Shown here in pieces: positions 1 to 64,000 of a stretch of DNA of 64,000 bases (position 1 is its first letter; the number at the start of each line of letters is the position of its first letter). The stretch comes from Chloroflexota bacterium (lineage in GTDB: Bacteria; Chloroflexota; Dehalococcoidia; Lucifugimonadales; Lucifugimonadaceae): the NCBI GenBank assembly GCA_013204555.1, contig JABMNO010000017.1:17579-81578 (forward strand), in the 5' to 3' direction. The translations under genes were made by a program, and so were the position numbers. The notes beneath the pieces are model-generated. The model ran no database searches, was not told the origin of the DNA, and worked only from the letters and a program-made list of their open reading frames with translations.

Positions 1-90
1 CCTGGCGATCAGGTAGTTGCGTGGGCGCGTAAGAAGGTAGCCACAAGGGCTACCCCTACGTGGGTGGCGGGTCCTGGAGTCCGAAGGTGA
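1..90 (+). CDS. 3' end of an upstream gene (partial, unidentified)
   Basis: Frame 1 is open from the first base of the window to a TGA at 88-90 and encodes about 29 basic residues. The TGA overlaps a GTG at 87-89 in the GTGA arrangement typical of coupled genes, and the GTG begins a good NAD kinase start. That overlap is the main reason to believe this is a real C-terminus. Too little protein is visible to name a family. A 7-bp hairpin at 36-54 lies inside this frame. Confidence 0.4.
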   Translation, partial: PGDQVVAWARKKVATRATPTWVAGPGVRR

Positions 91-956
91 GTGAAACGGT
101 TCGAATGCGCACAGGGATCATCCACCACGATTTCGTGGGAGAGGCAAGGGGACTCGCTCAGGCTCTGACCGAGCGTTACTCCAGTCGCAGCGAATGGTGG
201 ACCTGTTCGGTCGCTGAGTCATCTGGTCTGGGCGAGATGGTGGTCGAAACCGATCTCGTTATTGCGATTGGTGGAGACGGCACCATTCTCCGCAGCGCGC
301 ACGTGGCCGCTCCCCTTGGTATCCCAATACTGGGCGTGAATATGGGCCGTGTTGGGTTCATGTCCGAAATCGAGGCCGAAGACGCGCTTGATGGTCTCGA
401 CTGGTATCTGGACGGGAACGCTCGGCCGGAGTTGCGCACAATGATTAAGGCGCAGATCGGTGACGACGCAACTCCTCATCACGCCCTTAACGATGTCGTT
501 CTTGGCAGGGGGCGCGAGATTCGTCTCGTGGACATCGCACTTTCAATCGATGAGGTGCCAGTGACCACATATCGAGCCGACGCGCTGGTGATCGCCACCG
601 CGTCTGGATCAACTGGCTACTCACTGGCGTTGGGTGGACCGGTCATGGAGCCGGAGGAACAATCATTCCTGGTGAAACCCGTCGCATCGCACATGAGTCT
701 CCAGGGTGGCCTGCTTATTAAGCCTGGCTCAGTGGTCGAAATGACCCTTAGGACGGATACAGATGCACTGTGCAGCGTCGATGGTTTCTACGAAGCGCCC
801 GTCACCTCCGGCCAAAAAGTTCGTGTGGAGGTGAGTGAACATAGCGCCACCTTCCTGCGGAGAGATCCGCCCAACGCCTTTTACGATTCATTGACCCGAC
901 GACTGGGCATGCGGCAGGGATCCATGCAACGAACGTCGATGGATGGCGATGATTAG
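87..956 (+). CDS. nadK: NAD kinase
   Basis: Cytoplasmic ATP-dependent NAD kinase, which makes NADP from NAD. The protein has the GGDGTILR nucleotide-binding motif near residue 70, an ALNDVVLGRG segment that matches the family's NE/D motif, and the ASGSTGY motif that positions the substrate. I chose the GTG at 87 because a GGAG sits 7 nt upstream and the codon overlaps the stop of the previous frame (GTGA). This gives 289 residues, normal for the family. A GTG at 60 and an ATG at 105 are alternatives. It is probably cotranscribed with the unseen upstream gene and with the Nudix gene 33 nt downstream. Confidence 0.95.
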   Translation: MSETVRMRTGIIHHDFVGEARGLAQALTERYSSRSEWWTCSVAESSGLGEMVVETDLVIAIGGDGTILRSAHVAAPLGIPILGVNMGRVGFMSEIEAEDALDGLDWYLDGNARPELRTMIKAQIGDDATPHHALNDVVLGRGREIRLVDIALSIDEVPVTTYRADALVIATASGSTGYSLALGGPVMEPEEQSFLVKPVASHMSLQGGLLIKPGSVVEMTLRTDTDALCSVDGFYEAPVTSGQKVRVEVSEHSATFLRRDPPNAFYDSLTRRLGMRQGSMQRTSMDGDD

Positions 957-989
957 TGCGAAACCATCTGTTCACATCTGGCCAACCGA

Positions 990-1544
990 TTGAGTGAAGT
1001 CAATATCCTGAATAGTCGTCGCGTATTCGAGGGCAGCGTAATTAGCGTGCGCGTTGATGAGATTCAGCTTGATGATGGACCTTCTTTTGAAAAGGAGACA
1101 GTCGAGCACCGGGAGTCGATCGTGGTTGTGCCCGTGACCGAAGATGGTCACGTACTCCTGGTGAGCCAGACCCGCGTCGCAACGGGAGGTCGCTCGCTTG
1201 AGGTGCCTGCTGGCAACACTGAGTCAACAGACTTGAGTCCAGAGGCAGCGGCACAGCGTGAGTTGAGAGAAGAAGTTGGATACCGGGCTGGCAAGATGGC
1301 CAAGATCGGCGCACAGTGGGTCGCTCCGGGATACAGCACAGAGTGGATGCACGTTTATCTTGCGTCCGACCTCACGCCCGATCCGCTCCCTATGGACGTT
1401 GATGAGGACGTAGTCGTTGAGCGATATCCACTCAGCGATATCCCCTCAATGATCAGGGCAGGCGCGATTTGCGACTCCATGTCCATTGCCGCTCTACTGA
1501 CGGTATTATGTCTTTTCGGTGATGAATTGCCCGTAATCCGTTGA
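990..1544 (+). CDS. Nudix hydrolase, ADP-ribose pyrophosphatase-like
   Basis: Protein of 184 residues with a central Nudix fold. The Nudix helix is visible from PAGNTES through AQRELREEVGY, with the metal-binding REL-x-EE core intact. The spacing between the first Gly and the REL is one residue longer than the textbook box. The N-terminal strand layout (RVFEGSVISVRVDEI and later VVVVPV) resembles ADP-ribose and nucleoside-diphosphate-sugar pyrophosphatases, so ADP-ribose is the likeliest substrate. The start is a TTG; no ATG or GTG lies in frame upstream. It sits between nadK and sdhA on the same strand, and a link to NAD(P) turnover is plausible but inferred. Confidence 0.85.
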   Translation: MSEVNILNSRRVFEGSVISVRVDEIQLDDGPSFEKETVEHRESIVVVPVTEDGHVLLVSQTRVATGGRSLEVPAGNTESTDLSPEAAAQRELREEVGYRAGKMAKIGAQWVAPGYSTEWMHVYLASDLTPDPLPMDVDEDVVVERYPLSDIPSMIRAGAICDSMSIAALLTVLCLFGDELPVIR

Positions 1545-1608
1545 CTGATTCGAACTAGTGACCCAACATGAGACGAGCGCTTTTTCATCGTCCTCTCTGG
1601 AGACATGA

Positions 1609-3282
1609 ATGTACGAACATGATGTATTGATCATTGGAGCCGGTCTTGCCGGTCTCAGAGCCGCTGTCGAGGCTGAAAAGCTTGGCCTGAACACAGCAGT
1701 GTTATCCAAAGTCCACCCGGTCCGGAGCCATTCCTGTGCGGCGCAGGGCGGGATAAATGCCGCCCTCACTGACCGCGGAGATGTGTGGGAAGACCACGCC
1801 TATGACACCGTCAAAGGCAGCGACTTCCTGGGCGATCAGGATGCTATCGAAGTGATGGCTCGCGAGGCGGGCGATGACTTGATCGAACTTGAGCACATGG
1901 GCGTCATTTTCAGTCGTGAAAAATCCGGGCGATTGGAAGCTCGCGCGTTTGGTGGCCAACGGGTGCCCAGGACATTCTTTGTTGGGGCAATCACGGGCAG
2001 CGCTATGCTTCATGTTCTGTATGAACAGGCCATCAAGCATGACGTGCGGGTTTATGAAGAGTGGTTTGTTACATCACTGATTATTGAAGAAGGCGTCTGC
2101 CACGGTGCGATTGCCTTCAACATGCACACCGGCGAGATGGAAACGATCCGAGCCAAGTCTGTGATTATGGCGGCCGGCGGGGCAGGGAGGGTATTTGAGC
2201 CCTCCACAAACGCCTTGATCTGCACGGGCGATGGTTTGGCGCTGGCCTGGAACGCGGGCGTCTCCATGATGGACATGGAGATGGTGCAGTATCACCCCAC
2301 AACGCTGGCCGGCAACGGAATCCTGCTTTCAGAGGCTGCGCGCGGCGAGGGCGCGCACCTGCTCAACAGCGAGGGAGATCGCTTCATGGAGCGGTATGCT
2401 CCAGAGTTCATGGAACTGGCATCACGTGACGTTGTTTCACGAGCCGAACAGACGGAGATCAATGAGGGACGTTCCATCAACGGCAACGTCCTGTTGGACC
2501 TCCGCCACCTTGGAAAGACATTTATTGAAGAGCGCCTGGGTTACCTGCAGGAAGTTGCGGTGGAGTTTCGGGGTATCGACCTCTCGGAACATCCGATCGA
2601 GATTCGACCTGGGGTTCACTACATCATGGGTGGTATCAAGACGAATGTTGACGGCGCAACCGTGGTTCCCGGCCTCTATGCGGCAGGTGAATGCGCGAAT
2701 GTAAGCGTTCATGGTGGAAACCGCCTTGGCGCAAACTCGCTGCTGGACACCATTGTGTTTGGTCGACGCTCCGCCACCGCCGCCGCCGAGTACATAAAAT
2801 CTGTGGACTCCGCCGGAAGATCAGAGGAGCACCTTGATGCTGAGAAGGCTCGCATTCAGGCGTTGCTGGATCGACCGAAGGGCATTAGATGGGCCGCCAT
2901 TCGTAATGAGCTTGCCACCTCGATGACGGAAGGCATTGGCGTTTATCGTGATCAGGCCAGCATGGAGGGCGCGGACGCCAAGGTCGATGAGATGAGGGCA
3001 AAGTATTCCCAGGTCTCAGTTGAGAACAAGGGCAAGGTGTTCAACACGGATCTGATATTCACGCTTGAGCTTGATTACATGATTGACGTTGCCAAGACGA
3101 TTACTCAGGGCGCACTGATGCGGAAAGAGAGCAGAGGCGCGCACTCCCGCACGGACATGCCCGACCGCGACGACAAGAACTGGTTGAAGCACACACATGT
3201 GTTCAAAGATGGCGACGGTGTTCGCACTGAAACTTCAGATGTCACCATTACACAGTGGCAGCCTGTAGAAAGGGTTTACTAG
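1609..3282 (+). CDS. sdhA: Succinate dehydrogenase/fumarate reductase flavoprotein subunit
   Basis: FAD subunit that oxidises succinate to fumarate (or the reverse) and passes electrons to SdhB. The N-terminus has the dinucleotide fold GAGLAGLRAA. HSCAAQGGINAAL carries the His that normally binds FAD covalently. The catalytic and substrate region is seen in HPTTLAGNG, GVHYIMGGI and HGGNRLGANSLLDT. Its 557 residues fit the family. The start ATG follows a GGAG 7 nt upstream. The stop abuts the sdhB start directly (3282/3283), so the two are translationally linked. With sdhB and the cysteine-rich third gene it forms a three-gene sdh operon. Confidence 0.95.
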   Translation: MYEHDVLIIGAGLAGLRAAVEAEKLGLNTAVLSKVHPVRSHSCAAQGGINAALTDRGDVWEDHAYDTVKGSDFLGDQDAIEVMAREAGDDLIELEHMGVIFSREKSGRLEARAFGGQRVPRTFFVGAITGSAMLHVLYEQAIKHDVRVYEEWFVTSLIIEEGVCHGAIAFNMHTGEMETIRAKSVIMAAGGAGRVFEPSTNALICTGDGLALAWNAGVSMMDMEMVQYHPTTLAGNGILLSEAARGEGAHLLNSEGDRFMERYAPEFMELASRDVVSRAEQTEINEGRSINGNVLLDLRHLGKTFIEERLGYLQEVAVEFRGIDLSEHPIEIRPGVHYIMGGIKTNVDGATVVPGLYAAGECANVSVHGGNRLGANSLLDTIVFGRRSATAAAEYIKSVDSAGRSEEHLDAEKARIQALLDRPKGIRWAAIRNELATSMTEGIGVYRDQASMEGADAKVDEMRAKYSQVSVENKGKVFNTDLIFTLELDYMIDVAKTITQGALMRKESRGAHSRTDMPDRDDKNWLKHTHVFKDGDGVRTETSDVTITQWQPVERVY

Positions 3283-4263
3283 ATGCCAGCGACCGTTCCA
3301 ACGAAGCTGAAGGCCAACCTGAGGGTTCAGCGGTTCGACCCAGAGTCTGAAAGACCTGAAACGTTCTACCAGGACTACGAGGTTGAGGTGGAGGATTGGT
3401 TCACCGTTCTTGACGCCCTGATAAAGATCAGGGAAGAGATCGATGGGACCCTTTCGCTACGTTGCGCATGCCGCGCATCAATATGCGGCTCATGCGCGAT
3501 GCGAGTCAACGGCCAGGCGAAGCTTGTCTGCAAGACCAAGCTGGACAGTGTCTGGTCACCCGGTGAAACGGTCATTATCGATCCTCCGGGGAACATGCCT
3601 GTCATCACAGACTTGGTGGCAGATTTCAAGCCATTCTGGGACAAGATCCGCCAGGTCCAGCCGTACCTGCAACCGACGGGACCCGAGCCCGTGGCCGAGT
3701 ACCTTGCGCCAAACGAGGACATGGTCCATCTGGCAGGTGTAATGAACTGCATTATGTGCGGTGCATGTGTTTCAGATTGCACGGTTCTGGAGGTCGATGA
3801 TCGATTCATCGGTCCTGCCGCGCTCGCCAAGGCATACCGATTCGTTGCGGATCCCCGCGACGGCAAGAAGAAAGAGCGACTTGAGGCACTGAACGGCGAT
3901 ACGGGCATCTGGGACTGCACACGCTGTATGCAGTGCGTGGAAGTATGTCCCAAGGACGTTGCCCCAATGGAACGCATCATGGTCATGCGTGATCAGGCGA
4001 TTGAAGAGGGCTTTTCCGGGACGGTTGGTGCACGTCATACAGAGTCTGTATACAACTCAGTCAAACGCTCAGGGCGGCTCAACGAGACTCGTCTGGCGAT
4101 TGAGAGCGTGGGCGTGATGAACATTCCCGGCCAACTAGCCATGGCGCCAGTGGGAGTCAGGGCGCTACTGAAGGGCAAGATGCCATCGCCAATCGACCAC
4201 AAGATTCCGTCAAAAGACGCGGTCAAAAAGATCGTCGAAAAGTCTGAGGAGACGTCGAAGTGA
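3283..4263 (+). CDS. sdhB: Succinate dehydrogenase iron-sulfur subunit
   Basis: Iron-sulfur electron-transfer subunit of 326 residues. An N-terminal ferredoxin domain carries the [2Fe-2S] ligands in CRASICGSCAMRVNG. A C-terminal domain carries two further clusters, CIMCGACVSDC and CTRCMQCVEVCPKDV. The protein is longer than the roughly 240-residue mitochondrial-type SdhB. It has an extra C-terminal tail of about 70 residues, as seen in SdhB proteins that work with an SdhE subunit. It is immediately downstream of sdhA and overlaps the next gene by 4 nt (GTGA). Confidence 0.93.
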   Translation: MPATVPTKLKANLRVQRFDPESERPETFYQDYEVEVEDWFTVLDALIKIREEIDGTLSLRCACRASICGSCAMRVNGQAKLVCKTKLDSVWSPGETVIIDPPGNMPVITDLVADFKPFWDKIRQVQPYLQPTGPEPVAEYLAPNEDMVHLAGVMNCIMCGACVSDCTVLEVDDRFIGPAALAKAYRFVADPRDGKKKERLEALNGDTGIWDCTRCMQCVEVCPKDVAPMERIMVMRDQAIEEGFSGTVGARHTESVYNSVKRSGRLNETRLAIESVGVMNIPGQLAMAPVGVRALLKGKMPSPIDHKIPSKDAVKKIVEKSEETSK

Positions 4264-5153
4264 AATACGCATTCTGGCCGGGCTGTGTTGCACTAGGCGG
4301 CACACCGGAACTTTACCAATCGACGAAGCTTGTTCTGGGCAAACTCGGCATCGAGGTCGAGGAGCTGACCAACGCTACCTGCACGGGCGCGGGCGTGCTC
4401 CAGGAAAAGAACCGGAAACTGGGCGACACGTTAAATGTTCGGACGTTCGCGCAGGCCGAGCAGATGGGACTTCCCATCATGACGATCTGCTCTACCTGCC
4501 AGGGCACGATGGCGCAGGCCCAACTGGCTGTAATCAAAGACGATGGTTACCTCGCCGATATCAACAAAGATCTCGCCGCCGAGGGTCTGGAGTATCACGG
4601 TGAAACCGTCACCAAACATCTCCTCTGGATTCTCGTCGAAGAGTATGGTCTGGAGAATCTCAAGAAGCACTTTGTGCGCGATCTCTCGGGACTCAAGTTC
4701 GCACCGTTCTATGGCTGCTATCTGATCCGCCCCAGCGACGCGCTGGGCTTCGCAGAGGTACCTGAGCGGGAGACGTCGCTTGAGCGGGTGATTGAATCAA
4801 CCGGCGCTGAAGTGGTTGATTTCAAGGGCGCACGTGCATGCTGCGGGCTTCCAATCCTGTTTATCAATCAGAACAACTCGCTCAAGATGGTCGCAACTCA
4901 CACGGGGACAGCCAAAGACCTTGGAGCAGACGCAATGGTGACGCCGTGCCCACTCTGTCACCTGAATCTGGACGGCTATCAGGGTAAGGCAGCGAAGAAG
5001 AATCGCGGCAGCGCGGTTGATCTTCCAATCCTCCACCTGCCGCAGATGCTTGGACTTGCGATGGGCTTTACGCCGAAAGAACTCGGCATGAACAAGCACA
5101 TGGTGTCGACCAGCCGTCTGCAAGAGCAGGTGGTGTCACCAGCGGGCGTCTAG
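4260..5153 (+). CDS. sdhE: HdrB-like cysteine-rich (CCG) subunit, SdhE-type
   Basis: Protein of 297 residues with two CCG-type cysteine-rich modules like those of heterodisulfide reductase subunit B. The C-terminal module is complete: ARACCGLP followed by MVTPCPLCHLNL. The N-terminal module is seen in FWPGCVALGG and TICSTCQGT. In type-E succinate dehydrogenases of archaea, cyanobacteria and epsilonproteobacteria, such a subunit replaces the usual transmembrane SdhC/D and passes electrons to quinone or another acceptor. The GTG start overlaps the sdhB stop. No SdhF-like or other membrane anchor gene follows. The symbol sdhE here means this CCG subunit, not the bacterial flavinylation factor. 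Confidence 0.85.
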   Translation: MKYAFWPGCVALGGTPELYQSTKLVLGKLGIEVEELTNATCTGAGVLQEKNRKLGDTLNVRTFAQAEQMGLPIMTICSTCQGTMAQAQLAVIKDDGYLADINKDLAAEGLEYHGETVTKHLLWILVEEYGLENLKKHFVRDLSGLKFAPFYGCYLIRPSDALGFAEVPERETSLERVIESTGAEVVDFKGARACCGLPILFINQNNSLKMVATHTGTAKDLGADAMVTPCPLCHLNLDGYQGKAAKKNRGSAVDLPILHLPQMLGLAMGFTPKELGMNKHMVSTSRLQEQVVSPAGV

Positions 5154-5787
5154 GCACACATCAACCATTGACGAACGGGAGGGCCAGGTTTTGAACCTGC
5201 CCCTTTTCGCTTCCCTTATGTTGCTGGCGGACCATTCGGCCATCTGGAGATCGCACCTTCATCAGTCGCCCTGAGGAGGGTGGCTCTGCGCCCGACGTGA
5301 GGGCATTTGCCGGTTGGGAAGTGGTCAGAGACGCGCATAATCGGACGGCCGTATCGCGAAGCGCTGTCCGCGCATGTGTAACCGGCAGAGACCCTCACGG
5401 CACTCATTGCGCAAGGCCTTCATTCGCTTCTCAGGGTGACAGTGCGGTGGGAGTCGCGGAACGCTGGGTTCGCCACCGACCGCACCGTAGCGGCAACCCT
5501 TGTGGTTGCCCTGCAGCCTCATTCAGGCTGCCCGATGTGATGTCTCCGTGAATGCCGCATCGGTCGCATTTCAGCGCATTCAGATCCTTCGACTACGGCG
5601 CGAAGCCGCCTTCGCTCTGGATGACATATCGGCGTTCGGCCGCTGCGCGCGTGATGAGCCACAATCGACTTCCGACTACGTGCGTGCCTGGATCCCGGAT
5701 CGCCTAACGGCGTCCGGGATGACGGTGGTGGGCGGTAGCGTATGGGTGGAAGGCGCTGAGGGCCAGATTCGTGGAGCGAGAAGCGCT
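5154..5787 (+). repeat. Convergent intergenic region with palindromic repeats
   Basis: No convincing gene lies between the sdh operon and the convergent GH15 gene. A palindromic repeat unit occupies 5691-5723, with arms reading ATCCCGGA and TCCGGGAT; similar units recur at 17.9, 21.4, 21.5, 21.7 and 22.1 kb. A second repeated motif, CTTCTCAGGGTGAC, is at about 5427-5440 and recurs near 15.54 and 15.78 kb as CTCCTCAGGGTG. Short ORFs here do not look like proteins. A small hairpin at 5775-5789, at the end of the GH15 gene, could act as a weak terminator. Confidence 0.7.
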
Positions 5788-7617
5788 CTAAATCCTGCCG
5801 CCTCCAAGAGCGCGGTCAAGATTGACGGCGGCTGAGATCAGGCCCAGGTGAGTAAATCCCTGTGGGAAGTTGCCCAGGGAGTTGCCTGACGGCCCGATCT
5901 GTTCTGAATATAGTCTCAGGTGGTTCGAGTAGCCCAGCATCCGCTCAAACAGGAACCTGGCGTCGTCAAGACGGCCTGCTTTGGTGAGGGCTTCCACCAG
6001 CCAGAACGTACACATGGTGAACGTTCCCTCGTCGCCTTCAAGGCCATCAGGTGCGGACTCATCGGCATCATAACGAAACACCAGACTGTCGTATGTGAGG
6101 CGCTCTTCGATTGCCTTTATCGTCGATAGCATTCGTGGGTCCTGAGGGGCCATGAAGAAAACGAGAGGCATGAGCAGGGCCGATGCATCCAGCGTCTGTG
6201 CGCCGTAGTACTGGGCGTAGCTCTGGAGCTCATCGCTCCATCCCTCTTCCTGGATCTCCTCATATATCTCGTCGCGGGTCTTGATCCATTCGAATCGGTC
6301 AGATGGGAACGAACGAGACTCCGAGATTCTGATGCCTCGCTCAAAGGCGACCCAGCACATCATTTTTGAGTGGACGAACTGCTGGCGCCCTCCGCGCACC
6401 TCCCAGATACCTTCATCAGCGCGACGCCAGTTTTGCATCAGCCAGTTGAGCATTCCTCTCAACGACTTCCACAGGTCATAGGAGATTGGCGTGCCGTATT
6501 TGTCGTACAGGTAGACGGCATCCATGAGCTCACCATAGATATCGAGCTGCAACTGGTTGCTCGCGCCGTTGCCAACCCGGACGGGGCGCGACCCCTTGTA
6601 ACCATCGAGATGATCGAGGGTGGTCTCTTCTAGTTCAGCCGCCCCGTGGATTGTGTACATGAGATTGAGAGGGCCGTCCTCACCATCTGTTTCGCAGATC
6701 ATTTCTACGAAGCTCATGAAGTCTCTGGCTTCATCGGTCAGGCCAATCCGCATGAAGGCATAGAGGATGAATGCAGAATCACGAATCCACGTGTAGCGGT
6801 AGTCCCAGTTGCGCTCGCCTCCAATGACCTCCGGGAGGCTGCACGTAGGCGCCGCGACAATAGCGCCAGTTGGCGCGAACGTCAGCAGTTTCAGAGTGAG
6901 GGCTGAGCGGAATACGACCTCCCTCCAACGTCCGTTGTAGGTGCAATTACTGAGCCATTGTCGCCAGAAACTTGTGGTCTCGTGGAATGCCTTTTCACCT
7001 TCGATTGGAGTGAGGCTAACTATGCCGGTTTTGCCTGGGCCGCGGTAAGAGAGGACGAACGTTATTGACTCGTTGGCTTCAATATCGAACTCGTAAATTA
7101 CGCCGCCATTGACGATCCGAACCTCCCCTTCGCACGAAAGGCCGATTGAGTAGCCGTTGCCGCCTGAGAATATGACGCCGCCTGGTACTTCCTCCACATT
7201 GGGCCGCAATCTGCCATAGTCGAACCTTGGGAAACACTCCAACCGAACGCGAGTGGTGCCCTGGACGCCTTGCACCTGCCGAATGACCCGGCGTCCGTGA
7301 GGCTCGTGTGATTGCGGGTGAACGCCTTCATGAACCTCCATGAAATCAGCGAGTTGGGCGACGCAACCTGAGGACGAGAATCGGGTCATCAGGACGTTAG
7401 TTTCAGGGAAGTAAAACTGGCGGGTTTGGGCATCTTCAGAATCTGGAACGGATATCTTGAAGTAGCCGCCCTTTTCATCGTCAAGCAACGTAGCAAAGAC
7501 GCTGGGCGAATCGAAGTCGGGAAGGCATAGCCAATCCATTGAGCCATTCTTCGAAATCAATGCGGCGGTGTGCATGTCACCGATGATTCCGTAGTCTTCT
7601 ATCAGCCTGTAAGCCAC
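5788..7617 (-). CDS. Glycoside hydrolase family 15 (trehalase/glucoamylase-like)
   Basis: Cytoplasmic protein of 609 residues with no signal peptide. It starts with the trehalase-like N-terminal beta domain (IEDYGIIGDMHTAALI, then MDWLCLPDFDSPSVF) followed by an alpha/alpha barrel. GH15 landmarks are GERNWDYRYTWIRD, GIWEVRGG with a likely acid Glu, and EGTFTMCTFWLVEAL with the second Glu near the end. Actinobacterial proteins of this layout are trehalases, while others are glucoamylases. The gene lies 56 nt downstream of an OtsA-OtsB trehalose synthesis fusion, so trehalose breakdown is the likely role. That substrate assignment rests on context. Confidence 0.85.
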   Translation of the reverse strand: MAYRLIEDYGIIGDMHTAALISKNGSMDWLCLPDFDSPSVFATLLDDEKGGYFKISVPDSEDAQTRQFYFPETNVLMTRFSSSGCVAQLADFMEVHEGVHPQSHEPHGRRVIRQVQGVQGTTRVRLECFPRFDYGRLRPNVEEVPGGVIFSGGNGYSIGLSCEGEVRIVNGGVIYEFDIEANESITFVLSYRGPGKTGIVSLTPIEGEKAFHETTSFWRQWLSNCTYNGRWREVVFRSALTLKLLTFAPTGAIVAAPTCSLPEVIGGERNWDYRYTWIRDSAFILYAFMRIGLTDEARDFMSFVEMICETDGEDGPLNLMYTIHGAAELEETTLDHLDGYKGSRPVRVGNGASNQLQLDIYGELMDAVYLYDKYGTPISYDLWKSLRGMLNWLMQNWRRADEGIWEVRGGRQQFVHSKMMCWVAFERGIRISESRSFPSDRFEWIKTRDEIYEEIQEEGWSDELQSYAQYYGAQTLDASALLMPLVFFMAPQDPRMLSTIKAIEERLTYDSLVFRYDADESAPDGLEGDEGTFTMCTFWLVEALTKAGRLDDARFLFERMLGYSNHLRLYSEQIGPSGNSLGNFPQGFTHLGLISAAVNLDRALGGGRI

Positions 7618-7673
7618 TCTAATTTCCTTGCAATAAAATTTGACTTACCACGATAGGTGATTCAGGTTGCGGA

Positions 7674-9854
7674 CTACTCCGCAGGCGGGAAAAGAGATCG
7701 CAGAAATGCTCGGACTTCCGGTGGCCCGCTGAGCCGTTCTGAAGCCCTGCTGGGCGTGTTCCCTACATGTATAGAGATGCCTGATTCTGGCAGCGCAGCG
7801 AACATATCCTCGTCAGTGGTGTCATCGCCTATGGCTAGCTGGAAGTCGAATGGACCAAAGGTTTGCTCCAGCGCGCGGAACGCCGCTCCCTTGGTAACAC
7901 CCTGCTGGCGAATTTCGACGATGCTGGACCCTTCGATGACCTCAACCGGCTGATTCGCGAGTGCATATTCGAGTTGGGTTGTGAGTTCACGCGCCTGCCA
8001 TTTGCCGAGGTCATTGTCAGCGGCCCGGTAGTGCCACACAACGGCCGCTGTCTTCTCCTCAACGGATGAGCCCGGAGTGCGCTGGGTATATTCATCCAGC
8101 ATGCCCATAACCTGCTTCTTCCATGCGTCATCCAAAAGAGACTCAGCCATGATCCACTGGGCGTTCTTGCCAACCCTCATCCAGGCGCCGTGCTCAGCCA
8201 CAAGGGTGATATCGAAGTGGCCGAACCAGGCGTCAAGAGTCTTCGCATCCCTGCCAGATACCAGCGCCAACTGGACGCGTTGGTCGGCATGGATGTTTTC
8301 CAGGATTCTGACTATGGACGATGTGGGTGTGGCGTCAGACGGCATATTCTCAAACTCCCGCAGGGTACCGTCGTAGTCCAACAACACGGCAGGCTTTATG
8401 GCGCGATCAAGGCGGGGCTTAATCAATTCCAGCAGTTCATCCGGCTCTCGCGCTGGGGGCAGAGTCGTCATTGACGGCGCGGGCCGATCTATTGCGCGGA
8501 TGGCCCGCGTTGCCCAGCGGTGAACATCGTTTCGGCGCAGTCTTTCCAGCATTGCGTCAATCCGGCTGGTCTTGTCCGATGGCTCCATCTCGAGCGCGTT
8601 TGCAAGCGCGTCTGCGGTTCCATCAACATCCCATGGGTTTATCCGGACGGCCTCGCCCAACTCGCTTGCTGCTCCGGCGAACTCACTCAGTAACAATGTG
8701 CCGGACCTGTCTAGCTGAGATGCCACGAACTCTTTTGCGACCAGGTTCATCCCATCCCTCAACGGAGCGACGAAAGCGATATCCGCAATTCTGTAAAGGG
8801 CCGCTAGTTCCGCCGGAGCCATCGATTGGTGCTGATAGTGAATTGGCACTGACCCAGGGCTGCCGTACTCCCCGTTTATCTGCCCAACAATCTGTTCAAT
8901 TTCCTGCCGCTGTTGTGCGTACGAGTCGATATCTTCACGAGATGGGACCACCACCTGAATCATTACAACATTCCCACGCAGTTCTGGCTGGAGCTCAAGT
9001 AGCCGTCTGAACGCCTCAAGTTTCAGCGGGATGCCCTTTGTATAGTCCAACCGCTCTACGCCCAGAATTATTTTGCGGTCCCCAAAGTGTTCCCTGAACT
9101 GGGAGAGGTGAGCTTCGGATTCTTTTGAGGCGGCGAGCTGCTGCCAGTAGTCGACATCAATGCCAATTGGGAACGTGGCAATCTCGCAGCGCCGACCGCC
9201 AAGTTCTGCCGCTCCTTCACGCATGTGCACACCGGCAACACGCAGCACGGAACTGACGAAGTGGCGTGCATAGTCATAGGTATGTACCCCGACGACGTTT
9301 GCTCCAAGCAGGCCTTGAAGGATTTCCTGCCTCTCCGGCAGTAGGCTGAACATCTCTGAAGATGGGAATGGGATATGCAGGAAAAAGCCGATTTGAGCAT
9401 CCGGAACCTGTTCTCGAATCATCCCGGGAACCAACATCAACTGGTAGTCCTGAATCCAGATCGTGTCTCCAGGCTGGGTTACCTTAACAACGGCGTCAGC
9501 AAAACGTTGATTGATCTGGCGATACGTTTGAAATTGAGATCGATCAAAGCTCGCTCGCTCAGGGAGATAGTGGAAGACCGGCCATATCGATGAGTTGGAG
9601 TAGCCGTAGTAGTAGCCATCGGTCTCTTCCTGAGTCACATGAACCGGGACGTATCTGCCATGGGATAGCGCTTCACGAGCACCATCATCAAGCTCGCCAT
9701 CTGGATTTCCGATCCACAGGCCCTCGCCAGCATCGTGGATTGGGCCAAGGGCGGACACGAGTCCGCCGCTGCTTCGATCGAGAATCGCCTTGCCGGAACT
9801 ACTTGTGCGGACCGTGACGGGCAGACGGTTGGAGACGAGTAACAGTCGAGCCAT
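7674..9854 (-). CDS. otsAB: Bifunctional trehalose-6-phosphate synthase/phosphatase
   Basis: A single chain of about 726 residues makes trehalose from UDP-glucose and glucose-6-phosphate. Residues 1 to about 470 are a GT20 synthase ([49 protein letters not shown]). The rest is a HAD-type phosphatase ([12 protein letters not shown] near residue 495 and [12 protein letters not shown] near the end). I chose the ATG at 9854 because a GGAG lies 7 nt upstream; an in-frame start at 9869 lacks one. Fused OtsA-OtsB proteins occur in several phyla. With the downstream GH15 enzyme it gives a synthesis/degradation pair, probably for osmotic or stress protection. Confidence 0.93.
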
Positions 9855-9921
9855 ACCTGTCTCCTTCACGCTGGAGGGATCAGGCGATCGGTTCGCCTGA
9901 TCCCGATGATTGTCTGGTCGT

Positions 9922-10854
9922 TTACGAGTTAGCGGCCATGATGTCTATGAGTTCCTGCACCGAATCAGCCGAAGACCTGAGGGCTGCCGCTTCACTCGGC
10001 GTGAGGTCTACCTCAATGATCTCTTCAATGCCGTCCGCGCCAAGTTTCACGGGTACTCCGGCATAGAGACCTTCAATGTCGTACTCGCCGTTGAGCAGGG
10101 CTGCGCAGGGGAGTATCTCTTTCGTGTCGAAGAGAATCGCCTCAACCATCTGCACAATTGCAGCTGATGGAGCGTAGTAGGCGCTTCCGGTCTTTAACAG
10201 TGAGACGATCTCTGCGCCGCCGTTCCGGGTGCGCTGGACGATCTCCTCAAGCCGACCTGCCTCAATGAGACTGGCGACGGGAACGCCACCAACGGTGGTG
10301 CTGCCGATCAACGGCACCATAGAGTCACCGTGTCCGCCGAGTACATAGGCAGAAATGTTCGTCACCGAGGTCTCGAGCTCCTGTGACAGGAACGTTCGGA
10401 ACCGTGCGGTGTCAAGGATGCCAGCCATACCGATTACGCGCTCTCGCGGGAAGCCGGATAGGGCGTAGGCGTGCTGAACCATGGCGTCGAGTGGGTTAGA
10501 AACGACGATCAGAATGGCGTCGGGGGATGCTTTGACGACCTGTTCAGTCACGGAGCCGACAATTTTCATGTTCGTCAGGAGCAGATCATCACGGCTCATG
10601 CCCGGCTTCCGGGCGATGCCAGCGGTGATCACGACGACGTCTGATCCAGACGTGTCGCCGTAGTCATTGGTGCCAAATACGTCAGCGTCTGATCCGACTA
10701 TCGGGCCGGCTGAAAGCATGTCCAGCGCCTTGCCCTGCGGCAGACCTTCGACGATGTCTATCAGCGCTACATCTGCATAGCCTTTGTCAGCGATGCGTTG
10801 TGCCGTGGTGGCGCCCACGTTACCGGCGCCGACGACCGTTACTTTGCTTCTCAC
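9922..10854 (-). CDS. mdh: Malate dehydrogenase
   Basis: NAD-dependent enzyme of the LDH/MDH family, about 310 residues, catalysing malate/oxaloacetate exchange in the TCA cycle. It shows [12 protein letters not shown] for NAD binding, the specificity loop [12 protein letters not shown] with the Arg typical of malate rather than lactate enzymes, and the catalytic His in [11 protein letters not shown] prefer the GTG start at 10854, with GGGAG 6 nt upstream, over an upstream start at 10890 that lacks a ribosome site. It is 41 nt downstream of the carboxyltransferase gene and 67 nt upstream of otsAB, consistent with one long transcript. Confidence 0.93.
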
Positions 10855-10895
10855 TACGTACTCCCTTGAAGTGCCAATTCCTACCCCCAAAACGG

Positions 10896-12512
10896 CTACA
10901 GCGGAATATTCCCGTGCTTCCGTTGGGGGGTATGGTCAGTTTTTGTTGCGAGCATTCTCAGTGCTTTGATGATCTCCGGGCGGGTCTGGATCGGGTCAAT
11001 TACGTCATCCAGCCAGCCACGCTCTGCTGCGATGTAAGGGGTTGCGAGTTTCTCTCGGTATTCGTCAATCATCTCCGTTCTGGCGGCGGCTGAGTCTTCA
11101 GCATCGGCGATCGCCCTGCGGTGGATGATATCTACGGCCCCCTCGGGCCCAAGCACGGCGATCTCAGCCGTCGGCCATGCCAGGTTCACATCGCTGCGCA
11201 GCTCCTTGCTGCTCATCACAATGTAAGCGCCGCCGTATGCCTTTCGCGTGATGATGCTGATCTTTGGCACGGTCGCTTCGACGTACGCGTAGAGCAACTT
11301 GGCGCCGTGGCGAATTACTCCGCCGTACTCCTGTTGCGTGCCGGGCATGAATCCGGGAACGTCTACTAACGTCACGATTGGGATGTTAAAGGCATCGCAG
11401 AGTCGGACGAATCGCGCTGCTTTGTCAGATGCGTCAATGTCCAGGACACCGGCAAGGTAGTTTGGTTGATTGGCGACGATGCCAATCGTCGAGCCGTCCA
11501 TACGGGCAAACCCAACGACAATATTCGGCGCGAACGCGTGGTGAACGGGCATGAAATCACCGTCGTCCACAATCGCGTAGATGACATCGTTGATGTCGTA
11601 CGGTTGGTTCGACGCTTCCGGTATCACCGTGGCGAGTTGCTCGGAGGTTCGGCCGGGATCGTCCGAGGTTGCAAGTCTGGGCGGGTCTTCTGCGTTGTTC
11701 GACGGCAAGAAGGAGAGCAGTCTGCGAACGTCAGAGAGCACAGTTGCCTCATCGGGGCCTGTGAACTGCGCTACGCCGCTCCGGCTGCCGTGCATAGCCG
11801 CGCCGCCAAGATCTTCGAAGGTGACATCTTCGCCGGTTGCTGCCTTCACCGGGCCGGGGCCGGTCAGATACATCTGACCCATGTTTTCGACCATGAAAAT
11901 GAAGTCGGTCAGGGCAGGGGAGTAGACGGCACCACCGGCGGATGGTCCGGCGATGACCGTGATCTGCGGGATGACGCCGGACGCCATCACATTGCGTCGA
12001 AACAGTTGGCCGTAGCCCGCCAGCGAGCCAACACCTTCATGGATGCGGGCTCCGCCGGAGTCGTTGATGCCAATCACCGGTGCGCCCACACGGACTGCGT
12101 GATCCATCACCTTGCCGATCTTGCCCGCGGCCACCTCTGAGAGCGTGCCGCCTATAACGGTAAAGTCCATGGCGTACACGAAGATCTGTCGGCCATCGAT
12201 GTTGCCGTAGCCGGTGACGACGCTATCGCCATCGAACTTCATGCGGTCGAGGCCGAAGTCACTGGATTGGTGCCGCACGAACGGGTCGATCTCGTGGAAG
12301 CTGCCGGGGTCGAGCAGCTTATCGATTCGCTCACGTGCGGTGAGTTTGCCCTTCCCGTGCTGCGCGTCGATGCGAGCCTGACCGCCACCGAGTAGACCCT
12401 CGGTTTTGCGTGCGGCAAGTTCTGCCGTGCGGTCTTTTCGCGTTTCCGACGGCTCTGGACCCGTTGCGTCCTCGAGTTCTGGGTTCTCGTTTTCGTTAGA
12501 GCTTGTGGAGAT
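10896..12512 (-). CDS. Acyl-CoA carboxylase beta subunit (propionyl-CoA type carboxyltransferase)
   Basis: Carboxyltransferase that moves CO2 from carboxybiotin to acetyl- or propionyl-CoA, or acts in a methylmalonyl-CoA decarboxylase. It has both crotonase-fold halves: [16 protein letters not shown] and [15 protein letters not shown] in the N half, and [13 protein letters not shown] and [16 protein letters not shown] in the C half. The conserved N-terminal segment [20 protein letters not shown] lies upstream of the first GTG (12278), so that GTG is not the start. No ATG, GTG or TTG exists in frame between 12278 and a TGA near 12555. An ATC at 12510-12512, with AAAGG 7 nt upstream, is the best start and gives 538 residues. 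No biotin carboxylase gene is in the window. Confidence 0.85.
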
Positions 12513-12659
12513 TGTCGTGCCTTTACCGAAAGGGGTGTGGCTGCCCGTTCAATCTGGGAAGGACATGCCTGAAAACGCGTTCAAAATCGTATCTCAGGCC
12601 AATCGTGGCCGCAACTTGAAATCTGCCCGTTAGGGATATGGCGATGCTACCATCGAAAA

Positions 12660-13550
12660 ATGAACATTCCAAAGCATGCGGAGAGTGGCTTGCAGCCCGA
12701 CGTCGCCAGTCTGAATCGGTCCGGGCCAGAAATGTTCGATTGGGGAACGAAGACATTCATCATGGGCGTGCTGAATATCACGCCTGACTCGTTCTCAGGA
12801 GATGGACTCGGCACAGATGTTGAGAACGCGCTGATTCAGGCTCGCGAATTTGTTGCCAACGGAGCCCACATCCTGGACATAGGCGGAGAATCCACCCGTC
12901 CCCCAAAGGTCTATGAAGGCGCAAATCCGGTGGATGCCGATGAGGAACTCGTCCGCGTAATTCCAGTCATCGAGCGTTTATCGGCGGAACTAAATGTCCC
13001 TCTCAGTATCGACACACGCAAATCGACCGTCGCCCGCGCCGCCGTGAGCGCGGGTGCGGCAATCGTCAACGACGTGACGATGCTGGGTTATGACGAGGCT
13101 ATGGCTACCACCGTAGCCGAGTTGGGCGTGCCCGTCGTGATCTCACACATTCGAGACAGAGCGCGTTACACGGATGTCGTGGGCGAGGTGATCACTGACC
13201 TGATCGCAACCGTGCATCGTGCCGAATCCGCAGGCGTGGCCCGCAATGCCATCATCCTTGATCCCGGCATCGGCTTTGGCAAGACGGCTGAACATAGCCT
13301 GACCGTGCTCAGGCATCTTGACGAGCTAACCAACCTCGGATTCCCGGTGCTGGTTGGAACCTCCAGGAAATCCTCTATTGGCGCCGTGCTGGACCTGCCC
13401 GTGGATGATCGCCTGGAGGGAACCGGCGCAACTGTGGCATTGGCGATTGCGAAGGGGGCGGATATGGTGCGAGTCCACGATGTGAAGGAGATGGCCCGCG
13501 TCGCAAAGATGTCGGATGCGATAGTTAGAGGATGGACCCCGCCCCAGTGA
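12660..13550 (+). CDS. folP: Dihydropteroate synthase
   Basis: Folate-pathway TIM barrel joining 6-hydroxymethyl-dihydropterin diphosphate with p-aminobenzoate. It has the signature MGVLNITPDSFSGDG, the second signature ILDIGGESTRPP, and VGTSRKSSIG. At 296 residues it is slightly longer than typical because of about 25 extra N-terminal residues; an internal ATG at 12732 is an alternative start. Transcription is divergent from the carboxylase gene, with about 150 nt between them. The 3' end overlaps folK by 19 nt. The remaining folate genes (folE, folB) are about 34 kb away at 47-49.6 kb. Confidence 0.93.
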   Translation: MNIPKHAESGLQPDVASLNRSGPEMFDWGTKTFIMGVLNITPDSFSGDGLGTDVENALIQAREFVANGAHILDIGGESTRPPKVYEGANPVDADEELVRVIPVIERLSAELNVPLSIDTRKSTVARAAVSAGAAIVNDVTMLGYDEAMATTVAELGVPVVISHIRDRARYTDVVGEVITDLIATVHRAESAGVARNAIILDPGIGFGKTAEHSLTVLRHLDELTNLGFPVLVGTSRKSSIGAVLDLPVDDRLEGTGATVALAIAKGADMVRVHDVKEMARVAKMSDAIVRGWTPPQ

Positions 13551-14113
13551 AATTCCCCAGATATCCAGCTCAGTACGACAACGGAAAGCGCCCCTACGGT
13601 GAGCCTGAGGCGGTCTACGTAGCGCTCGGGTCAAATCTGGGAGACAGGGCAGTAAACCTGCGCACCGCCTTGGAGCGAATTGGCGAAACGGAAACTGTTG
13701 CTGCGATATCAGGCGTCTATGAGACTGAGCCGTGGGGAGTGCCAGATGAGCAGCCCGCCTATCTGAACCAGGTCTGCGAGTTGCAGACGTCCACTTCAGC
13801 CAACGACCTCATGAACCTGTTGCTAGGCATTGAAGCCGATCTGGGCCGGAAGCGGACATTCCAGAACGAAGCCCGGCCGATGGACCTCGACATCCTTTTC
13901 TACGGCGACCGGGTTATCGATATTCCCGGCCTACAAATCCCGCATCCCCGTCTGCACGAGCGCGCATTCGTTCTCGCCCCACTAGCTGAAATCGCCCCCG
14001 ACCTCATCCACCCGATCAGGGGCACAACCCCCGGCGATCTCCTGCGAGACGTAGATGCGTCAGGGGTTCAGAAGTATGTCCCAAATCCAGCGGACGTGAT
14101 CGCTTCGGATTGA
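13532..14113 (+). CDS. folK: 6-hydroxymethyl-7,8-dihydropterin pyrophosphokinase
   Basis: HPPK of 193 residues, which transfers pyrophosphate from ATP to 6-hydroxymethyl-dihydropterin, the step just before FolP. Family motifs are VALGSNLGDR near residue 30, YETEPWGVPDEQPAYLNQV, and RPMDLDILFYGD followed by PHPRLHERAFVLAPL. It has an N-terminal extension of about 25 residues. The start inside folP suggests translational coupling, so FolK and FolP are made together from one mRNA. Confidence 0.92.
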   Translation: MDPAPVKFPRYPAQYDNGKRPYGEPEAVYVALGSNLGDRAVNLRTALERIGETETVAAISGVYETEPWGVPDEQPAYLNQVCELQTSTSANDLMNLLLGIEADLGRKRTFQNEARPMDLDILFYGDRVIDIPGLQIPHPRLHERAFVLAPLAEIAPDLIHPIRGTTPGDLLRDVDASGVQKYVPNPADVIASD

Positions 14114-14141
14114 GCGCTATTTTTGACCGCCAATGGTAGTT

Positions 14142-14230
14142 GTGGGGCTTGCCCCACCATGGTTCCAAATACCGGGTGCGATTCGATGAAGCTCACGATC
14201 ATGATTACCGTAAGGCCGGGCTAGCCCGGC
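14142..14230 (+). repeat. Two intergenic palindromes
   Basis: Two perfect hairpins sit between folK and the lipoprotein gene. GTGGGGC/GCCCCAC with a TT loop is at 14142-14157. The 16-bp self-complementary GCCGGGCTAGCCCGGC is at 14215-14230. The sequence after the second one (about 14217-14246) resembles that at about 15582-15612, so it is a dispersed intergenic unit rather than a simple terminator. Neither has a T-tract. Confidence 0.6.
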
Positions 14231-14334
14231 GACTACCGGGGATGTGGTCCAGTGGACTGTGACGGTCCATCGTAAACTGCCGCGGCGCTGCATGATAGCC
14301 AAAGTCACCAATTTTCACCGTCTTAAGGCGGGCG

Positions 14335-15432
14335 ATGCCTAATCTGCTCAAATCGATATTCGCCATAGTCCCATTCGCTCTCGTTCTCGGAGCGGGTTGT
14401 AGTGGGGTGTCCGAGCCGCCCGCGGCGTCGACTGTTGTTAGGCCAACTCCAATTACAGATGGTTCTCTTCACGTCGGCTGGAACCGTGTTCAGGTGCGCT
14501 CCGGGCTGATTGGCCGATACGGCGACGACTCGCATGTAGGATTCACGGTCGATCTGCCCCAAGGATGGAGCGCTGGAGAATCGTGGCCGGGCATTTCAAG
14601 GAGCGCGTGGATTGCTGCTCCTCAAAAGGACGGCGATGACATATCTCCTATATTCCGAATTCGATTTGATATCGATTTCTCAAGACTGTCAGAGGATATT
14701 GAGCAGCAATCTGCGTATCGCTCGATCTCGACGTCTATCGAAGATGCCACCGTCATCTGGACAGATCTCGCGGATGGCGTCTCGCCACGTCGTATCCAGT
14801 CGCTGGCGCTGTTTGATCGTCTTCCGGGAACACCAAACGAAATTGGAGAGACGTCATTCACGGTATTCGTAGAGCCCTGGGACTTTTTTGAATCCGAATT
14901 GATTCGCGAAGTACTTTCGACGATCAAGTATCAAAAGCTCGATGTTCTACCTGAACTATCGCCTGTACCCGATATCGATTCCAGTTCGTGGAAGACCGTG
15001 TCTGGTAAGAGCCCATTTCCGGGTATCACCATGCGGGTCCCAGACCATTGGAATGTCTTGCCGCGGCGCGGAATTGACACTCTCGTGGGGGACATCGATG
15101 GAGACGGAATCGCAATTTATTACGACTTTGGGAACGCTGCCAGTGCCCCCCTTGGGCCGGGTACCAGACAGATCATCGCAGGGACCGTTCCAGACCACTT
15201 CTTCTGGGAGGAGCAGATTGCAGGGGAGTCATTCTGGTTAATCAGACCAGCAAGCACAAAATCTGATCCCGACGCGATCACTGGCATGTGGTCAGATCGT
15301 CTTCCGGGATCTGCCGATAACCTAAGCATTCTCAGCATGGTCGCGTTCGGACTATCTGCAGATCAGCAGGAACTCGCGCTTGCAGTGTTTCGCACTGTGC
15401 GGAATGCAGCGTATGAAGAGGCTGGTGAGTGA
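14335..15432 (+). CDS. Predicted lipoprotein of unknown function
   Basis: Exported protein of 365 residues. The N-terminus is a lipoprotein signal: a short basic start, a hydrophobic stretch IFAIVPFALVLGAG, then a Cys in a lipobox (LGAGC), so it is probably tethered to the outer face of the membrane. The mature part seems to hold two similar beta-rich halves (VGFTVDLPQGWSAG and ITMRVPDHWNVLPR), each opening with a 'P-x-GW/W' segment as in proteins that carry PsbP- or DUF1795-like modules. I cannot assign a family. An AAGG-type ribosome site precedes the ATG. It stands alone between repeats. Confidence 0.75.
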   Translation: MPNLLKSIFAIVPFALVLGAGCSGVSEPPAASTVVRPTPITDGSLHVGWNRVQVRSGLIGRYGDDSHVGFTVDLPQGWSAGESWPGISRSAWIAAPQKDGDDISPIFRIRFDIDFSRLSEDIEQQSAYRSISTSIEDATVIWTDLADGVSPRRIQSLALFDRLPGTPNEIGETSFTVFVEPWDFFESELIREVLSTIKYQKLDVLPELSPVPDIDSSSWKTVSGKSPFPGITMRVPDHWNVLPRRGIDTLVGDIDGDGIAIYYDFGNAASAPLGPGTRQIIAGTVPDHFFWEEQIAGESFWLIRPASTKSDPDAITGMWSDRLPGSADNLSILSMVAFGLSADQQELALAVFRTVRNAAYEEAGE

Positions 15433-15900
15433 TTCATCTGAGGAGCGGGTTGTATTCAGAGGTCGACGGATTCGTTCGCTTCAGGTGGAGACTCAATCCC
15501 ATTCCGCATACCTCCACGGCACTCACAATGCCTCGCTCCTCAGGGTGGCATTGTGAGTGCCGTGGGCTCAGTGGAATTGGAGGGCTAAGCCCGGCGGTTA
15601 CCTGAGATGTGGCAACGGCCTTGTGAGGGTGCTGGCAGGGATGCCCGCAGTACGAATTTGCCACGCCTTCTAGCTGACGGCGCGCAGCCCATCATCAATC
15701 AGTGATGAGGCTCCCGCGTAGGTGTCGCAGACGCCAATTCGAGCGCGGCAGACGCCCTCACGTTACTCGCAGAGCCTCGCTCCTCAGGGTGACTGTGATG
15801 ATGTTTGCGGTGTTCTTCCCTGGGACGGGCGTGATCCATGGGGTGATGGCGTTGTAGGGGTGCGGACAGGGATGCCCACAGTACGAATTTGCCACTCCTT
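15433..15900 (+). repeat. Intergenic region with duplicated gene tail and inverted repeats
   Basis: No gene is apparent. A stretch of about 77 nt at 15621-15697 is repeated, about 90% identical by eye, at 15852-15928. The second copy includes the last codons and stop of the CopD-like gene, so the first copy is a displaced duplicate of that gene's tail. A perfect 18-bp inverted repeat pairs 15515-15532 with 15547-15564. The CTCCTCAGGGTG motif occurs twice, near 15.54 and 15.78 kb. Confidence 0.7.
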
Positions 15901-16392
15901 CTAGCTGACGGCGCGCAGCCCATCATCAAACAGAATCGCGAGCAGGTTGGCGAGCAGGTAGACGATGACTCCCAGGAAAACGAGGGCGTTGTAGCCGAGG
16001 AGCCATGAGAGTTTTCGGGTCCAACGGGGACCTGAGTCGAGGCTGTTATCGGACTGGCGCAGGTTCCACATCTGGATGAACATCAGTACAGCGATGCCAA
16101 GCTTCACGCCGAGAACTGCGCCATAGGTTCCCGTTGCGGCTTCGTCGGAAAGTCGGTCCAGGGTGAGGATGAGGCCGGAGAAGATGATGGCGACTACGGA
16201 TATATCGACTAACTCGCGATAGTAGCGGGATACGTGGGGCATGACTGCCCGCATGCCGTCAGGCTCAAGGGCGCCTACCGGACGCAGCACGAACGCGAAG
16301 AGGATGCTGCCGCCGACCCATGCAACCGCTCCCACCGCGTGAATCCAGCGTGTGGCTAGCAGCAGGATTTCAAACAGATCAAGATCGGTCAT
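15901..16392 (-). CDS. CopD-like four-helix membrane protein
   Basis: Integral membrane protein of 163 residues with four hydrophobic segments, near residues 12-32, 62-80, 88-106 and 134-156. The first helix carries the ATRWIHAVGAVAWVGGSILF pattern (His plus WVGG) seen in copper-resistance CopD-family and related DUF proteins, where conserved His residues may bind metal or heme. A true copper role is not shown: no copC or other copper genes are nearby. It starts 9 nt after the glycyl-tRNA synthetase stop, so it is probably cotranscribed with it. Its 3' end is duplicated about 230 nt downstream. Confidence 0.7.
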   Translation of the reverse strand: MTDLDLFEILLLATRWIHAVGAVAWVGGSILFAFVLRPVGALEPDGMRAVMPHVSRYYRELVDISVVAIIFSGLILTLDRLSDEAATGTYGAVLGVKLGIAVLMFIQMWNLRQSDNSLDSGPRWTRKLSWLLGYNALVFLGVIVYLLANLLAILFDDGLRAVS

Positions 16393-16401
16393 CGGTGTGG
16401 G

Positions 16402-17778
16402 CTATCCGGAGATGTCTTCTCGCATGGCGTTTATCAGATCGGTGATGGCTGCGTTCACGTTCTCAATTGGTACCCGGATCTGCTCCATTGAGTCGCGATT
16501 TCGGATGGTCACTGAGGCATCGTCGATCGTATCGAAGTCGACCGTCACGCAGAGTGGCGTTCCCGCCTCGTCCTGACGCCGGTAGCGACGCCCGATGGAC
16601 TGGGTGTCATCATACTGCGTCGTCCACTCTTTGCTCACAACTTCGAACACGCGTTGCGCCGTTGGTGTGAGTTTGTCGTTGCGGCTTAGAGGAAGGACAG
16701 CGACTGTCATAGGCGCGATCTCCGGGTGCAAACGCAGCACAGTACGGGGCTCTTTTTCGCCTTCTTCCTCGTCGTACGCATCAACCAGCATCGCCAGCAT
16801 CGTGCGGTCTGCGCCCATGGCGGGTTCCACTACGTATGGGACGAATCGTTCGTCAGCTGCTTGATCGAAATATGAGAGGTCTTTGCCGCTCTTTTCCTGG
16901 TGAGCGACCAGATCATGATCACCACGATTGTTGATCGTCTCAAGCTCTGACCAACCGAAGGAGAACTTGTATTCGATATCGGCCGCTGCTGACGCGTAGT
17001 GCGGGCGTTCTTCTTCTGTGTGTTCGCGTTCACGCAGGAATTCCGCACGCACGCCGTAGCGCTTGAAGAAGCCCATGGAGAAGTCCACCCAGTATCGGAA
17101 CCACTGATCGACCTCGCCTGGATGGCAGAAGAACTCCATCTCCATCTGCTCGAATTCGCGTGTGCGGAAGATGAAGTTGCCGGGTGTGATTTCGTTCCTG
17201 AACGACTTCCCAATCTGGGCAATGCCGAACGGGATTTTCTTGCGCGAAGTTGTCGCCACGTTGTCGAAGTTGACGAATATGCCCTGAGCCGTTTCAGGCC
17301 GCAACCAGATCTGAGCGGTAGCGTCTTCAACCGGACCCATGAATGTCTTGAACATGAGGTTGAACTGGCGCGCTTCGCCCAGATGGCCGCCACACTTTGG
17401 GCAGACGTCGCCCTCAATGTTGTCGGCGCGGAATCGTTCTTTGCACTCACCCTCGCACTGCACAAGAGGGTCAGTGAAACCACCAACGTGGCCGCTGGCT
17501 TCCCAAACGTCCGGGTGCATCAGAATCGCCGCGTCCAGTCCGACTACGTCATTGCGTTCGCGGACCATCGCACGCCACCAGGCATCCTTGATGTTGCGCT
17601 TCATCTCTACGCCCAACGGGCCAAAGTCCCATGTGCTGCCGAGACCGCCGTAGATCTCACTGCTCTGAAACACGAATCCGCGCCGCTTGGCGAGGGAGAC
17701 GATTTTGTCTAGTTCAACTGGCTCGGTAAGGGTTCTTTGCAACGGTCTCTGCTCGAAGTACTTGTATTTAAGGGGCAA
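16402..17778 (-). CDS. glyQS: Glycyl-tRNA synthetase (class II, single-chain)
   Basis: Charges tRNA-Gly with glycine. The 458-residue protein is of the alpha2 type found in archaea, eukaryotes and many bacteria. Features are [17 protein letters not shown] near residue 45, a zinc-ribbon-like pair (CEGECKERF and CPKCGG), class II motif 2 around [18 protein letters not shown], and the C-terminal anticodon-binding domain from about residue 350. The outer start is a TTG at 17778; a second in-frame TTG about 13 codons in is also possible, and neither has a strong ribosome site. The CopD-like gene follows after 9 nt. Confidence 0.93.
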
Positions 17779-18163
17779 TCAAATGCCGCCTTAGTGTGGA
17801 GGCGGCCACTGAAGTTTACTCCGTGCTTGGATCGCAATTCGTGGTGTTTGGAGCTGGGGTTGATTTTCCGGTCCTGGTGCGACGTTTGGATGTTGCATAT
17901 GTATCGACCGTTTCCATGAATGACGCTGAGATCCCGGATCGCTCCGGCAAGGCCACAGCGTCCGTGATGACAGATGCGCGGGAGGCTGCGGGTTGCGCGT
18001 CCGGAATGAAGGGTATGCCACTGAGCCAAGATCGATAACCGCTACGAGTAATATCTTCGCTGCCAGTTGGAGATCGAGATTGGAGGCACATTATGCCTTT
18101 GACGCCTGAGATGGGTAGACTTGCGGCCACGATTCCACGATCAAGCAAGTTGGGCAGATTGCG
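17779..18163 (+). repeat. Intergenic region with a palindromic repeat copy
   Basis: This divergent spacer separates glyQS (-) from the SDR pair (+). One copy of the ATCCCGGA-arm palindromic repeat lies at about 17931-17972, with one mismatch in the right arm. ORFs overlapping it are composed of repeat and are not credible proteins. Promoters for both flanking genes must lie here, but I see no clear -35/-10 pair. Confidence 0.6.
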
Positions 18164-19006
18164 ATGGCGCAGCAACAGGAACATCAGCGGCAATTGGAAG
18201 GCAAAGTGGCTCTGGTCACGGGAGGCGGGAACGGGATTGGCGCCGGTATTTGCCGTGTGCTCGCCGAACGTGGCGCAAAGGTGGCCGTGAGCGATATTAG
18301 TCTCGAACGCGCGCAGTCGATTTCAGATGAGATTGCCAGCGCTGGAGGAACGGCAATACCACTCTCGATAGACGTAACAGACGTCGCCTCACTCAATGCC
18401 GGAGTAAGTCGGGTTCTTGAAGAGTTCGGCCAACTGGATATCTGTGTACCAAATGCGGGAGTTGTAGGCACGCGGGGATTCGAAACTCGCAGCGATTTTG
18501 TCGATGGTGATTGGGATGCCACAAACAGCGTCAACGTCCGCGGTCTGGTGAACACCGCTGAGGCCGTGCTGCCGCATATGCGCGAACGCAAGTACGGCAA
18601 GATCATCAATATCGCCTCGCAGGGAGGGCGTGCTCCACGGGGCCCGGACGTGGTGCTGGGGCGCCAGACTATTCCGTATCTGGTCTCCAAGGCCGCGGCC
18701 ATCCAGTGGACCCACCTGCTGGCGCAGGATGTGGGCAAACACAGCATCAACGTGAACTGTGTCTGCCCCGGCACAGTCTGGTCCGACATCTGGGAGTCGA
18801 TTGGTGTGAATAGATCTAATTTTGAACCGAACCTTGGCGCTGATGCGAGAGCGGTTTTCGATGCAGCGACGATGATGAGGCATCCGCTCCAGCTTGAGCA
18901 AACGCCGGAGGACATTGGTCACTCCGTGGCGTTCCTGGCATCCGATGAGGCGAGCGAGATCACAGGGCAGGCGCTCAACGTGAACGCCGGGTCGGTGCTG
19001 TCATGA
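18164..19006 (+). CDS. Short-chain dehydrogenase/reductase
   Basis: Classical SDR oxidoreductase of 280 residues. It has the cofactor motif TGGGNGIGAG, an Asp at the end of strand 2 (VAVSDIS) that favours NAD over NADP, the PNAGVVG motif, a catalytic Ser in NIASQGG, and Tyr-x-x-x-Lys in PYLVSKAAA. The substrate is unknown. The insert RAPRGPDVVLGRQT before the catalytic Tyr is shared with the next gene and marks a subfamily. The stop overlaps the paralogous SDR start by 4 nt (ATGA), and an amidase follows, so the three genes are probably a catabolic operon. Confidence 0.85.
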   Translation: MAQQQEHQRQLEGKVALVTGGGNGIGAGICRVLAERGAKVAVSDISLERAQSISDEIASAGGTAIPLSIDVTDVASLNAGVSRVLEEFGQLDICVPNAGVVGTRGFETRSDFVDGDWDATNSVNVRGLVNTAEAVLPHMRERKYGKIINIASQGGRAPRGPDVVLGRQTIPYLVSKAAAIQWTHLLAQDVGKHSINVNCVCPGTVWSDIWESIGVNRSNFEPNLGADARAVFDAATMMRHPLQLEQTPEDIGHSVAFLASDEASEITGQALNVNAGSVLS

Positions 19007-19851
19007 GCGGCGCAGGAGCAGTCGTTTCACGACAACTTGAAGGACGAGTGGCGTTGGTGACGGGTGCAGCGTCCGGTATCGGGCGTGGCATCGCAGAAGT
19101 GCTTCACTCCCGAGGCGCTTCACTGGTGCTGGTAGATATAAATAAACAGGCCGCGGAGTCGGCTGCGAACGAGATCGCAGGGGAGGGCAGCGCAGCGATT
19201 GGACTGTTTGCCGACGTTACCGACCCTTCGACATTGGCATCTGCCGTCGATTCAGCACTAGAACGGTTCGGTGAGATCGATATCTGTGTGGCCAATGCTG
19301 GTGTGATTGGCGGTCCGGGATTCACCGAGCGTCGCGACTATAACGATGACGACTGGGATGCCACGCACTCGGTAAACGTGCGGGGCGTGGTCAACACCAA
19401 TGACGCGGTTCGTCCACACATGATCGAGAAAGGCCGTGGGCGCATCATCAATATCGCCTCGCACGGCGGACGTACGCCTCGGGGCGCCGACGGCGGAATT
19501 GGCAGCGTGCAGGTGCCGTACGGCGTCTCGAAAGCTGGCGTAATCCAGTGGACCATGCACCTCGCACTCCAGATAGCGAAGCACGGAGTCACAGTAAACG
19601 TCGTTTGCCCCGGCACGCTCTGGACGCCAATGTGGGAGCGGATCGCTCAGATGCGCTCCCTGTACGACTCCCGCTACGAGGGCATGGAGCCGAATGACAT
19701 ATTCGACGCACAGATTAAGGGTTCCATCCCGCTCGGCAGACCCCAAACGCCTACCGATATCGGCGACGCGGTAGCCTTCTTCGCCTCAGATGACGCCAGA
19801 GTCATCACGGGCCAGGCGCTCAACGTAAACGGCGGAGCGATCATGAATTGA
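19003..19851 (+). CDS. Short-chain dehydrogenase/reductase (tandem paralogue)
   Basis: Classical SDR of 282 residues, clearly paralogous to the preceding gene. It shares the same layout, the same NVRG-V-NT segment, and the same RTPRGADGG insert before the active site. Motifs are TGAASGIGRG, an acidic strand-2 end (LVLVDINK) favouring NAD, VANAGVIGG, a Ser in NIASHGG and PYGVSKAGV. The ATGA overlap with the upstream paralogue implies coupled translation and perhaps a hetero-oligomer, which is inference. Substrate unknown. Confidence 0.85.
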   Translation: MSGAGAVVSRQLEGRVALVTGAASGIGRGIAEVLHSRGASLVLVDINKQAAESAANEIAGEGSAAIGLFADVTDPSTLASAVDSALERFGEIDICVANAGVIGGPGFTERRDYNDDDWDATHSVNVRGVVNTNDAVRPHMIEKGRGRIINIASHGGRTPRGADGGIGSVQVPYGVSKAGVIQWTMHLALQIAKHGVTVNVVCPGTLWTPMWERIAQMRSLYDSRYEGMEPNDIFDAQIKGSIPLGRPQTPTDIGDAVAFFASDDARVITGQALNVNGGAIMN

Positions 19852-19903
19852 ATGAATTACACGAATTGATGAATCAACTGGTACACAAACGATTGAGGAC
19901 GAA

Positions 19904-21349
19904 ATGAATGATCTAGAACTGATGACGCTTCCGGGTTGGAAGCAGCGCGACATGGTGGTGGGTGGCGAGATTTCATCTCGTGAACTGGTTGAGGCGTCGT
20001 TCCGACGCATTGATGCTGTAGACGGCCAGTTGCACGCGTTCATTACGCTGGATAAGCACGGCGCGCTTGAGGCTGCGGACGCGGCAGACGCCGCGGTTGC
20101 TGCATCGTCAGACCCGGCAGGTGAACTTGGCCCGTTTCACGGCGTACCGATATCTATCAAGGACCTTGAGCTAACCAAAGGCCTTCGCACCACCCTTGGC
20201 TGCAAAGTCTACGAGGAGTGGGTGCCGGACTATGACTCTACCGTTGTAGAGCGCGTTCGCAAGTCTGGTGCGGTCATCGTTGGGAAGACTCAAACTCCAG
20301 AGTTTGGCAATGCCGCTGAGAGCTACAACAAGGTTGGAGAAGCCACCAACAATCCTTGGAACGTCGAACGGACGGCAGGTGGCTCAAGCGGTGGGGCAGC
20401 CGCAAGCGTCGCGGCTGGAATGGTAAGCATCGCCACCGGCACCGATGGCGGTGGTTCGGTGCGAATTCCGTGCGCATGGAACGGCATCTTTGGGATCAAA
20501 GCCACACTTGGCCGAATCCCGCGCTTCGGCGGCGTCGCCAACCCTGCGCCAAACCAGACATCGTCCAGCGGGCCGATGACGCGCTATGTCAAGGACACCG
20601 CGATCATGACGCAGGCGCTATCGGGCCACGAGGTGCGAGACACAAGTTCGTTGAGAGGGCCTGTGCCAGACTTCCTATCTGGCCTGGGCGATGGCGTGAA
20701 AGGGATGAAGATTGGTTGGAGCATCAACCTTGGCCTGTCGCCAGCGGAAAAGGACATCGAACAAACGGTGTACGACTCCGCGCTGGCGTTCAAAGAGTTG
20801 GGCGCGGACGTAAGTGAAGCACCGCTTGAGTTAAAAGTTCCGCCGTTCTCGTACTGGTGGGACGTTTGGACGGGCAATCAGGTGGCGATGTATGGCGATC
20901 TGGTCGACTCAAACCGTGAGGATTTGATGCCATACACCGTGGCGATGAACGAAGCTGGCCGGCTGCTGACCGCAGCGGACTACGCTCGCGCCCTCAAAAA
21001 CGCAGAGGTCTTGCGATCGGACCTGGCCGCTTACTTTGACGAGTACGATCTGCTCATCCTGCCAACGACGGCGATATCGGCCTACCCACATCAGTCGCCA
21101 CCCAGCGTTATCGCGGGCCAGGAGTCTGAGACCTTCGCAGGTATCTCCTACGGCGCTATTCCAACGACGATGGCGTTCAACATCTCATGGAACCCGGCAG
21201 CCTCAATGCCGGTTGGGTTCGATGGCGATGGGATGCCGATTGGACTTCAGGTAGTCGGGAACCTCCAGGACGAAGCGACCGTATTGCGGGCTTGCGCCGC
21301 GTTTGAGCAAGCTCGGCCGTGGGCAGAGAAGATGCCGCCGGTGAGTTAG
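19904..21349 (+). CDS. Amidase (amidase signature family)
   Basis: Amidohydrolase of 481 residues with the Ser-cisSer-Lys triad. The Lys is in PISIKDLE near residue 84, the bridging Ser in the Gly/Ser-rich GGSSGGAAAS loop, and the nucleophile Ser in DGGGSVRIPC. It has no GatA-specific neighbours (no gatB or gatC), so it is probably a catabolic amidase rather than the tRNA amidotransferase subunit. The C-terminal ISWNPAASMPVGF and PIGLQVVGN segments are typical. It lies 52 nt after the second SDR on the same strand, and a GAGGAC precedes the ATG. Confidence 0.9.
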   Translation: MNDLELMTLPGWKQRDMVVGGEISSRELVEASFRRIDAVDGQLHAFITLDKHGALEAADAADAAVAASSDPAGELGPFHGVPISIKDLELTKGLRTTLGCKVYEEWVPDYDSTVVERVRKSGAVIVGKTQTPEFGNAAESYNKVGEATNNPWNVERTAGGSSGGAAASVAAGMVSIATGTDGGGSVRIPCAWNGIFGIKATLGRIPRFGGVANPAPNQTSSSGPMTRYVKDTAIMTQALSGHEVRDTSSLRGPVPDFLSGLGDGVKGMKIGWSINLGLSPAEKDIEQTVYDSALAFKELGADVSEAPLELKVPPFSYWWDVWTGNQVAMYGDLVDSNREDLMPYTVAMNEAGRLLTAADYARALKNAEVLRSDLAAYFDEYDLLILPTTAISAYPHQSPPSVIAGQESETFAGISYGAIPTTMAFNISWNPAASMPVGFDGDGMPIGLQVVGNLQDEATVLRACAAFEQARPWAEKMPPVS

Positions 21350-22316
21350 GTGGTGGGGCGATCGCAGCGCCTCTCTTCCCGTTGTGCCTGGTGCGTCGCG
21401 GTCCCAATCGTCGTCCCGGACGCCGGTAGGTGACCCGGGACCCGGGCACGCACTAATCCGGGGTTTGATAGCGCTCCAGCACGCGCCTCAAGACCGGCGT
21501 TGGCGAGGGTGTATGGGCGTGAAGATGTCCTGCGCGTGTGCCTGGATCCCGGATCACTCCGCTAAGGCCTCCGTGTCCGGGAAGACGGGTGGGGTTGGGC
21601 GGGACGAGGTTGATTATCGCCAGTCATGGTGCGGCGTCTGAACGTTCTATCGTTGTCGAACGTTGCCGTATATGACGCTGAGATCCCGGATCGCTCCGGC
21701 TTTGGCCTCCGCGTCCGGGATGATAGGTGTGGTTGGGCGGAGAAGATGCCGCTGGTGAGTTAGGTGTCATCCTATGCGCGGGATCGGTTTTCCCCGCCGC
21801 AGCCCCATAAGGACAGCCACACCGGAATCGGCTGTCAGGTCATGTCATCTTGAGCGAAGTGAAGGCGATAGCCGGAACGAAGTCGAAAGATCTGAAGTGC
21901 TGGTGGGGCGGATCGTTTCGATGGCGAGGATTCATGGCGTCATTACATCTGAGATCTTTCGACGCCACTTTCGTTTCGCTCAAGATGACATAGTGATTGG
22001 TGATGCCTCGTGTCATTCTGGCGAGTAACCGAATTTGGCAGACCATTTGAACGGGACCGACGTTGGGTTCTGCTTGCCGTCGCGCTCAGTCGACGCTGAG
22101 ATCCCGGATTACTCCGCTTTAGGCCTTAGCGTCCGGGAAGACGGGTGGGGCCGGCGGAGACGCCGCCGCCAGTCCGTTGGATCGCTAATCTCACACTGCC
22201 CTAAACGCGTCGGTAGCCACGTTCCGAATCATCGGAACGTGGCTACCTTTCCTTTTCCTCAGACGGTGTGCCATCGCGCAGGGTCGTCTCAGAGGATTGC
22301 TATTTGCGCAATTCGG
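21350..22316 (+). repeat. Repeat-dense intergenic region (almost 1 kb)
   Basis: No protein gene is supported. Four copies of the palindromic repeat with ATCCCGGA/TCCGGGA arms occur: about 21411-21443 (inverted orientation), 21546-21586, 21683-21723 and 22101-22142. A separate nested inverted repeat spans 21843-21990: the outer arms pair 21843-21858 with 21975-21990, and the inner arms pair 21882-21893 with 21952-21963. This is the densest repeat cluster in the window and separates the amidase (+) from the convergent chemoreceptor gene (-). Confidence 0.75.
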
Positions 22317-25091
22317 CTAGCTAACCTGTGGAGCGCTTCCACTGTCGCTGGTCAGCTTGAAGCGCTGGACCAGGCTCTTAAGTCCGTCCGCCATGCTTGA
22401 CAGGGTCTGCGAAGAGGCGACAACTTCCTGCACCTGAGCGCCAACTTCCTCACTGGAAGCGGACATCTGCTGTGCTGCGGCCGAGGCCTGCTCGGTCACA
22501 GAGGAGATGCCGTCGATTGACTTCTGAACTTCTGTACTACTCGTGCTCATCTGGTCAGCGGCAGTGGTGTTCTGCTCTGTGATCGTTTTGACCGTCTCAA
22601 TTGTTCGAACCATCTCGTCGGCTGATGCGGATACTTGTTCCGCGGCCGCTGAGATTTGTTCGATCTGACTGGTCACACCAGAAACTGCACCCTGGATTTC
22701 TTCAAGAGCTTCACCTGAGCTTGTCGCAAGAGCGGAGCCTGCCTCCACTTCACCACCGGCCTGTTCAGCGGCCAGAACGGAGCGTTCAACACCGTTCTGG
22801 ACGCCCTGGATCAGATCGCTAATCTCTTTGGTGGCGTCGGTGACTCGTTCCGCAAGTGTGCGGACTTCGTCAGCGACAACTGCGAAACCACGGCCCTGCT
22901 CACCGGCACGTGCGGCCTCAATGGCTGCGTTGAGTGCCAGCAGGTTTGTCTGGGCTGCGATGTCATCAATGACACCAATGATCTTTCCAATTTCTGCAGA
23001 CTGTTCGCCAAGTGCCCGAATCTCAACCGCAGCGGATTCCACTGCTGACGTGATTCGTTCCATGCCCTCAACGGTCTGTCGGACGGTTGCGAGACCACCC
23101 TCAGCTGCCTCATTTGCCGCACGTGCGCCATCGGTGGCGGCCTGTGCGTTCGTGGCAACTTCTTCACTGCCGGAAGAGACCTGTGAAACTATCTCAGTGG
23201 CAATGTTGATGCTCTGGGTCTGCTGCCTGCTGCCTTCCGACACTGAGTCGATTGCTGAGGCAAGCTGTGTGACCGCGCCCATCGTCTCCTCAACGCCGTT
23301 GCGCTGGTCGACGGAGCCCGAGGCGATTTCCTGCGCAGCAGTAGCGATGCCGTTGGTGCCGTCGCCTGCCTGACCGGCGGACGATGCGAGCTCGGCACTG
23401 GCGGATGCCAGTTCTCCAGCTGTGTTGGTTACTTCGCCGATAACATCGGCTACACCGGCGACCATCCTGTTGAATGACTCGCCAGCTTCATCGAGCTTGT
23501 CTGACATGTCGTTGAACGCATTTGCGATCTGACCAACTTCGTCCTTTGACGAGTTGTCGACGCGCTTGAGGTCAAAGTTGACCCGAGCGCCCAGATCACC
23601 ACTTTCAACGGTGCCCAGTGAGGTGACCAGTTGAGGAATCGCTTGCGTGCTCATCATCTGCGCTGCTTCCGCAACTCTTATTAGAGCGTTAACAATCGTC
23701 TTCTTGACGAACCAGATGATGCCAGCCAGGACGAACAGGCTGATGATGATCAGAATGATCTCCAACCGCTTCAAGTCTGAAACTACGCCCTGTGCCTCGT
23801 CGGAAACCAGACTCACGTTGGTGTTGGCCTGGCCAAACAGCGCTGGGGCTGAGGCTGAAAGGGCTGAGAGCGCGTCCAAAACCGAAGGGTCGAAGGTCTC
23901 CACGGCGTGTAGATCTGCCTTGTAGTCGGCCCAAACGGTGTCAACGCTGTCAAGGGTGGAGAGAACTGCAGGATTAGAAGTTCCCAAAAGTCCGCGGCTT
24001 GGGTCGCCAGACCTGAGACCAGCCTGTACAGCGTCGAACGTGTCAGCCTGTGCCCACAGTTCTTCTGAGATATCCGCTCGTTCGGCATCCGTCTCAGCAG
24101 CAAGGTATTCATTCGCAAGGTACGCAACTCTGTAAGCGCGCATTCTCTGGCCACCAGCAGAGTCGAGGTCCACGAGTGACACCTGTGAGGTGTTCATTGT
24201 GGTTACGGTTGCTGCAGTGGTCCCAAATAGACCGTTTGCTCTGTGATCAAGGTCAATGAGTGCAGTTTCAGAGTCTGATCCCTGATTGAGGATCAACTCA
24301 AGATCATGCTCAAATTGGACGTACGTTGCATCCACATCATCCAATTTGGCCAGTATCGCTGTATCGGATGTGCCCTTGAGTCCGCGGGCGGTATCGCCTG
24401 AGCGAAGTCCAGCCTGAACGGCCTCAAAATCAGCCATAGTAGAGCGAAGTCCTGCGGCCAGTTCTGGTTTTTCACCAGCGGATGCATCTGCGAATGAATT
24501 CGCCTCAAATGCCATCCTGAAGACACGCATGCGCTGCGCACCAGCCTGGTCGATATCAATAGCGCTCACCTGTGAGGAGTTTTGCGCTCCTACAACGGCG
24601 GCGGCGTTTGAAAACACGCTGCCCACGGAGCCGTTTACACGCCCCAGAGCTTCCATCGCTTCGGTGTCTGATCCAAGGACGGTCTCAAGATTGCTCTTGT
24701 ATACCGTCCACTGGTCGTTGACGACTGCAAGCTGATCGATGATCCCCTGGTCAGACGTACCAGAAAGATTAAATTGAGCGTCGCCGGCTGCAAGGCCTGC
24801 CTGAACCTGGTCAAATTGACCGATGGTGGCGTTGAGCTCTTCCGCAATTGCAGGCCTGGCGGCTGCGTCTGCACGATTGAACTCATTGGCCAGCGTAGCC
24901 GTTTTAAACGTACGCATTCTCTGTGCACCGGCCTGGTTGACCATTGGAGCACTACCGTCAAGACTTCCAAACGCGTTGAAGTTCAACACGACGGTCAAAG
25001 CGAGCAGACCGAACATCACTGCGAGTGCAGCAATGATCTTGTTCTGAATCGAATTGGCCAGGAAGTTGTCATTCAGTGAACTAAAATTCAC
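22317..25091 (-). CDS. Methyl-accepting chemotaxis protein with three PilJ-like sensor repeats
   Basis: Transmembrane chemoreceptor of about 924 residues. One hydrophobic helix ([20 protein letters not shown]) lies near the N-terminus and a second ([20 protein letters not shown]) near residue 450. Between them are three tandem copies of a PilJ-type module, each opening with AGx[30 protein letters not shown] and [13 protein letters not shown]. After the second helix come a HAMP region and a long signalling coiled coil with the hairpin tip [20 protein letters not shown]. The GTG start has a GGGGG ribosome site 5-10 nt upstream; an upstream extension in frame lacks one. No che genes are adjacent. 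Confidence 0.9.
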
Positions 25092-25595
25092 TTGATTCCC
25101 CCTGATTTTCAACTGGGCGTCTCTTCTCATCTGGAAAAGATTGCAGCTTGCCCCTGAATAATGTGTTCGCCAGCGGCTACCGTTCTGGCGGACATTTGCC
25201 CACAAGGTGAATATTCGATCTCTTGCCCAACCATCAGGTGTGAAATACGAGGCGTCACCGCTAATCAAGTTAGGTTGACGATAGCGGTTGTGATTCCGGC
25301 TTCTTACGAAAAGAACGGGGGTAATCGACACCCTGGTTGGGTGGCGAGGCTCAGGCGTGGGTGGGGCGATTCACTGTTTTGATACCCCATTCAGATACGA
25401 TCTTGATGTTCAAGTCAGCCGCTTCTGAAAAATTGGACTCGGCGGCAATGCGGGCGGTTCAATCGACAGATTTGGCCCTCCATTTCATTTGGCGAAACCA
25501 ATCTGAGTGGCGCGGGCGAGTCTTCCAGCGCATAATTCAACGCTGAAAAACAGAATTGCGACGCGGCAAATGATCGAAAAAAAAGGATCAGAATA
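25092..25595 (+). other. Divergent intergenic region, no gene seen
   Basis: About 500 nt separate the chemoreceptor (-) from the first enolase-superfamily gene (+). I see no convincing ORF, RNA structure or repeat. The short ORFs are low in coding signal. The last part, an A-rich run just before 25590, contains AAAAGGATC, the ribosome site for the TTG start at 25596. Promoters for both flanking genes presumably lie here. Confidence 0.5.
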
Positions 25596-26903
25596 TTGGT
25601 AGATAATCCGGGAGAATCCAGCTCACTCGATAGCGTAAATACCGCTTCTAGCCCTTCTGACCTGCGCATAACGGATATGCGGATTGCCGCGGTAGGGCAG
25701 GGCAACTGGCGCTGGCCAATCATCAAGCTCTACACCAACCAGGGCCTGGTGGGTCTGGGCGAAGTTAGAGACGGGGCGAGCGCTCGCTATGCCCTCATGT
25801 TGAAAAGCAGGTTGCTTGGCGAGAATCCCTGTGACATTGACCGCCTTTTCCGCAAGATCAAGCAGTTTGGCGGTCACGGTCGGTTGGGTGGTGGCGTCTG
25901 CGGCGTGGAGATGGCACTTTGCGATCTCGCAGGTAAGGCATACGGCGTACCTGCCTACATGCTGGCCGGTGGCAAGTATCGTGACAAGATCAAGGTCTAT
26001 GCCGATACTCCGTCCCTGAAAGACCCGGAAGAGATGGGCAAGGCACTAAAAGGCCGCATGGACCGTGGATTCGAGTTCCTCAAGATGGACATCGGCGCGT
26101 GGATCGCTGAGCCGCACGAAGGCGGCGTGGTCAACAAGGCCGTAATGGCGGAGTCTGCCTCAGTGATGCACCCCTTCACCGGAATCCAGGTCAGCGACTA
26201 CGGAATCTCCAAGATGCAGGAGTACGTTGAGGTAGTCCGAAACATCATCGGCTACGAAGTCCCGCTGGCGTCCGACCACTTTGGCCACATGGGCGTTGAG
26301 AACTGCATCCGTATTGGCAAAGCGCTCGACCAGTTCACGCTGGCCTGGTACGAAGACATGATCCCGTGGCAGTTCGTGGACCAGTGGAAGCGGCTCAAAG
26401 ATGCCGTAGAAACACCCGTCGCTACAGGTGAGGACATCTACCTCAAAGAGGGATTCGAGCCGCTGGTCGATGCCCGTGCAATCTCAGTCGCTCATCCTGA
26501 CCTCGCAACCTCCGGCGGCATCCTTGAGACGAAGCGAATTGCCGACTACTGCTACGAGGCTGGAATCTCCGTCGCACTGCACCAGGCTGGCTCGCCGGTA
26601 GTTGCAATGGCCAACGTTCACTGCGCCGCAGCGATCGATAACTTCGTCGCTCTGGAAATGCACTCAGTCGACAACCCGTGGTGGGATGATCTGGTGGACG
26701 TTGTCGGACAGGATGGCCCAATGATCCAGGATGGCTACATCAAGCTCCCGGAAGCCCCCGGACTGGGCATCGAGCTCAACGAAGAAGCCATCGAGGCTCA
26801 CCTGAACGAAGAGCCAACAAACTTCAGCGTCTACCCCGGAGGCCTGTTCAAGCCAACCGACGAGTGGGATTCACTGGACGCGCACGATAGGGCCTGGAGT
26901 TAG
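25596..26903 (+). CDS. Enolase-superfamily enzyme (mandelate racemase/muconate lactonizing-like)
   Basis: Predicted Mg-dependent acid-sugar dehydratase or racemase of 435 residues. The capping domain (residues 30-150) is followed by a beta/alpha barrel. Likely catalytic features are a Lys in FEFLKMDIG, metal ligands in LASDHFGH, WYEDMIPW and VATGEDIY, and the C-terminal His in SVALHQAGSP. The substrate is unknown. The TTG start is supported by AAGG upstream and by continuous coding sense; an ATG at 25677 (MRIAAVG) is an alternative. It is the first of three divergent paralogues in 6 kb, so they are separate specificities rather than recent duplicates. Confidence 0.88.
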   Translation: MVDNPGESSSLDSVNTASSPSDLRITDMRIAAVGQGNWRWPIIKLYTNQGLVGLGEVRDGASARYALMLKSRLLGENPCDIDRLFRKIKQFGGHGRLGGGVCGVEMALCDLAGKAYGVPAYMLAGGKYRDKIKVYADTPSLKDPEEMGKALKGRMDRGFEFLKMDIGAWIAEPHEGGVVNKAVMAESASVMHPFTGIQVSDYGISKMQEYVEVVRNIIGYEVPLASDHFGHMGVENCIRIGKALDQFTLAWYEDMIPWQFVDQWKRLKDAVETPVATGEDIYLKEGFEPLVDARAISVAHPDLATSGGILETKRIADYCYEAGISVALHQAGSPVVAMANVHCAAAIDNFVALEMHSVDNPWWDDLVDVVGQDGPMIQDGYIKLPEAPGLGIELNEEAIEAHLNEEPTNFSVYPGGLFKPTDEWDSLDAHDRAWS

Positions 26904-26914
26904 AATAGTTGACG

Positions 26915-26946
26915 CCGTGGGGGCACGTTGCAAAGTGCCCCTACGG
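26915..26946 (+). repeat. Imperfect intergenic palindrome
   Basis: A 32-nt near-palindrome centred on GTTGCAAAG follows the first enolase gene. Its arms read GTGGGGGCAC and GTGCCCCTAC. It is clearly related to the perfect palindrome at 29754-29787. It may act as a bidirectional terminator between the two convergent enolase-superfamily genes, but there is no T-tract. Confidence 0.6.
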
Positions 26947-27022
26947 TCAGCCCAAATGCGCCGTCTAAATAGCGGGGAGTCGCATACTTTCATCCACCGG
27001 ACGCACTTCATCGCGCGTCAGG

Positions 27023-28171
27023 CTAACCCTCGATCAGATCTGGATTAATCTCTACGCCCAGACCTGGGCCCTGCGGTACGCTCATGTAGCCGTCGGACTC
27101 GATTTGGGGTGCGTTGCTCATGATTGCGAACTTGTGCCGGTAGTCTCCAATTGGCGGGTCGTGGAGTAGCTCCATGAACGGTGCGTGCGGCCATGACGCT
27201 ACCAGGTGCATGTGGGCAATCACACCGATGCCGCCACCACCGTGGTGCGGGACGATCTTCTTGCCGTATAACTCAGCCAACGTGCCTATTTTGCGCAGGT
27301 TGGTAATGCCGCCCAACACCATGCTTTCCGGCTGCAGTACGTCGTAGACATTGTTCTCAACCATCGTTACGAAATCACTCATGAGCGTGTTGTTCTCGCC
27401 GCCCGCAATCCGGATGTTCACGTTTGAATTGAGATCGGCGATCTCACGGTAATGGTGGCGCAGTATTGGCTCTTCCAACCAGTACACATCCAGATCTTCC
27501 AGCGCCAGGGCCGTATCGAGCGCTCGCTGAATATCCCACTGGATTCCGGGCTGCCATTCGCCACTTGATTGCGCCTGGTTGCCATCGACCAGAATCGTCA
27601 TCTTGTCGCCAATCGCATCTCGCACGGTTTCAACGACGCGAATGTCTTCCTCGAGAGTCTCGTGATGCAGACGCAACTTGATCGCACGCCAGCCCTGTTG
27701 GACCAGCGCTGTGGCCATTTCGGCCCGCTCTTCTGGCGTTGAGAGCCGGATCATGCTGGCGTAGGGGATGACCCTGTCTTTTCCGCCGCCAAATACCTTA
27801 TACAGCGGCTGATCGCATGCCTTGCCGATCAGGTCCCACAGAGCCATGTCGATTCCCGCTACGCCCTGGTACGCGAGCTCCGGAACGTAGTAACGCAGGG
27901 CATGCGTGTGCTGTTCCACATCGAACGGGTCTTTGCCGACGAGGTACTCATTTGCCGCGGCCAGGAACTGAGGATTTATCGCTGGTCCGATGCCAACCAG
28001 TCCCTGATCCGTGTGCACTTCGACGTAAGAGCCGCCGCCAACGGTGATGTTCATCATCACGCCGGGATTCCATGCCGCCTCAATTCCACCAATTTCCTCG
28101 GCAACTCGCAGGTTGACCAGGCGGACATCTGTGATTTTCAAGCGGGGATTGTCAGCCAACAGAGACCTCAT
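27023..28171 (-). CDS. Enolase-superfamily enzyme (mandelate racemase subgroup)
   Basis: Protein of 382 residues with the capping and barrel domains of the mandelate racemase/muconate cycloisomerase group. Candidate active-site pieces are the KLRLHHE strand with a Lys pair position, LVDGNQAQ, YWLEEPI and IAGGENNT as metal ligands, and IVPHHGGGGIG with the C-terminal His. Substrate unknown. It is convergent with the first enolase paralogue and divergent from the DAO-type oxidase. The ATG lacks a clear ribosome site. Confidence 0.87.
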   Translation of the reverse strand: MRSLLADNPRLKITDVRLVNLRVAEEIGGIEAAWNPGVMMNITVGGGSYVEVHTDQGLVGIGPAINPQFLAAANEYLVGKDPFDVEQHTHALRYYVPELAYQGVAGIDMALWDLIGKACDQPLYKVFGGGKDRVIPYASMIRLSTPEERAEMATALVQQGWRAIKLRLHHETLEEDIRVVETVRDAIGDKMTILVDGNQAQSSGEWQPGIQWDIQRALDTALALEDLDVYWLEEPILRHHYREIADLNSNVNIRIAGGENNTLMSDFVTMVENNVYDVLQPESMVLGGITNLRKIGTLAELYGKKIVPHHGGGGIGVIAHMHLVASWPHAPFMELLHDPPIGDYRHKFAIMSNAPQIESDGYMSVPQGPGLGVEINPDLIEG

Positions 28172-28250
28172 TTTCGTGATCGGAATAATGTTGTCCGGCG
28201 ACTTTACATGACCGGAGAGGTGGATGCGCGATGAGTTTTCAGGATTGCTG

Positions 28251-28271
28251 GTGCGGGCTGGAAGCCCGCAC
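28251..28271 (+). repeat. Intergenic hairpin
   Basis: A perfect 9-bp stem (GTGCGGGCT/AGCCCGCAC) with a GGA loop lies in the divergent spacer between the enolase gene (-) and the FAD oxidase (+). It lacks a T-tract and could be a repeat element or a regulator binding site. Confidence 0.45.
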
Positions 28272-28331
28272 TACGCCGGGTTGTGCGGCGCGTTGGTGCA
28301 TGTGGAACAGGGCATTCGGTAACCTACGCCG

Positions 28332-29501
28332 ATGACCAATCAAACTCACGATGTAATCGTTGTTGGCGGCGGCGTGATGGGCTGCGCTACGCTGTATTAC
28401 CTGACACAACTAGGGGTTACCGACGCGCTTCTGATTGAGCGCGAAGGCCTTGCTTCAGGCACCACCGGCCGATCCGCCGCCATTCTTCGCTCGCACTACT
28501 CCAATGAAGTGACGACTCTGATGTCGATGTACGGGCGCGATGTGATCGCGAACTTCGAGGATGTTGTTGGCGAGCCCGGTGGCTTCGTGAAGACGGGCTA
28601 CTTTTTCCTGGTTAGCGAGGAGCGGGCCGAGGGCTTGCGCAAGAATGTGGCGTTGGGGCAACGACTGGGCCTCCACACCGAAGCGATTTCCCCTGATACA
28701 GCTCGAGAACTGATGCCTGACGGCTTCGATCTGGATGGCGTCGCAACTGTGGCGCATGAGCCGGAGTCCGGGTACGCGGACAGTTCGGCGGTGACGACCG
28801 GGTTCGCCAATGCCGCCAGACGGGCAGGGGGGACCATCAGCATTGGACACCCCGTATCGGAGTTACTTGTTGAGGGTGGGAAGATCGTTGGTGTAGCTAC
28901 CGCGGACGAAAGAATTTACGCCGACCGAGTGGTTCTCTGTGGCGGTCCATGGACGAACGATCTGTTGATGACCGTGGGAGCGCCGCTGCCGTTGGAGTTC
29001 GTGCGTCATCAGGTGATCGTGCTTCGCAGGCCACTCGACCGCTTGCCGACGCTGCCCACGGTGGCCGATGAGCCAGGCGGTTACTCATTCCGGCCCGATA
29101 GCTCAGACACAACGCTGGTCACAATCAAAGAAGACCCCGCAGATCGGGAAACATATAACCGAAACGTGGATTCCAGCGTGGCCGCTACGGCACTGGAAGT
29201 TATGGCGAAGCGTCACGCAGCGTTTGCCGATGCAGGGTGGGATGGCGGATGGTCCGGCCTGTTCACCATCACGCCAGACTGGCACCCCGTCATCGATGAG
29301 GTTCCGGGCGTGGATGGCCTTTTCGTGGGCGCTGGTTTCAGCGGGCATGGCTTCAAAATGTCGCCAGCAATAGGACGCGCGTTGGCTGAGATGGCAGTTG
29401 ATGGTGCAAGCCACTCGATAGACGCGTCACCACTGCGATTTACACGGTTCGCAGAGGATGACCTCATCCAGTCATCGTACGGGGCAAGCGTGTTCGCGTA
29501 G
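28332..29501 (+). CDS. FAD-dependent amino acid/amine oxidoreductase (DAO family)
   Basis: Soluble flavoenzyme of 389 residues in the D-amino-acid oxidase/sarcosine oxidase family, which oxidises amines or amino acids. The FAD fold is at the N-terminus (VIVVGGGVMGCATLYYL), followed by ERE at the end of strand 2, and a C-terminal FAD segment GLFVGAGFSGHGFKMSPAIG typical of sarcosine oxidase beta and dimethylglycine dehydrogenase-like proteins. The exact substrate is unknown. The neighbouring enolase-superfamily and D-glutamate-cyclase-like genes suggest a region for scavenging unusual amino or hydroxy acids; that is inference. Confidence 0.88.
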   Translation: MTNQTHDVIVVGGGVMGCATLYYLTQLGVTDALLIEREGLASGTTGRSAAILRSHYSNEVTTLMSMYGRDVIANFEDVVGEPGGFVKTGYFFLVSEERAEGLRKNVALGQRLGLHTEAISPDTARELMPDGFDLDGVATVAHEPESGYADSSAVTTGFANAARRAGGTISIGHPVSELLVEGGKIVGVATADERIYADRVVLCGGPWTNDLLMTVGAPLPLEFVRHQVIVLRRPLDRLPTLPTVADEPGGYSFRPDSSDTTLVTIKEDPADRETYNRNVDSSVAATALEVMAKRHAAFADAGWDGGWSGLFTITPDWHPVIDEVPGVDGLFVGAGFSGHGFKMSPAIGRALAEMAVDGASHSIDASPLRFTRFAEDDLIQSSYGASVFA

Positions 29502-29822
29502 CGCGGTTGGCGTACGACAAGCGTCAACAGCACACATCCCGTCACACGCAGGGGCGGCTGCGATAGCTGTGCCCGATGGGATATTTGGCGCAATGGGTGC
29601 GATCAACGTCGCAATTGTTCCCATGCGGCGCAGGGTACGCTCCGTGGTTGATGCTGATTGGTCGTCGACCGGGCGTGCAGCTACCGCAGACACCCCTACG
29701 CGGTTTACCCGCGCATCAAGGGACAACACCACCCGCCACTCGGCACGCTGCCTACCGTAGGGGCACGTTGCAACGTGCCCCTACGGTGGGGAGAAGCATC
29801 GCTATGAATTCGGCTCGCCTGA
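29502..29822 (+). repeat. Intergenic region ending in a perfect palindrome
   Basis: No gene is supported in this stretch. At 29754-29787 there is a perfect 34-nt palindrome; each 17-nt arm contains GTAGGGGCACGTTG or its complement. It is related to the imperfect copy at 26915-26946. It lies between the DAO gene (+) and the convergent DGPF gene (-), so it could serve both as a terminator, although no T-tract follows. Confidence 0.65.
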
Positions 29823-30173
29823 CTATTCAAACTCCCTCAGTTGGCGTATCTCAACAAACCCGCCGTCTGGGATGTTTGGCATCTTTGACGCCCAGACCGC
29901 TGCCTCTTCGTCGTTGTCGGCCTCGATCGTATAGAAGCCACCGAGCTGTTCTTTCGTCTCTGCAAATGGGCCATCAGAGGCGATCGCGCCGCTGGCGTCG
30001 CGGACGATGCGTGCCGTTGACGCGGGCTGCAACGCCTCGCCGCCTAGCATTTTTCCGGATTCACGAAGGTCATTGGTGTAGCTGAACCAGCGACCCATAT
30101 TTTCCTCCATCTCTTCAGGAGTGAGGTTCATGTAGGTGGATTCGTCTGAGTAGATTAGAAGTGCGTAGCGCAT
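29823..30173 (-). CDS. YCII-related (DGPF domain) protein
   Basis: Small cytoplasmic protein of about 116 residues with the DGPF domain: MRYALLIYSDES at the start, the name motif SDGPFAETKEQLGGFYTIEA in the middle, and an acidic end. Members are often found near sigma factors or oxidative enzymes, but their function is unknown. I chose the ATG at 30173 because a GGAG (inside an upstream in-frame ATG codon context) lies 7 nt before it; the longer start at 30185 lacks one. No ECF sigma gene is adjacent. Confidence 0.85.
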   Translation of the reverse strand: MRYALLIYSDESTYMNLTPEEMEENMGRWFSYTNDLRESGKMLGGEALQPASTARIVRDASGAIASDGPFAETKEQLGGFYTIEADNDEEAAVWASKMPNIPDGGFVEIRQLREFE

Positions 30174-30388
30174 CGTGTGCTCCATGGTTGGTTGAACGGC
30201 TGAATATATGCCGTTTTACATCCACGACGAATACCGACGTGACAATTCGACACTTTTCGGCCATCAGGTTGCGAGTCGAGTATGCGGCGTCCGGGGTGCG
30301 GCCCTTCGAGTGGCCTCAGGAGAACCTACCGCAGCACCCCTACGTCGTCGGACCAGGCTATGCGCGGCCAATCGGCCAGTTTGCCCCT

Positions 30389-31543
30389 CTACCAGTCAGC
30401 TACCGAGCCATCGTTCTCGTGGTAGCTCTCGCCGCCGAGTTCCTCGTGATAGCCGTACGCCGGGCCGTCATACTCCTTGGTCGCCGCGACCTCATCAACC
30501 TCAACGCCCAGACCGGGTGTGTCCCATAGCGCAATGTGGCCGTCCACAACTTCCCAATCTTTCTTGAGAAGACCATTGCCGAGACCGGCGTCCACCTGCT
30601 CTTGAATCAGGAAGTTCGGCACCACCGCATCAACCAGCATGCAGGCGGCCAGCGCCAACGGGCCAATGGCACAGTGCGGCATGATGTGCTGGTAGTAGAC
30701 CTCAGCGTAGTTGGCGATTCGCTTGAGCTCAGATGGACCACCACAGTGGGCAACATCGGGTTGCAGCAGCGATACCGCCTGCTTCTCAATCACCTCTCGG
30801 AACTCCCAGCGCGAAAGCAGTCGCTCTCCAGTTGCGATTGGGAATGGCACCTTGTCGGCCACGAGTTTTAACGCGTCCGGATTCTCCTGTGGCACGGGCT
30901 CTTCTACGAACATTGGGCGCATGCCTTTGATCTCATGGCACACTTCAACTGCGAGTCCCGGCGTCATCTTTGCGTGGAAGTCGAAGGCCAGTTCAACGTC
31001 GTCGCCAACCCACTCGCGCATCAAGTACGCAGCCTTCACGAATTCATCGATTCGGGATGGTGGCTCGTGTGCCCGGAAGAAACCTGCCGGGCCAGCTTTG
31101 TAGGCGGTATATCCGCTCTTCTGGAGCATGGTGAGCCGGGTGCGGGACTCTTCAAGTCCTTCGTCAGTCAGGTCCCGAATGCCCCAGTGGGCGTACACGC
31201 GAATCCTGTCCCGAACATTGCCACCCATGAGCATGTAGCTGGGCACGCCATAGTGCTTGCCCGCCAGATCCCACAGTGCGGCATTCAGGCCGGCGATGGC
31301 GCTCATGTTGTGTGCGCCGCCCCGGAAGAATGGCGACCGATACATCTGCTGCCAGTGGTGCTCTATGCGGAGCGGGTCTTTGCCAATGAGATATTCGGCA
31401 AACTCATCGATGGCTGCCGGGACCGAGCGCGGCTTGCCTTCCAGAGTGCTCTCGCCCCAGCCTTCAATACCCGTGTCAGTGGATATTCGGACTAATCGGG
31501 TCCGATTGCGTGGCGCGAATTGATCAATTCGGGTAATTTTCAC
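30389..31543 (-). CDS. Enolase-superfamily dehydratase (galactonate/mannonate dehydratase-like)
   Basis: Predicted acid-sugar dehydratase of about 384 residues. The capping domain contains RSPFFRGGAHNMSAIAGLNA, characteristic of DgoD-type galactonate dehydratases. Barrel motifs include FDFHAKM, MFVEEPVP and IATGERLL as metal ligands, then QPDVAHCGGPSE and MPHCAIGPLALAAC with the C-terminal His. I chose the GTG at 31543 because a GGAGG lies 7 nt upstream. The upstream in-frame extension of 23 residues has no ribosome site. Galactonate itself is not proven as substrate. It is divergent from the DUF1445 gene. Confidence 0.87.
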   Translation of the reverse strand: MKITRIDQFAPRNRTRLVRISTDTGIEGWGESTLEGKPRSVPAAIDEFAEYLIGKDPLRIEHHWQQMYRSPFFRGGAHNMSAIAGLNAALWDLAGKHYGVPSYMLMGGNVRDRIRVYAHWGIRDLTDEGLEESRTRLTMLQKSGYTAYKAGPAGFFRAHEPPSRIDEFVKAAYLMREWVGDDVELAFDFHAKMTPGLAVEVCHEIKGMRPMFVEEPVPQENPDALKLVADKVPFPIATGERLLSRWEFREVIEKQAVSLLQPDVAHCGGPSELKRIANYAEVYYQHIMPHCAIGPLALAACMLVDAVVPNFLIQEQVDAGLGNGLLKKDWEVVDGHIALWDTPGLGVEVDEVAATKEYDGPAYGYHEELGGESYHENDGSVADW

Positions 31544-31675
31544 TATGGGGCCTCCAGATATGGGATACAGGCGAGCCGGGCCATAATACATCCGACGACC
31601 CGCGGAAGACATGAATATACGTCCTCTGGTTTACCATTTGCAGGATCAGTCTGACGAGCGACCTGGAGCGAGACA

Positions 31676-32476
31676 GTGGCAACGACAACAGATGTGACGA
31701 CAATTGACACCGGAATGGCCGCCCGAGAGGCGATCAGGGCAGGGCGTCGAATTCCTACCGGTGGATGGGCGCCGGGCTATGTCCAGGCCAATGTGGCAAT
31801 CCTGCCGAAAGATCTTGCATTCGATTTCCTGCTTTTCTGCCAGCGAAACCCGAAACCGTGCCCGGTTATTGAAGTTATTGAGGCTGGCAAGGTGCATCCC
31901 GTTATCAGCGCTCCATCAGCAGATATCAGAACTGACGTGCCCAGGTATCGGATCTGGCGCGACGGTGAACTGACTGATGAGGTCGAAACAATTGAAGAGC
32001 ACTGGTCTGACGACCTTGTCACGTTCTTGCTCGGATGCAGTTTCTCGTTTGAAAACGCTCTCATCGACAACGGAATCGAATTGCCGCACTACGGCACGGG
32101 CCAGAATGTATCCATGTTCAAGACCAGCGTCGATACGATTCCTGCGGGACCGTTCTCCGGGCCGATGGTCGTGTCAATGCGCTGGATACCACAGAACAAA
32201 GTTGTCAGGGCCGTGCAGTCCACATCGCGCTTCCCGGCTGTCCACGGTGCGCCGGTAAACGTTGGTGATCCCGCCGCTCTGGGCATTTCAGACGTTTCGA
32301 AACCGGACTTCGGCGATGCATGGGAACCCAAACCCGGCGATGTGCCAGTGTTCTGGGCCTGCGGTGTAACGCCTCAGGCGGTTGCGATGGCATCAAAGCC
32401 GCCGCTGATGATCACGCATGCGCCGGGATACATGTTTGTGACTGATTTGAGGGATGTGGATCTGGCGGTTTTTTAG
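31676..32476 (+). CDS. DUF1445 family protein (D-glutamate cyclase N-domain/putative hydro-lyase)
   Basis: Soluble protein of 266 residues matching the DUF1445 or 'putative hydro-lyase' family. Recognisable pieces are RAGRRIPTGGWAPGYVQANV, LLGCSFSFENALIDNGI, NVSMFKTSV, FSGPMVVSMRW and the C-terminal FWACGVTPQAVAM with ITHAPGYMFVTDL. In mammalian D-glutamate cyclase (DGLUCY) this domain is joined to a DUF4392 domain. Here the DUF4392 partner is a separate gene 287 nt downstream on the same strand. The GTG start has a GGAG 8 nt upstream. Confidence 0.85.
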   Translation: MATTTDVTTIDTGMAAREAIRAGRRIPTGGWAPGYVQANVAILPKDLAFDFLLFCQRNPKPCPVIEVIEAGKVHPVISAPSADIRTDVPRYRIWRDGELTDEVETIEEHWSDDLVTFLLGCSFSFENALIDNGIELPHYGTGQNVSMFKTSVDTIPAGPFSGPMVVSMRWIPQNKVVRAVQSTSRFPAVHGAPVNVGDPAALGISDVSKPDFGDAWEPKPGDVPVFWACGVTPQAVAMASKPPLMITHAPGYMFVTDLRDVDLAVF

Positions 32477-32510
32477 AGGTGGGATCGGCGAGCGTTGCCT
32501 GCGCCAAGCA

Positions 32511-32620
32511 TGTCATTCTGAGGCTCCGCGAAGAATCTCAGTTGGGAATCACGGTATGCGGCTCATCGAAACGCTCATGTCATGCGACGCTGAGATTCTT
32601 CGCGGAGCCTCAGAATGACA
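32511..32620 (+). repeat. Long perfect inverted repeat between the two cyclase-like genes
   Basis: A 31-nt arm at 32511-32541 (core TCATTCTGAGGCTCCGCGAA) is exactly reverse-complementary to 32590-32620, with 48 nt between the arms. RNA from this region would form a very stable stem-loop. It lies between the DUF1445 and DUF4392 genes and could attenuate or separate their expression. Similar 'TCATyyTGAG' ends are seen in the repeat at 21843-21990, so it is probably a mobile-type palindromic unit. Confidence 0.8.
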
Positions 32621-32763
32621 TATCGTCGAATGAGAAGGACGCCTTGGTATCGAAGACCATGACCTCTGACGAGGCCAACGCATCCGAAGGGTTGTTTCAG
32701 CGGACCACATGCGTCAATATTCTGACTCCATAACATTCGCAGTGAGAAGCCGGAGCAAACAAT

Positions 32764-33603
32764 ATGGGAGCGATTGAAGAGATCATCCTTCGTGGCGATG
32801 TGCGCGGCATGCGGCATCTGGCGCCTCATCTTGAACCGGACTACGTTACTGACTGCGCTCAGTTTGTGATGGATCACAAAGGTCGAGTAATCATCACAAC
32901 CGGCTTCTACATCTTGTCTGCAGGCCAGCCCGAGACTGACGGGCCACCTGGCGCGGTTGCGATTGGGAACGCGCTCGATGAGCTTGGATTCGATGTGTCT
33001 TACGTCACTGATTCGGTCTCGTTGTCCGCCCTCGCTTCGATCGTAAGTCCGGGGCACGCCATCATTGAGTTCCCGATCACTTCGCACCGTGAGTCGTCCG
33101 ATTTTGCACAGGAATTAATTCGTAACGAGCGTCCTGACCTCATGATCTCGATCGAGCGAGCGGGCATCTCCTCAGACGGTATCTACCGGAACATGCGCGG
33201 GATGGATATTTCAGACCACAACGCCAAGATTGATCACCTCTTTGACCAGAATCCATATTCGCTGGGAATAGGGGACGGTGGCAACGAGATTGGCATGGGG
33301 AACCTGGCCAAAATCATTGCTGAGACCGAAGGGCTTCCGGATGTTCCTGCCGTTACGACCACGACGAACCTGATATGCGCAGCCGTTTCTAACTGGGGTG
33401 GATATGGGCTGGTGACGGCGCTTTCACAGGCTGCTGGTCGCAACCTGCTTCCATCGCTTGATGATGAGGTCGATTGGGTAAATACTCTCGTTGAGGGTGG
33501 AGCGGTCGACGGCTTTTCTGGCGATAACAAAGCCTACGTGGACGGGTTCACTCTGGAAGAGAACGCAAAGTGTTTGACCGATCTGCATAAGCTTCTCGCT
33601 TAG
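32764..33603 (+). CDS. DUF4392 family protein (D-glutamate cyclase C-domain)
   Basis: Soluble protein of 279 residues matching the DUF4392 domain, the catalytic half of mammalian D-glutamate cyclase, which turns D-glutamate into 5-oxo-D-proline. Family features include VIITTGFYI, ETDGPPGAVAIGNALDELG, SIERAGISSDGIYRNMRG, DISDHNAKIDHLF and GIGDGGNEIGMGNL. The protein stands alone, without the N-terminal DUF1445 part, which is encoded by the gene just upstream. A GGAG precedes the ATG. The stop is only 5 nt from the stop of the convergent MFS gene. D-glutamate as substrate is inferred from family. Confidence 0.85.
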   Translation: MGAIEEIILRGDVRGMRHLAPHLEPDYVTDCAQFVMDHKGRVIITTGFYILSAGQPETDGPPGAVAIGNALDELGFDVSYVTDSVSLSALASIVSPGHAIIEFPITSHRESSDFAQELIRNERPDLMISIERAGISSDGIYRNMRGMDISDHNAKIDHLFDQNPYSLGIGDGGNEIGMGNLAKIIAETEGLPDVPAVTTTTNLICAAVSNWGGYGLVTALSQAAGRNLLPSLDDEVDWVNTLVEGGAVDGFSGDNKAYVDGFTLEENAKCLTDLHKLLA

Positions 33604-33607
33604 GTTT

Positions 33608-34891
33608 CTACCGCTTCTTCGTCTTACCGCTCTTTTTCAGTGTTTCCTGTACGAAGAAGAATGCTACTGCGGCTCCTATGAATCCAAAGCCGCCGGTCAC
33701 GACTGATGCGACGCCAAGGGTCGCCGCCTGAGCTACGAATCCGACGATGAACGGCCCTGTGCTGCCACCTATATCGCCAATAAGCCGCCACACGCCAATG
33801 AACTCGCCCGTCCTGTTGGGGGGGGAGAAGTCCACTCCAAGCGTGAACACGATTCCGCTGCTGATGCCATTTCCCACTCCAGCCCACAGACCGATTGCCA
33901 ACAGCGTTCCGAAGCTGCCTGCGAGCGGAATCAACACCAGCGACGAACCAAGCACGATCAGGCTGGGAACGAGGACCCATTTGCGTCCCCAGCGGTCCAT
34001 CACAATTCCGACCGGGTAGAAGAAGAAGCTATCGACCAGCGAGGATGCGCTCATGATCAGGTTGATCCCGCGTATATCGATGCCAATCGCATCGCCCCAG
34101 AGTGGGATGAGGATGGAGCGGCCGTTCCGGATGAGTTGCAGGCAGACCGCCGCAACCCCGGCGGTGGCGAAAATACGTTTATTCTCCGTGACGACTTCGC
34201 CCAGCCGGGAAACGATCGACTCACCCTCAACGTCGAGTCCACCGCCTCCCGTGTCCACCAGCATTTTTAGCATGAGCACTGCTGTGATGATGCCTATTCC
34301 GGCTTGAGCAAAGAATGTGGATTGCAAGCCAAACTCTTGAGCAATGAAAGCTGCAGCGAGTGGCCCAGCGAACAGGGCCATCCGGTTCACCCCGCCAAAC
34401 AGGGCGAGCGCACGGCCTCGATTCTGGTTCGGGATCACCTTGGCGATGTACGCCTGACGGGATATCGACCAAACGGCGCGGGCCATTCCCTGACAGAACC
34501 TCAAGGCTATGTAGATCCAGATGGTCGCGGCAAGACCCGCGCCTAAGGCCGTAACTCCAATTGCAGCGGTTCCAAACACCATGGTCTTCTTTGAGCCGAA
34601 CCGCGAGACAAACGCGCCGGATGGGACGTCAAAGAGCATTGTGCCAATTTCACGCGCTGCAACCGCTACTCCAATTAGCCCGAGACCGGCGCCGAGGTGT
34701 TTGGCGAACAGCGGGACTTGAGCAAGGACGAGTCCTTCGCCCAGAGATAGCAGCAGCGTTGGGACGTAGACCGTCCACATGATTGAGCGGATAGAGAACG
34801 GCGGCTCAGAATCTGGGATAGGTTGAGACACCGGCGGATCACCGGCATTATTCGGGTTGGTTTGAGGTGTCTCTTCAGAAGATTCTGGCAC
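33608..34891 (-). CDS. MFS transporter
   Basis: Major facilitator superfamily permease of 427 residues, with about 12 hydrophobic helices after a proline- and glutamate-rich N-terminal tail of about 35 residues. The A-like loop between helices 2 and 3 reads GAFVSRFGSKKTMV, and the corresponding loop in the second half GIVMDRWGRKWVL. It ends with a Lys-rich tail. The substrate cannot be told from sequence. The GTG start has no strong ribosome site, and a start further inside is possible. It is convergent with the DUF4392 gene, and a terminator lies upstream at 34942-34981. Confidence 0.85.
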   Translation of the reverse strand: MPESSEETPQTNPNNAGDPPVSQPIPDSEPPFSIRSIMWTVYVPTLLLSLGEGLVLAQVPLFAKHLGAGLGLIGVAVAAREIGTMLFDVPSGAFVSRFGSKKTMVFGTAAIGVTALGAGLAATIWIYIALRFCQGMARAVWSISRQAYIAKVIPNQNRGRALALFGGVNRMALFAGPLAAAFIAQEFGLQSTFFAQAGIGIITAVLMLKMLVDTGGGGLDVEGESIVSRLGEVVTENKRIFATAGVAAVCLQLIRNGRSILIPLWGDAIGIDIRGINLIMSASSLVDSFFFYPVGIVMDRWGRKWVLVPSLIVLGSSLVLIPLAGSFGTLLAIGLWAGVGNGISSGIVFTLGVDFSPPNRTGEFIGVWRLIGDIGGSTGPFIVGFVAQAATLGVASVVTGGFGFIGAAVAFFFVQETLKKSGKTKKR

Positions 34892-34941
34892 GGCGATGAA
34901 TCGTACCTGATCATGCCGTATGTGATCGGATTATCGAGGGA

Positions 34942-34981
34942 AAAAGAACGGCCCCACCAGAAATGGTGGGGCCGTTCTTTT
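34942..34981 (-). terminator. Strong intrinsic terminator
   Basis: A perfect 18-bp stem with a GAAA (or TTTC) tetraloop has a GC-rich core (CGGCCCCACCA) and A/T-rich flanks. It gives a U-tract on the minus-strand transcript just after the aminotransferase stop at 34995. The flanks are symmetric, so it could also stop plus-strand transcription. This is the clearest rho-independent terminator in the window. Confidence 0.9.
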
Positions 34982-34994
34982 GATTAGATCTTGG

Positions 34995-36203
34995 CTAGCC
35001 GCCCGGTGAAACCTTGAAGGAGCCCTCTCGCTCCATGATCTCTGCCAACAGCGCTACTCCGTCGCGGTTTTTCTCTACTGATTCGTAGCCGTAACAGAGT
35101 CTGGCGCAGTGGTCGCCGTCGCCATTGGGTGCAAAAGAGGCGCCGGAGTTGAATCCAACCCCTGCCTTGAACGCGATTGGCATCAGCTCAGTGGCGTTCA
35201 CATGTTCCGGGAACGTGACCCAGAGGTAGAGGCTTCCTTTAGGGGTGCTCCAGGTGGTCCCAGTGCCGCCAAAGTTCTCGCCAAGAGCCGCAACCATCGC
35301 GTCGCGCTTGGGCCGGTTGATCACGTTGATGTAGTCAATGTGCTTGTACATCTCGCGATTGAGGAATTCATAGACAGCCAATGACGTGAAGTGATTCGTC
35401 CCAGTCATCCGGAAGCTCAGCGCTCGGCGCATCGTTTCAGGGTCTGAGACAAAGTAGCCCAGGCGCAGGCCCGGTGCGAGGATCTTGGAGAACGAGCCCA
35501 CGTAGACAACCATGCCTGAATCATCAAGCGATCTGAACGACTCCTGTGTTTCGCCTTCGTAGCGCAGGTCCGTGTAGCACTCGTCTTCAATGATCACCAT
35601 GTGGTGTCGACGGCAGATATCGATGATCTGTTTTCGTCGTTCGGTCGGCAGCGTATTGCCGGTTGGGTTTTGAAACTCAGGAATGGTGTAGAGGAGCTTA
35701 GGTTTTTTGCCCTCTGCGGTGAGCTTCACAATGAGAGCTTCAAGCTCTTCTGGAATGATGCTGTCGTCGTCAATTGGTGTGCCAACGACGTTTGCTCCGG
35801 CCTTGCGGAACTGTGCCAGCGTTCCAGAGTAGACGTAGTGCTCCATGATGACCGTGTCACCGGGGTCCACAAGCGCCTTGATGACAACAAAGTTGGCCTC
35901 AGCAGAACCGTTGACTACCGCAATATTGTCTGGAGAGACCTTGAAGCCGTCGTCGCGTTCTAACTTTGCTGCGATCAACTCTCGTAGCTCCGGGATGCCT
36001 CTTGTATCCGGGTAGAACGCAAGATCACCACCTTGCTTCTCCAGCATGGTGCTCAGGGCGTCAGTCAAACCTTTGAAGGGAATTGAATCCGGGTCTGGTT
36101 GGGCTGTTGCGAAGTCATACTTGGCGTGAACGGGAACCCGTAGCTCCGTGTCCACACTGTCCTTGGAATAGATATTTGAGAGATCGAATGTCTGTGTCGC
36201 CAT
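34995..36203 (-). CDS. PLP-dependent aminotransferase (class I/II)
   Basis: Fold-type I aminotransferase of 402 residues. It shows FYPDTRGIPELRELIA, NGSAEANFVVIKALVDPGD in the cofactor loop, the Asp and Tyr that hold PLP in IIEDECYTDLRY, and the Schiff-base Lys in VYVGSFSKILAPGLRLGY. The closest characterised group by eye is the 2-aminoadipate/aromatic aminotransferase (LysN-like) branch related to MocR C-domains, but there is no GntR DNA-binding domain here. The amino donor is unknown. It ends at a strong terminator. Confidence 0.88.
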   Translation of the reverse strand: MATQTFDLSNIYSKDSVDTELRVPVHAKYDFATAQPDPDSIPFKGLTDALSTMLEKQGGDLAFYPDTRGIPELRELIAAKLERDDGFKVSPDNIAVVNGSAEANFVVIKALVDPGDTVIMEHYVYSGTLAQFRKAGANVVGTPIDDDSIIPEELEALIVKLTAEGKKPKLLYTIPEFQNPTGNTLPTERRKQIIDICRRHHMVIIEDECYTDLRYEGETQESFRSLDDSGMVVYVGSFSKILAPGLRLGYFVSDPETMRRALSFRMTGTNHFTSLAVYEFLNREMYKHIDYINVINRPKRDAMVAALGENFGGTGTTWSTPKGSLYLWVTFPEHVNATELMPIAFKAGVGFNSGASFAPNGDGDHCARLCYGYESVEKNRDGVALLAEIMEREGSFKVSPGG

Positions 36204-36378
36204 TGGTTGCAGCTAGTCCCCCAGGGCCGGATTGTGTGGTGCGCTCGCCATTTTCGTGAGTCCACGATGGTGGCACAGTTTAGGGCCGTCGCCATACACG
36301 CGCAAACGCCTTCCTCCCGCGATCGGGACTGATTGCCAGTTCACGATAGAGAAGGAAGGCGTCAGGCGGAGGGCGGAG

Positions 36379-37206
36379 CTATGCCGCAGAGATGGTGTCT
36401 TCGCACTCTCTGGGTATAGCAAATGAGACGGTAGTTCCGCGGCCGGGACTACTTTTTATCGATATGTTGCCCCCGTGGGCATGAATGATTTCTCGGGTAA
36501 CGAATAGGCCAAGTCCCAGCCCCGGGACAACTGCGCCTGAGCCATTTTCAGCCCTATAAAAATTGTCGAATACTTTCGATAATTCCTCGCTCGGTATGCC
36601 GATCCCTCTATCTACTATTTGCACATAGAATCGGGAGTCATCCACCTCAGCGGCGAGATCAATTTGAGAACTTGGGGAACTGAACTTCGATGCGTTGGTG
36701 AGCAGGTTACCCAGAGCCTGATGTATTCGAGAACGATCAGCCTGGATAACACTGCCTGGAATTGGCGATTGCACGATCAGAGTCTGGCCTGCTGATTCCA
36801 GTATCGGTCTCATAGACTTTGCCGTTTCATCGATCAGGTCAGCTGCGTCAATACTGGTCTTCACAATTGAGACATCTTTTTGCCGACCAAATGCTACGAT
36901 CTCACCAAGATCTTTGATGATCTCTGTCAGTACGCTGGCATTGCGACTGACACTTTTGAGTTGGTCCATTTCGCGAGAGCCGAGGCGATCATCACGGTTT
37001 CTCAAAAGAAGGTCACAAAATGCCACGATGGAAGTGAGCGGAGTTCTCAGCTCATGAGAGACCACCGCAAGCGACTGGCGCATTGCCGCATTTTCACGCT
37101 CCAACTCCAAGAATTGGTCAGCCAGGCGCGTGTCCGCGTCGGTTGAAACCGCAATGTGGTTTGACTCCAGAGGCACAGAACTAATCTTAGTCACTGATGG
37201 TCCCAA
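36379..37206 (-). CDS. Soluble sensor histidine kinase
   Basis: Protein of about 275 residues with no transmembrane segment and no obvious sensor domain. After about 45 residues of coiled-coil-like linker comes a HisKA dimerisation domain with the phospho-accepting His in VVSHELRTPLTSIV. The ATP-binding domain follows (NLLTNASKF as N box, DRGIGIPSEEL as G1, GLGLGLFVTREI as G2). The long start at 37206 is a TTG and a GTG three codons in is also possible. It is divergent from the comX-like gene across 274 nt, so the two share a regulatory region. It may feed into the same signalling network, which is inference. Confidence 0.85.
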   Translation of the reverse strand: MGPSVTKISSVPLESNHIAVSTDADTRLADQFLELERENAAMRQSLAVVSHELRTPLTSIVAFCDLLLRNRDDRLGSREMDQLKSVSRNASVLTEIIKDLGEIVAFGRQKDVSIVKTSIDAADLIDETAKSMRPILESAGQTLIVQSPIPGSVIQADRSRIHQALGNLLTNASKFSSPSSQIDLAAEVDDSRFYVQIVDRGIGIPSEELSKVFDNFYRAENGSGAVVPGLGLGLFVTREIIHAHGGNISIKSSPGRGTTVSFAIPRECEDTISAA

Positions 37207-37480
37207 CTGATGACCCGCCTACTTGTCACGAGCCAATCGGATACACGAAAATGAGCTTCCCGGATATCCCCGGAAGCCTGCGTCCCCGATTGAATACTTA
37301 GCGTAACTTCGGCGGTCGAGCGGGTGTACAGCAGCATACCCACCTCAATCTAGATATTTTCCTAGTAACGCGTAGGGGAATACCTAGTGACTGTCGATGT
37401 AATACGGCCCATTCTTTCGGCTTAAGGCTAGGCATTTACCTGGCTGGGACTGGTCGAATATCGACGCAGGAGGTAGGAAT
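37207..37480 (+). promoter_or_regulatory. Divergent regulatory region upstream of the comX-like gene
   Basis: No gene fits here. The region must contain promoters for the comX-like operon (+) and the soluble kinase (-). At 37375-37384 is GGGGAATACC, whose complement GGTATTCCCC differs by one base from sites upstream of comP and of the CHASE kinase. It is flanked by two CCTAGT direct repeats, at about 37361 and 37383. The AGGAGG ribosome site for the peptide gene ends about 8 nt before 37481. Whether the site is an operator or part of a -10 element cannot be decided by eye. Confidence 0.5.
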
Positions 37481-37699
37481 ATGTCCAGTATGGACACGAA
37501 CATGGTGGAAGCCATTGCACGCGAAGTTGAGAAGTCACCGCTGTCGCCCGATGTCGAGTCTTTCATCAACTCCTTTGAACTCACATCGGATGAGAAGACC
37601 GAAGTCGTCAAGATCCTGAACGACATGAAGTTCAAGGGTGATGACGTCAGTGCGCTGCCAAACACACCACCGCAGATCGTCGACGCGGGTTGGGCCTAA
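37481..37699 (+). CDS. comX: ComX-like pre-pheromone peptide
   Basis: A 72-residue acidic peptide that ends in VDAGWA, placing its only Trp second from the C-terminus. In Bacillus ComX, a 53-58-residue precursor, the C-terminal part is released as a pheromone after ComQ adds a farnesyl or geranyl group to a Trp near the end. The middle segment SFELTSDEKTEVVKILND lines up well by eye with B. subtilis ComX GFDVQETETIIKAYND. A strong AGGAGG precedes the ATG; a second ATG three codons in is possible. The stop abuts the comQ-like start with no gap. The identification rests on peptide features plus the ComQ-, ComP- and ComA-like genes that follow. It is not proven biochemically. Confidence 0.75.
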   Translation: MSSMDTNMVEAIAREVEKSPLSPDVESFINSFELTSDEKTEVVKILNDMKFKGDDVSALPNTPPQIVDAGWA

Positions 37700-38713
37700 T
37701 TGGTCGCGTTACTTGAAGTGACTGCGCCGTCTCACCGGCCTTCCAGAGCCGGTGAACGGGGTGGTCACGTCACATCTGAGATATCTCGTCAGATTTCTCT
37801 CGCGGGATTGCCAGAAGATTTGGAAAGGGTTGCGCGGTTTCAGTTCACTGGCGGGGCAATGGAGGACATGATTCCTCCGACGCTCTTTGGGGCGCTGACC
37901 GTTCACTCTTATGAGTCTGCAGGCGGGCAACACCATGAAGACGTCGCACCGGCAGCGGCGGCGGTTGAGTTCACAGCGGCAGCCGCGTCTGTGCTTGACG
38001 ATTTACAGGATCTGGATCCGATTCCTGGCATCGATCCAAATGACCCAGGGGCTGGGGCTGAATTGGTAGCTCTATTTATGGCGCTGGCGAACCAGTCAAT
38101 GTGCGGTCTGAAATCCACTGGAATGAGTTCGGGCAGCATAGAGACAGCGATGTCGATCTTGTCGCATTTTGAAGTCCGTGCTCTGGCGGGGCAGCATAGG
38201 GCGAATCAGATCGATTTAGCTGAGGCCACGGATGGGTCAATGGAATTGGCGACAGATGCCTCCCACGAAAAGTCAGGCTCTTTCGGAAGGCTAGCGGCCG
38301 AGATCGGGGCCGCATTGGCGACCAACGACGAAGCATTGATTCACGCACACGGCGAGTTCGGACATCATCTTGCAATCATCGACCAACTCCAAAACGACGT
38401 CGCAGGAGTCTGGCCGGGTGGCGAAGCCAGCACTGATATTTCGCTTGGACGGGCAACTTCCCCCCTCATGTTCGCCTTCGAAGTCCCCTCTGGAGTGAAT
38501 AAAGCCGCTGACGAGGTTAAGACTGCACTGCGGTCCAGAGATGAATCTGGCGGGCGGGATGAAGCCTGGGTCAGAGAAGCACTGTTCAAGTCTGGAGCCG
38601 TTCACTACGCGTGGGTAGTTGCCGCGGTCCACAGGGCGAAGGCAGCGTCTCTGGCCGCGAAATGCGTCCAGTCGAATCCAAACTCGCGAATCGCCGATCT
38701 GCTGGTGGCATGA
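37700..38713 (+). CDS. comQ: ComQ-like isoprenyl transferase (polyprenyl-synthase fold)
   Basis: Protein of 337 residues, all-helical in character, resembling trans-isoprenyl diphosphate synthases. The first Asp-rich motif DDLQD is at residues 100-104, inside VEFTAAAASVLDDLQDLD. The Lys-containing helix EKSGSFGRLAAEIGA is near 190-204. The second motif is QLQNDVAG near 229-236, with Asn-Asp in place of Asp-Asp, as in ComQ proteins. In Bacillus, ComQ prenylates a Trp of ComX and helps process it. The TTG start directly follows the comX-like stop; a GTG at 37718 is an alternative. About 60 N-terminal residues precede the fold. A housekeeping prenyl synthase is unlikely given degenerate motifs and context. 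Confidence 0.8.
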   Translation: MVALLEVTAPSHRPSRAGERGGHVTSEISRQISLAGLPEDLERVARFQFTGGAMEDMIPPTLFGALTVHSYESAGGQHHEDVAPAAAAVEFTAAAASVLDDLQDLDPIPGIDPNDPGAGAELVALFMALANQSMCGLKSTGMSSGSIETAMSILSHFEVRALAGQHRANQIDLAEATDGSMELATDASHEKSGSFGRLAAEIGAALATNDEALIHAHGEFGHHLAIIDQLQNDVAGVWPGGEASTDISLGRATSPLMFAFEVPSGVNKAADEVKTALRSRDESGGRDEAWVREALFKSGAVHYAWVVAAVHRAKAASLAAKCVQSNPNSRIADLLVA

Positions 38714-38731
38714 GTTAGCAGTTCCAACGTC

Positions 38732-38741
38732 GGTATACTCC
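38732..38741 (+). promoter_or_regulatory. GGTATACTCC motif upstream of the comP-like gene
   Basis: This 10-mer lies 9 nt before the comP-like start, in the 36-nt gap after comQ. It matches GGTATACCCC at 41792 in 9 of 10 positions, and the complement of the site at 37375 in 8 of 10. It may be a regulator site or a TATACT-type -10 element for an internal promoter. Confidence 0.35.
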
Positions 38742-38749
38742 GGGCATGA

Positions 38750-41089
38750 TTGATCGCCTGGAGGAATTGTGGCTCGGAATCAAGTAATCACGGGCGGCTG
38801 GGCGTCGCCTATGTCGTTTTCGCGATCCTTTCAATCGTTGACTGGAGCCAGGGAACACGCGCCGGGATTTCGGTTTCGTTCAATGTTGATAGCGGCGCAG
38901 CGACGGTAACCGAGGTCAGTGTAAGAAGCTTTGCGGCGGAATTCGGTGTGGAAGAAGGCTCTCTCCTTGAGTTGATCGATGGCATGCCGACCACCGAAGA
39001 AGTCTGGTCAAGCACCGGCGACACGTCTCAGACGATGAGATTCGTCAGCCCCACTGGCGAGGTGATCGAGGCTGAGATAGCAAAAGCCCGTGCCATCGAC
39101 CTTGGCGGCGTAGTGGCGCTGGAATTTTCGGGCGTAATTTTTGCTCTGTCGAGCCTCTTCGTGATCTCGAGAGCCTGGAGATCAATCGAAGCCAATAGAT
39201 TCGCCTACTTCGCGGTCATCACTTCCATCGCTTTCGCATCTCTTCCGGGATCTGAATCTGGACACCTATTCTCCCGCGCAGTGTTCACAACCACATTGCC
39301 GTGGATTCCGGTGGCCTTTATCGGTCTGTTCGATGTGCTTGGCAAGGACAAAAATAGAAGGGAGCAGATGGTCCCATCTATCGGCCTCATCTTGCCATTG
39401 GTAGGTGCGATCGGGCTGACGACAGTCAATCTAGTCCGATTCACAGCTGCTCCAGCGCTGGCCGACATTGCCGCATCCGCGTCCCTTCTGTTTCTTGCAA
39501 CGGGACTCTTCTGGGGACTTTTTTTACTGGCAAGACGCTATTTCAATTCGACGTCCGCCATATTTAGAGAGCAGATTCGCGTCATTGCGGTTGGCACGAT
39601 GATTGCCGTTCTACCTGTTGTTCTCCTTAACATCGTCCCAAACGGGCTCAATATTGATCCCCTGGTGCCGCCCGAATTCCTTCTTACGGCCAGTGTGATT
39701 ATCCCTCTTTCATTCGGGTACGCCATCCTCCGCCACGATCTACTTGGTATACGGCGCCTGGTTCACAGAGGGGTCGCATACGTCCTCATTTCAGCCATCG
39801 TAGTGGCCCTGTACGCGGTTGTGTTGGGTGCGACGAGAGCATGGATAAATCAAGGAGTTGGTGACGATACAGCGGTGAACATCGCGATCCTGATGGCGCT
39901 TCTGGGGATTCCGCTGATTCCTCGCGTGCGAGAACTTTCTTTCTCCGTCGTCGATCGTCTGTTGTACAAAGATTTCATCGGCCACAGAGAGGTGGTTAGG
40001 GGAGTGAGCCTTCGCGCCGTGGAGGCGCCATCTGTTGAAGAACTTTTTGATGGAGTCCTTGGCCAGATAAGGGACCCCCTGGGTGCGTCGTTCGTGGCTT
40101 ACATTGAGCGCGAAGGAATTACCGGTAGCGTTGGCGCAGTAGAGGATCCAATTATCGAAGCAGCGTACCGGAGAGCGGTTCAAGCGAACGGCACCGAATC
40201 TGGCACACATGTGGTTATCAATGCTGCTTTAGAAGGGCAGGTCGCGTTCGTTATGTTCCCTGATAGCGGTGACAGGTCAGCCACAATCTGCGTGGGTCCC
40301 AAAGAGACCGGTGAGCCGTTCAGCGATGAAGATCTTCAGATGATCCAGACGATAGGCGGTTTGCTGTCGACAGCGGTCGCCAGGCTTCGGCTGTTAGAGC
40401 AGTTACAGGTTAAGAACGAAGAGTTGACCGGTCTCAACCGGAGAATTGTCCAGGTTGAAGAGCAGGAACGAGCAAGGATTTCTGGATATTTGCACGATGA
40501 GCCTCTTCAGAAGGTCTCCTACGCGCTAGCGCAGTACCGAGAGCGCAACCTTGGCGCTGATCTTGAGGCAATTCTGGACGACGCTGTGGGTGATCTACGG
40601 AACATCACGGCGACCCTCAGTCCAGCCATCTTGATGGATCTTGGCCTGGCGAGATCTGTCGAGTGGCTCGTGGCGGAAACGGACCAGCGATCAGACTTCA
40701 GTACTGATCTTCGAATAGAAGGAGATGAACGCGAGTCTCAACTCTCAAAATCGACACAGCTGGTCGCCTACAGAGTTGTCCAAGAGTCGCTTACGAACTG
40801 CCAGAAACATGCAAAACCATCAATGGTGTGGGTGTCCCTGGAATATGAAAACGAAGGACTGCTGATATCAGTTGATGACAACGGTGTTGGAGCTCCAGAA
40901 GGACCAGATGGCCTCACGAGCAAAGCTGATAGCCTTGGTTTGCTCAGCATGCGGCAGAGAGTGGAAAGCCAGAACGGTTTTTTGGCGGTCCAAAATCGCG
41001 AGTCCAGAGGGTTTAGTGTTAGAGCAAGACTCCCGTTCGGTGACGAGATCCCCGGACCAACACAAAAAAGCAACGGATCAGCGCCCTAA
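38750..41089 (+). CDS. comP: ComP-like polytopic sensor histidine kinase with PDZ-like loop
   Basis: Membrane kinase of 779 residues with the plan of Bacillus ComP. One N-terminal helix (about 17-33) leads to an outside loop of about 80 residues resembling a PDZ domain (AAEFGVEEGSLLELIDG). Eight or so helices follow to about residue 385, including FGYAILRHDLLGIRRLVHRG, then a GAF-like region. The HisKA_3 domain carries the phosphorylated His at residue 582 in ARISGYLHDEPLQ. The HATPase domain follows (VVQESLTNCQKHA, VDDNGVGAP, SLGLLSMRQRV). It presumably senses the modified peptide. The TTG start follows a stop and lacks a good ribosome site. GGAGG at 38760-38764 serves a GTG in another frame, so the start is uncertain. 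Confidence 0.85.
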   Translation: MIAWRNCGSESSNHGRLGVAYVVFAILSIVDWSQGTRAGISVSFNVDSGAATVTEVSVRSFAAEFGVEEGSLLELIDGMPTTEEVWSSTGDTSQTMRFVSPTGEVIEAEIAKARAIDLGGVVALEFSGVIFALSSLFVISRAWRSIEANRFAYFAVITSIAFASLPGSESGHLFSRAVFTTTLPWIPVAFIGLFDVLGKDKNRREQMVPSIGLILPLVGAIGLTTVNLVRFTAAPALADIAASASLLFLATGLFWGLFLLARRYFNSTSAIFREQIRVIAVGTMIAVLPVVLLNIVPNGLNIDPLVPPEFLLTASVIIPLSFGYAILRHDLLGIRRLVHRGVAYVLISAIVVALYAVVLGATRAWINQGVGDDTAVNIAILMALLGIPLIPRVRELSFSVVDRLLYKDFIGHREVVRGVSLRAVEAPSVEELFDGVLGQIRDPLGASFVAYIEREGITGSVGAVEDPIIEAAYRRAVQANGTESGTHVVINAALEGQVAFVMFPDSGDRSATICVGPKETGEPFSDEDLQMIQTIGGLLSTAVARLRLLEQLQVKNEELTGLNRRIVQVEEQERARISGYLHDEPLQKVSYALAQYRERNLGADLEAILDDAVGDLRNITATLSPAILMDLGLARSVEWLVAETDQRSDFSTDLRIEGDERESQLSKSTQLVAYRVVQESLTNCQKHAKPSMVWVSLEYENEGLLISVDDNGVGAPEGPDGLTSKADSLGLLSMRQRVESQNGFLAVQNRESRGFSVRARLPFGDEIPGPTQKSNGSAP

Positions 41090-41744
41090 CCGGGTGTTAG
41101 TGGTTGACGACCACCCAATGCTCCGGGTTGGTGTTGTTTCATTTTTGACCGAGGCGTCAGATTGCGACGTAGTTGGCGAATCCGACAACGCGGACGACGC
41201 ACTTCAACTTGCCCGGGTCATGAAACCTGACATTGTTCTATTAGATATCAGATTAAAGGGCAGTCGCACCGGCATTGATCTGGCTCGGGATCTTCGAGAG
41301 CAAGTTCCTGACGCCAAAATTGTTGTGCTTACCAATTTCCCGCATGAGCCCTACGTCCGCGCGATGATGGAACTGGGCGTGGACGGGTATTTGTTGAAAG
41401 ATACTCCGCCAAGTGATGTGCTTGAGGGCCTGCGGATGGTGATGCGCGGCAGCAGCGTCTTCTCTTCCACGGTCAGTTCAAACATCATCAAGGGATATCT
41501 CCACTCCCCCTATAACAGGGCTCGAAGAAGCCGGGATTCGCTTACGGCAAGAGAAGCGGAAGTGCTGCAACTGATAGCGGATGGCCGAACCAATGATGAC
41601 GTTGCTGATGCGCTTGGTGTATCCGTAAAGGCGATCCAGGTTCATCTCACCAATCTGTACTCCAAACTGGATGCGAAAAACAGGACCGAAGCCGTCGTAA
41701 AAGCGGCGAGACGGGGACTCGTCATTCTGGACGAGGCCCAGTAG
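41040..41744 (+). CDS. comA: ComA-like NarL/LuxR-family response regulator
   Basis: Response regulator of about 234 residues. The receiver domain shows RVLVVDDHPML, the phospho-accepting Asp in PDIVLLDIRL, the Thr in VVLTNFP and the Lys in YLLKDTPP. The C-terminal LuxR helix-turn-helix is LTAREAEVLQLIADGRTNDD through AIQVHLTNLYSKL. I chose the GTG at 41040, which overlaps the end of the comP-like gene by 50 nt. The frame stays open further upstream but that is shadow of comP. HisKA_3 kinases pair with this regulator class, so it is the likely partner of the kinase. In Bacillus, ComA activates competence and surfactin genes; the targets here are unknown. Confidence 0.88.
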   Translation: MTRSPDQHKKATDQRPNRVLVVDDHPMLRVGVVSFLTEASDCDVVGESDNADDALQLARVMKPDIVLLDIRLKGSRTGIDLARDLREQVPDAKIVVLTNFPHEPYVRAMMELGVDGYLLKDTPPSDVLEGLRMVMRGSSVFSSTVSSNIIKGYLHSPYNRARRSRDSLTAREAEVLQLIADGRTNDDVADALGVSVKAIQVHLTNLYSKLDAKNRTEAVVKAARRGLVILDEAQ

Positions 41745-41791
41745 CCAGCCGCCCAGGCACCCGCGCTGGTGGTGGCGCCACCGGACGTGTG

Positions 41792-41801
41792 GGTATACCC
41801 C
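41792..41801 (+). promoter_or_regulatory. GGTATACCCC motif upstream of the CHASE kinase
   Basis: Third member of the small motif set in this island, located 45 nt before the CHASE kinase ORF and 48 nt after the comA stop. Its centre GGGTATACCC is a perfect 10-bp palindrome, the shape expected for a dimeric NarL-type regulator. A -10 promoter role is the main alternative. Confidence 0.4.
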
Positions 41802-41836
41802 AATAGTCACCGTCTCCCAACCCTGATTCACTTGGT

Positions 41837-44098
41837 ATGAGGGTCCATTTGCGGGGCCTTCGCATGACTTTTTTTCGCGGGGTAGAGAGTCGTATGTTCA
41901 GGGACGCAACTGGCGCAGGGCCAGTATCGCGGGATTCATCAGACGTGCAGCTTCCACGCCGTCCGTTCACTTATCGCGCCTCGCAATTTTCTACAAATGC
42001 ACTGTTTTCAGCCAAGCTGGCAACTGCCGCTGCGCTGGCTTCATTCGCCTTGTTGCTCGCGATGACTGTTGGTACCACTTTCGCCGTTCGTTCGTTTATT
42101 TCTGAGAAAAGTGCGGACAGATTTTCCAACTTCGTCCAAACCTCCAACTCTGAATTTGAGGCCGATGTTTCACGACGATTGACCGAACTTCTGGCGGTGG
42201 AGGGTCTTTTCAAGACATCGGACGACATCAGCCAGGCGGAATTTGAAGTGTTCGCAGGCCTTCTAAAAAATAAAGGAGGTCCTGTTGAGGCGCTGGGTTT
42301 CGTGAGGCGCATCACTCCGGTAGAGGTAGATGCGTTCAACCAGGCCATGAGAAAACGTGGTCTGGTGGGCTTCGATCTGACGAGGCGTGGAGGAGCACCG
42401 GAGTACACGGTAATTGAACAGCTGTTTCCTCGTAACTCCGGCGTTGTTTCGCTGGGTGAGGATCTTGGTAGAGACAGCTTTTTCACCGATGCCCTGACGG
42501 CGGCAGAAGAATCCCTGTTGCCCGTTGCTGTTGGTCCCTTTGAATCTTCGGATCCCAATCAAAGTGACGCGTCACTTGTGATCTTGTCGCCGGTAATTCG
42601 CCAAATAGCGGATGAGGTCTCTGGCAGCACATTGGTCCGTACTCTTGAGGGATTCGCTCTGGGTGTGTATCAGGCCAAAGAGCTTCTTGGAGGAGCGACG
42701 GTATCTCAGGAGTTTGGAGATATAGATTTCCGAATTGTTGATGTATCTAAAGGTGCTCGCGGGACGGAGATATTTCCTGAGGCCGGCGGAGATTCCAGTC
42801 ATGACTGGAGTGGAGGTCAGCGGCTACATCGCGAGGTTGAGGTAGGTGGACAGTTATGGGATTTCCAGTATTCCGGACCGCATGATTTTGACCTGACGCC
42901 ACTTGAACGGGAAGTCTGGATCATTGTGATGGTCGCCGGCCTGGTGATAACGCTGGTCGCAGGTGGATCTACCTATTCCTTAATCGCTGGCAGGCGAGCT
43001 GCTCGAAGCGATCTGGAAATTGTGACGACACAACTGTCGGCCATTCTGGACTCAGCGCTCGAAGGAATTTTGTTGGTTGACCAGCGTGGCCGGGTTATCT
43101 GGGCGAATCAGGCGTTCGCCAATATGATGGAGTTGGGAGAGGCCAGTGAACTGGCAGGCGAAGATGTGGCGAACCGTCTTGAAACGAATGGCCCAGATAT
43201 TGAACATCGAGACCGATTTATTGAGTTCATAAGAGAGGTTGTTCGAGACCCAGAATCAACAGTCGCCAGTGAAGATGTCACGATCAACACGCCCGAACCG
43301 CACTCATATTCCCTGAGCTCGGTGCCGGTTGAAGATGAACGAGGGCTGCACGCAGGCAGATTGTGGGTTTTCAGAGATGTAACTTCCGAACGAGCTGCCG
43401 ACGAGGCTAAGTCGACATTTGTCTCGATGGTTTCACATGAGTTGCGGACCCCTCTGACTTCGGTGATGGGCTTTATTGACCTCGCTATGGATGGTGCTGG
43501 CGATCCCGTTGGCGAGAAGACGATAAAGCTGCTGGGCACCGCCAGATCGAATGCCGAGCGCCTGCAACGCCTGGTTGACGATATCCTGGACGTCTCGAGG
43601 CTTGAGAGCGACGCGCTGCGTCTTGATATGGACTCGGTAAATGTTGTGGAACTGGCGACCGATCTCGCGGATGGCGTGAACGCATTATTCGTTGAGCGCG
43701 ACGTCAAACTAACGGTTGAGGTAGGGGACGAAGTGCCAATGATTTGGGCTGATCGCGGTCGAATGGGTCAGGTGATAATAAACCTGCTCACGAACGCGCT
43801 TCGGTACACATCTTCCGGTGGCGATGTTAATCTTCGGATTACGCACGATTCTGGAGCGGTTGCGATCGCTGTTATTGATACAGGCCTGGGAATTGCGCCA
43901 GAGCACACCGGTCGCGTCTTCGAAAAATTCTTCCGAATCGATTCGAAAAGATCACGCCCTGCAGGAAGCACTGGATTGGGCCTGGCCATTACCAAGTCTC
44001 TTGTCGAGCGAATGTCCGGGATGATCACGCTTGAGAGTGAGATAGGTGAAGGGTCTACGTTCACCGTGCGAATGGCTGCCAGCACCCCTGCTTCCTGA
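41837..44098 (+). CDS. CHASE-PAS hybrid-type sensor histidine kinase (membrane)
   Basis: Membrane kinase of up to 753 residues. A first helix (AALASFALLLAMTVGTTFAV, about residues 60-80) and a second (IIVMVAGLVITLVAGG, about 360-378) enclose an extracellular CHASE domain with EALGFVRRITPVEVDAFNQA and an RGGAPEYTVIEQLFPRN segment. A PAS domain follows (LEGILLVDQRGRVIWANQA), then HisKA with His in SMVSHELRTPLTSVMG, and a HATPase (NLLTNALRY, DTGLGIAPEH, GSTGLGLAITKSL). No receiver domain is fused. The start may be the ATG at 41894, which has GGGTAGAGAG upstream, rather than 41837. CHASE domains bind small ligands such as cytokinins in plants and peptides or other molecules in bacteria. The ligand here is unknown. 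Confidence 0.87.
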   Translation: MRVHLRGLRMTFFRGVESRMFRDATGAGPVSRDSSDVQLPRRPFTYRASQFSTNALFSAKLATAAALASFALLLAMTVGTTFAVRSFISEKSADRFSNFVQTSNSEFEADVSRRLTELLAVEGLFKTSDDISQAEFEVFAGLLKNKGGPVEALGFVRRITPVEVDAFNQAMRKRGLVGFDLTRRGGAPEYTVIEQLFPRNSGVVSLGEDLGRDSFFTDALTAAEESLLPVAVGPFESSDPNQSDASLVILSPVIRQIADEVSGSTLVRTLEGFALGVYQAKELLGGATVSQEFGDIDFRIVDVSKGARGTEIFPEAGGDSSHDWSGGQRLHREVEVGGQLWDFQYSGPHDFDLTPLEREVWIIVMVAGLVITLVAGGSTYSLIAGRRAARSDLEIVTTQLSAILDSALEGILLVDQRGRVIWANQAFANMMELGEASELAGEDVANRLETNGPDIEHRDRFIEFIREVVRDPESTVASEDVTINTPEPHSYSLSSVPVEDERGLHAGRLWVFRDVTSERAADEAKSTFVSMVSHELRTPLTSVMGFIDLAMDGAGDPVGEKTIKLLGTARSNAERLQRLVDDILDVSRLESDALRLDMDSVNVVELATDLADGVNALFVERDVKLTVEVGDEVPMIWADRGRMGQVIINLLTNALRYTSSGGDVNLRITHDSGAVAIAVIDTGLGIAPEHTGRVFEKFFRIDSKRSRPAGSTGLGLAITKSLVERMSGMITLESEIGEGSTFTVRMAASTPAS

Positions 44099-44387
44099 GG
44101 TTGATCGCAGGCCACACCGCGTGGCCTACAGTGATTTCTACCCTGGATATCTCAAGATCTCCCGGTGGTGGCGGGTATCAAACCTGCCACTCTTCACGAT
44201 GTAACCGTTCACAACGGTCAATGACGTATCCGAGCGCACTTTAACGTTTGGGATGTTTCAGGCGGGCTTCTATTCCGACTTCGCCAGGGGTCTCCGATTC
44301 TGACGCGGCCATCATTATGATCTGTGATGCGCCCGGAATAGTATGATTCGCCAATCCACCTGTGTAGCCATCGAGAAGGAGCGCGTT

Positions 44388-44618
44388 ATGTGCAGAAGCA
44401 TCAAGACCCTGAGGCCACCGTATCAGGAAGAAGTAACGGCTGACGATATTGAAGCCGCTTCGGTCCAGTACGTGCGCAAAATCAGTGGGTTCAGGAAGCC
44501 TTCAAAGGCGAACGAACAGGTGTTTAACCTCGCTGTGAGGCAGGTCGCGAAGGCATCTCAGAAGCTGCTGGACACTCTTGATGTCCACGCCGCGGTTACT
44601 GGCGCATCTAAGAACTAA
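44388..44618 (+). CDS. DUF2277 family small protein
   Basis: Conserved 76-residue protein of unknown function. The family pattern is clear: MCRSIKTLRPPYQEEVT at the start, then AASVQYVRKISGFRKPSKAN and a helical end. I chose the ATG at 44388 because AAGGAG lies 7 nt upstream and the family begins with MCRSIK. An in-frame ATG at 44343 gives an unlikely extension. DUF2277 proteins are common in Actinobacteria and Chloroflexota. A metal or DNA role has not been established to my knowledge. It is convergent with the OmpR-type regulator. Confidence 0.88.
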   Translation: MCRSIKTLRPPYQEEVTADDIEAASVQYVRKISGFRKPSKANEQVFNLAVRQVAKASQKLLDTLDVHAAVTGASKN

Positions 44619-44670
44619 TCGGAATGGTGGTCAGAGACCACACGGAATCAGGCGCAGTGCCTGGTTGGAC

Positions 44671-45399
44671 TCAGGCTACGCGTTCCACAACGCCGCGTTC
44701 AGGCGCTACGTATCGGTAGCCGAATTCCCGGACTGTCTGAATGAGGCGCGGCTTGCGGGGATTTTCTTCGATCTTTCCGCGCACATATGAGACGTACAGT
44801 CTCACGCTTTCTGGCGCGGTCTCCAGTGAATCTGCACCCCACACCAGGTCGATCAGCCGTTCTTGGCTCAGAACCTGGCCTGCATTGGCTACCAGCGCAG
44901 CGAGCATCTTGAATTCCAGAGGAGAAAGTCTGAGCTCTTTGCCGCGTGCGGTCACACGGTGCGCCGTGTAGTCGATCGTGAGGACAGGGTCGGAATAGGC
45001 ATCCGGAGCTTTGCTCAATGAGGGCAAGGAAGCCCTTCGAAGGGCGGCACTGACGCGCGCCATGAGCTCATCACGTCCGAACGGTTTTACAACGTAGTCG
45101 TCAGCCCCAGCGGCCAGGCCGCGGACCTTTTCGTTTTCGGATCCAAGCGCGGTCAGGAACAGAACGGGAATGTTTGAGACTTCTCTTATCCGTCCGCATA
45201 GCTCGATGCCATCCATTCCCGGCATATCGATATCAAGCAATGCAAGTTCAGGCCGGTGCTCAAAAAACGCCCGAAGACCCTCTTCACCTGTGGAAGCCTG
45301 AATCGCGTGGTGTCCGGCCATTTCCAGGCGGGCAACCACCAACTCAAGAATGTCTGGCTCATCATCAACTACCAGTATGCGGGCGCTTTGTGTGTCCAT
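44671..45399 (-). CDS. OmpR/PhoB-family response regulator
   Basis: Two-domain regulator of 242 residues. The receiver domain has ILVVDDEPDILEL, the phospho-accepting Asp in LALLDIDMPGMDGIEL, the Thr in VLFLTALG and the Lys in YVVKPFGRDEL. The C-terminal winged helix includes LRLSPLEFKMLAALVANAGQ, ESVRLYVSYVRGKIEE and the TVREFGYRYV wing. Its partner kinase is unknown; both the CHASE kinase and the soluble kinase in this island have the HisKA type that usually pairs with OmpR regulators. The ATG start at 45399 gives MDTQSARILVVDDE. Confidence 0.9.
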   Translation of the reverse strand: MDTQSARILVVDDEPDILELVVARLEMAGHHAIQASTGEEGLRAFFEHRPELALLDIDMPGMDGIELCGRIREVSNIPVLFLTALGSENEKVRGLAAGADDYVVKPFGRDELMARVSAALRRASLPSLSKAPDAYSDPVLTIDYTAHRVTARGKELRLSPLEFKMLAALVANAGQVLSQERLIDLVWGADSLETAPESVRLYVSYVRGKIEENPRKPRLIQTVREFGYRYVAPERGVVERVA

Positions 45400-45756
45400 G
45401 AGTGCGTGAGCCTTGCGAAAAGGGGCATTCGAATTAAGTTCGACAACTCAATTTAATAGGCGCGCTCTTCAGTTGCGTGTGTAGATACACCACTCGGTGT
45501 TGGTGACTCCTACTTAATTCCAACATAGCTCCCACATCGATCAAAGGTATGGAAGGCAATATAGGTATCAGTGAGAGGTCAACGGGACCACACCCCGCCG
45601 GCAAACAGCCGAGTGGCCCCGGAAGATCTTGATCAACAGGCTGGAGGCGTCCCGGGTTTCTCCAAAACCCCTCACTCTCGGTCTCCTCTTTCCCCGGTTG
45701 GTGAAAGGGGCGTACCCCAGCTATCTCTGAAGGCCGCCTACGGGCGGTCTTCTCAG
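45400..45756 (+). other. Intergenic region, no gene seen
   Basis: This 357-nt spacer lies upstream of the OmpR-type regulator (-) and downstream of the glycosyltransferase (-). A GC-rich hairpin at 45729-45749 (GGCCGCC/GGCGGTC with one wobble) sits just past the glycosyltransferase stop and may end its transcript. An AT-rich part at 45430-45560 probably holds the regulator's promoter. No credible ORF was found. Confidence 0.5.
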
Positions 45757-47175
45757 TTAAGCCAGCGTGGGGCCATTGAAGCGAGGGACCAGCACAGATT
45801 GGTCGGTCGCCACGGCGATCTCTTCCTGGCTTAGGCCGCGTTCTCGCAATTCAGTAGGAGAGAAAGACATGCTGGTATCTTCTCCGCTCAAGAATTCGGC
45901 CAGTTGCGGGAGTTCTCGAACTCCGTAGTGGTAGTCGTCATAGACCCCGTCCTTCATGAGGTGGCACCACGGTGCGAGCATCACCTGATTGCTTCCAATT
46001 CGTGCGGCCGAGTCAGATCGGTATCTTTCAATAGCGTCATCGGGATTGAGCAAGATGTCGACGTATCGTTCGATCATCAAACGTTCATCAAATTCCGCTG
46101 GTAACGCGGGCATGGTGGCAGGGCTAAAGCCTTCGTCAAATCGCTTGAGCACCGCTGATATGGCAGCGGGATGGTCGCCGGGTTCGATCATTTCAATTGC
46201 GGGATGTGATGGAAAATCTCTATAAGCTCCAACTCGGGAGACCACGGCCGGAGTGCCAGAAGCAATCGACTCGTAGGGGCCAAGGCCAAATGCTTCAATT
46301 GCATTGCCGAGGCAGAGGGTGATGTCACCGGATCGGTAGAACTCGGGCATCCGGTCGGAAGTCTGCCATGGCACATATTCAATTGAATCTTGAACTTCTA
46401 GCTCTCGCATTCTTGATTCGATCGACGCGTGAATCTGCCTCAGATCCGGGAGTCGGTCGGCGTCAATGTGTCTGGGAACCACCAACTCAACTGCAAGTTC
46501 AGGTCTCTCGTCGCGTAGTGAGCGGACCAGATCCAAACACTCAAAGATGCCTTTGCGTTCATCTGGTCGATGTGGATAGAGCATTCGGAGCGAGTTGTTC
46601 GGTTTTGGCGAGATCAATTTCGCCACTGCGAACTTTTCAGTGTCGATTCCATTGGGAACGACCACTACGGGCTCAATGTCTCGCATGTTGCTGATGCCAA
46701 CCGTCGCGTTGATTACGCGACCGAGGTAACGCGATGGCACGATGGTGAGATCGGCTGGATAGCCGAACGCCGAGATCAAGGCAGTCTCAAATGAGAAGTC
46801 GTGGAAAGATCGAATGATTGGTGTTTTTTCTGGAATCAGTCTGCGCAGGTGGAATATATCGGCGTGGAGGTAGACCACATCTGCGGCGTCAATCAAAGGT
46901 GCGATTTCGCGCGCGGACCGGGCGATATTACCCGGAGGCACTTCATACGGATCGGGGAATGCGCCGGTTAGATGAAGCAGCGGGTGTACGACGGCCCGCT
47001 CGTGCCATCGGAAACCATCCTCGTTTTCCGGCCGACGAGAGCAGACCACATCTACCGTCGCACCACGCTCGGCGAGTCCAACGGCGATTGATCTGAGAAT
47101 CGCTTGCGAGCCGCCATAGACCTGGCTTTCAAACAGGGGAGCGATAGAGGCGATAAACACCCGTTTTGCCACCAC
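45757..47175 (-). CDS. Glycosyltransferase (GT4-like, GT-B fold)
   Basis: Cytoplasmic or membrane-associated retaining glycosyltransferase of 472 residues. The N-terminal Rossmann half has a glycine-rich YGGSQAILRSIAVGLAERG loop, where the sugar acceptor binds. The C-terminal half has VVVVPNGIDTEKF and the donor-binding EAFGLGPYESIASGTPAVVS with the E-x7-E pattern. About 110 further residues follow the usual GT4 end, including a segment with WCHLMKDG and an acidic tail. Acceptor and donor are unknown. It starts 13 nt after the folB stop, so it appears to be the last gene of the folate operon although its role looks unrelated. Confidence 0.85.
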   Translation of the reverse strand: MVAKRVFIASIAPLFESQVYGGSQAILRSIAVGLAERGATVDVVCSRRPENEDGFRWHERAVVHPLLHLTGAFPDPYEVPPGNIARSAREIAPLIDAADVVYLHADIFHLRRLIPEKTPIIRSFHDFSFETALISAFGYPADLTIVPSRYLGRVINATVGISNMRDIEPVVVVPNGIDTEKFAVAKLISPKPNNSLRMLYPHRPDERKGIFECLDLVRSLRDERPELAVELVVPRHIDADRLPDLRQIHASIESRMRELEVQDSIEYVPWQTSDRMPEFYRSGDITLCLGNAIEAFGLGPYESIASGTPAVVSRVGAYRDFPSHPAIEMIEPGDHPAAISAVLKRFDEGFSPATMPALPAEFDERLMIERYVDILLNPDDAIERYRSDSAARIGSNQVMLAPWCHLMKDGVYDDYHYGVRELPQLAEFLSGEDTSMSFSPTELRERGLSQEEIAVATDQSVLVPRFNGPTLA

Positions 47176-47188
47176 GAGTTGTTCTCCG

Positions 47189-47560
47189 CTAATCGGTCCC
47201 GCGATGCCGCGTGATCTCTATGGCGACGTTTCGGGCGATCTTGCTCGCGCTAGGTTTGGAGACTTTTACGGTCGCCGCGTTAACTCCCTCGATGTCCAGG
47301 ACGACCTGCGCGATCTTTTCGGACATCGTTTCAATTAATTTGAAGGGCCGGCCAGAAATCAGTTTTTGAATGGCCGCGACAACCTCGGAGTAGTTGACGG
47401 CCTTGCTCAGGTCATCCGAACCGGCGGCGGCGCGTGTGTCAGTCTCGATCTTAAGGTCGACAAACACTTCCTGCTCAACCAGTGCCTCCCATTCATGGAC
47501 GCCTATAGTGCATTGGAATCTCAGGCCTTCGATGAGCAGCAAATCAGGTGTGATGGGCAT
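47189..47560 (-). CDS. folB: Dihydroneopterin aldolase
   Basis: Folate-pathway aldolase of 123 residues that converts dihydroneopterin to 6-hydroxymethyl-dihydropterin, the substrate of FolK. It has LLLIEGLRFQCTIGVHEWE at the start, KAVNYSEVVAAI, FKLIETMSEKIAQVVL with the catalytic region, and VKVSKPSA. The ATG at 47560 overlaps the stop of the SDR gene by 1 nt (TGATG), which indicates translational coupling. Longer in-frame starts at 47662 would lie inside the SDR gene and are less likely. Confidence 0.92.
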   Translation of the reverse strand: MPITPDLLLIEGLRFQCTIGVHEWEALVEQEVFVDLKIETDTRAAAGSDDLSKAVNYSEVVAAIQKLISGRPFKLIETMSEKIAQVVLDIEGVNAATVKVSKPSASKIARNVAIEITRHRGTD

Positions 47561-48237
47561 CAGGCTCGGTTCAGCACGTGGATACGCTCTCCAGTAATGG
47601 AGCCAGCCTCGTCGGTGCATAGAAATAGGATCGTGGATGCCAGGTGGGTGGGCGGAACCCACGTTGAGAAATCTGCGTCCGGCATTCCCTGCCTATTGGC
47701 GGGCGTGTCGATTGTGGACGGGACTAACGCGTTCACCGTAACGCCTGTTCCCTTTAACTCTTCTCCCATTGCCTCTGTGAGTACCAGTACACCAGCTTTT
47801 GAAATCCCATAGGCACCGTTGAAGGCTGCCCCTTTGTCGCCGGGCATTGCGCCGATGTTGATGATCCTGCCCCAACCGTTCTCCACCATTCCGGGAACCG
47901 CAGCACGAGATACGTTGAACGCAGATTTGAGATTTAGATTCAGGAAATAGTCCAGTTCTTCATCTGAAGTATCGGCAAGCGAAGGCTGTGGTCGCCATCC
48001 ACCAACCAGGTTCACGACGATATCGACATGATCGTGCATCTCGATCGCACTTTGTACTGCGGCGTTTACAGCGGTTGAGTCGGTCACATCGAACCACTCT
48101 AGTTTTGATTCAGGATCGCTGTGGTTTTCACGGCAGATCGTGATGCCTGCATTTTCCATCGCCGCGACTACAGCAGAACCAAGAGCACCGCCACCGCCGG
48201 TTACTAGCGCCACTTTTCTACGAGTGTGATCTGGCAT
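47560..48237 (-). CDS. Short-chain dehydrogenase/reductase in the folate operon
   Basis: SDR of 225 residues: VALVTGGGGALGSAVVAAM cofactor loop, VNLVGGWRP in place of the usual NNAG, Ser in NIGAMPG, and the active-site Tyr and Lys in AYGISKAGVLVL. The strand-2 region is shortened (ITICRENHSDPE), so it is a divergent SDR. I chose the ATG at 48237, with GAGAGG 4 nt upstream, instead of a start inside the previous gene. It lies between the pteridine-reductase-like SDR and folB, with tight spacing to both, so a pterin or folate substrate is plausible but not shown. Confidence 0.8.
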   Translation of the reverse strand: MPDHTRRKVALVTGGGGALGSAVVAAMENAGITICRENHSDPESKLEWFDVTDSTAVNAAVQSAIEMHDHVDIVVNLVGGWRPQPSLADTSDEELDYFLNLNLKSAFNVSRAAVPGMVENGWGRIINIGAMPGDKGAAFNGAYGISKAGVLVLTEAMGEELKGTGVTVNALVPSTIDTPANRQGMPDADFSTWVPPTHLASTILFLCTDEAGSITGERIHVLNRA

Positions 48238-48253
48238 TTGGCCTCTCTGGGAG

Positions 48254-48982
48254 CTACCCACTGGTTCCGCTTGAGCCACCATCGATGTTAATAGTCTCAG
48301 CGCTAATGTAGTCGCTCTCAATGAGGTGAATGATCGCTGTAGCCACATCGTCGGGATCTCCCCACCGCTGCGCGGGGATCAGTTTTGCGATTGCGGCGAC
48401 TCGATCTTCAGCGAGGGTTGGCGGCGGAAGTATCGCGCCGAGGGCGACCTGATTTACCTGGATATTTGGCCCAACCGCGGCGGCGAGCGAGCGAGTGACC
48501 GCGGCCAGCGAAGCCTTCGAAACGCCGTAGGCGAGCCGATTTGGCCTCACGAGCTTGATGTCGTTGATGTTGATCACTTTGCCGGGAGCGTCTTCAAGAG
48601 TGGCAATCATCATCTGGGAGAGGCGAAAAGGCGCCCACGCGTGCACCATCATATTCAGTTCCCAATCGGCCCGACTCGTGGCCTCAAGACCACCCTGATC
48701 GTAGATCGAGGCGCTGTTGATCAGAACGTTGAGTTGACCAAACTTCGCAATAACCGCGGGCACCAGTGAGTCAATCTGATCTGGATCTGAGAGGTCTGCT
48801 CGGAAGCACTCAGCGTGACCACCGGACTCCCGGACAAGGTCAGCCACTTCCTGTGCTTCACGGTCGGACGAGCGGTAGTGAATAGCCACAGAGGCATTTC
48901 GGGCACCCAGTGCGAGCGTTATCGCTCTCCCAACTCTGGTTGCGCCACCGGTGACAAGTGCTACAGCAGAATCAGGATTCAA
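48254..48982 (-). CDS. Pteridine reductase/FolM-like SDR
   Basis: SDR of 242 residues with the TGGATRVG motif, the TGx3RxG form that marks pteridine reductases (PTR1) and the related FolM dihydromonapterin reductases, instead of TGx3GxG. It continues with IHYRSSDRE, a basic strand-2 end that suits NADPH, INSASIYDQGG, an unusual catalytic region INDIKLVRP, and AYGVSKASL. The catalytic Ser position reads Asp-Ile (NIND), as in PTR1-type enzymes. Located between folE and folB, it may reduce dihydropterin or stand in for dihydrofolate reductase, since no folA is visible. That function is inferred. Confidence 0.8.
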   Translation of the reverse strand: MNPDSAVALVTGGATRVGRAITLALGARNASVAIHYRSSDREAQEVADLVRESGGHAECFRADLSDPDQIDSLVPAVIAKFGQLNVLINSASIYDQGGLEATSRADWELNMMVHAWAPFRLSQMMIATLEDAPGKVININDIKLVRPNRLAYGVSKASLAAVTRSLAAAVGPNIQVNQVALGAILPPPTLAEDRVAAIAKLIPAQRWGDPDDVATAIIHLIESDYISAETINIDGGSSGTSG

Positions 48983-49019
48983 GACAGCAATCTGGGGCTA
49001 GCAGTTAAGAGCCGACACA

Positions 49020-49637
49020 CTAGAGGAGATTCCCGGCCTGATGTCGAATGTGAGCCATGAACTCATCACGCGTCGTGACATTCTCACGGAACTCACCAAC
49101 CATGGCGCTTGTGACCATCTTGGTGTGATGCTTTTTGACTCCCCTCATGACGGCGCAGAGGTGTGTGGCCTCAATCACGACGCCAACTCCGCGTGGGTTT
49201 ATCAAATTACCAAGAAACTCTGCGACCTGATGTGTCATTCGCTCCTGGACCTGGAGCCTCCGGGCGAACATTTCGACGAGGCGCGGGATCTTCGATAGGC
49301 CGATCACTTTGTCCGTAGGCAGGTAGCCCACGTGGGCGTAGCCAAAGAAGGGGATCATGTGGTGTTCGCACATGCTGTAGAACTCAATATCTTTGACGAC
49401 GACCATCTGGTCATACTCAACATCAAATAGCGCGTTGTTGAGCAACTCCTCAGGATCGGTCAAGTAGCCTTCAAGTAGCTCGTCATACATGCGAGCTACG
49501 CGTTCAGGAGTTCTCTGCAGCCCATCTCGCTCTACGTCTTCGCCAACTGCCGCAAGTATGTGCCTGACTGCGTTGGCCACAACTTCTTTGCACTCTTCGC
49601 TGAGTACGGAGGGGGGGCGGATTTCTGTTGAAGTCAA
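49020..49637 (-). CDS. folE: GTP cyclohydrolase I
   Basis: First enzyme of folate synthesis, converting GTP to dihydroneopterin triphosphate. The 205-residue chain has the conserved MVVVKDIEFYSMCEHHMIPF region with zinc-binding Cys and catalytic His, GYLPTDKVIGLSKIPRLVE, and the second signature ATHLCAVMRGVKKHHTKMVT with the other zinc Cys. It is the head of a tight minus-strand group: folE, PTR-like SDR (37 nt away), SDR, folB, glycosyltransferase. The ABC ATPase gene lies 82 nt upstream on the same strand and might be cotranscribed. Confidence 0.94.
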   Translation of the reverse strand: MTSTEIRPPSVLSEECKEVVANAVRHILAAVGEDVERDGLQRTPERVARMYDELLEGYLTDPEELLNNALFDVEYDQMVVVKDIEFYSMCEHHMIPFFGYAHVGYLPTDKVIGLSKIPRLVEMFARRLQVQERMTHQVAEFLGNLINPRGVGVVIEATHLCAVMRGVKKHHTKMVTSAMVGEFRENVTTRDEFMAHIRHQAGNLL

Positions 49638-49719
49638 TTCAATATTCCTCTTGGTAAACTGGTTGGTCCACCGGGTTTAGAAGTTTGATTCGTTATGGAC
49701 AGAACGGATGTCTCTATTA

Positions 49720-50484
49720 TTATCCTGCTGATTTAGCGCTGACCGGTGGCATGAATATCGCGTTCGGATTATCTGGGTCGATTTCGGTCGCCGCTGTCCA
49801 CGTACTTTCGATTTTTCCATCGTGCATCTTGTGTACTTCGTCAGCCATGTCGAGCAACGTCTGATCATGGGTGGTCGCGACGATAGACATTCCTTCGTCG
49901 TGAACCATCTGCTGGAACAGCCCAAATATCGACTGCGCGTTGGTCGAATCGAGTTCCCCTGTTGGCTCGTCGGCGAGTATGAGAGATGGCCGCATTGCGA
50001 TTGCTCTGGCGATTGCGACACGCTGCTGCTCTCCACCGGAGAGCTCATATGGCCTATGACTGGAACGGCGTAGCAGGCCAACAATCTCTAGAACTTCCTT
50101 TGTGCGGCGGGATCGCTCCCCGGCGCCAACGCCCGATATTCGCAGCGGCAATTCCACGTTTTCATACGCAGATAGGAGCGGAAGGAGACCGAATGACTGA
50201 AAAACGAATCCGAGACGATGACGCCTGAGTTCGACCATGTCATTTTCATTGAACGTCGAGAGATCTCGTCCCTCGAACTGCACGGAACCTTCGGTTGGTG
50301 AATCGAGTCCGGCGAGAAGATTTAGCAAAGTCGTCTTGCCCGAACCGGACCGACCGACAAGCGCAATGAATACTCCGCGATCTATGTTTAGCGTGATGTC
50401 ACGGACCGCATGTACTTTTTCGCCCGCGAGATCATAGGTCCGACTAACGTGATCGGCTCGAATCAGCGGCTCTGAACTTGCCAT
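49720..50484 (-). CDS. ABC transporter ATP-binding protein (LolD/MacB type)
   Basis: ATPase of about 254 residues. Walker A is [13 protein letters not shown], the Q loop [17 protein letters not shown], the signature [14 protein letters not shown], Walker [14 protein letters not shown] and the switch His in VATTHDQTL. The order and the GELDS variant place it with MacB/LolD/FtsE-like exporters, which need a separate permease. No permease gene is adjacent in this window. I chose the ATG at 50484, with GGAG 5 nt upstream; a longer frame to 50559 adds no conserved sequence. The last 30 residues are an unusual tail. Confidence 0.88.
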
Positions 50485-50651
50485 TACTTCTCCAGGTATT
50501 TGGATCTGCACGCCCTCTGGCATCGGGTATATTCCAGCCATAATTTCCCGCGCCCACACGTAGTATGGTGCCAGATTGTCCTATATGTGCCGTGTACAAG
50601 CGAATCGCCTCGGCTCATGATGGCAATAATTGAAGGGCAGAGGCGCCACGA

Positions 50652-51644
50652 ATGAGCATGAATTCTGTAACCGAAGAGATCATAAGAGGGACATTTCGCG
50701 GAGAGGAGCCGCTGGAGATTCCAGTGATCACGTTCCGGGGAGAATCAGACGGTCCTGAGTTCACAGTGATGTCAGGCATGCATGCCGGTGAATACTCTGG
50801 AATCCTGGCGGCACAACGTCTTATCAATCACCTTCGGACTACCGGTATCTCGGGCACCGTAAGAGTGATTCCTGTTGTCTCAACCAGAGCCTTTATGGCC
50901 CGAAATATGCAGCTGTCGCCAGTGGATCAACGCGAGGTGCATTTCTACGGACCGGGCAATGCAGACAACTCATATACAGAGTTCCAGATAGATACTCTCT
51001 ACAAGCTACTGGTCACTTCTAATTATGTGATCGATATGCACAGCGGAGAATTCGCTCAAGCGTTGCATTCATGGATTCCTGTCCCAATGCAGGGATCTGA
51101 TGATTTTCAACGTCGCACACTATCTCTAGCACTTGGCTATCCGGTGGAACATATAGAGCTACGGCGAGAACGGGAATCCGTCCCTGCACTGGTCAACCAC
51201 CTGGCGGACGACGGAGTCGCAAATATCTGGGCGGAGATTGGTAAGAACGGTCTGCCAAACGAGAGTCATATCGACGCGCATTACCAGGGACTAATCGCCG
51301 CGTTGCAAACGGCAGGCAACCTGGCGGGCGAGCCGCAAAGACCTTCGCACACGTTTATTGAGGGCAGTCGCCGACAGATAAATGCAGATGTTTCGGGCGT
51401 CTGGCACCCGGCGGTAAAAGAGGGCGATATCGTTGAGCCGGGGCAGCCGCTGGGCAACATCACGGATTACTTTGGCACGGTGCTGGAGGAGTATTTCGCG
51501 GAAGAGAGAGCACTGGTTCTCTACTATTGGACCAGTCCGGCTATTGATCACCTGCGTCGACCTCACGGCTACGATTGGCACAGCGGATTGGTAAGCCTTT
51601 TGACAATTGATGAAGCTTCAGACACGGCGAGGTTGGATGCGTAA
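50652..51644 (+). CDS. Zinc deacylase, succinylglutamate desuccinylase/aspartoacylase family
   Basis: Predicted M14-type zinc hydrolase of 330 residues that removes acyl groups from amino acids. Zinc ligands are His and Glu in VMSGMHAGEYSGI and His in VIDMHSGEFA. The catalytic Glu is in IWAEIGKNGLP. A C-terminal beta domain with biotinyl-like character (AVKEGDIVEPGQPLGNITDY) is typical of the family. The substrate is not known. The stop overlaps the start of the dipeptidase gene (TAATG), so the pair is coupled and likely acts on acylated or dipeptide-type compounds. Confidence 0.87.
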   Translation: MSMNSVTEEIIRGTFRGEEPLEIPVITFRGESDGPEFTVMSGMHAGEYSGILAAQRLINHLRTTGISGTVRVIPVVSTRAFMARNMQLSPVDQREVHFYGPGNADNSYTEFQIDTLYKLLVTSNYVIDMHSGEFAQALHSWIPVPMQGSDDFQRRTLSLALGYPVEHIELRRERESVPALVNHLADDGVANIWAEIGKNGLPNESHIDAHYQGLIAALQTAGNLAGEPQRPSHTFIEGSRRQINADVSGVWHPAVKEGDIVEPGQPLGNITDYFGTVLEEYFAEERALVLYYWTSPAIDHLRRPHGYDWHSGLVSLLTIDEASDTARLDA

Positions 51645-52651
51645 TGACTGATTATCCAATCTATTTCGCCCATGATCATATGGATCGGCTCGAAGACCTC
51701 AAGCGGGATCACAACTCCGGCGTCGCCGGAAAGATCCTTCACATGCTGGTGGATGCGTGGATTGACGCACCCACACGCGAGCAATACGAGGCCAGTTACT
51801 TCGGGTACGACGGCTTCACTGAGCGGGCAGTTGAGGCGGTTGCGAAGCAGCTACGTAACGAGCGCGAAAACTCAGATTGGCTGAAGATCATTCGTACAGC
51901 AGCCGACCTCCGTGCCTCCCGTGCCCAGGGTCTTTTCGGTCTCCTCCTTGGTACGGAGGGCGGAAAGCTAATTGGAGATTCGCTATCCCAACTCGACGCG
52001 TTCCACGAGCTTGGTATGCGGCATATCCAATTCAACTGGTCAATGAGAAACAAGATATCTGCAAGCCAGGAAAATGAACGGGAGCCGGATCAGCCGGGAC
52101 TTACTCCATTTGGCAAAGAAGTCGTTTCCCGGATGAACGAGTTGGGTATGGTGATCGACGTCTCTCACTCGTCGCCAACTGCGATCTCAGACACTCTCAA
52201 TGTAACTAGCAGACCAATCCTCAACTCTCATTCTGGGTCGCGAGAACTGGCGCCCAAACTTCAGAATCTCTGGGATGATCAGATTCGTGCGATGGCGACC
52301 AACGGCGGGGTTATCGGGATTCACTTCTGCTCTCGGCTGGTTTTGGGTGTGAATGATAGACAGGCCGAGATAACCGATGTGCTCCGTCAAGTCAGGTACG
52401 TTGCAGACGTTGGTGGCATCGACGTTATCGGGCTTGGACCAGATTTCATACTTGGGAATCCAGATCGTGACGAGATCTACACCCGCAATACATCACAAGA
52501 TGAAATCACATGGACCCGCGGACTGGAGTCTTCTTCGGAAATAGAGAACATCATCGGGCCACTAGAGGCGGGCGGATTCAGTTCGGACGATATCGAAAAG
52601 ATACTCGGCGGCAACCTGCTCCGCCTGTTCAGTGATGTGCTTCCCGTCTGA
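51644..52651 (+). CDS. Membrane dipeptidase-like metallopeptidase (M19)
   Basis: Renal-dipeptidase family (M19) enzyme of 335 residues with a binuclear zinc barrel. It shows AHDHMDRLEDL where the family usually has D-x-H-x-D, the bridging Glu in LLGTEGGKLIG, MRHIQFNWSMRNKI, and His ligands in VIDVSHSSPTAI and ILNSHSGSREL, then GLGPDFILG for the final Asp. Family members cleave dipeptides, including those with D-residues. No signal peptide is seen, so it is cytoplasmic. It is coupled to the upstream deacylase. Confidence 0.88.
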   Translation: MTDYPIYFAHDHMDRLEDLKRDHNSGVAGKILHMLVDAWIDAPTREQYEASYFGYDGFTERAVEAVAKQLRNERENSDWLKIIRTAADLRASRAQGLFGLLLGTEGGKLIGDSLSQLDAFHELGMRHIQFNWSMRNKISASQENEREPDQPGLTPFGKEVVSRMNELGMVIDVSHSSPTAISDTLNVTSRPILNSHSGSRELAPKLQNLWDDQIRAMATNGGVIGIHFCSRLVLGVNDRQAEITDVLRQVRYVADVGGIDVIGLGPDFILGNPDRDEIYTRNTSQDEITWTRGLESSSEIENIIGPLEAGGFSSDDIEKILGGNLLRLFSDVLPV

Positions 52652-52782
52652 CAGAGTGCTTCCAAATGGCGTGTGTGCGTGGACGCTAACCCTCATTCAC
52701 ACTGAACACACCCCCATGTCTGAATCCGGTGTATTGACCGATGATCAGGGCATAGCAGTATCAAGGACACTCAGGTCTAACA

Positions 52783-53799
52783 ATGCTCGATGTTCAGCGC
52801 ATAGAGTTTGCAAACGCGTTTCTGGACCCTTTGCAAAATACCTGGCACAGCCAGTTCCGCCGCGATCTCGTAAAGAGTTCGGGCGATGAGCGTCTGGATC
52901 CATCAGGTCAGATGGTTGGTGCGTACCTCAAGGTCACGGGAACCGTGCAGGGATACGTTTTGTATTACCTTGCATCGGAAACCGCCGCCAGGCTGGCAGA
53001 AGAATTTGGGTCTCGCCCGCTGAAACTCGGTGGGGACGTAGCGCTGGGCGCCGTAAACGACCTTATGCAGGTGGTCTCAAGCAACGCGCTAATACTCATG
53101 AAAGAGGCGTCACAGGCCATAGAGATTGTTCCTGGAGAAGTCTTCGCATGTACCGAAAGCGGTTTTTCCGGCGACGAAGAGTGGACGTACTCAGGCCGAT
53201 TCAAGACATCAGGAGACGCCTCATCAATATTTGGTGCAGATGACATCTACGGATTCGTTTATCTGATAACGATGACCGATTCAGACGCTCCGCCGGTACC
53301 AGACGTGCCTGGAATAATAGCGGCCGCAAAAGCGACGCTGGGACCGAAGCCTGGCGCCGGATTGAGTTCAAATATTAGCGCGCCGCCGCCAATGCCCGTG
53401 CATGGCGTTGACAAGCCACGTGAGATTGCTGAATTACGCGCTGAGACGCTGAAAGCCCGGAATGTGTTCGTGATGGACAATCGAGGACGGAAACGGATCG
53501 CCGTCAGCGCCAAGGATGATGGCTCAACCTCGATCATATTCGCTGATGCAGACGGCAGGATGAGGGCGACCATCGCTCTGTCTAACAAGGGCATAGGCCG
53601 GATCATGTTTATGGATCACCTGGGGAAACGTGTTTTCGCGGCGCCAGCCAGTATGAAGGCAGCCAAGGACGTCCGCGATCGGTCACAACGATCGGCACAG
53701 CGCAGACTTGAAGGTGCTAAGACCGCGCTGGATGAAACTGACTCGGAGGCGACCGATATCTTCAAGACACTTATCACGCGCCCCCCGGAAGCGGCCTAG
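52783..53799 (+). CDS. CheX-like protein with C-terminal beta-repeat domain
   Basis: Protein of 338 residues. The first 160 residues resemble CheX/CheC-type phosphatase domains: VTGTVQGYVLYYLASETAAR then LGGDVALGAVNDLMQVVSS. The usual E-x2-N signature is read here as V-N-D-L-M, so catalytic residues may be altered. A proline-rich linker (about 165-210) leads to a C-terminal beta repeat with three turns of the kind D-x-x-G-x-x-R: VFVMDNRGRKRIAV, IIFADADGRMRATI and IMFMDHLGKRVFAA. I cannot name the whole protein. The neighbours give no hint; the only chemoreceptor in the window is 28 kb away. Confidence 0.6.
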   Translation: MLDVQRIEFANAFLDPLQNTWHSQFRRDLVKSSGDERLDPSGQMVGAYLKVTGTVQGYVLYYLASETAARLAEEFGSRPLKLGGDVALGAVNDLMQVVSSNALILMKEASQAIEIVPGEVFACTESGFSGDEEWTYSGRFKTSGDASSIFGADDIYGFVYLITMTDSDAPPVPDVPGIIAAAKATLGPKPGAGLSSNISAPPPMPVHGVDKPREIAELRAETLKARNVFVMDNRGRKRIAVSAKDDGSTSIIFADADGRMRATIALSNKGIGRIMFMDHLGKRVFAAPASMKAAKDVRDRSQRSAQRRLEGAKTALDETDSEATDIFKTLITRPPEAA

Positions 53800-53842
53800 T
53801 CTGCACAGGGTATGATCGCCTCATGAAAAGAGGTGATCGAAA

Positions 53843-55438
53843 TTGACCGACAGAAGCTACTGGGCCTGGGGACGAATTTCTGATGAGCCGACCGCTGCCG
53901 ATCTGGCCGCGGCTGCAACTTCACTTTCTGAGCGGTACGGGAGGACGATTCTCCCCGTAAATCTCCCCTCGCAATCTGATTTATCACTTCGGACGCCTCG
54001 CGTAAAAGTCCCAGCGCATCTGCGGGACATCACATCGATTGATGATGCTGATAGAGCGGTCCACACCTATGGACGAAGCTTCCCGGACCGAATACGGGCC
54101 TTCAAAGCTGACTTTCCTGAGCCTCCAGATGCTGTGCTGAGGCCAGAAACCGAGGATCAGATTGAGCAGATCCTTGAGTGGGCATCCACGAACGCGATCA
54201 CGGTTTATCCCTTCGGTGGCGGCTCTTCTGTCGTGTCGGGCTTTGAGCCTGATACAGCGGATGAGAGGGTCATTTCGCTGGATATGGAGCGATTCGACAA
54301 GGTACTTGAGATCGATACACAATCGCGGGCGGCCAGAATCCAGGCCGGAATCTATGGACCTGCCCTCGAACGTGAGCTAAAGAAGCACGGCCTGACGATG
54401 CGCCACTTCCCGCAGAGTTTCGAGTTCTCCACGCTGGGTGGGTGGATTGCGACCAGGTCTGGTGGTCACTATGCGACGAATCACACCCACATCGATGATT
54501 TCGTTGAATCAGTCAGAATGCTTACCCCATCCGGGCCATGGGAATCGCGACGACTTCCGGGCAGTGGGGCAGGGCCCAGCCCTGATCGATTGGTCCTTGG
54601 AAGCGAAGGAATCTTCGGGGTGATCACAGAAGCCTGGGTGCGGCTGCAAGAGCCACCAGGTTTCCGGGCATCAGCGGGCGTGTACTTTGAGAACTATGAA
54701 GACGCATGGTCCGCTGCGCGTGAGATCGGTCAGGCGAAACTCTGGCCCGCCAACTTGCGCATGCTGGATGCGGTTGAGGGTAAGAATGCCGCTGGGATGG
54801 ATGGGACTAAGACTTTGCTCGTGATCGGATTCGAGTCCAGTGATGTTCCCCAAACTGAATCGCTGGCGGCATGCTTGAAGATCGCGCGAGAACTTGGCGG
54901 AGTCACCGACCCAGATGAGATTATCGATTCTGAGACATCTGCGAGTGGGGCGGGCAGGCAGGGTGCCGTGGGGAGGTGGCGCGCATCGTTCATACGGGCT
55001 CCATACGCGATGAACAGCACGATTCCACTGGGCTTGATACACGACACATTTGAGACTGCTGTTACATGGGACGCCTGGCCAACGCTGGACTCAGAAGTCC
55101 GGTCCGGCGTTCAGAAGGTCCTGGACGACCGTTGTGGCGGCGGAACAATTTCATGCCGATTCACCCACGTATATCCGGATGGCCCGGCGCCTTACTACAC
55201 GTTTATCGCTCCTGGATTCTCAGGCGGCGAGCTTGAGATATGGAGCGAGATAAAAGAAGCTGCGTCCAAGGCCATTATCAAGTCGGGCGGAACGATCACT
55301 CACCACCATGCGGTTGGAAAGCTACATCGACCCTGGTATGACCAGCAGCGCCCGGGCCTGTTTGAGAAATCGTTGAGGGCCACCAAAAATGTCCTGGACC
55401 CTGCGGGAATCATGAATCCTGGTGTGTTGATCGACTAA
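53843..55438 (+). CDS. FAD-linked oxidase, alkyl-DHAP synthase-like
   Basis: Vanillyl-alcohol-oxidase-type flavoprotein of 531 residues. The FAD-binding half has PDAVLRPETEDQIEQIL, PFGGGSSVVSGFEP and FSTLGGWIATRSGGHYATNH. The N-terminal segment RAVHTYGRSFPDRIRAF and the C-terminal ITHHHAVGKLHRPW match alkyldihydroxyacetonephosphate synthase (AGPS) and its bacterial relatives, rather than glycolate oxidase GlcD. AGPS makes ether lipids in animals; many bacterial relatives have unknown roles. The TTG start has AGAGGTGAT upstream. No ether-lipid genes are adjacent. Confidence 0.8.
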   Translation: MTDRSYWAWGRISDEPTAADLAAAATSLSERYGRTILPVNLPSQSDLSLRTPRVKVPAHLRDITSIDDADRAVHTYGRSFPDRIRAFKADFPEPPDAVLRPETEDQIEQILEWASTNAITVYPFGGGSSVVSGFEPDTADERVISLDMERFDKVLEIDTQSRAARIQAGIYGPALERELKKHGLTMRHFPQSFEFSTLGGWIATRSGGHYATNHTHIDDFVESVRMLTPSGPWESRRLPGSGAGPSPDRLVLGSEGIFGVITEAWVRLQEPPGFRASAGVYFENYEDAWSAAREIGQAKLWPANLRMLDAVEGKNAAGMDGTKTLLVIGFESSDVPQTESLAACLKIARELGGVTDPDEIIDSETSASGAGRQGAVGRWRASFIRAPYAMNSTIPLGLIHDTFETAVTWDAWPTLDSEVRSGVQKVLDDRCGGGTISCRFTHVYPDGPAPYYTFIAPGFSGGELEIWSEIKEAASKAIIKSGGTITHHHAVGKLHRPWYDQQRPGLFEKSLRATKNVLDPAGIMNPGVLID

Positions 55439-55593
55439 CCAGCGAGTTCAACTCGATTCCGCTCGCTTCTCGTGACGCTCGTATCCCAAGTGTTTACCTG
55501 AAGACGTCTCCGTGTAACTTCCCCCTGTTAGAAAGTGGGAGTACAGGCCCAGTTGAAGTGGCTGAATCACTGAATTTCTAATGGGGATACGGA

Positions 55594-56973
55594 GTGGATA
55601 CCTCCCGATCTTTCGCCCAGCGACCCGCGACACTGACTTCACAGGACACACTTGTTCAAAAGCCAGCGCGAGTATTGCTGATAGATGATGCCGCAGAAGT
55701 CTCAGATCTCATCCGCACATCGGCGGCCATCAGCCATCCATGGCTTGAGATCGATTCGGTAAGCGATGGACGTTCCGCTGAGATCGCACTGGCCCAGGCT
55801 CTGCCTGATCTGATAGTGCTGGATCTGTCGCTCCCCGATACCGATGGCTTGAACCTTCTCGCCAGGCTTCGAACGAAGAGCGATGTGCCGATCATCATTC
55901 TCTCGGCGCGCGATGATTCAGCGACCAAAATCCAGGCATTTGAACTTGGCGCGGATGATTACGCCGCGAAGCCGGTGCCCGTAAGCGAATTACTGGCGCG
56001 AGTGGATGCTGTGCTGAGAAGGCGCAAAGTGGCTCCGGTTGGTTGGTCTGCAGCGCTTCCATTCAGTCAACTCGCCCTGGTTGGAATCGCAATCGCTCTT
56101 CTCCTGCTGGCGGTTGTCGGCTGGCAACTGCTCGCTCCATCAAATGATAGTGACGTGAATCCGCTCCTGATGAGTCAAGAGCCGTTGCCATCCGGCCCAG
56201 TGGAGACGATTAGCGCGGGTGTTCAAGGGATCGATAGCGCCAATTTGGTAGCTCAGATCGCGGAGCCAATAGTCGCTGAAATATCGCCAGAGATCATTAG
56301 TTCCTTCGACTATGAAGACTTCACCGACACTGCTGGACTCAAGCTCATGGGTAATGCCGAAGCTTCCGTCGGTTCATTGGCGCTTACGCCATCACAAATC
56401 GAACAGAGTAGTGCTATTTGGTCGCAATCCAGGCTTGAAGTCGGCAAGGGTTTTTCATCTGAGTTCACGTTCATGATTAGCGACAAGTTCGGACTTGGCG
56501 CTGATGGATTCGCTTTTGTTATTCAAGATGATTCTCCCGACTATATTTCATCAGTCACAGGCCTATCCGTGGGCTACGGAGCTATAGACGGCACCGGAAT
56601 CAGGCGCAGCGTGGCCGTGGAGTTTGACACATGGCAGAACATTGATTTTGGGGATCCGGCGGGGGATCATGTGGCAATTCACTCGAATGGTGCCGCTGCA
56701 AACACGTTCGACTCCTCGTCTGCTCGAAGCATTGGAGTTCCAGATGCACCGTTCGATGACTCGGAACCTCACCTGGTTCGCGTCACCTACGATGGTATTC
56801 AGCTATCTGTCTTTCTCGATCAGTTCGATGCACCTATCGCCATGGCTGAATTCGACATGGCTAAGGAGCTACAGCTTCGCGACAATGCCGCCTGGGTAGG
56901 ATTCACGGCAAGTACGGGGGGAGCGGCTCAGACTCACGAGATCCTGGACTGGGCCTTCACGTCCGCGCCCTAA
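55594..56973 (+). CDS. Receiver-transmembrane-L-type lectin fusion protein
   Basis: Unusual protein of 459 residues. Residues about 27-140 are a response-regulator receiver with RVLLIDDAAEV, the phospho-acceptor Asp in LIVLDLSLPDTDG, a Ser in place of Thr in IILSARD, and Lys in YAAKPV. No DNA-binding domain follows. A single hydrophobic helix, LALVGIAIALLLLAVVGWQL, lies near 155-177. Residues about 235-459 look like a legume-type (L-type) lectin sandwich: FSSEFTFMISDKFGLGADGF, RSVAVEFDTWQNIDFG, and VAIHSNG for the metal and sugar site. The layout predicts a cytoplasmic receiver and an external carbohydrate-binding domain. The GTG start follows GGGGATACGGA. Confidence 0.75.
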   Translation: MDTSRSFAQRPATLTSQDTLVQKPARVLLIDDAAEVSDLIRTSAAISHPWLEIDSVSDGRSAEIALAQALPDLIVLDLSLPDTDGLNLLARLRTKSDVPIIILSARDDSATKIQAFELGADDYAAKPVPVSELLARVDAVLRRRKVAPVGWSAALPFSQLALVGIAIALLLLAVVGWQLLAPSNDSDVNPLLMSQEPLPSGPVETISAGVQGIDSANLVAQIAEPIVAEISPEIISSFDYEDFTDTAGLKLMGNAEASVGSLALTPSQIEQSSAIWSQSRLEVGKGFSSEFTFMISDKFGLGADGFAFVIQDDSPDYISSVTGLSVGYGAIDGTGIRRSVAVEFDTWQNIDFGDPAGDHVAIHSNGAAANTFDSSSARSIGVPDAPFDDSEPHLVRVTYDGIQLSVFLDQFDAPIAMAEFDMAKELQLRDNAAWVGFTASTGGAAQTHEILDWAFTSAP

Positions 56974-57263
56974 AGAATCGCGGTGCCCGACTCGCGTCAA
57001 GGCAATGGAGGGTATTGGTCTCTCGAAACAACACCCTTTCTGTCAGAGAGTCTCGGAGTATGGCCTCGTTCAGGTTGACCGGTCCTTCAGATCCCAGGTT
57101 GGTCATGAGGCCAATTCTTGAGTACGAGCAATCAAGTGGCGAGATATCTTCTGGTAGTGATCATGAAATAGATGGTGAATTGCCTGAGTAGACAGTGTTT
57201 TCGTGACCATCACCGTTTGCTTCTAAGGCCGTCATTGGCTAACGGGGCTTAACAATCAGTGGA

Positions 57264-60200
57264 ATGGGGATATCATGTCCACTCCCTATGCCAAGCGATC
57301 GAATAAAGCGCCGTATTGATCGGCTACTAGACCAGGCTGAAGAAGCTGCCGACCAGAACGACTGGCAGCTTGTTTACGACCACGCTCGGATGGTTCTGAC
57401 AGCCGATCCCGAGAATGAAGACGCGCTTTCGATGCTGGCAATGGTGGAGCAACAAAGCGCGGTTACGCTTCAGTCGAATGACGCGAGTACGGCTTCATCT
57501 GATGGAGTGACCGCAGAAGTTTCTTCGGAAGCCGCAGTTGCGGCTACTCATGACACCGCCGACGCGAGCGTTCCCAACGTATCACCTCCTTCTTCCCCGG
57601 CCCCGGTCATCGAGAAAGTTCCGCCGGCCAGGCCGGAGCGCGTAATTCCTGACTCATTTGCCGATGGACGCTACAAGGTAGTCAGGTTCCTTGGCGAGGG
57701 CGGGAAAAAGCTCGTCTATCTTGCGCATGACACCCTTCTTGATCGAGATGTGGCATTCGGACTCATCAAGGCCGAGGCTCTAGATGACGCATCATTGCAG
57801 CGTGTGACCAGAGAGGCTCAGGCGATTGGACGGCTTGGCGATCATCCGAGCATCATGCCGATATACGACTTCGGCATGGAGGGCCGTCAGCCCTACATGA
57901 TTCAGCCTGTTATGGGTGGCGGTGATGTTGAGGCCCTAATAGAGGACGCCGAAGACAACAGATTGCCACTGGCCAGGGCTCTTGAGGTCGCGATCGCAGT
58001 TGCTGACGGACTTGTATTCGCTCACTCCCACGGCATTGTGCATCGTGACTTGAAGCCCGGAAACGTCTGGTTGTCAGATGATGGGCAGGCCCGCATCGGT
58101 GACTTTGGTCTCGCTCTTGCGAGTGGTCGATCGCGCTTGACCCGCGAAGGAATGATGGTTGGCACCGTCTCGTACATGCCACCTGAACAGGCCACGGGCG
58201 GAGTCGTAACCGAGCGTTCAGACCTCTATTCGCTGGGCGCCATGATTTATGAGTTGGTGACAGGTCGGACTCCATTTATTGGCGATGATGAGTTTGCAAT
58301 CATCAGTCAGCACATCAATACTCCCCCGGTCTCACCGATATGGCACAACGCGGCTTGTCCGCGACCGCTGGATGCTCTTATCATGAGCATGCTCGCCAAG
58401 AATCCTGATGAACGGCCTCCGGATGCGACGGTGGTGCTCGCCGAACTTAAAGCGATTGACCCTACCAAGATTCAGGACGCGCCTGGACAAGCGAGCACCG
58501 GCGATTTCGATGGCAGCGGAGATGCTTTCATTGGTCGTTCGTCCGAAATTGAACAGTTGAAGGCCGGATACGAAGATGCGTCGAACGCGCAGGGGCGCAT
58601 GATGACGCTCGTCGGCGAGCCAGGAATTGGCAAAACTCGGATGGCCCACGAATTCGCAGCAAGCATCGAGTTGCGTGGTGGTCAGGTGCTCTGGGGCAGG
58701 TGCTACGAGAGCGATGGCGCTCCACCTCACTGGCCCTGGATACAGGCATTGAGACAATATGTGCAGGATCGTGATCCGACGGAGCTTCGGCGTGAATTGG
58801 GAACCGGAGCCTCCGCAATCGCGGAGATTGTTTCGGACGTTCGCAATCGATTACCGGATATTCCCGTATCAAGTCAGGCCGAAGATGGCGACGCTGCGCG
58901 ATTCAGGCTCTATGACGCCATCGCCACATTCCTGAAAACAGCGGCGCGAGAAAAGCCAATCGTGCTTGTGCTTGATGATTTGCATTGGGCGGACCGGGCC
59001 AGTCTGCGCCTGCTGGAGTTTTTGGGGCGAGAGCTGAACGGTTCACGCATTCTTCTTCTGGGCACATACAGGGACGTTGATATAAACCGACAGCATCCTC
59101 TATCCCAGGCGCTCGGGGATCTAATTCGGGATAGTCGGTTTGAACGACTTGTGCTGGCAGGACTCTCACGTGAAGACGTGGGTTATTTCATTGAAGTTGT
59201 TGGCGGCATGAAACCGCAGGAAGTTCTCATCGACAAGGTGTTTGATCAGACTGAGGGCAACCCGCTCTTCGTCACTGAAGTCGTGCGTTTACTCGTCGAG
59301 GACGGTCAACTTGTGCCTGCCAATAAGAACAAGCGCGATTGGAATGTGGCGATTCCACAAGGCGTCCGGGAAGTAGTCGGCCGCAGGCTTGACCATCTTT
59401 CAGATGAGTGCACAAAAGTACTCACCACCGCGGCGGTAATAGGACGCACGTTTCAACTAGCGCAGTTGGACCGGCTGATCGAAGACATGACGGAAGATCG
59501 TCTGTTGGACACCCTGGAAGAAGCGCTGGAACTCAGGCTCATTGAGGAGGTTCCCGGACGAGTTGGGGAATACTACTTTGCCCACGTCCTGACCCGAGAC
59601 ACCCTTTCGGAAGAGATATCTCTGACGCGCCGGGTGCGGCTCCATGCCCGGATTGCGGCAGCGATGGAAGATATCTACGGCACGGCTGCCAGAGATCACG
59701 CTGAGGAACTGGCCGAACACTTTGACATGGCGCGAACAGTAGTCGGTACTGAAAAGCTGATTGATTATTCGACTATCGCAGGTAATAAGGCCCTTGATGT
59801 AGGAGCCTTCAGTCGGGCTCTTGGCCACTTCGAAATGGCGATGAACGCAACGGGGAGTCAGACTCCACTGGCGCAGAATGCCGATATTCTTGCTGGTCTT
59901 GGGCGCGCACAAATCGCCACGCTAGAACGTCATCAACTCCAACGCGGTGTGAGCACACTTCGTGACGGGTTTGAGGCTTATGTGCGGTCTGGAAATATTG
60001 AGGCGGCACTAAGCCTGGCAGAAGGCGATGTTGAGCCTGTAACCGGTGTAACTCGTGTGAACGAATTTATTTCCAGGGCACTGGAAGTTGCGCCGCCTGA
60101 CTCCATCCACGCCGGGAGGCTTTACGCCCGATTAGGCGATGCTCTTGGTACAGAAAAGGCAGACTACGAAAACGCCAGGGTCGCGTTTGAAAAAGCGATT

Positions 60201-61232
60201 GATATCGCCCGCAAAAAATCTGATAAGCCGCTGGAAATGATGACCCTCATCAACGCTTCAGTAGTGGATGGCCATCATTCAGACTATGCAGCTGCCGCGG
60301 AGAAGAGCGCTCAAGCGGTGGCTGCTGCAATCGCGATGAGAGAGCCCGGTGCTGAGATGCGAGCGCGCATGAAAGCGGTGATGGCGCTGCTGAAAGTGGG
60401 CCGTACAGACGAGGTGCCGGACCATTTTTCTACGATCAAAAAGTTGGTCGAAACATACGGTAGCCAGCGTGACTCTGAAGAAGTGTTGTTGATTGAACAG
60501 GGTTATTTCCTGGTTACCGGGCAGTGGTACAAAGCAGGACTGGCAAACACGCGCCTGCTAGATATGACCTCTGATCCAATCGCTCTGGGTGAGAAGGCCG
60601 TGCTGGAAGCCCATCACGGCAATGCAGAAGTAAGCGATGGTTACCTGGTCCGATTGCTTGATGCAATGAGCCTCACACCCGTGGGGCCAAGTTACTGGTA
60701 TGCGATGCCGGCGTTGGTTGTGCCACTGGTCGCACGACTGACGGGCGATGAGAGCAGAATTTCAGCAGCGAAACAGATTTCTGAATCGGTGATGCGGTCA
60801 ACTACTGCAAGTCCTGAGCGGCAACTTTACGCAAGGGCGGGAATGGCGCTTGCTGCTGTAGCGGAAAAAGATTCGGTTGCGGCCTCGGACCACTACGAAT
60901 CAATTCTTGCGGCTCGCCACACCTCGTTCATGATTGGGATGTTGCTGAATATAGACCATCTGCTGGGGCTTCTTGCGATGGCCAAAGGCGACTCGAAATC
61001 TGCGATCGCTCATATGGAAGAGGGTCTCAAATTCTGCGAGAAAGCTGGCTACCGGCCTGAAATGGCGTGGATCTGCGCTGATCTGTCGAACCTGCTCGCC
61101 GACGCTGACACCGACGCCAATGTTGATCGCATAGTTGAGTTGCAAGACAAAGCGATAGAAGTGGCTCGAAAGCTGGGTATGACCCCCATCCTTGAGCAAG
61201 TGATCGCACACCGCGAGATTCTCAAGGCCTGA
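57264..61232 (+). CDS. Ser/Thr protein kinase - AAA ATPase - TPR signalling protein
   Basis: Very large protein of 1,322 residues. A short TPR-like N-terminus and a proline-rich linker (about 60-130) lead to a Hanks-type kinase (about 135-400). Kinase motifs are FLGEGGKKLVYLAHD, a Lys in VAFGLIKAE, HRDLKPGNVWL, GDFGLAL and an APE-like PPEQATGG. An AAA_16-type ATPase follows, with Walker A LVGEPGIGKTRMAHEFA near 450 and Walker B LVLDDLHWAD near 570. The last 500 residues look like TPR helices. It resembles PknK-type regulators but has no C-terminal LuxR or cyclase domain. The ATG at 57264 or 57288 could be the start. Soluble, no TM helix seen. Confidence 0.87.
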   Translation: MGISCPLPMPSDRIKRRIDRLLDQAEEAADQNDWQLVYDHARMVLTADPENEDALSMLAMVEQQSAVTLQSNDASTASSDGVTAEVSSEAAVAATHDTADASVPNVSPPSSPAPVIEKVPPARPERVIPDSFADGRYKVVRFLGEGGKKLVYLAHDTLLDRDVAFGLIKAEALDDASLQRVTREAQAIGRLGDHPSIMPIYDFGMEGRQPYMIQPVMGGGDVEALIEDAEDNRLPLARALEVAIAVADGLVFAHSHGIVHRDLKPGNVWLSDDGQARIGDFGLALASGRSRLTREGMMVGTVSYMPPEQATGGVVTERSDLYSLGAMIYELVTGRTPFIGDDEFAIISQHINTPPVSPIWHNAACPRPLDALIMSMLAKNPDERPPDATVVLAELKAIDPTKIQDAPGQASTGDFDGSGDAFIGRSSEIEQLKAGYEDASNAQGRMMTLVGEPGIGKTRMAHEFAASIELRGGQVLWGRCYESDGAPPHWPWIQALRQYVQDRDPTELRRELGTGASAIAEIVSDVRNRLPDIPVSSQAEDGDAARFRLYDAIATFLKTAAREKPIVLVLDDLHWADRASLRLLEFLGRELNGSRILLLGTYRDVDINRQHPLSQALGDLIRDSRFERLVLAGLSREDVGYFIEVVGGMKPQEVLIDKVFDQTEGNPLFVTEVVRLLVEDGQLVPANKNKRDWNVAIPQGVREVVGRRLDHLSDECTKVLTTAAVIGRTFQLAQLDRLIEDMTEDRLLDTLEEALELRLIEEVPGRVGEYYFAHVLTRDTLSEEISLTRRVRLHARIAAAMEDIYGTAARDHAEELAEHFDMARTVVGTEKLIDYSTIAGNKALDVGAFSRALGHFEMAMNATGSQTPLAQNADILAGLGRAQIATLERHQLQRGVSTLRDGFEAYVRSGNIEAALSLAEGDVEPVTGVTRVNEFISRALEVAPPDSIHAGRLYARLGDALGTEKADYENARVAFEKAIDIARKKSDKPLEMMTLINASVVDGHHSDYAAAAEKSAQAVAAAIAMREPGAEMRARMKAVMALLKVGRTDEVPDHFSTIKKLVETYGSQRDSEEVLLIEQGYFLVTGQWYKAGLANTRLLDMTSDPIALGEKAVLEAHHGNAEVSDGYLVRLLDAMSLTPVGPSYWYAMPALVVPLVARLTGDESRISAAKQISESVMRSTTASPERQLYARAGMALAAVAEKDSVAASDHYESILAARHTSFMIGMLLNIDHLLGLLAMAKGDSKSAIAHMEEGLKFCEKAGYRPEMAWICADLSNLLADADTDANVDRIVELQDKAIEVARKLGMTPILEQVIAHREILKA

Positions 61233-61587
61233 GATTCGCCGGGGGCACGCGTAGAACGGTCACTGACTGATGCTGGAGCCAGCGCAACGTCATCTACCGC
61301 GGGAAACGGTCACGAGGTGTAGTTCGAGGCTGTGCTAATTGAATGGGGGGAAGCGCTCCCCTGAAGTCGATCAGCCTCTACGATAATCAGATTTGCGGTC
61401 AGCCTTGTGGGTTCCTTTACGTCGGGGCCATGTGGAGCCCACAAGCAGTATGGGTTGATGCTATTAATTTTGGCGAGTTGTAGGAGGGTAGGGGAGTGAC
61501 GGGGCATGGTATCCTCGACTATGTCGAAAGCATGATTATTGAACCGTTTTCCCTTGAGGGAAAACCATTCGATCAAGTGCTTCCCGA
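61233..61587 (+). other. Intergenic region before the tRNA, no gene seen
   Basis: This 355-nt spacer has no credible ORF. The promoter for the tRNA should lie here; GGTATCCTC near 61508 is a possible -10-type box, but its matching -35 is not clear. No repeat of the palindromic families was noticed. Confidence 0.5.
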
Positions 61588-61662
61588 GCGGGGGTAGCTC
61601 AGTGGTAGAGCTCCTGCCTTCCAAGTAGGTGGCCGCGGGTTCGAATCCCGTCCCCCGCTCCA
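61588..61662 (+). tRNA. tRNA-Gly (anticodon UCC)
   Basis: A full cloverleaf can be drawn. The acceptor stem is GCGGGGG/CCCCCGC, the D arm GCTC-AGTGGTA-GAGC, the anticodon stem CCTGC/GTAGG with loop CTTCCAA giving anticodon TCC (UCC, reads GGA and GGG), and the T arm GCGGG-TTCGAAT-CCCGT. The discriminator is T, and CCA is encoded at 61660-61662. A tyrosine recombinase gene begins 160 nt downstream, so the 3' part of this tRNA may be an integration site. Confidence 0.97.
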
Positions 61663-61821
61663 GAAATGCCCTGCCTGAACTGAGATTCGGTCACAAAGTG
61701 TATTTCGGCCGACTCGTCAATTCTACGATAACCCCGAATTAGCCACTTACCTCGCGCGATTCGCTGACGCGTTTTCACCCCGCCGTTGTCCGCCAGACAC
61801 TCGTATGGAAGGACGGACAAC

Positions 61822-62781
61822 ATGGACACTGCGGACATGAAAGCTGCAGAAGAGGCAAGAAAACGGAAGCACGCTTCGAGCATCGAAGGGGCACTGGCAC
61901 TATTCCAGCTCACGAATCGGGCAGAGGGAAAGTCCCGCGATACGCTTGCGTGGTACGAGTTGACAGTCGGATGCTTTATCAAGTGGATGGAGTCGATGGA
62001 ATCACTTGTCCCGATGGGGGAGGTAACGGAGGATCATCTCCGCGGACACGTGATCTATCTGGGGGAGCGGAAGACCCGACGAGGGCATCGTCTCGCCAAG
62101 TCGAGCATCAATACATATGTGCGCGGCCTGAGGGCATTTTTCCGATGGGCCGCCGGAGAGGGCTTCACTGATGAAAACATAGGGGAGCGGGTCAGGCCGC
62201 CCAAAGTACCTTCCAAAATCATTGAGATCCTCGAAGATGATGAGATCGAGCTACTTATGGCGTACGTCTCGTCAAGTCCCCGGAACTACGCGATCGTGTT
62301 GCTATTTCTCGACACCGGACTCAGGATTTCGGAACTCGCAGGCATTGAAATCGCGGATGTCAATTTCGGCGTCGGGTACGTGAAAGTGATGGGCAAGGGC
62401 TCGAAAGAGCGGATCGTGCCGTTTGGTCATGAGACGCACCAGGCTCTCTACAAGTACATGACTTTCCATCGGCCTCCGGTTTCAGGAGTGCGATCATTTT
62501 TTGTCGGTGAGCGGGGGCAGGGATTGCGCAAGCAGGGCGTCATATCGATCTTCAAGGCTCTCAAGCTGAGGACGGGTATTCAGCGGCTACACGCGCACCT
62601 GCTGCGACACACGTATGCCACAAACTTCTTGTTGGCCGGAGGCAGTTCCCTGCTGCTCAAGCAAAATCTCGGGCATACGACCATGTCGATGGTCGATCAC
62701 TACGTTCACCTCGCGTCCCTGCGGGCGGTGGAGGTGAGTCGGGAGTTCTCACCAATTGACCGCATGAGGCGGAAGCGATGA
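61822..62781 (+). CDS. Tyrosine recombinase/phage-type integrase
   Basis: Site-specific recombinase of about 319 residues. The N-terminal SAM-like core-binding domain (residues 20-115) includes KSSINTYVRGLRAFFRWAAG. The catalytic domain has the first Arg in LDTGLRISELAGIE, a Lys in VMGKGSKERIVPF, the His-x-x-Arg box in HAHLLRHTYATNF, the second His in LGHTTMSM and the Tyr nucleophile in VDHYVHL. I chose the ATG at 61822, which follows AAGGACGG, over one at 61786. Together with the tRNA just upstream, this is the usual arrangement at one end of an integrated element; XerC/D-like housekeeping use is less likely. Confidence 0.9.
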   Translation: MDTADMKAAEEARKRKHASSIEGALALFQLTNRAEGKSRDTLAWYELTVGCFIKWMESMESLVPMGEVTEDHLRGHVIYLGERKTRRGHRLAKSSINTYVRGLRAFFRWAAGEGFTDENIGERVRPPKVPSKIIEILEDDEIELLMAYVSSSPRNYAIVLLFLDTGLRISELAGIEIADVNFGVGYVKVMGKGSKERIVPFGHETHQALYKYMTFHRPPVSGVRSFFVGERGQGLRKQGVISIFKALKLRTGIQRLHAHLLRHTYATNFLLAGGSSLLLKQNLGHTTMSMVDHYVHLASLRAVEVSREFSPIDRMRRKR

Positions 62782-63347
62782 CCCTCGTCTGACACAGCCA
62801 ACCTGGCGCGTCGCGATTCGTCGTAGAGCCATGGTGCGCGCCAGGTTCAGGAGAATTGTTTCGCATTTCAGTTTCCGGGTCTCGTTCTCTGGCGGCCTCC
62901 GGTATTCCGTCTTGATTGAAGGCAAATAGTTTGAGAGCCCAAGACCCCGGGTACAGAGCAAGAGCTCGAGTGCCGGAGCCGTAATGAAACTTGGAGAACT
63001 CTCGTGATCAACGCTGATCATCGCCTTGCTCTCAGCAATCCGGGCTTTGCGAGCGCACCTTCTAATAAATCGTTCTCCAGCGCAAGCTCATCGATCTTGG
63101 CGTGGAGGGTCTTCATGTCGATCCGCTTCTCAGCTGGCCCTGCTCCGCCGCCAAACACATGTGACGCCCGATCGAGTAACTGGATCTTCTACTGCGTCCT
63201 GAGGCTCTCGAAGTGCTGCGTGATCTGGTTCGGGCGTACATCGAACCGGCTCGCCAGTTCCGACGGCGTCCTATCGCCGCGGACCGCGGCAAGTGCCACT
63301 TTCGCCTTGAAGCCTGCTGAGTGGTTACGGCGGGGTCGTCTCGTCAT
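62749..63347 (-). pseudogene. IS3-family transposase remnant (orfA with internal stop, orfB start)
   Basis: An orfA reading frame runs from 63347 to 63018: [20 protein letters not shown] with the helix-turn-helix continuing to HFESLRTQ. An in-frame TAG then interrupts it at codon 52, and the rest reads ALENDLLEGAL, the usual leucine-zipper end. The start of orfB overlaps orfA by 4 nt (ATGA at 63021) but runs only about 90 residues, ending in unrelated sequence, and lacks the DDE catalytic core. So both parts are broken. A left-end-like sequence (GGGGCCGGAAAACTGAACC on the minus strand) is near 63400. Confidence 0.82.
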
Positions 63348-63661
63348 TTTTCGCTCCTGATTCTAGAGGCGCTATGATGCCTCACTCAGGCAGCGATTCC
63401 ATATTCCCCGGTTCAGTTTTCCGGCCCCACCTTAGTTTCAAAGTTCATGAGCCAGCGGCATGATAATTAACGAAAGTTGATCTTGTGTCCAGGATCGAAC
63501 TGGCGAATCGATTTTTGGGGATACTGACCAGGTTCTATTAACGTTATTTGACGATTTAGTGGATTACATTCATCGCCTTCGGATGAACAATGTGATCAGA
63601 GGTGGTCCCGTTTGTCTGAACAGCGCTATCGGGTCGATAAGTGGAATGACACTGCTGTAGG
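63348..63661 (-). other. Non-coding stretch between two IS3-family remnants
   Basis: No gene is seen. The part near 63380-63425 looks like the outer end of the first remnant (upstream of its orfA). The part near 63590-63625, with GGTGGTCCCGTTTGTC, probably includes the 3' end of the second element, whose orfB stops at 63662. The exact inverted repeats could not be matched because the second element runs off the window. Confidence 0.45.
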
Positions 63662-64000
63662 TTAGGCCGCTGCGGGTGCAGTCAGCGATTTGTCGCAGAA
63701 CTGGTTGGGGGTCATTCCGCCAAGGCTCGAGTGGGGCCGTCTGGCATTGTAGAACTCGAAGTACTCTCCGATCCCAGCTCTGGCTCCTGAGACTGATTCG
63801 TAGGCTTTGAGGTATACCTCCTCGTATTTGACGCTCCTCCATAGTCGTTCGATGAACACATTGTCTCTCCAGCTTCCCTTCCCATCCATGCTGATCCGGA
63901 TTCCGTTGTCCCTAAGCAGGCTGGTGAAAGCCTCACTCGTGAACTGGCTCCCCTGTTCCGTGTTGAAGATCTCAGGTGTTCCGTGGCGTCTGAGTGCTTC
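63662..64000 (-). CDS. IS3-family transposase orfB, C-terminal part (partial, cut by window)
   Basis: The C-terminal 112 residues of an integrase-core (rve) transposase, running off the right edge. Visible are EALRRHGTPEIFNTEQGSQF, MDGKGSWRDNVFIERLWRSV with the final catalytic Glu, and EYFEFYNARRPHSSLGGMTP. In related proteins the first segment usually reads FNTDQGSQ, whose Asp is part of the DDE triad. Here it is Glu, which may weaken or kill activity. The reading orientation and position show this is a different copy from the remnant at 62749-63347, since orfB lies upstream of that orfA. Confidence 0.88.
   Translation of the reverse strand, partial: EALRRHGTPEIFNTEQGSQFTSEAFTSLLRDNGIRISMDGKGSWRDNVFIERLWRSVKYEEVYLKAYESVSGARAGIGEYFEFYNARRPHSSLGGMTPNQFCDKSLTAPAAA

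Follow-up and report, generated by a model that had tools for sequence, protein, structure and literature searches.

The question raised by this locus is whether a bacterium of the Chloroflexota makes and senses a prenylated peptide signal of the kind known from ComQXPA of Bacillus. The window, i.e., the whole stretch of DNA that was analysed (64,000 nucleotides), contains at positions 37481-41744 of the plus strand four genes, here called X, Q, P and A, which an earlier, sequence-only reading had taken for a ComQXPA-like prenyl-Trp system outside the Bacillota. The accompanying remark that ComQXPA was known only from Bacillota agrees with the census by Dogsa et al. (2620 complete and 6970 draft genomes, to 2013), which in the part of the paper available reports comQXPA-like loci only from Firmicutes (PMC4008528). 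Among the matches listed in a search of open-licence papers, no ComX- or PalX-like prenyl-peptide system in Chloroflexota was found: in the excerpts of these papers, a 2022 study notes chloroflexi only for the kinase-regulator pair (PMC8895600), and quorum is mentioned once in PMC7289593, in relation to antibiotics, and once in PMC7506110. By sequence, the locus comprises four genes, a conserved Trp in X, an altered motif in Q and a ComP-like front half of P, and recurs across the phylum; it is likely that X-Q-P-A of Chloroflexota makes and senses its own peptide signal, Q being predicted to prenylate the penultimate Trp.

Gene layout and occurrence of the locus

Reading of the open reading frames confirmed X, Q, P and A as real genes that lie next to each other on one strand, in the order first noted. 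X (37481-37699, ATG start) is a precursor of 72 residues and is preceded by an AGGAGG ribosome-binding site (37468-37473, plus strand), 7 nt 5' of the ATG at 37481. Q (37700-38713) starts with TTG at the first base after the TAA of X, i.e., the two genes abut, and its MV[AS]L start is common to the relatives P0002-P0004. The TTG start of P (38750-41089) is found 37 nt past the end of Q. Two start candidates exist for A (41040-41744), GTG 41040 with an overlap of 50 nt with P and GTG 41094 with no overlap; the A of the related locus L031 has an ATG start inside P, and the start is probably GTG 41040 within P, with 41094 possible. Pfam yielded polyprenyl_synt for Q (1.1e-8), HATPase_c for P (3e-10), and Response_reg (1.8e-22) plus GerE (9.1e-19) for A. 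The latter is thus a receiver with a LuxR-type DNA-binding domain, as had been proposed and as was confirmed for the A of L031, whereas the proposed overlap of A with P depends on the start chosen.

The direct neighbours of the four-gene cluster are two histidine kinases, and an MFS transporter gene is located 2.6 kb upstream on the opposite strand. A shared operator was considered on account of GGGTATACCC-like sites that precede X and P and follow A in the window; it was rejected, as six relatives had no such sites at matching places.

With a profile of Q derived from alignment A1 (12 rows), three overlapping sets of genomes were screened: 250 from the order, 393 from the class and 400 from the phylum. 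In the order, seven of the 250 genomes (own genome included) matched at 2e-57 or better, followed by G099 and G097 near 4e-35; the matches below these were mostly ordinary synthases, yet the locus of G095 (L060), with only 3e-26, is a member, so that the locus counts are lower bounds. At 1e-32, matches were obtained in 11 of the 393 genomes of the class and in eight of the 400 of the phylum (own genome included in both). One of the class matches, G258, corresponded to an ordinary synthase, and its locus (L091), which has neither X nor P, was moved to the controls. Besides the window, at least 21 X-Q loci were found: four in its own family (including L031 and L034), five more in the order, nine more in the class and three in other classes; L068 is the contig of L034 and L033 that of L031, and each was counted once. 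The recurrence of X-Q at 21 other loci is more than chance.

Regarding synteny, which the sequence-only reading had named as a check, X stands before Q at every locus read, the window included, and a P-type gene, as read from the sequence, directly follows X-Q at 19 of the 22 loci. L032 and L067 have a rearranged P, and at L066 it lies beyond the contig end and is hence not readable; the P of L060 was read only in part. The complete order X-Q-P-A recurs in L031, L065 and L034, and L031 also keeps the neighbours of the window on both sides (MFS and aminotransferase; CHASE kinase and OmpR-type regulator). By eye, A or another regulator adjoins P at about 10 of the 22 loci.

The precursor peptide X

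The X of the window ends in DAGWA, in line with the first description of a small peptide with a Trp next to its last residue (GWA). This Trp (W71 of 72; TGG codon 37691-37693, plus strand) is near-invariant in alignment A4 and is the predicted prenylation site. In A4, which consists of 21 X with L060 left out, its column is the only one conserved at 90% or more (20 of 21); together with L060, a Trp at or near the C-terminus is found at 21 of the 22 loci. It is followed by at most two residues at 17 of the 22 loci, by four at one and by 10-11 at three (L094, L095 and L096). The ends are ...GWA in the window, ...GWL (L031), ...GWWA (L065), ...QWWA (L066), ...GFWK (L067), ...GWHG (L034), ...PEWT (L084), ...SNWL (L085), ...GTWS (L087), ...LYWL (L089), ...LFWL (L090), ...AGWF (L092), ...AGWL (L093), ...WWWS (L086), ...SEWF (L069), ...LPWV (L060), ...VWTVAE (L070) and ...GGW (L088), the last being the only one of the 21 aligned X to end in W itself. 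The X of L032 has 77 residues and no Trp.

The starts of X and some frames in A4 were chosen by eye with the Trp in view, and a rule blind to W served as a check on that. The controls were 46 distinct non-member synthase loci, obtained from 49 rows by removal of two duplicates and of L060, which is a member. The longest small upstream open reading frame has a W in its last five residues at 14 of 21 Q loci vs. five of the 46 controls (Fisher 7e-6; five of 49 rows before cleaning), and any such small upstream frame at 16 of 21 vs. seven of 46 (Fisher 2e-6). The rule failed to pick up L065, whose frame is too long when read from its first start codon, and at L031 and L093 it settled on a different frame.

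Two of the three pairs of loci compared show purifying selection on X, with a dN of 0.158 and a dS of 0.604 for L089/L090 (dN/dS about 0.26) and a dN of 0.092 and a dS of 1.26 for L092/L093 (dN/dS about 0.07); for L085/L087, dS was saturated. X was more conserved than Q in each of the three pairs (74/67, 86/53 and 63/57%), which counts against the main reading, as ComX is the most variable Com protein according to the part of the census paper available (PMC4008528).

A protein search yielded further X of the window type, 69-86% identical to that of the window over the whole peptide and ending in SRGWK, SGHWR, AGHWR and SWGWK (vs. DAGWA); P0021, in which a window-type X passes into other sequence, was not included in alignment A8. 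The source of P0015, P0023, P0024 and P0026 is given as Chloroflexi or Chloroflexota. The leader is conserved in these peptides and the last residues around the Trp are variable; judged from the sequences, such variation around a fixed Trp would be as expected for signal specificity types. Conservation of the Trp, the second check named at the outset, was borne out at 21 of the 22 loci and breaks down in a sister group with a conserved Trp-less X (P0022, which is that of L032, P0025 and P0027) as well as in P0019, a close relative of the X of the window that ends in SFDA. These Trp-less peptides argue against the main reading.

The proposed alignment of the middle of X with ComX had to be abandoned. 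Profile comparison of 21 X with four ComX gave a probability of 0.1% and an E-value of 0.51, again a point against the main reading, and the Pfam family ComX (PF05952), which does match two Bacillota ComX, was absent among the best 25 of 26 families for the 21 X. Over the whole genome it gave only a chance-level match elsewhere (E 0.78), which is weak evidence since this model stays under the cut-off in the B. subtilis control genome, too. In contrast, the NCBIfam model NH_RiPP_Os17 (NF038399) matched nine of the 21 X (best 1.2e-11) and leader_NHLP (TIGR03793) four of the 21 at an E-value of 0.1 or better, neither matching the X of the window. Owing to these matches and the missing similarity to ComX, X is placed with the NHLP-type precursors, as is PalX of Paenibacillus alvei; it is probably of the NHLP-leader type and closer in kind to PalX than to ComX, the leader in the X of the window and its short core ending in DAGWA being predicted from the sequence.

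Predicted receptor, regulator and enzyme

P (38750-41089, plus strand) is a predicted pheromone receptor with a PDZ-like outer domain, membrane helices, a GAF-like region and a histidine kinase, a gene call based on HATPase_c, the relatives, the profile match to ComP, front-half BLAST and the structure model. In 20 P examined with Pfam, HATPase_c was found in 18 and a PDZ match at an E-value of 0.1 or better in 12; neither PDZ nor HisKA_3 was called by Pfam on the P of the window itself. The P of L034 matches PDZ_6 with 1.5e-9, and alignment A7 to it places the PDZ-like region of the window at residues of about 37-112 (38858-39085), where the model has five strands (residues 40-109) at the positions to which the PDZ matches of the relatives align, and helices through residues 118-406. 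A fold search of P did not retrieve a PDZ domain among its best 50 matches, which were kinases, kinase domains and phytochromes. Of the HisKA_3 kinase with an N-terminal PDZ-like loop that had been proposed, the kinase is upheld by HATPase_c and the loop by the strands and the relatives, whereas both domain names are uncalled on this protein. The codon of the predicted phospho-acceptor His (LHDEPLQK) is at 40493-40495, and H582, D583, P585, L586 and Q587 are identical in all eight P aligned in A7.

Residues 1-440 of P, which make up its front half without the kinase, matched 18 of the 19 other P (not that of L094) and one of two ComP, and the front half of the P of L088 matched both ComP; these BLAST E-values are small-set values from a set of 22 sequences. 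Whole P against ComP profiles aligned over 714 columns, from column 23 to 769, with an E-value of 6.9e-48, and a weak PDZ match was seen in two of the three Bacillota ComP scanned. The output is more variable. The window type is a HisKA_3-like kinase with a separate A; the P of L084, L085 and L087 have a HisKA kinase, and those of L089, L090, L092 and L093 a HisKA kinase with PAS and a fused receiver. The P of L086 and L088 have no kinase, carrying instead HD_5 (3e-43 and 7e-43) with the HD-GYP residues HHExx[DN]GxGYP intact. With a fused receiver in four P and HD_5 in two, the output is not always from P to A.

These observations also bear on the main alternative, according to which X-Q makes a prenylated RiPP with a non-signalling main role, e.g., as an antibacterial or membrane-acting lipopeptide, and P-A regulate the cluster under envelope stress. 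The kinase part of P does resemble stress sensors such as LiaS and VraS, the leaders of X are probably of the NHLP RiPP type, an MFS transporter gene is not far upstream, and PalX/PalQ/PalP of Paenibacillus represent the same three kinds of parts, the introduction and results of the respective paper containing no signalling test (PMC10853753). We nevertheless regard this alternative as rather unlikely, because the direct neighbours of the cluster are histidine kinases and include no exporter or protease, because relatives whose output has shifted from kinase to HD-GYP retain the front half of P, which fits a receptor for the product of X-Q, and because in the window-type cores the Trp stays fixed and the residues around it vary, as in signals.

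The structure check proposed for Q (37700-38713, plus strand), a predicted peptide Trp prenyltransferase by PF00348, AlphaFold, Foldseek and the tree, supported the polyprenyl-synthase fold, and both motifs first described are present. The model has a trans-prenyl-synthase fold (AlphaFold, pLDDT 82). Its first Asp-rich motif, DDLQD (37997-38011), is one that we take to bind the prenyl diphosphate; in the second, QLQNDVAG (38384-38407), the Gln is kept and the first Asp is changed to Asn, i.e., the two motifs are not both intact as in an ordinary synthase. Among the 21 Q, D1 and D5 of the first motif are found in all and D2 in 19; the second motif has Asn for the first Asp in 19 (exceptions L032 and L069) and Gln in 20 (not L070). 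Three of the four Bacillota ComQ have QxxND and one QISGD, whereas 43 of the 49 control rows (40 of the 46 cleaned) have QxxDD and none of the other six Qxx[NG]D. In peptide Trp prenyltransferases, as described in the part of the paper available, the second motif serves Trp recognition and the preceding Gln is near the indole NH (PMC13290415). As this Gln is also present in ordinary synthases, it is the Asn that sets Q apart. L069 and L060, with Trp in X and DD retained in Q, do not fit the main reading.

A Foldseek search of Q against the PDB yielded prenyl synthases as first matches, and most of the matches listed, including the best, were ordinary ones, which also speaks against the main reading; Ord1 (PDB 9v4g-9v4j) was found at rank 7 with a TM of 0.68. 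Ord1 shares the fold of Q and its Gln before the second motif is aligned, but the aligned stretch reads QIRDD and the enzyme is, in the part of the paper available, a free-Trp farnesyltransferase (PMC13290415). With Q resembling ordinary synthases and Ord1 alike, the fold alone is not decisive and was dropped as a criterion. The best NCBIfam match of Q was the family 2 encapsulin cargo polyprenyl transferase (NF041169; 2.5e-14); Q differs from this family in scoring 53 bits against a cut-off of 450, and no encapsulin gene was present among the neighbours scanned.

A reading of Q as an ordinary or diverged isoprenoid synthase, with X as a small gene that is there by chance or is unrelated, is very improbable, even though Pfam and most of the listed Foldseek matches point to ordinary prenyl synthases. 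No control row shares the ND for DD of the 19 Q, a Trp-bearing X adjoins Q at 21 of the 22 loci, and elsewhere in the genome, on C81, an ordinary synthase with DDIQD and QIRDD is encoded, so that housekeeping does not depend on Q. A tree of 50 rows took in 20 of 47 distinct control proteins and four of 12 protein relatives; in it, a branch (100/98) separates 19 ordinary synthases from the other rows, and Q, ComQ and L060 group together (89/86), the Q of the window standing among other Chloroflexota Q. Q is an enzyme of the ComQ-like fold with the first Asp motif intact and the second altered. A true ComQXPA locus acquired by recent gene transfer from Bacillota is the least credible explanation of all. 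In its favour, the tree nests the four ComQ among the Chloroflexota Q, beside the L085-L093 group (87/78). Against it, profile comparison shows no relationship between X and ComX, the order is X-Q and not Q-X, and the Q of the window has its place among Chloroflexota Q with the same neighbours in L031; moreover, AU tests on the position of ComQ reject neither Q apart from ComQ (p 0.17) nor ComQ with the synthases (p 0.27), so that common descent of Q and ComQ is no more than possible.

Relation to known systems and proposed role

The locus resembles Bacillus ComQXPA in the near-C-terminal Trp of the peptide, in a Q with DDxxD kept and QxxND/QxxGD, in a sensor with a common front half plus kinase, in a LuxR-type regulator, and in the adjacency of the genes on the same strand. 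A ComP-like polytopic kinase and a ComA-like LuxR regulator on the same strand are present in the window, with HD_5 in place of the kinase in L086 and L088. It differs in the gene order (Q-X-P-A there, X-Q-P-A here), in belonging to another phylum, in a function that is predicted from the sequence, and in an X that is not a homologue of ComX by Pfam and profile. As X stands before Q and belongs to another precursor family, the locus would work like ComQXPA while falling outside the ComX family. Of the first interpretation as a ComQXPA-like prenyl-Trp system outside the Bacillota, the synteny, the Trp and the structure of Q are retained; kinship of X with ComX is lost, and the Trp-less sister group fits it poorly.

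With PalX/PalQ/PalP of Paenibacillus alvei, as described in the part of the paper available, the locus shares a probable NHLP-type leader, a Trp at the C-terminal end, a Q of the prenyl-synthase superfamily (PalQ being compared by description) and an adjoining histidine kinase (PMC10853753). PalX ends in the Trp itself, whereas X here usually has one to two residues more, and a LuxR-type regulator and the ComP-like front half complete the set only here. According to the same part, PalQ requires Trp as the very last residue and no longer works once Ala residues are appended (PMC10853753); Q must thus differ from PalQ in this respect. The best reading of the sequences is that the locus may represent a third lineage of signalling by prenyl-Trp peptides, that of the Chloroflexota, which would be ComQXPA-like in its working and PalX-like in its precursor.

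Every chemical and signalling step of this proposal is drawn by analogy from ComX and PalX. A prenyl diphosphate (C10-C20) from the separate ordinary synthase of the genome would be taken by Q, with DDLQD holding the diphosphate and the Gln of QLQND positioning the indole. The leader of X would guide the peptide to Q, and the prenyl group would end on the Trp, probably in ring-closed form, as in ComX and PalX. The C-terminal piece would then be cut off and exported from the cell, where the PDZ-like outer domain and the membrane part of P may bind the prenylated peptide; P would phosphorylate A, and A would switch its target genes.

A wider reading, which we offer as speculative, is that the Chloroflexota hold an old, phylum-wide family of prenyl-Trp pheromones with NHLP-type precursors, sensed by a common receptor front end that is mounted on kinases, hybrid kinases or HD-GYP domains, that Bacillus ComQXPA arose beside or from this family, and that cultivated Dehalogenimonas use the system. 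If this is true, signalling by Trp-prenylated peptides is not a speciality of the Firmicutes but is present across the Chloroflexota, probably including cultivated organohalide respirers, and a lipid-peptide language of organohalide-respiring bacteria would be testable now. The family would provide Trp prenyltransferases able to use a Trp lying one or two residues away from the C-terminus, natural variants of Q (ND vs. DD) that could reveal how a synthase turned into an enzyme acting on peptides, and a bridge between ComX and PalX. Depending on the lineage, one receptor front end would lead to a phospho-relay or to a cyclic-di-GMP-type domain; in the latter case, with HD-GYP on the receptor front end, the signal would set cyclic-di-GMP directly.

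Surroundings of the gene cluster in the window

Directly upstream of X, the precursor peptide gene, the minus strand encodes a HisKA kinase of 275 aa (36379-37206). In L031, a Chloroflexota locus that keeps the neighbours of the cluster, the gap between the aminotransferase gene and X is short and holds no equivalent of this kinase. Palindromes resembling GGGTATACCC are located 5' of X (37375), 5' of P (38731) and, as a perfect copy, 3' of A (41791); since none was seen at the corresponding positions in the six relatives examined, they are possibly promoter elements. The metagenomic X protein P0021 resembles, from its core onward (about 37670 in the window), the sequence at 45203, as if that strain had lost the entire Q-P-A stretch, unless the assembly of its contig is wrong.

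Variants of X and Q

A sister lineage, represented by L032 (X and Q at 7424-8672) and by proteins P0025 and P0027, has retained both genes, with an X that lacks the Trp. The second motif of its Q is DD instead of ND, and the kinase lies 2 kb from X/Q. Outside the Chloroflexota, a plasmid labelled Stenotrophomonas (CP031730.1) and a Lysinibacillus plasmid (NZ_CP130332.1) have the same ComQ-ComX neighbourhood; the former label may be wrong. A ComQ-like prenyl synthase on a plasmid of the cyanobacterium Acaryochloris marina (L102, 4833-5780) has a very long branch when placed in the tree.

Outputs of the predicted receptor P

The P proteins of L089, L090, L092 and L093 comprise about 1070-1100 aa and combine PAS and HisKA kinase domains with a receiver in one chain, and at these loci P was not seen to have a separate A gene next to it. 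In L086 (7505-9748, plus strand) and L088 (3964-6369, minus strand), the gene behind X-Q encodes a PDZ-membrane-GAF receptor whose kinase is replaced by a domain of HD-GYP type (HD_5, HHExx[DN]GxGYP); judging from this domain, the peptide would act on cyclic-di-GMP.
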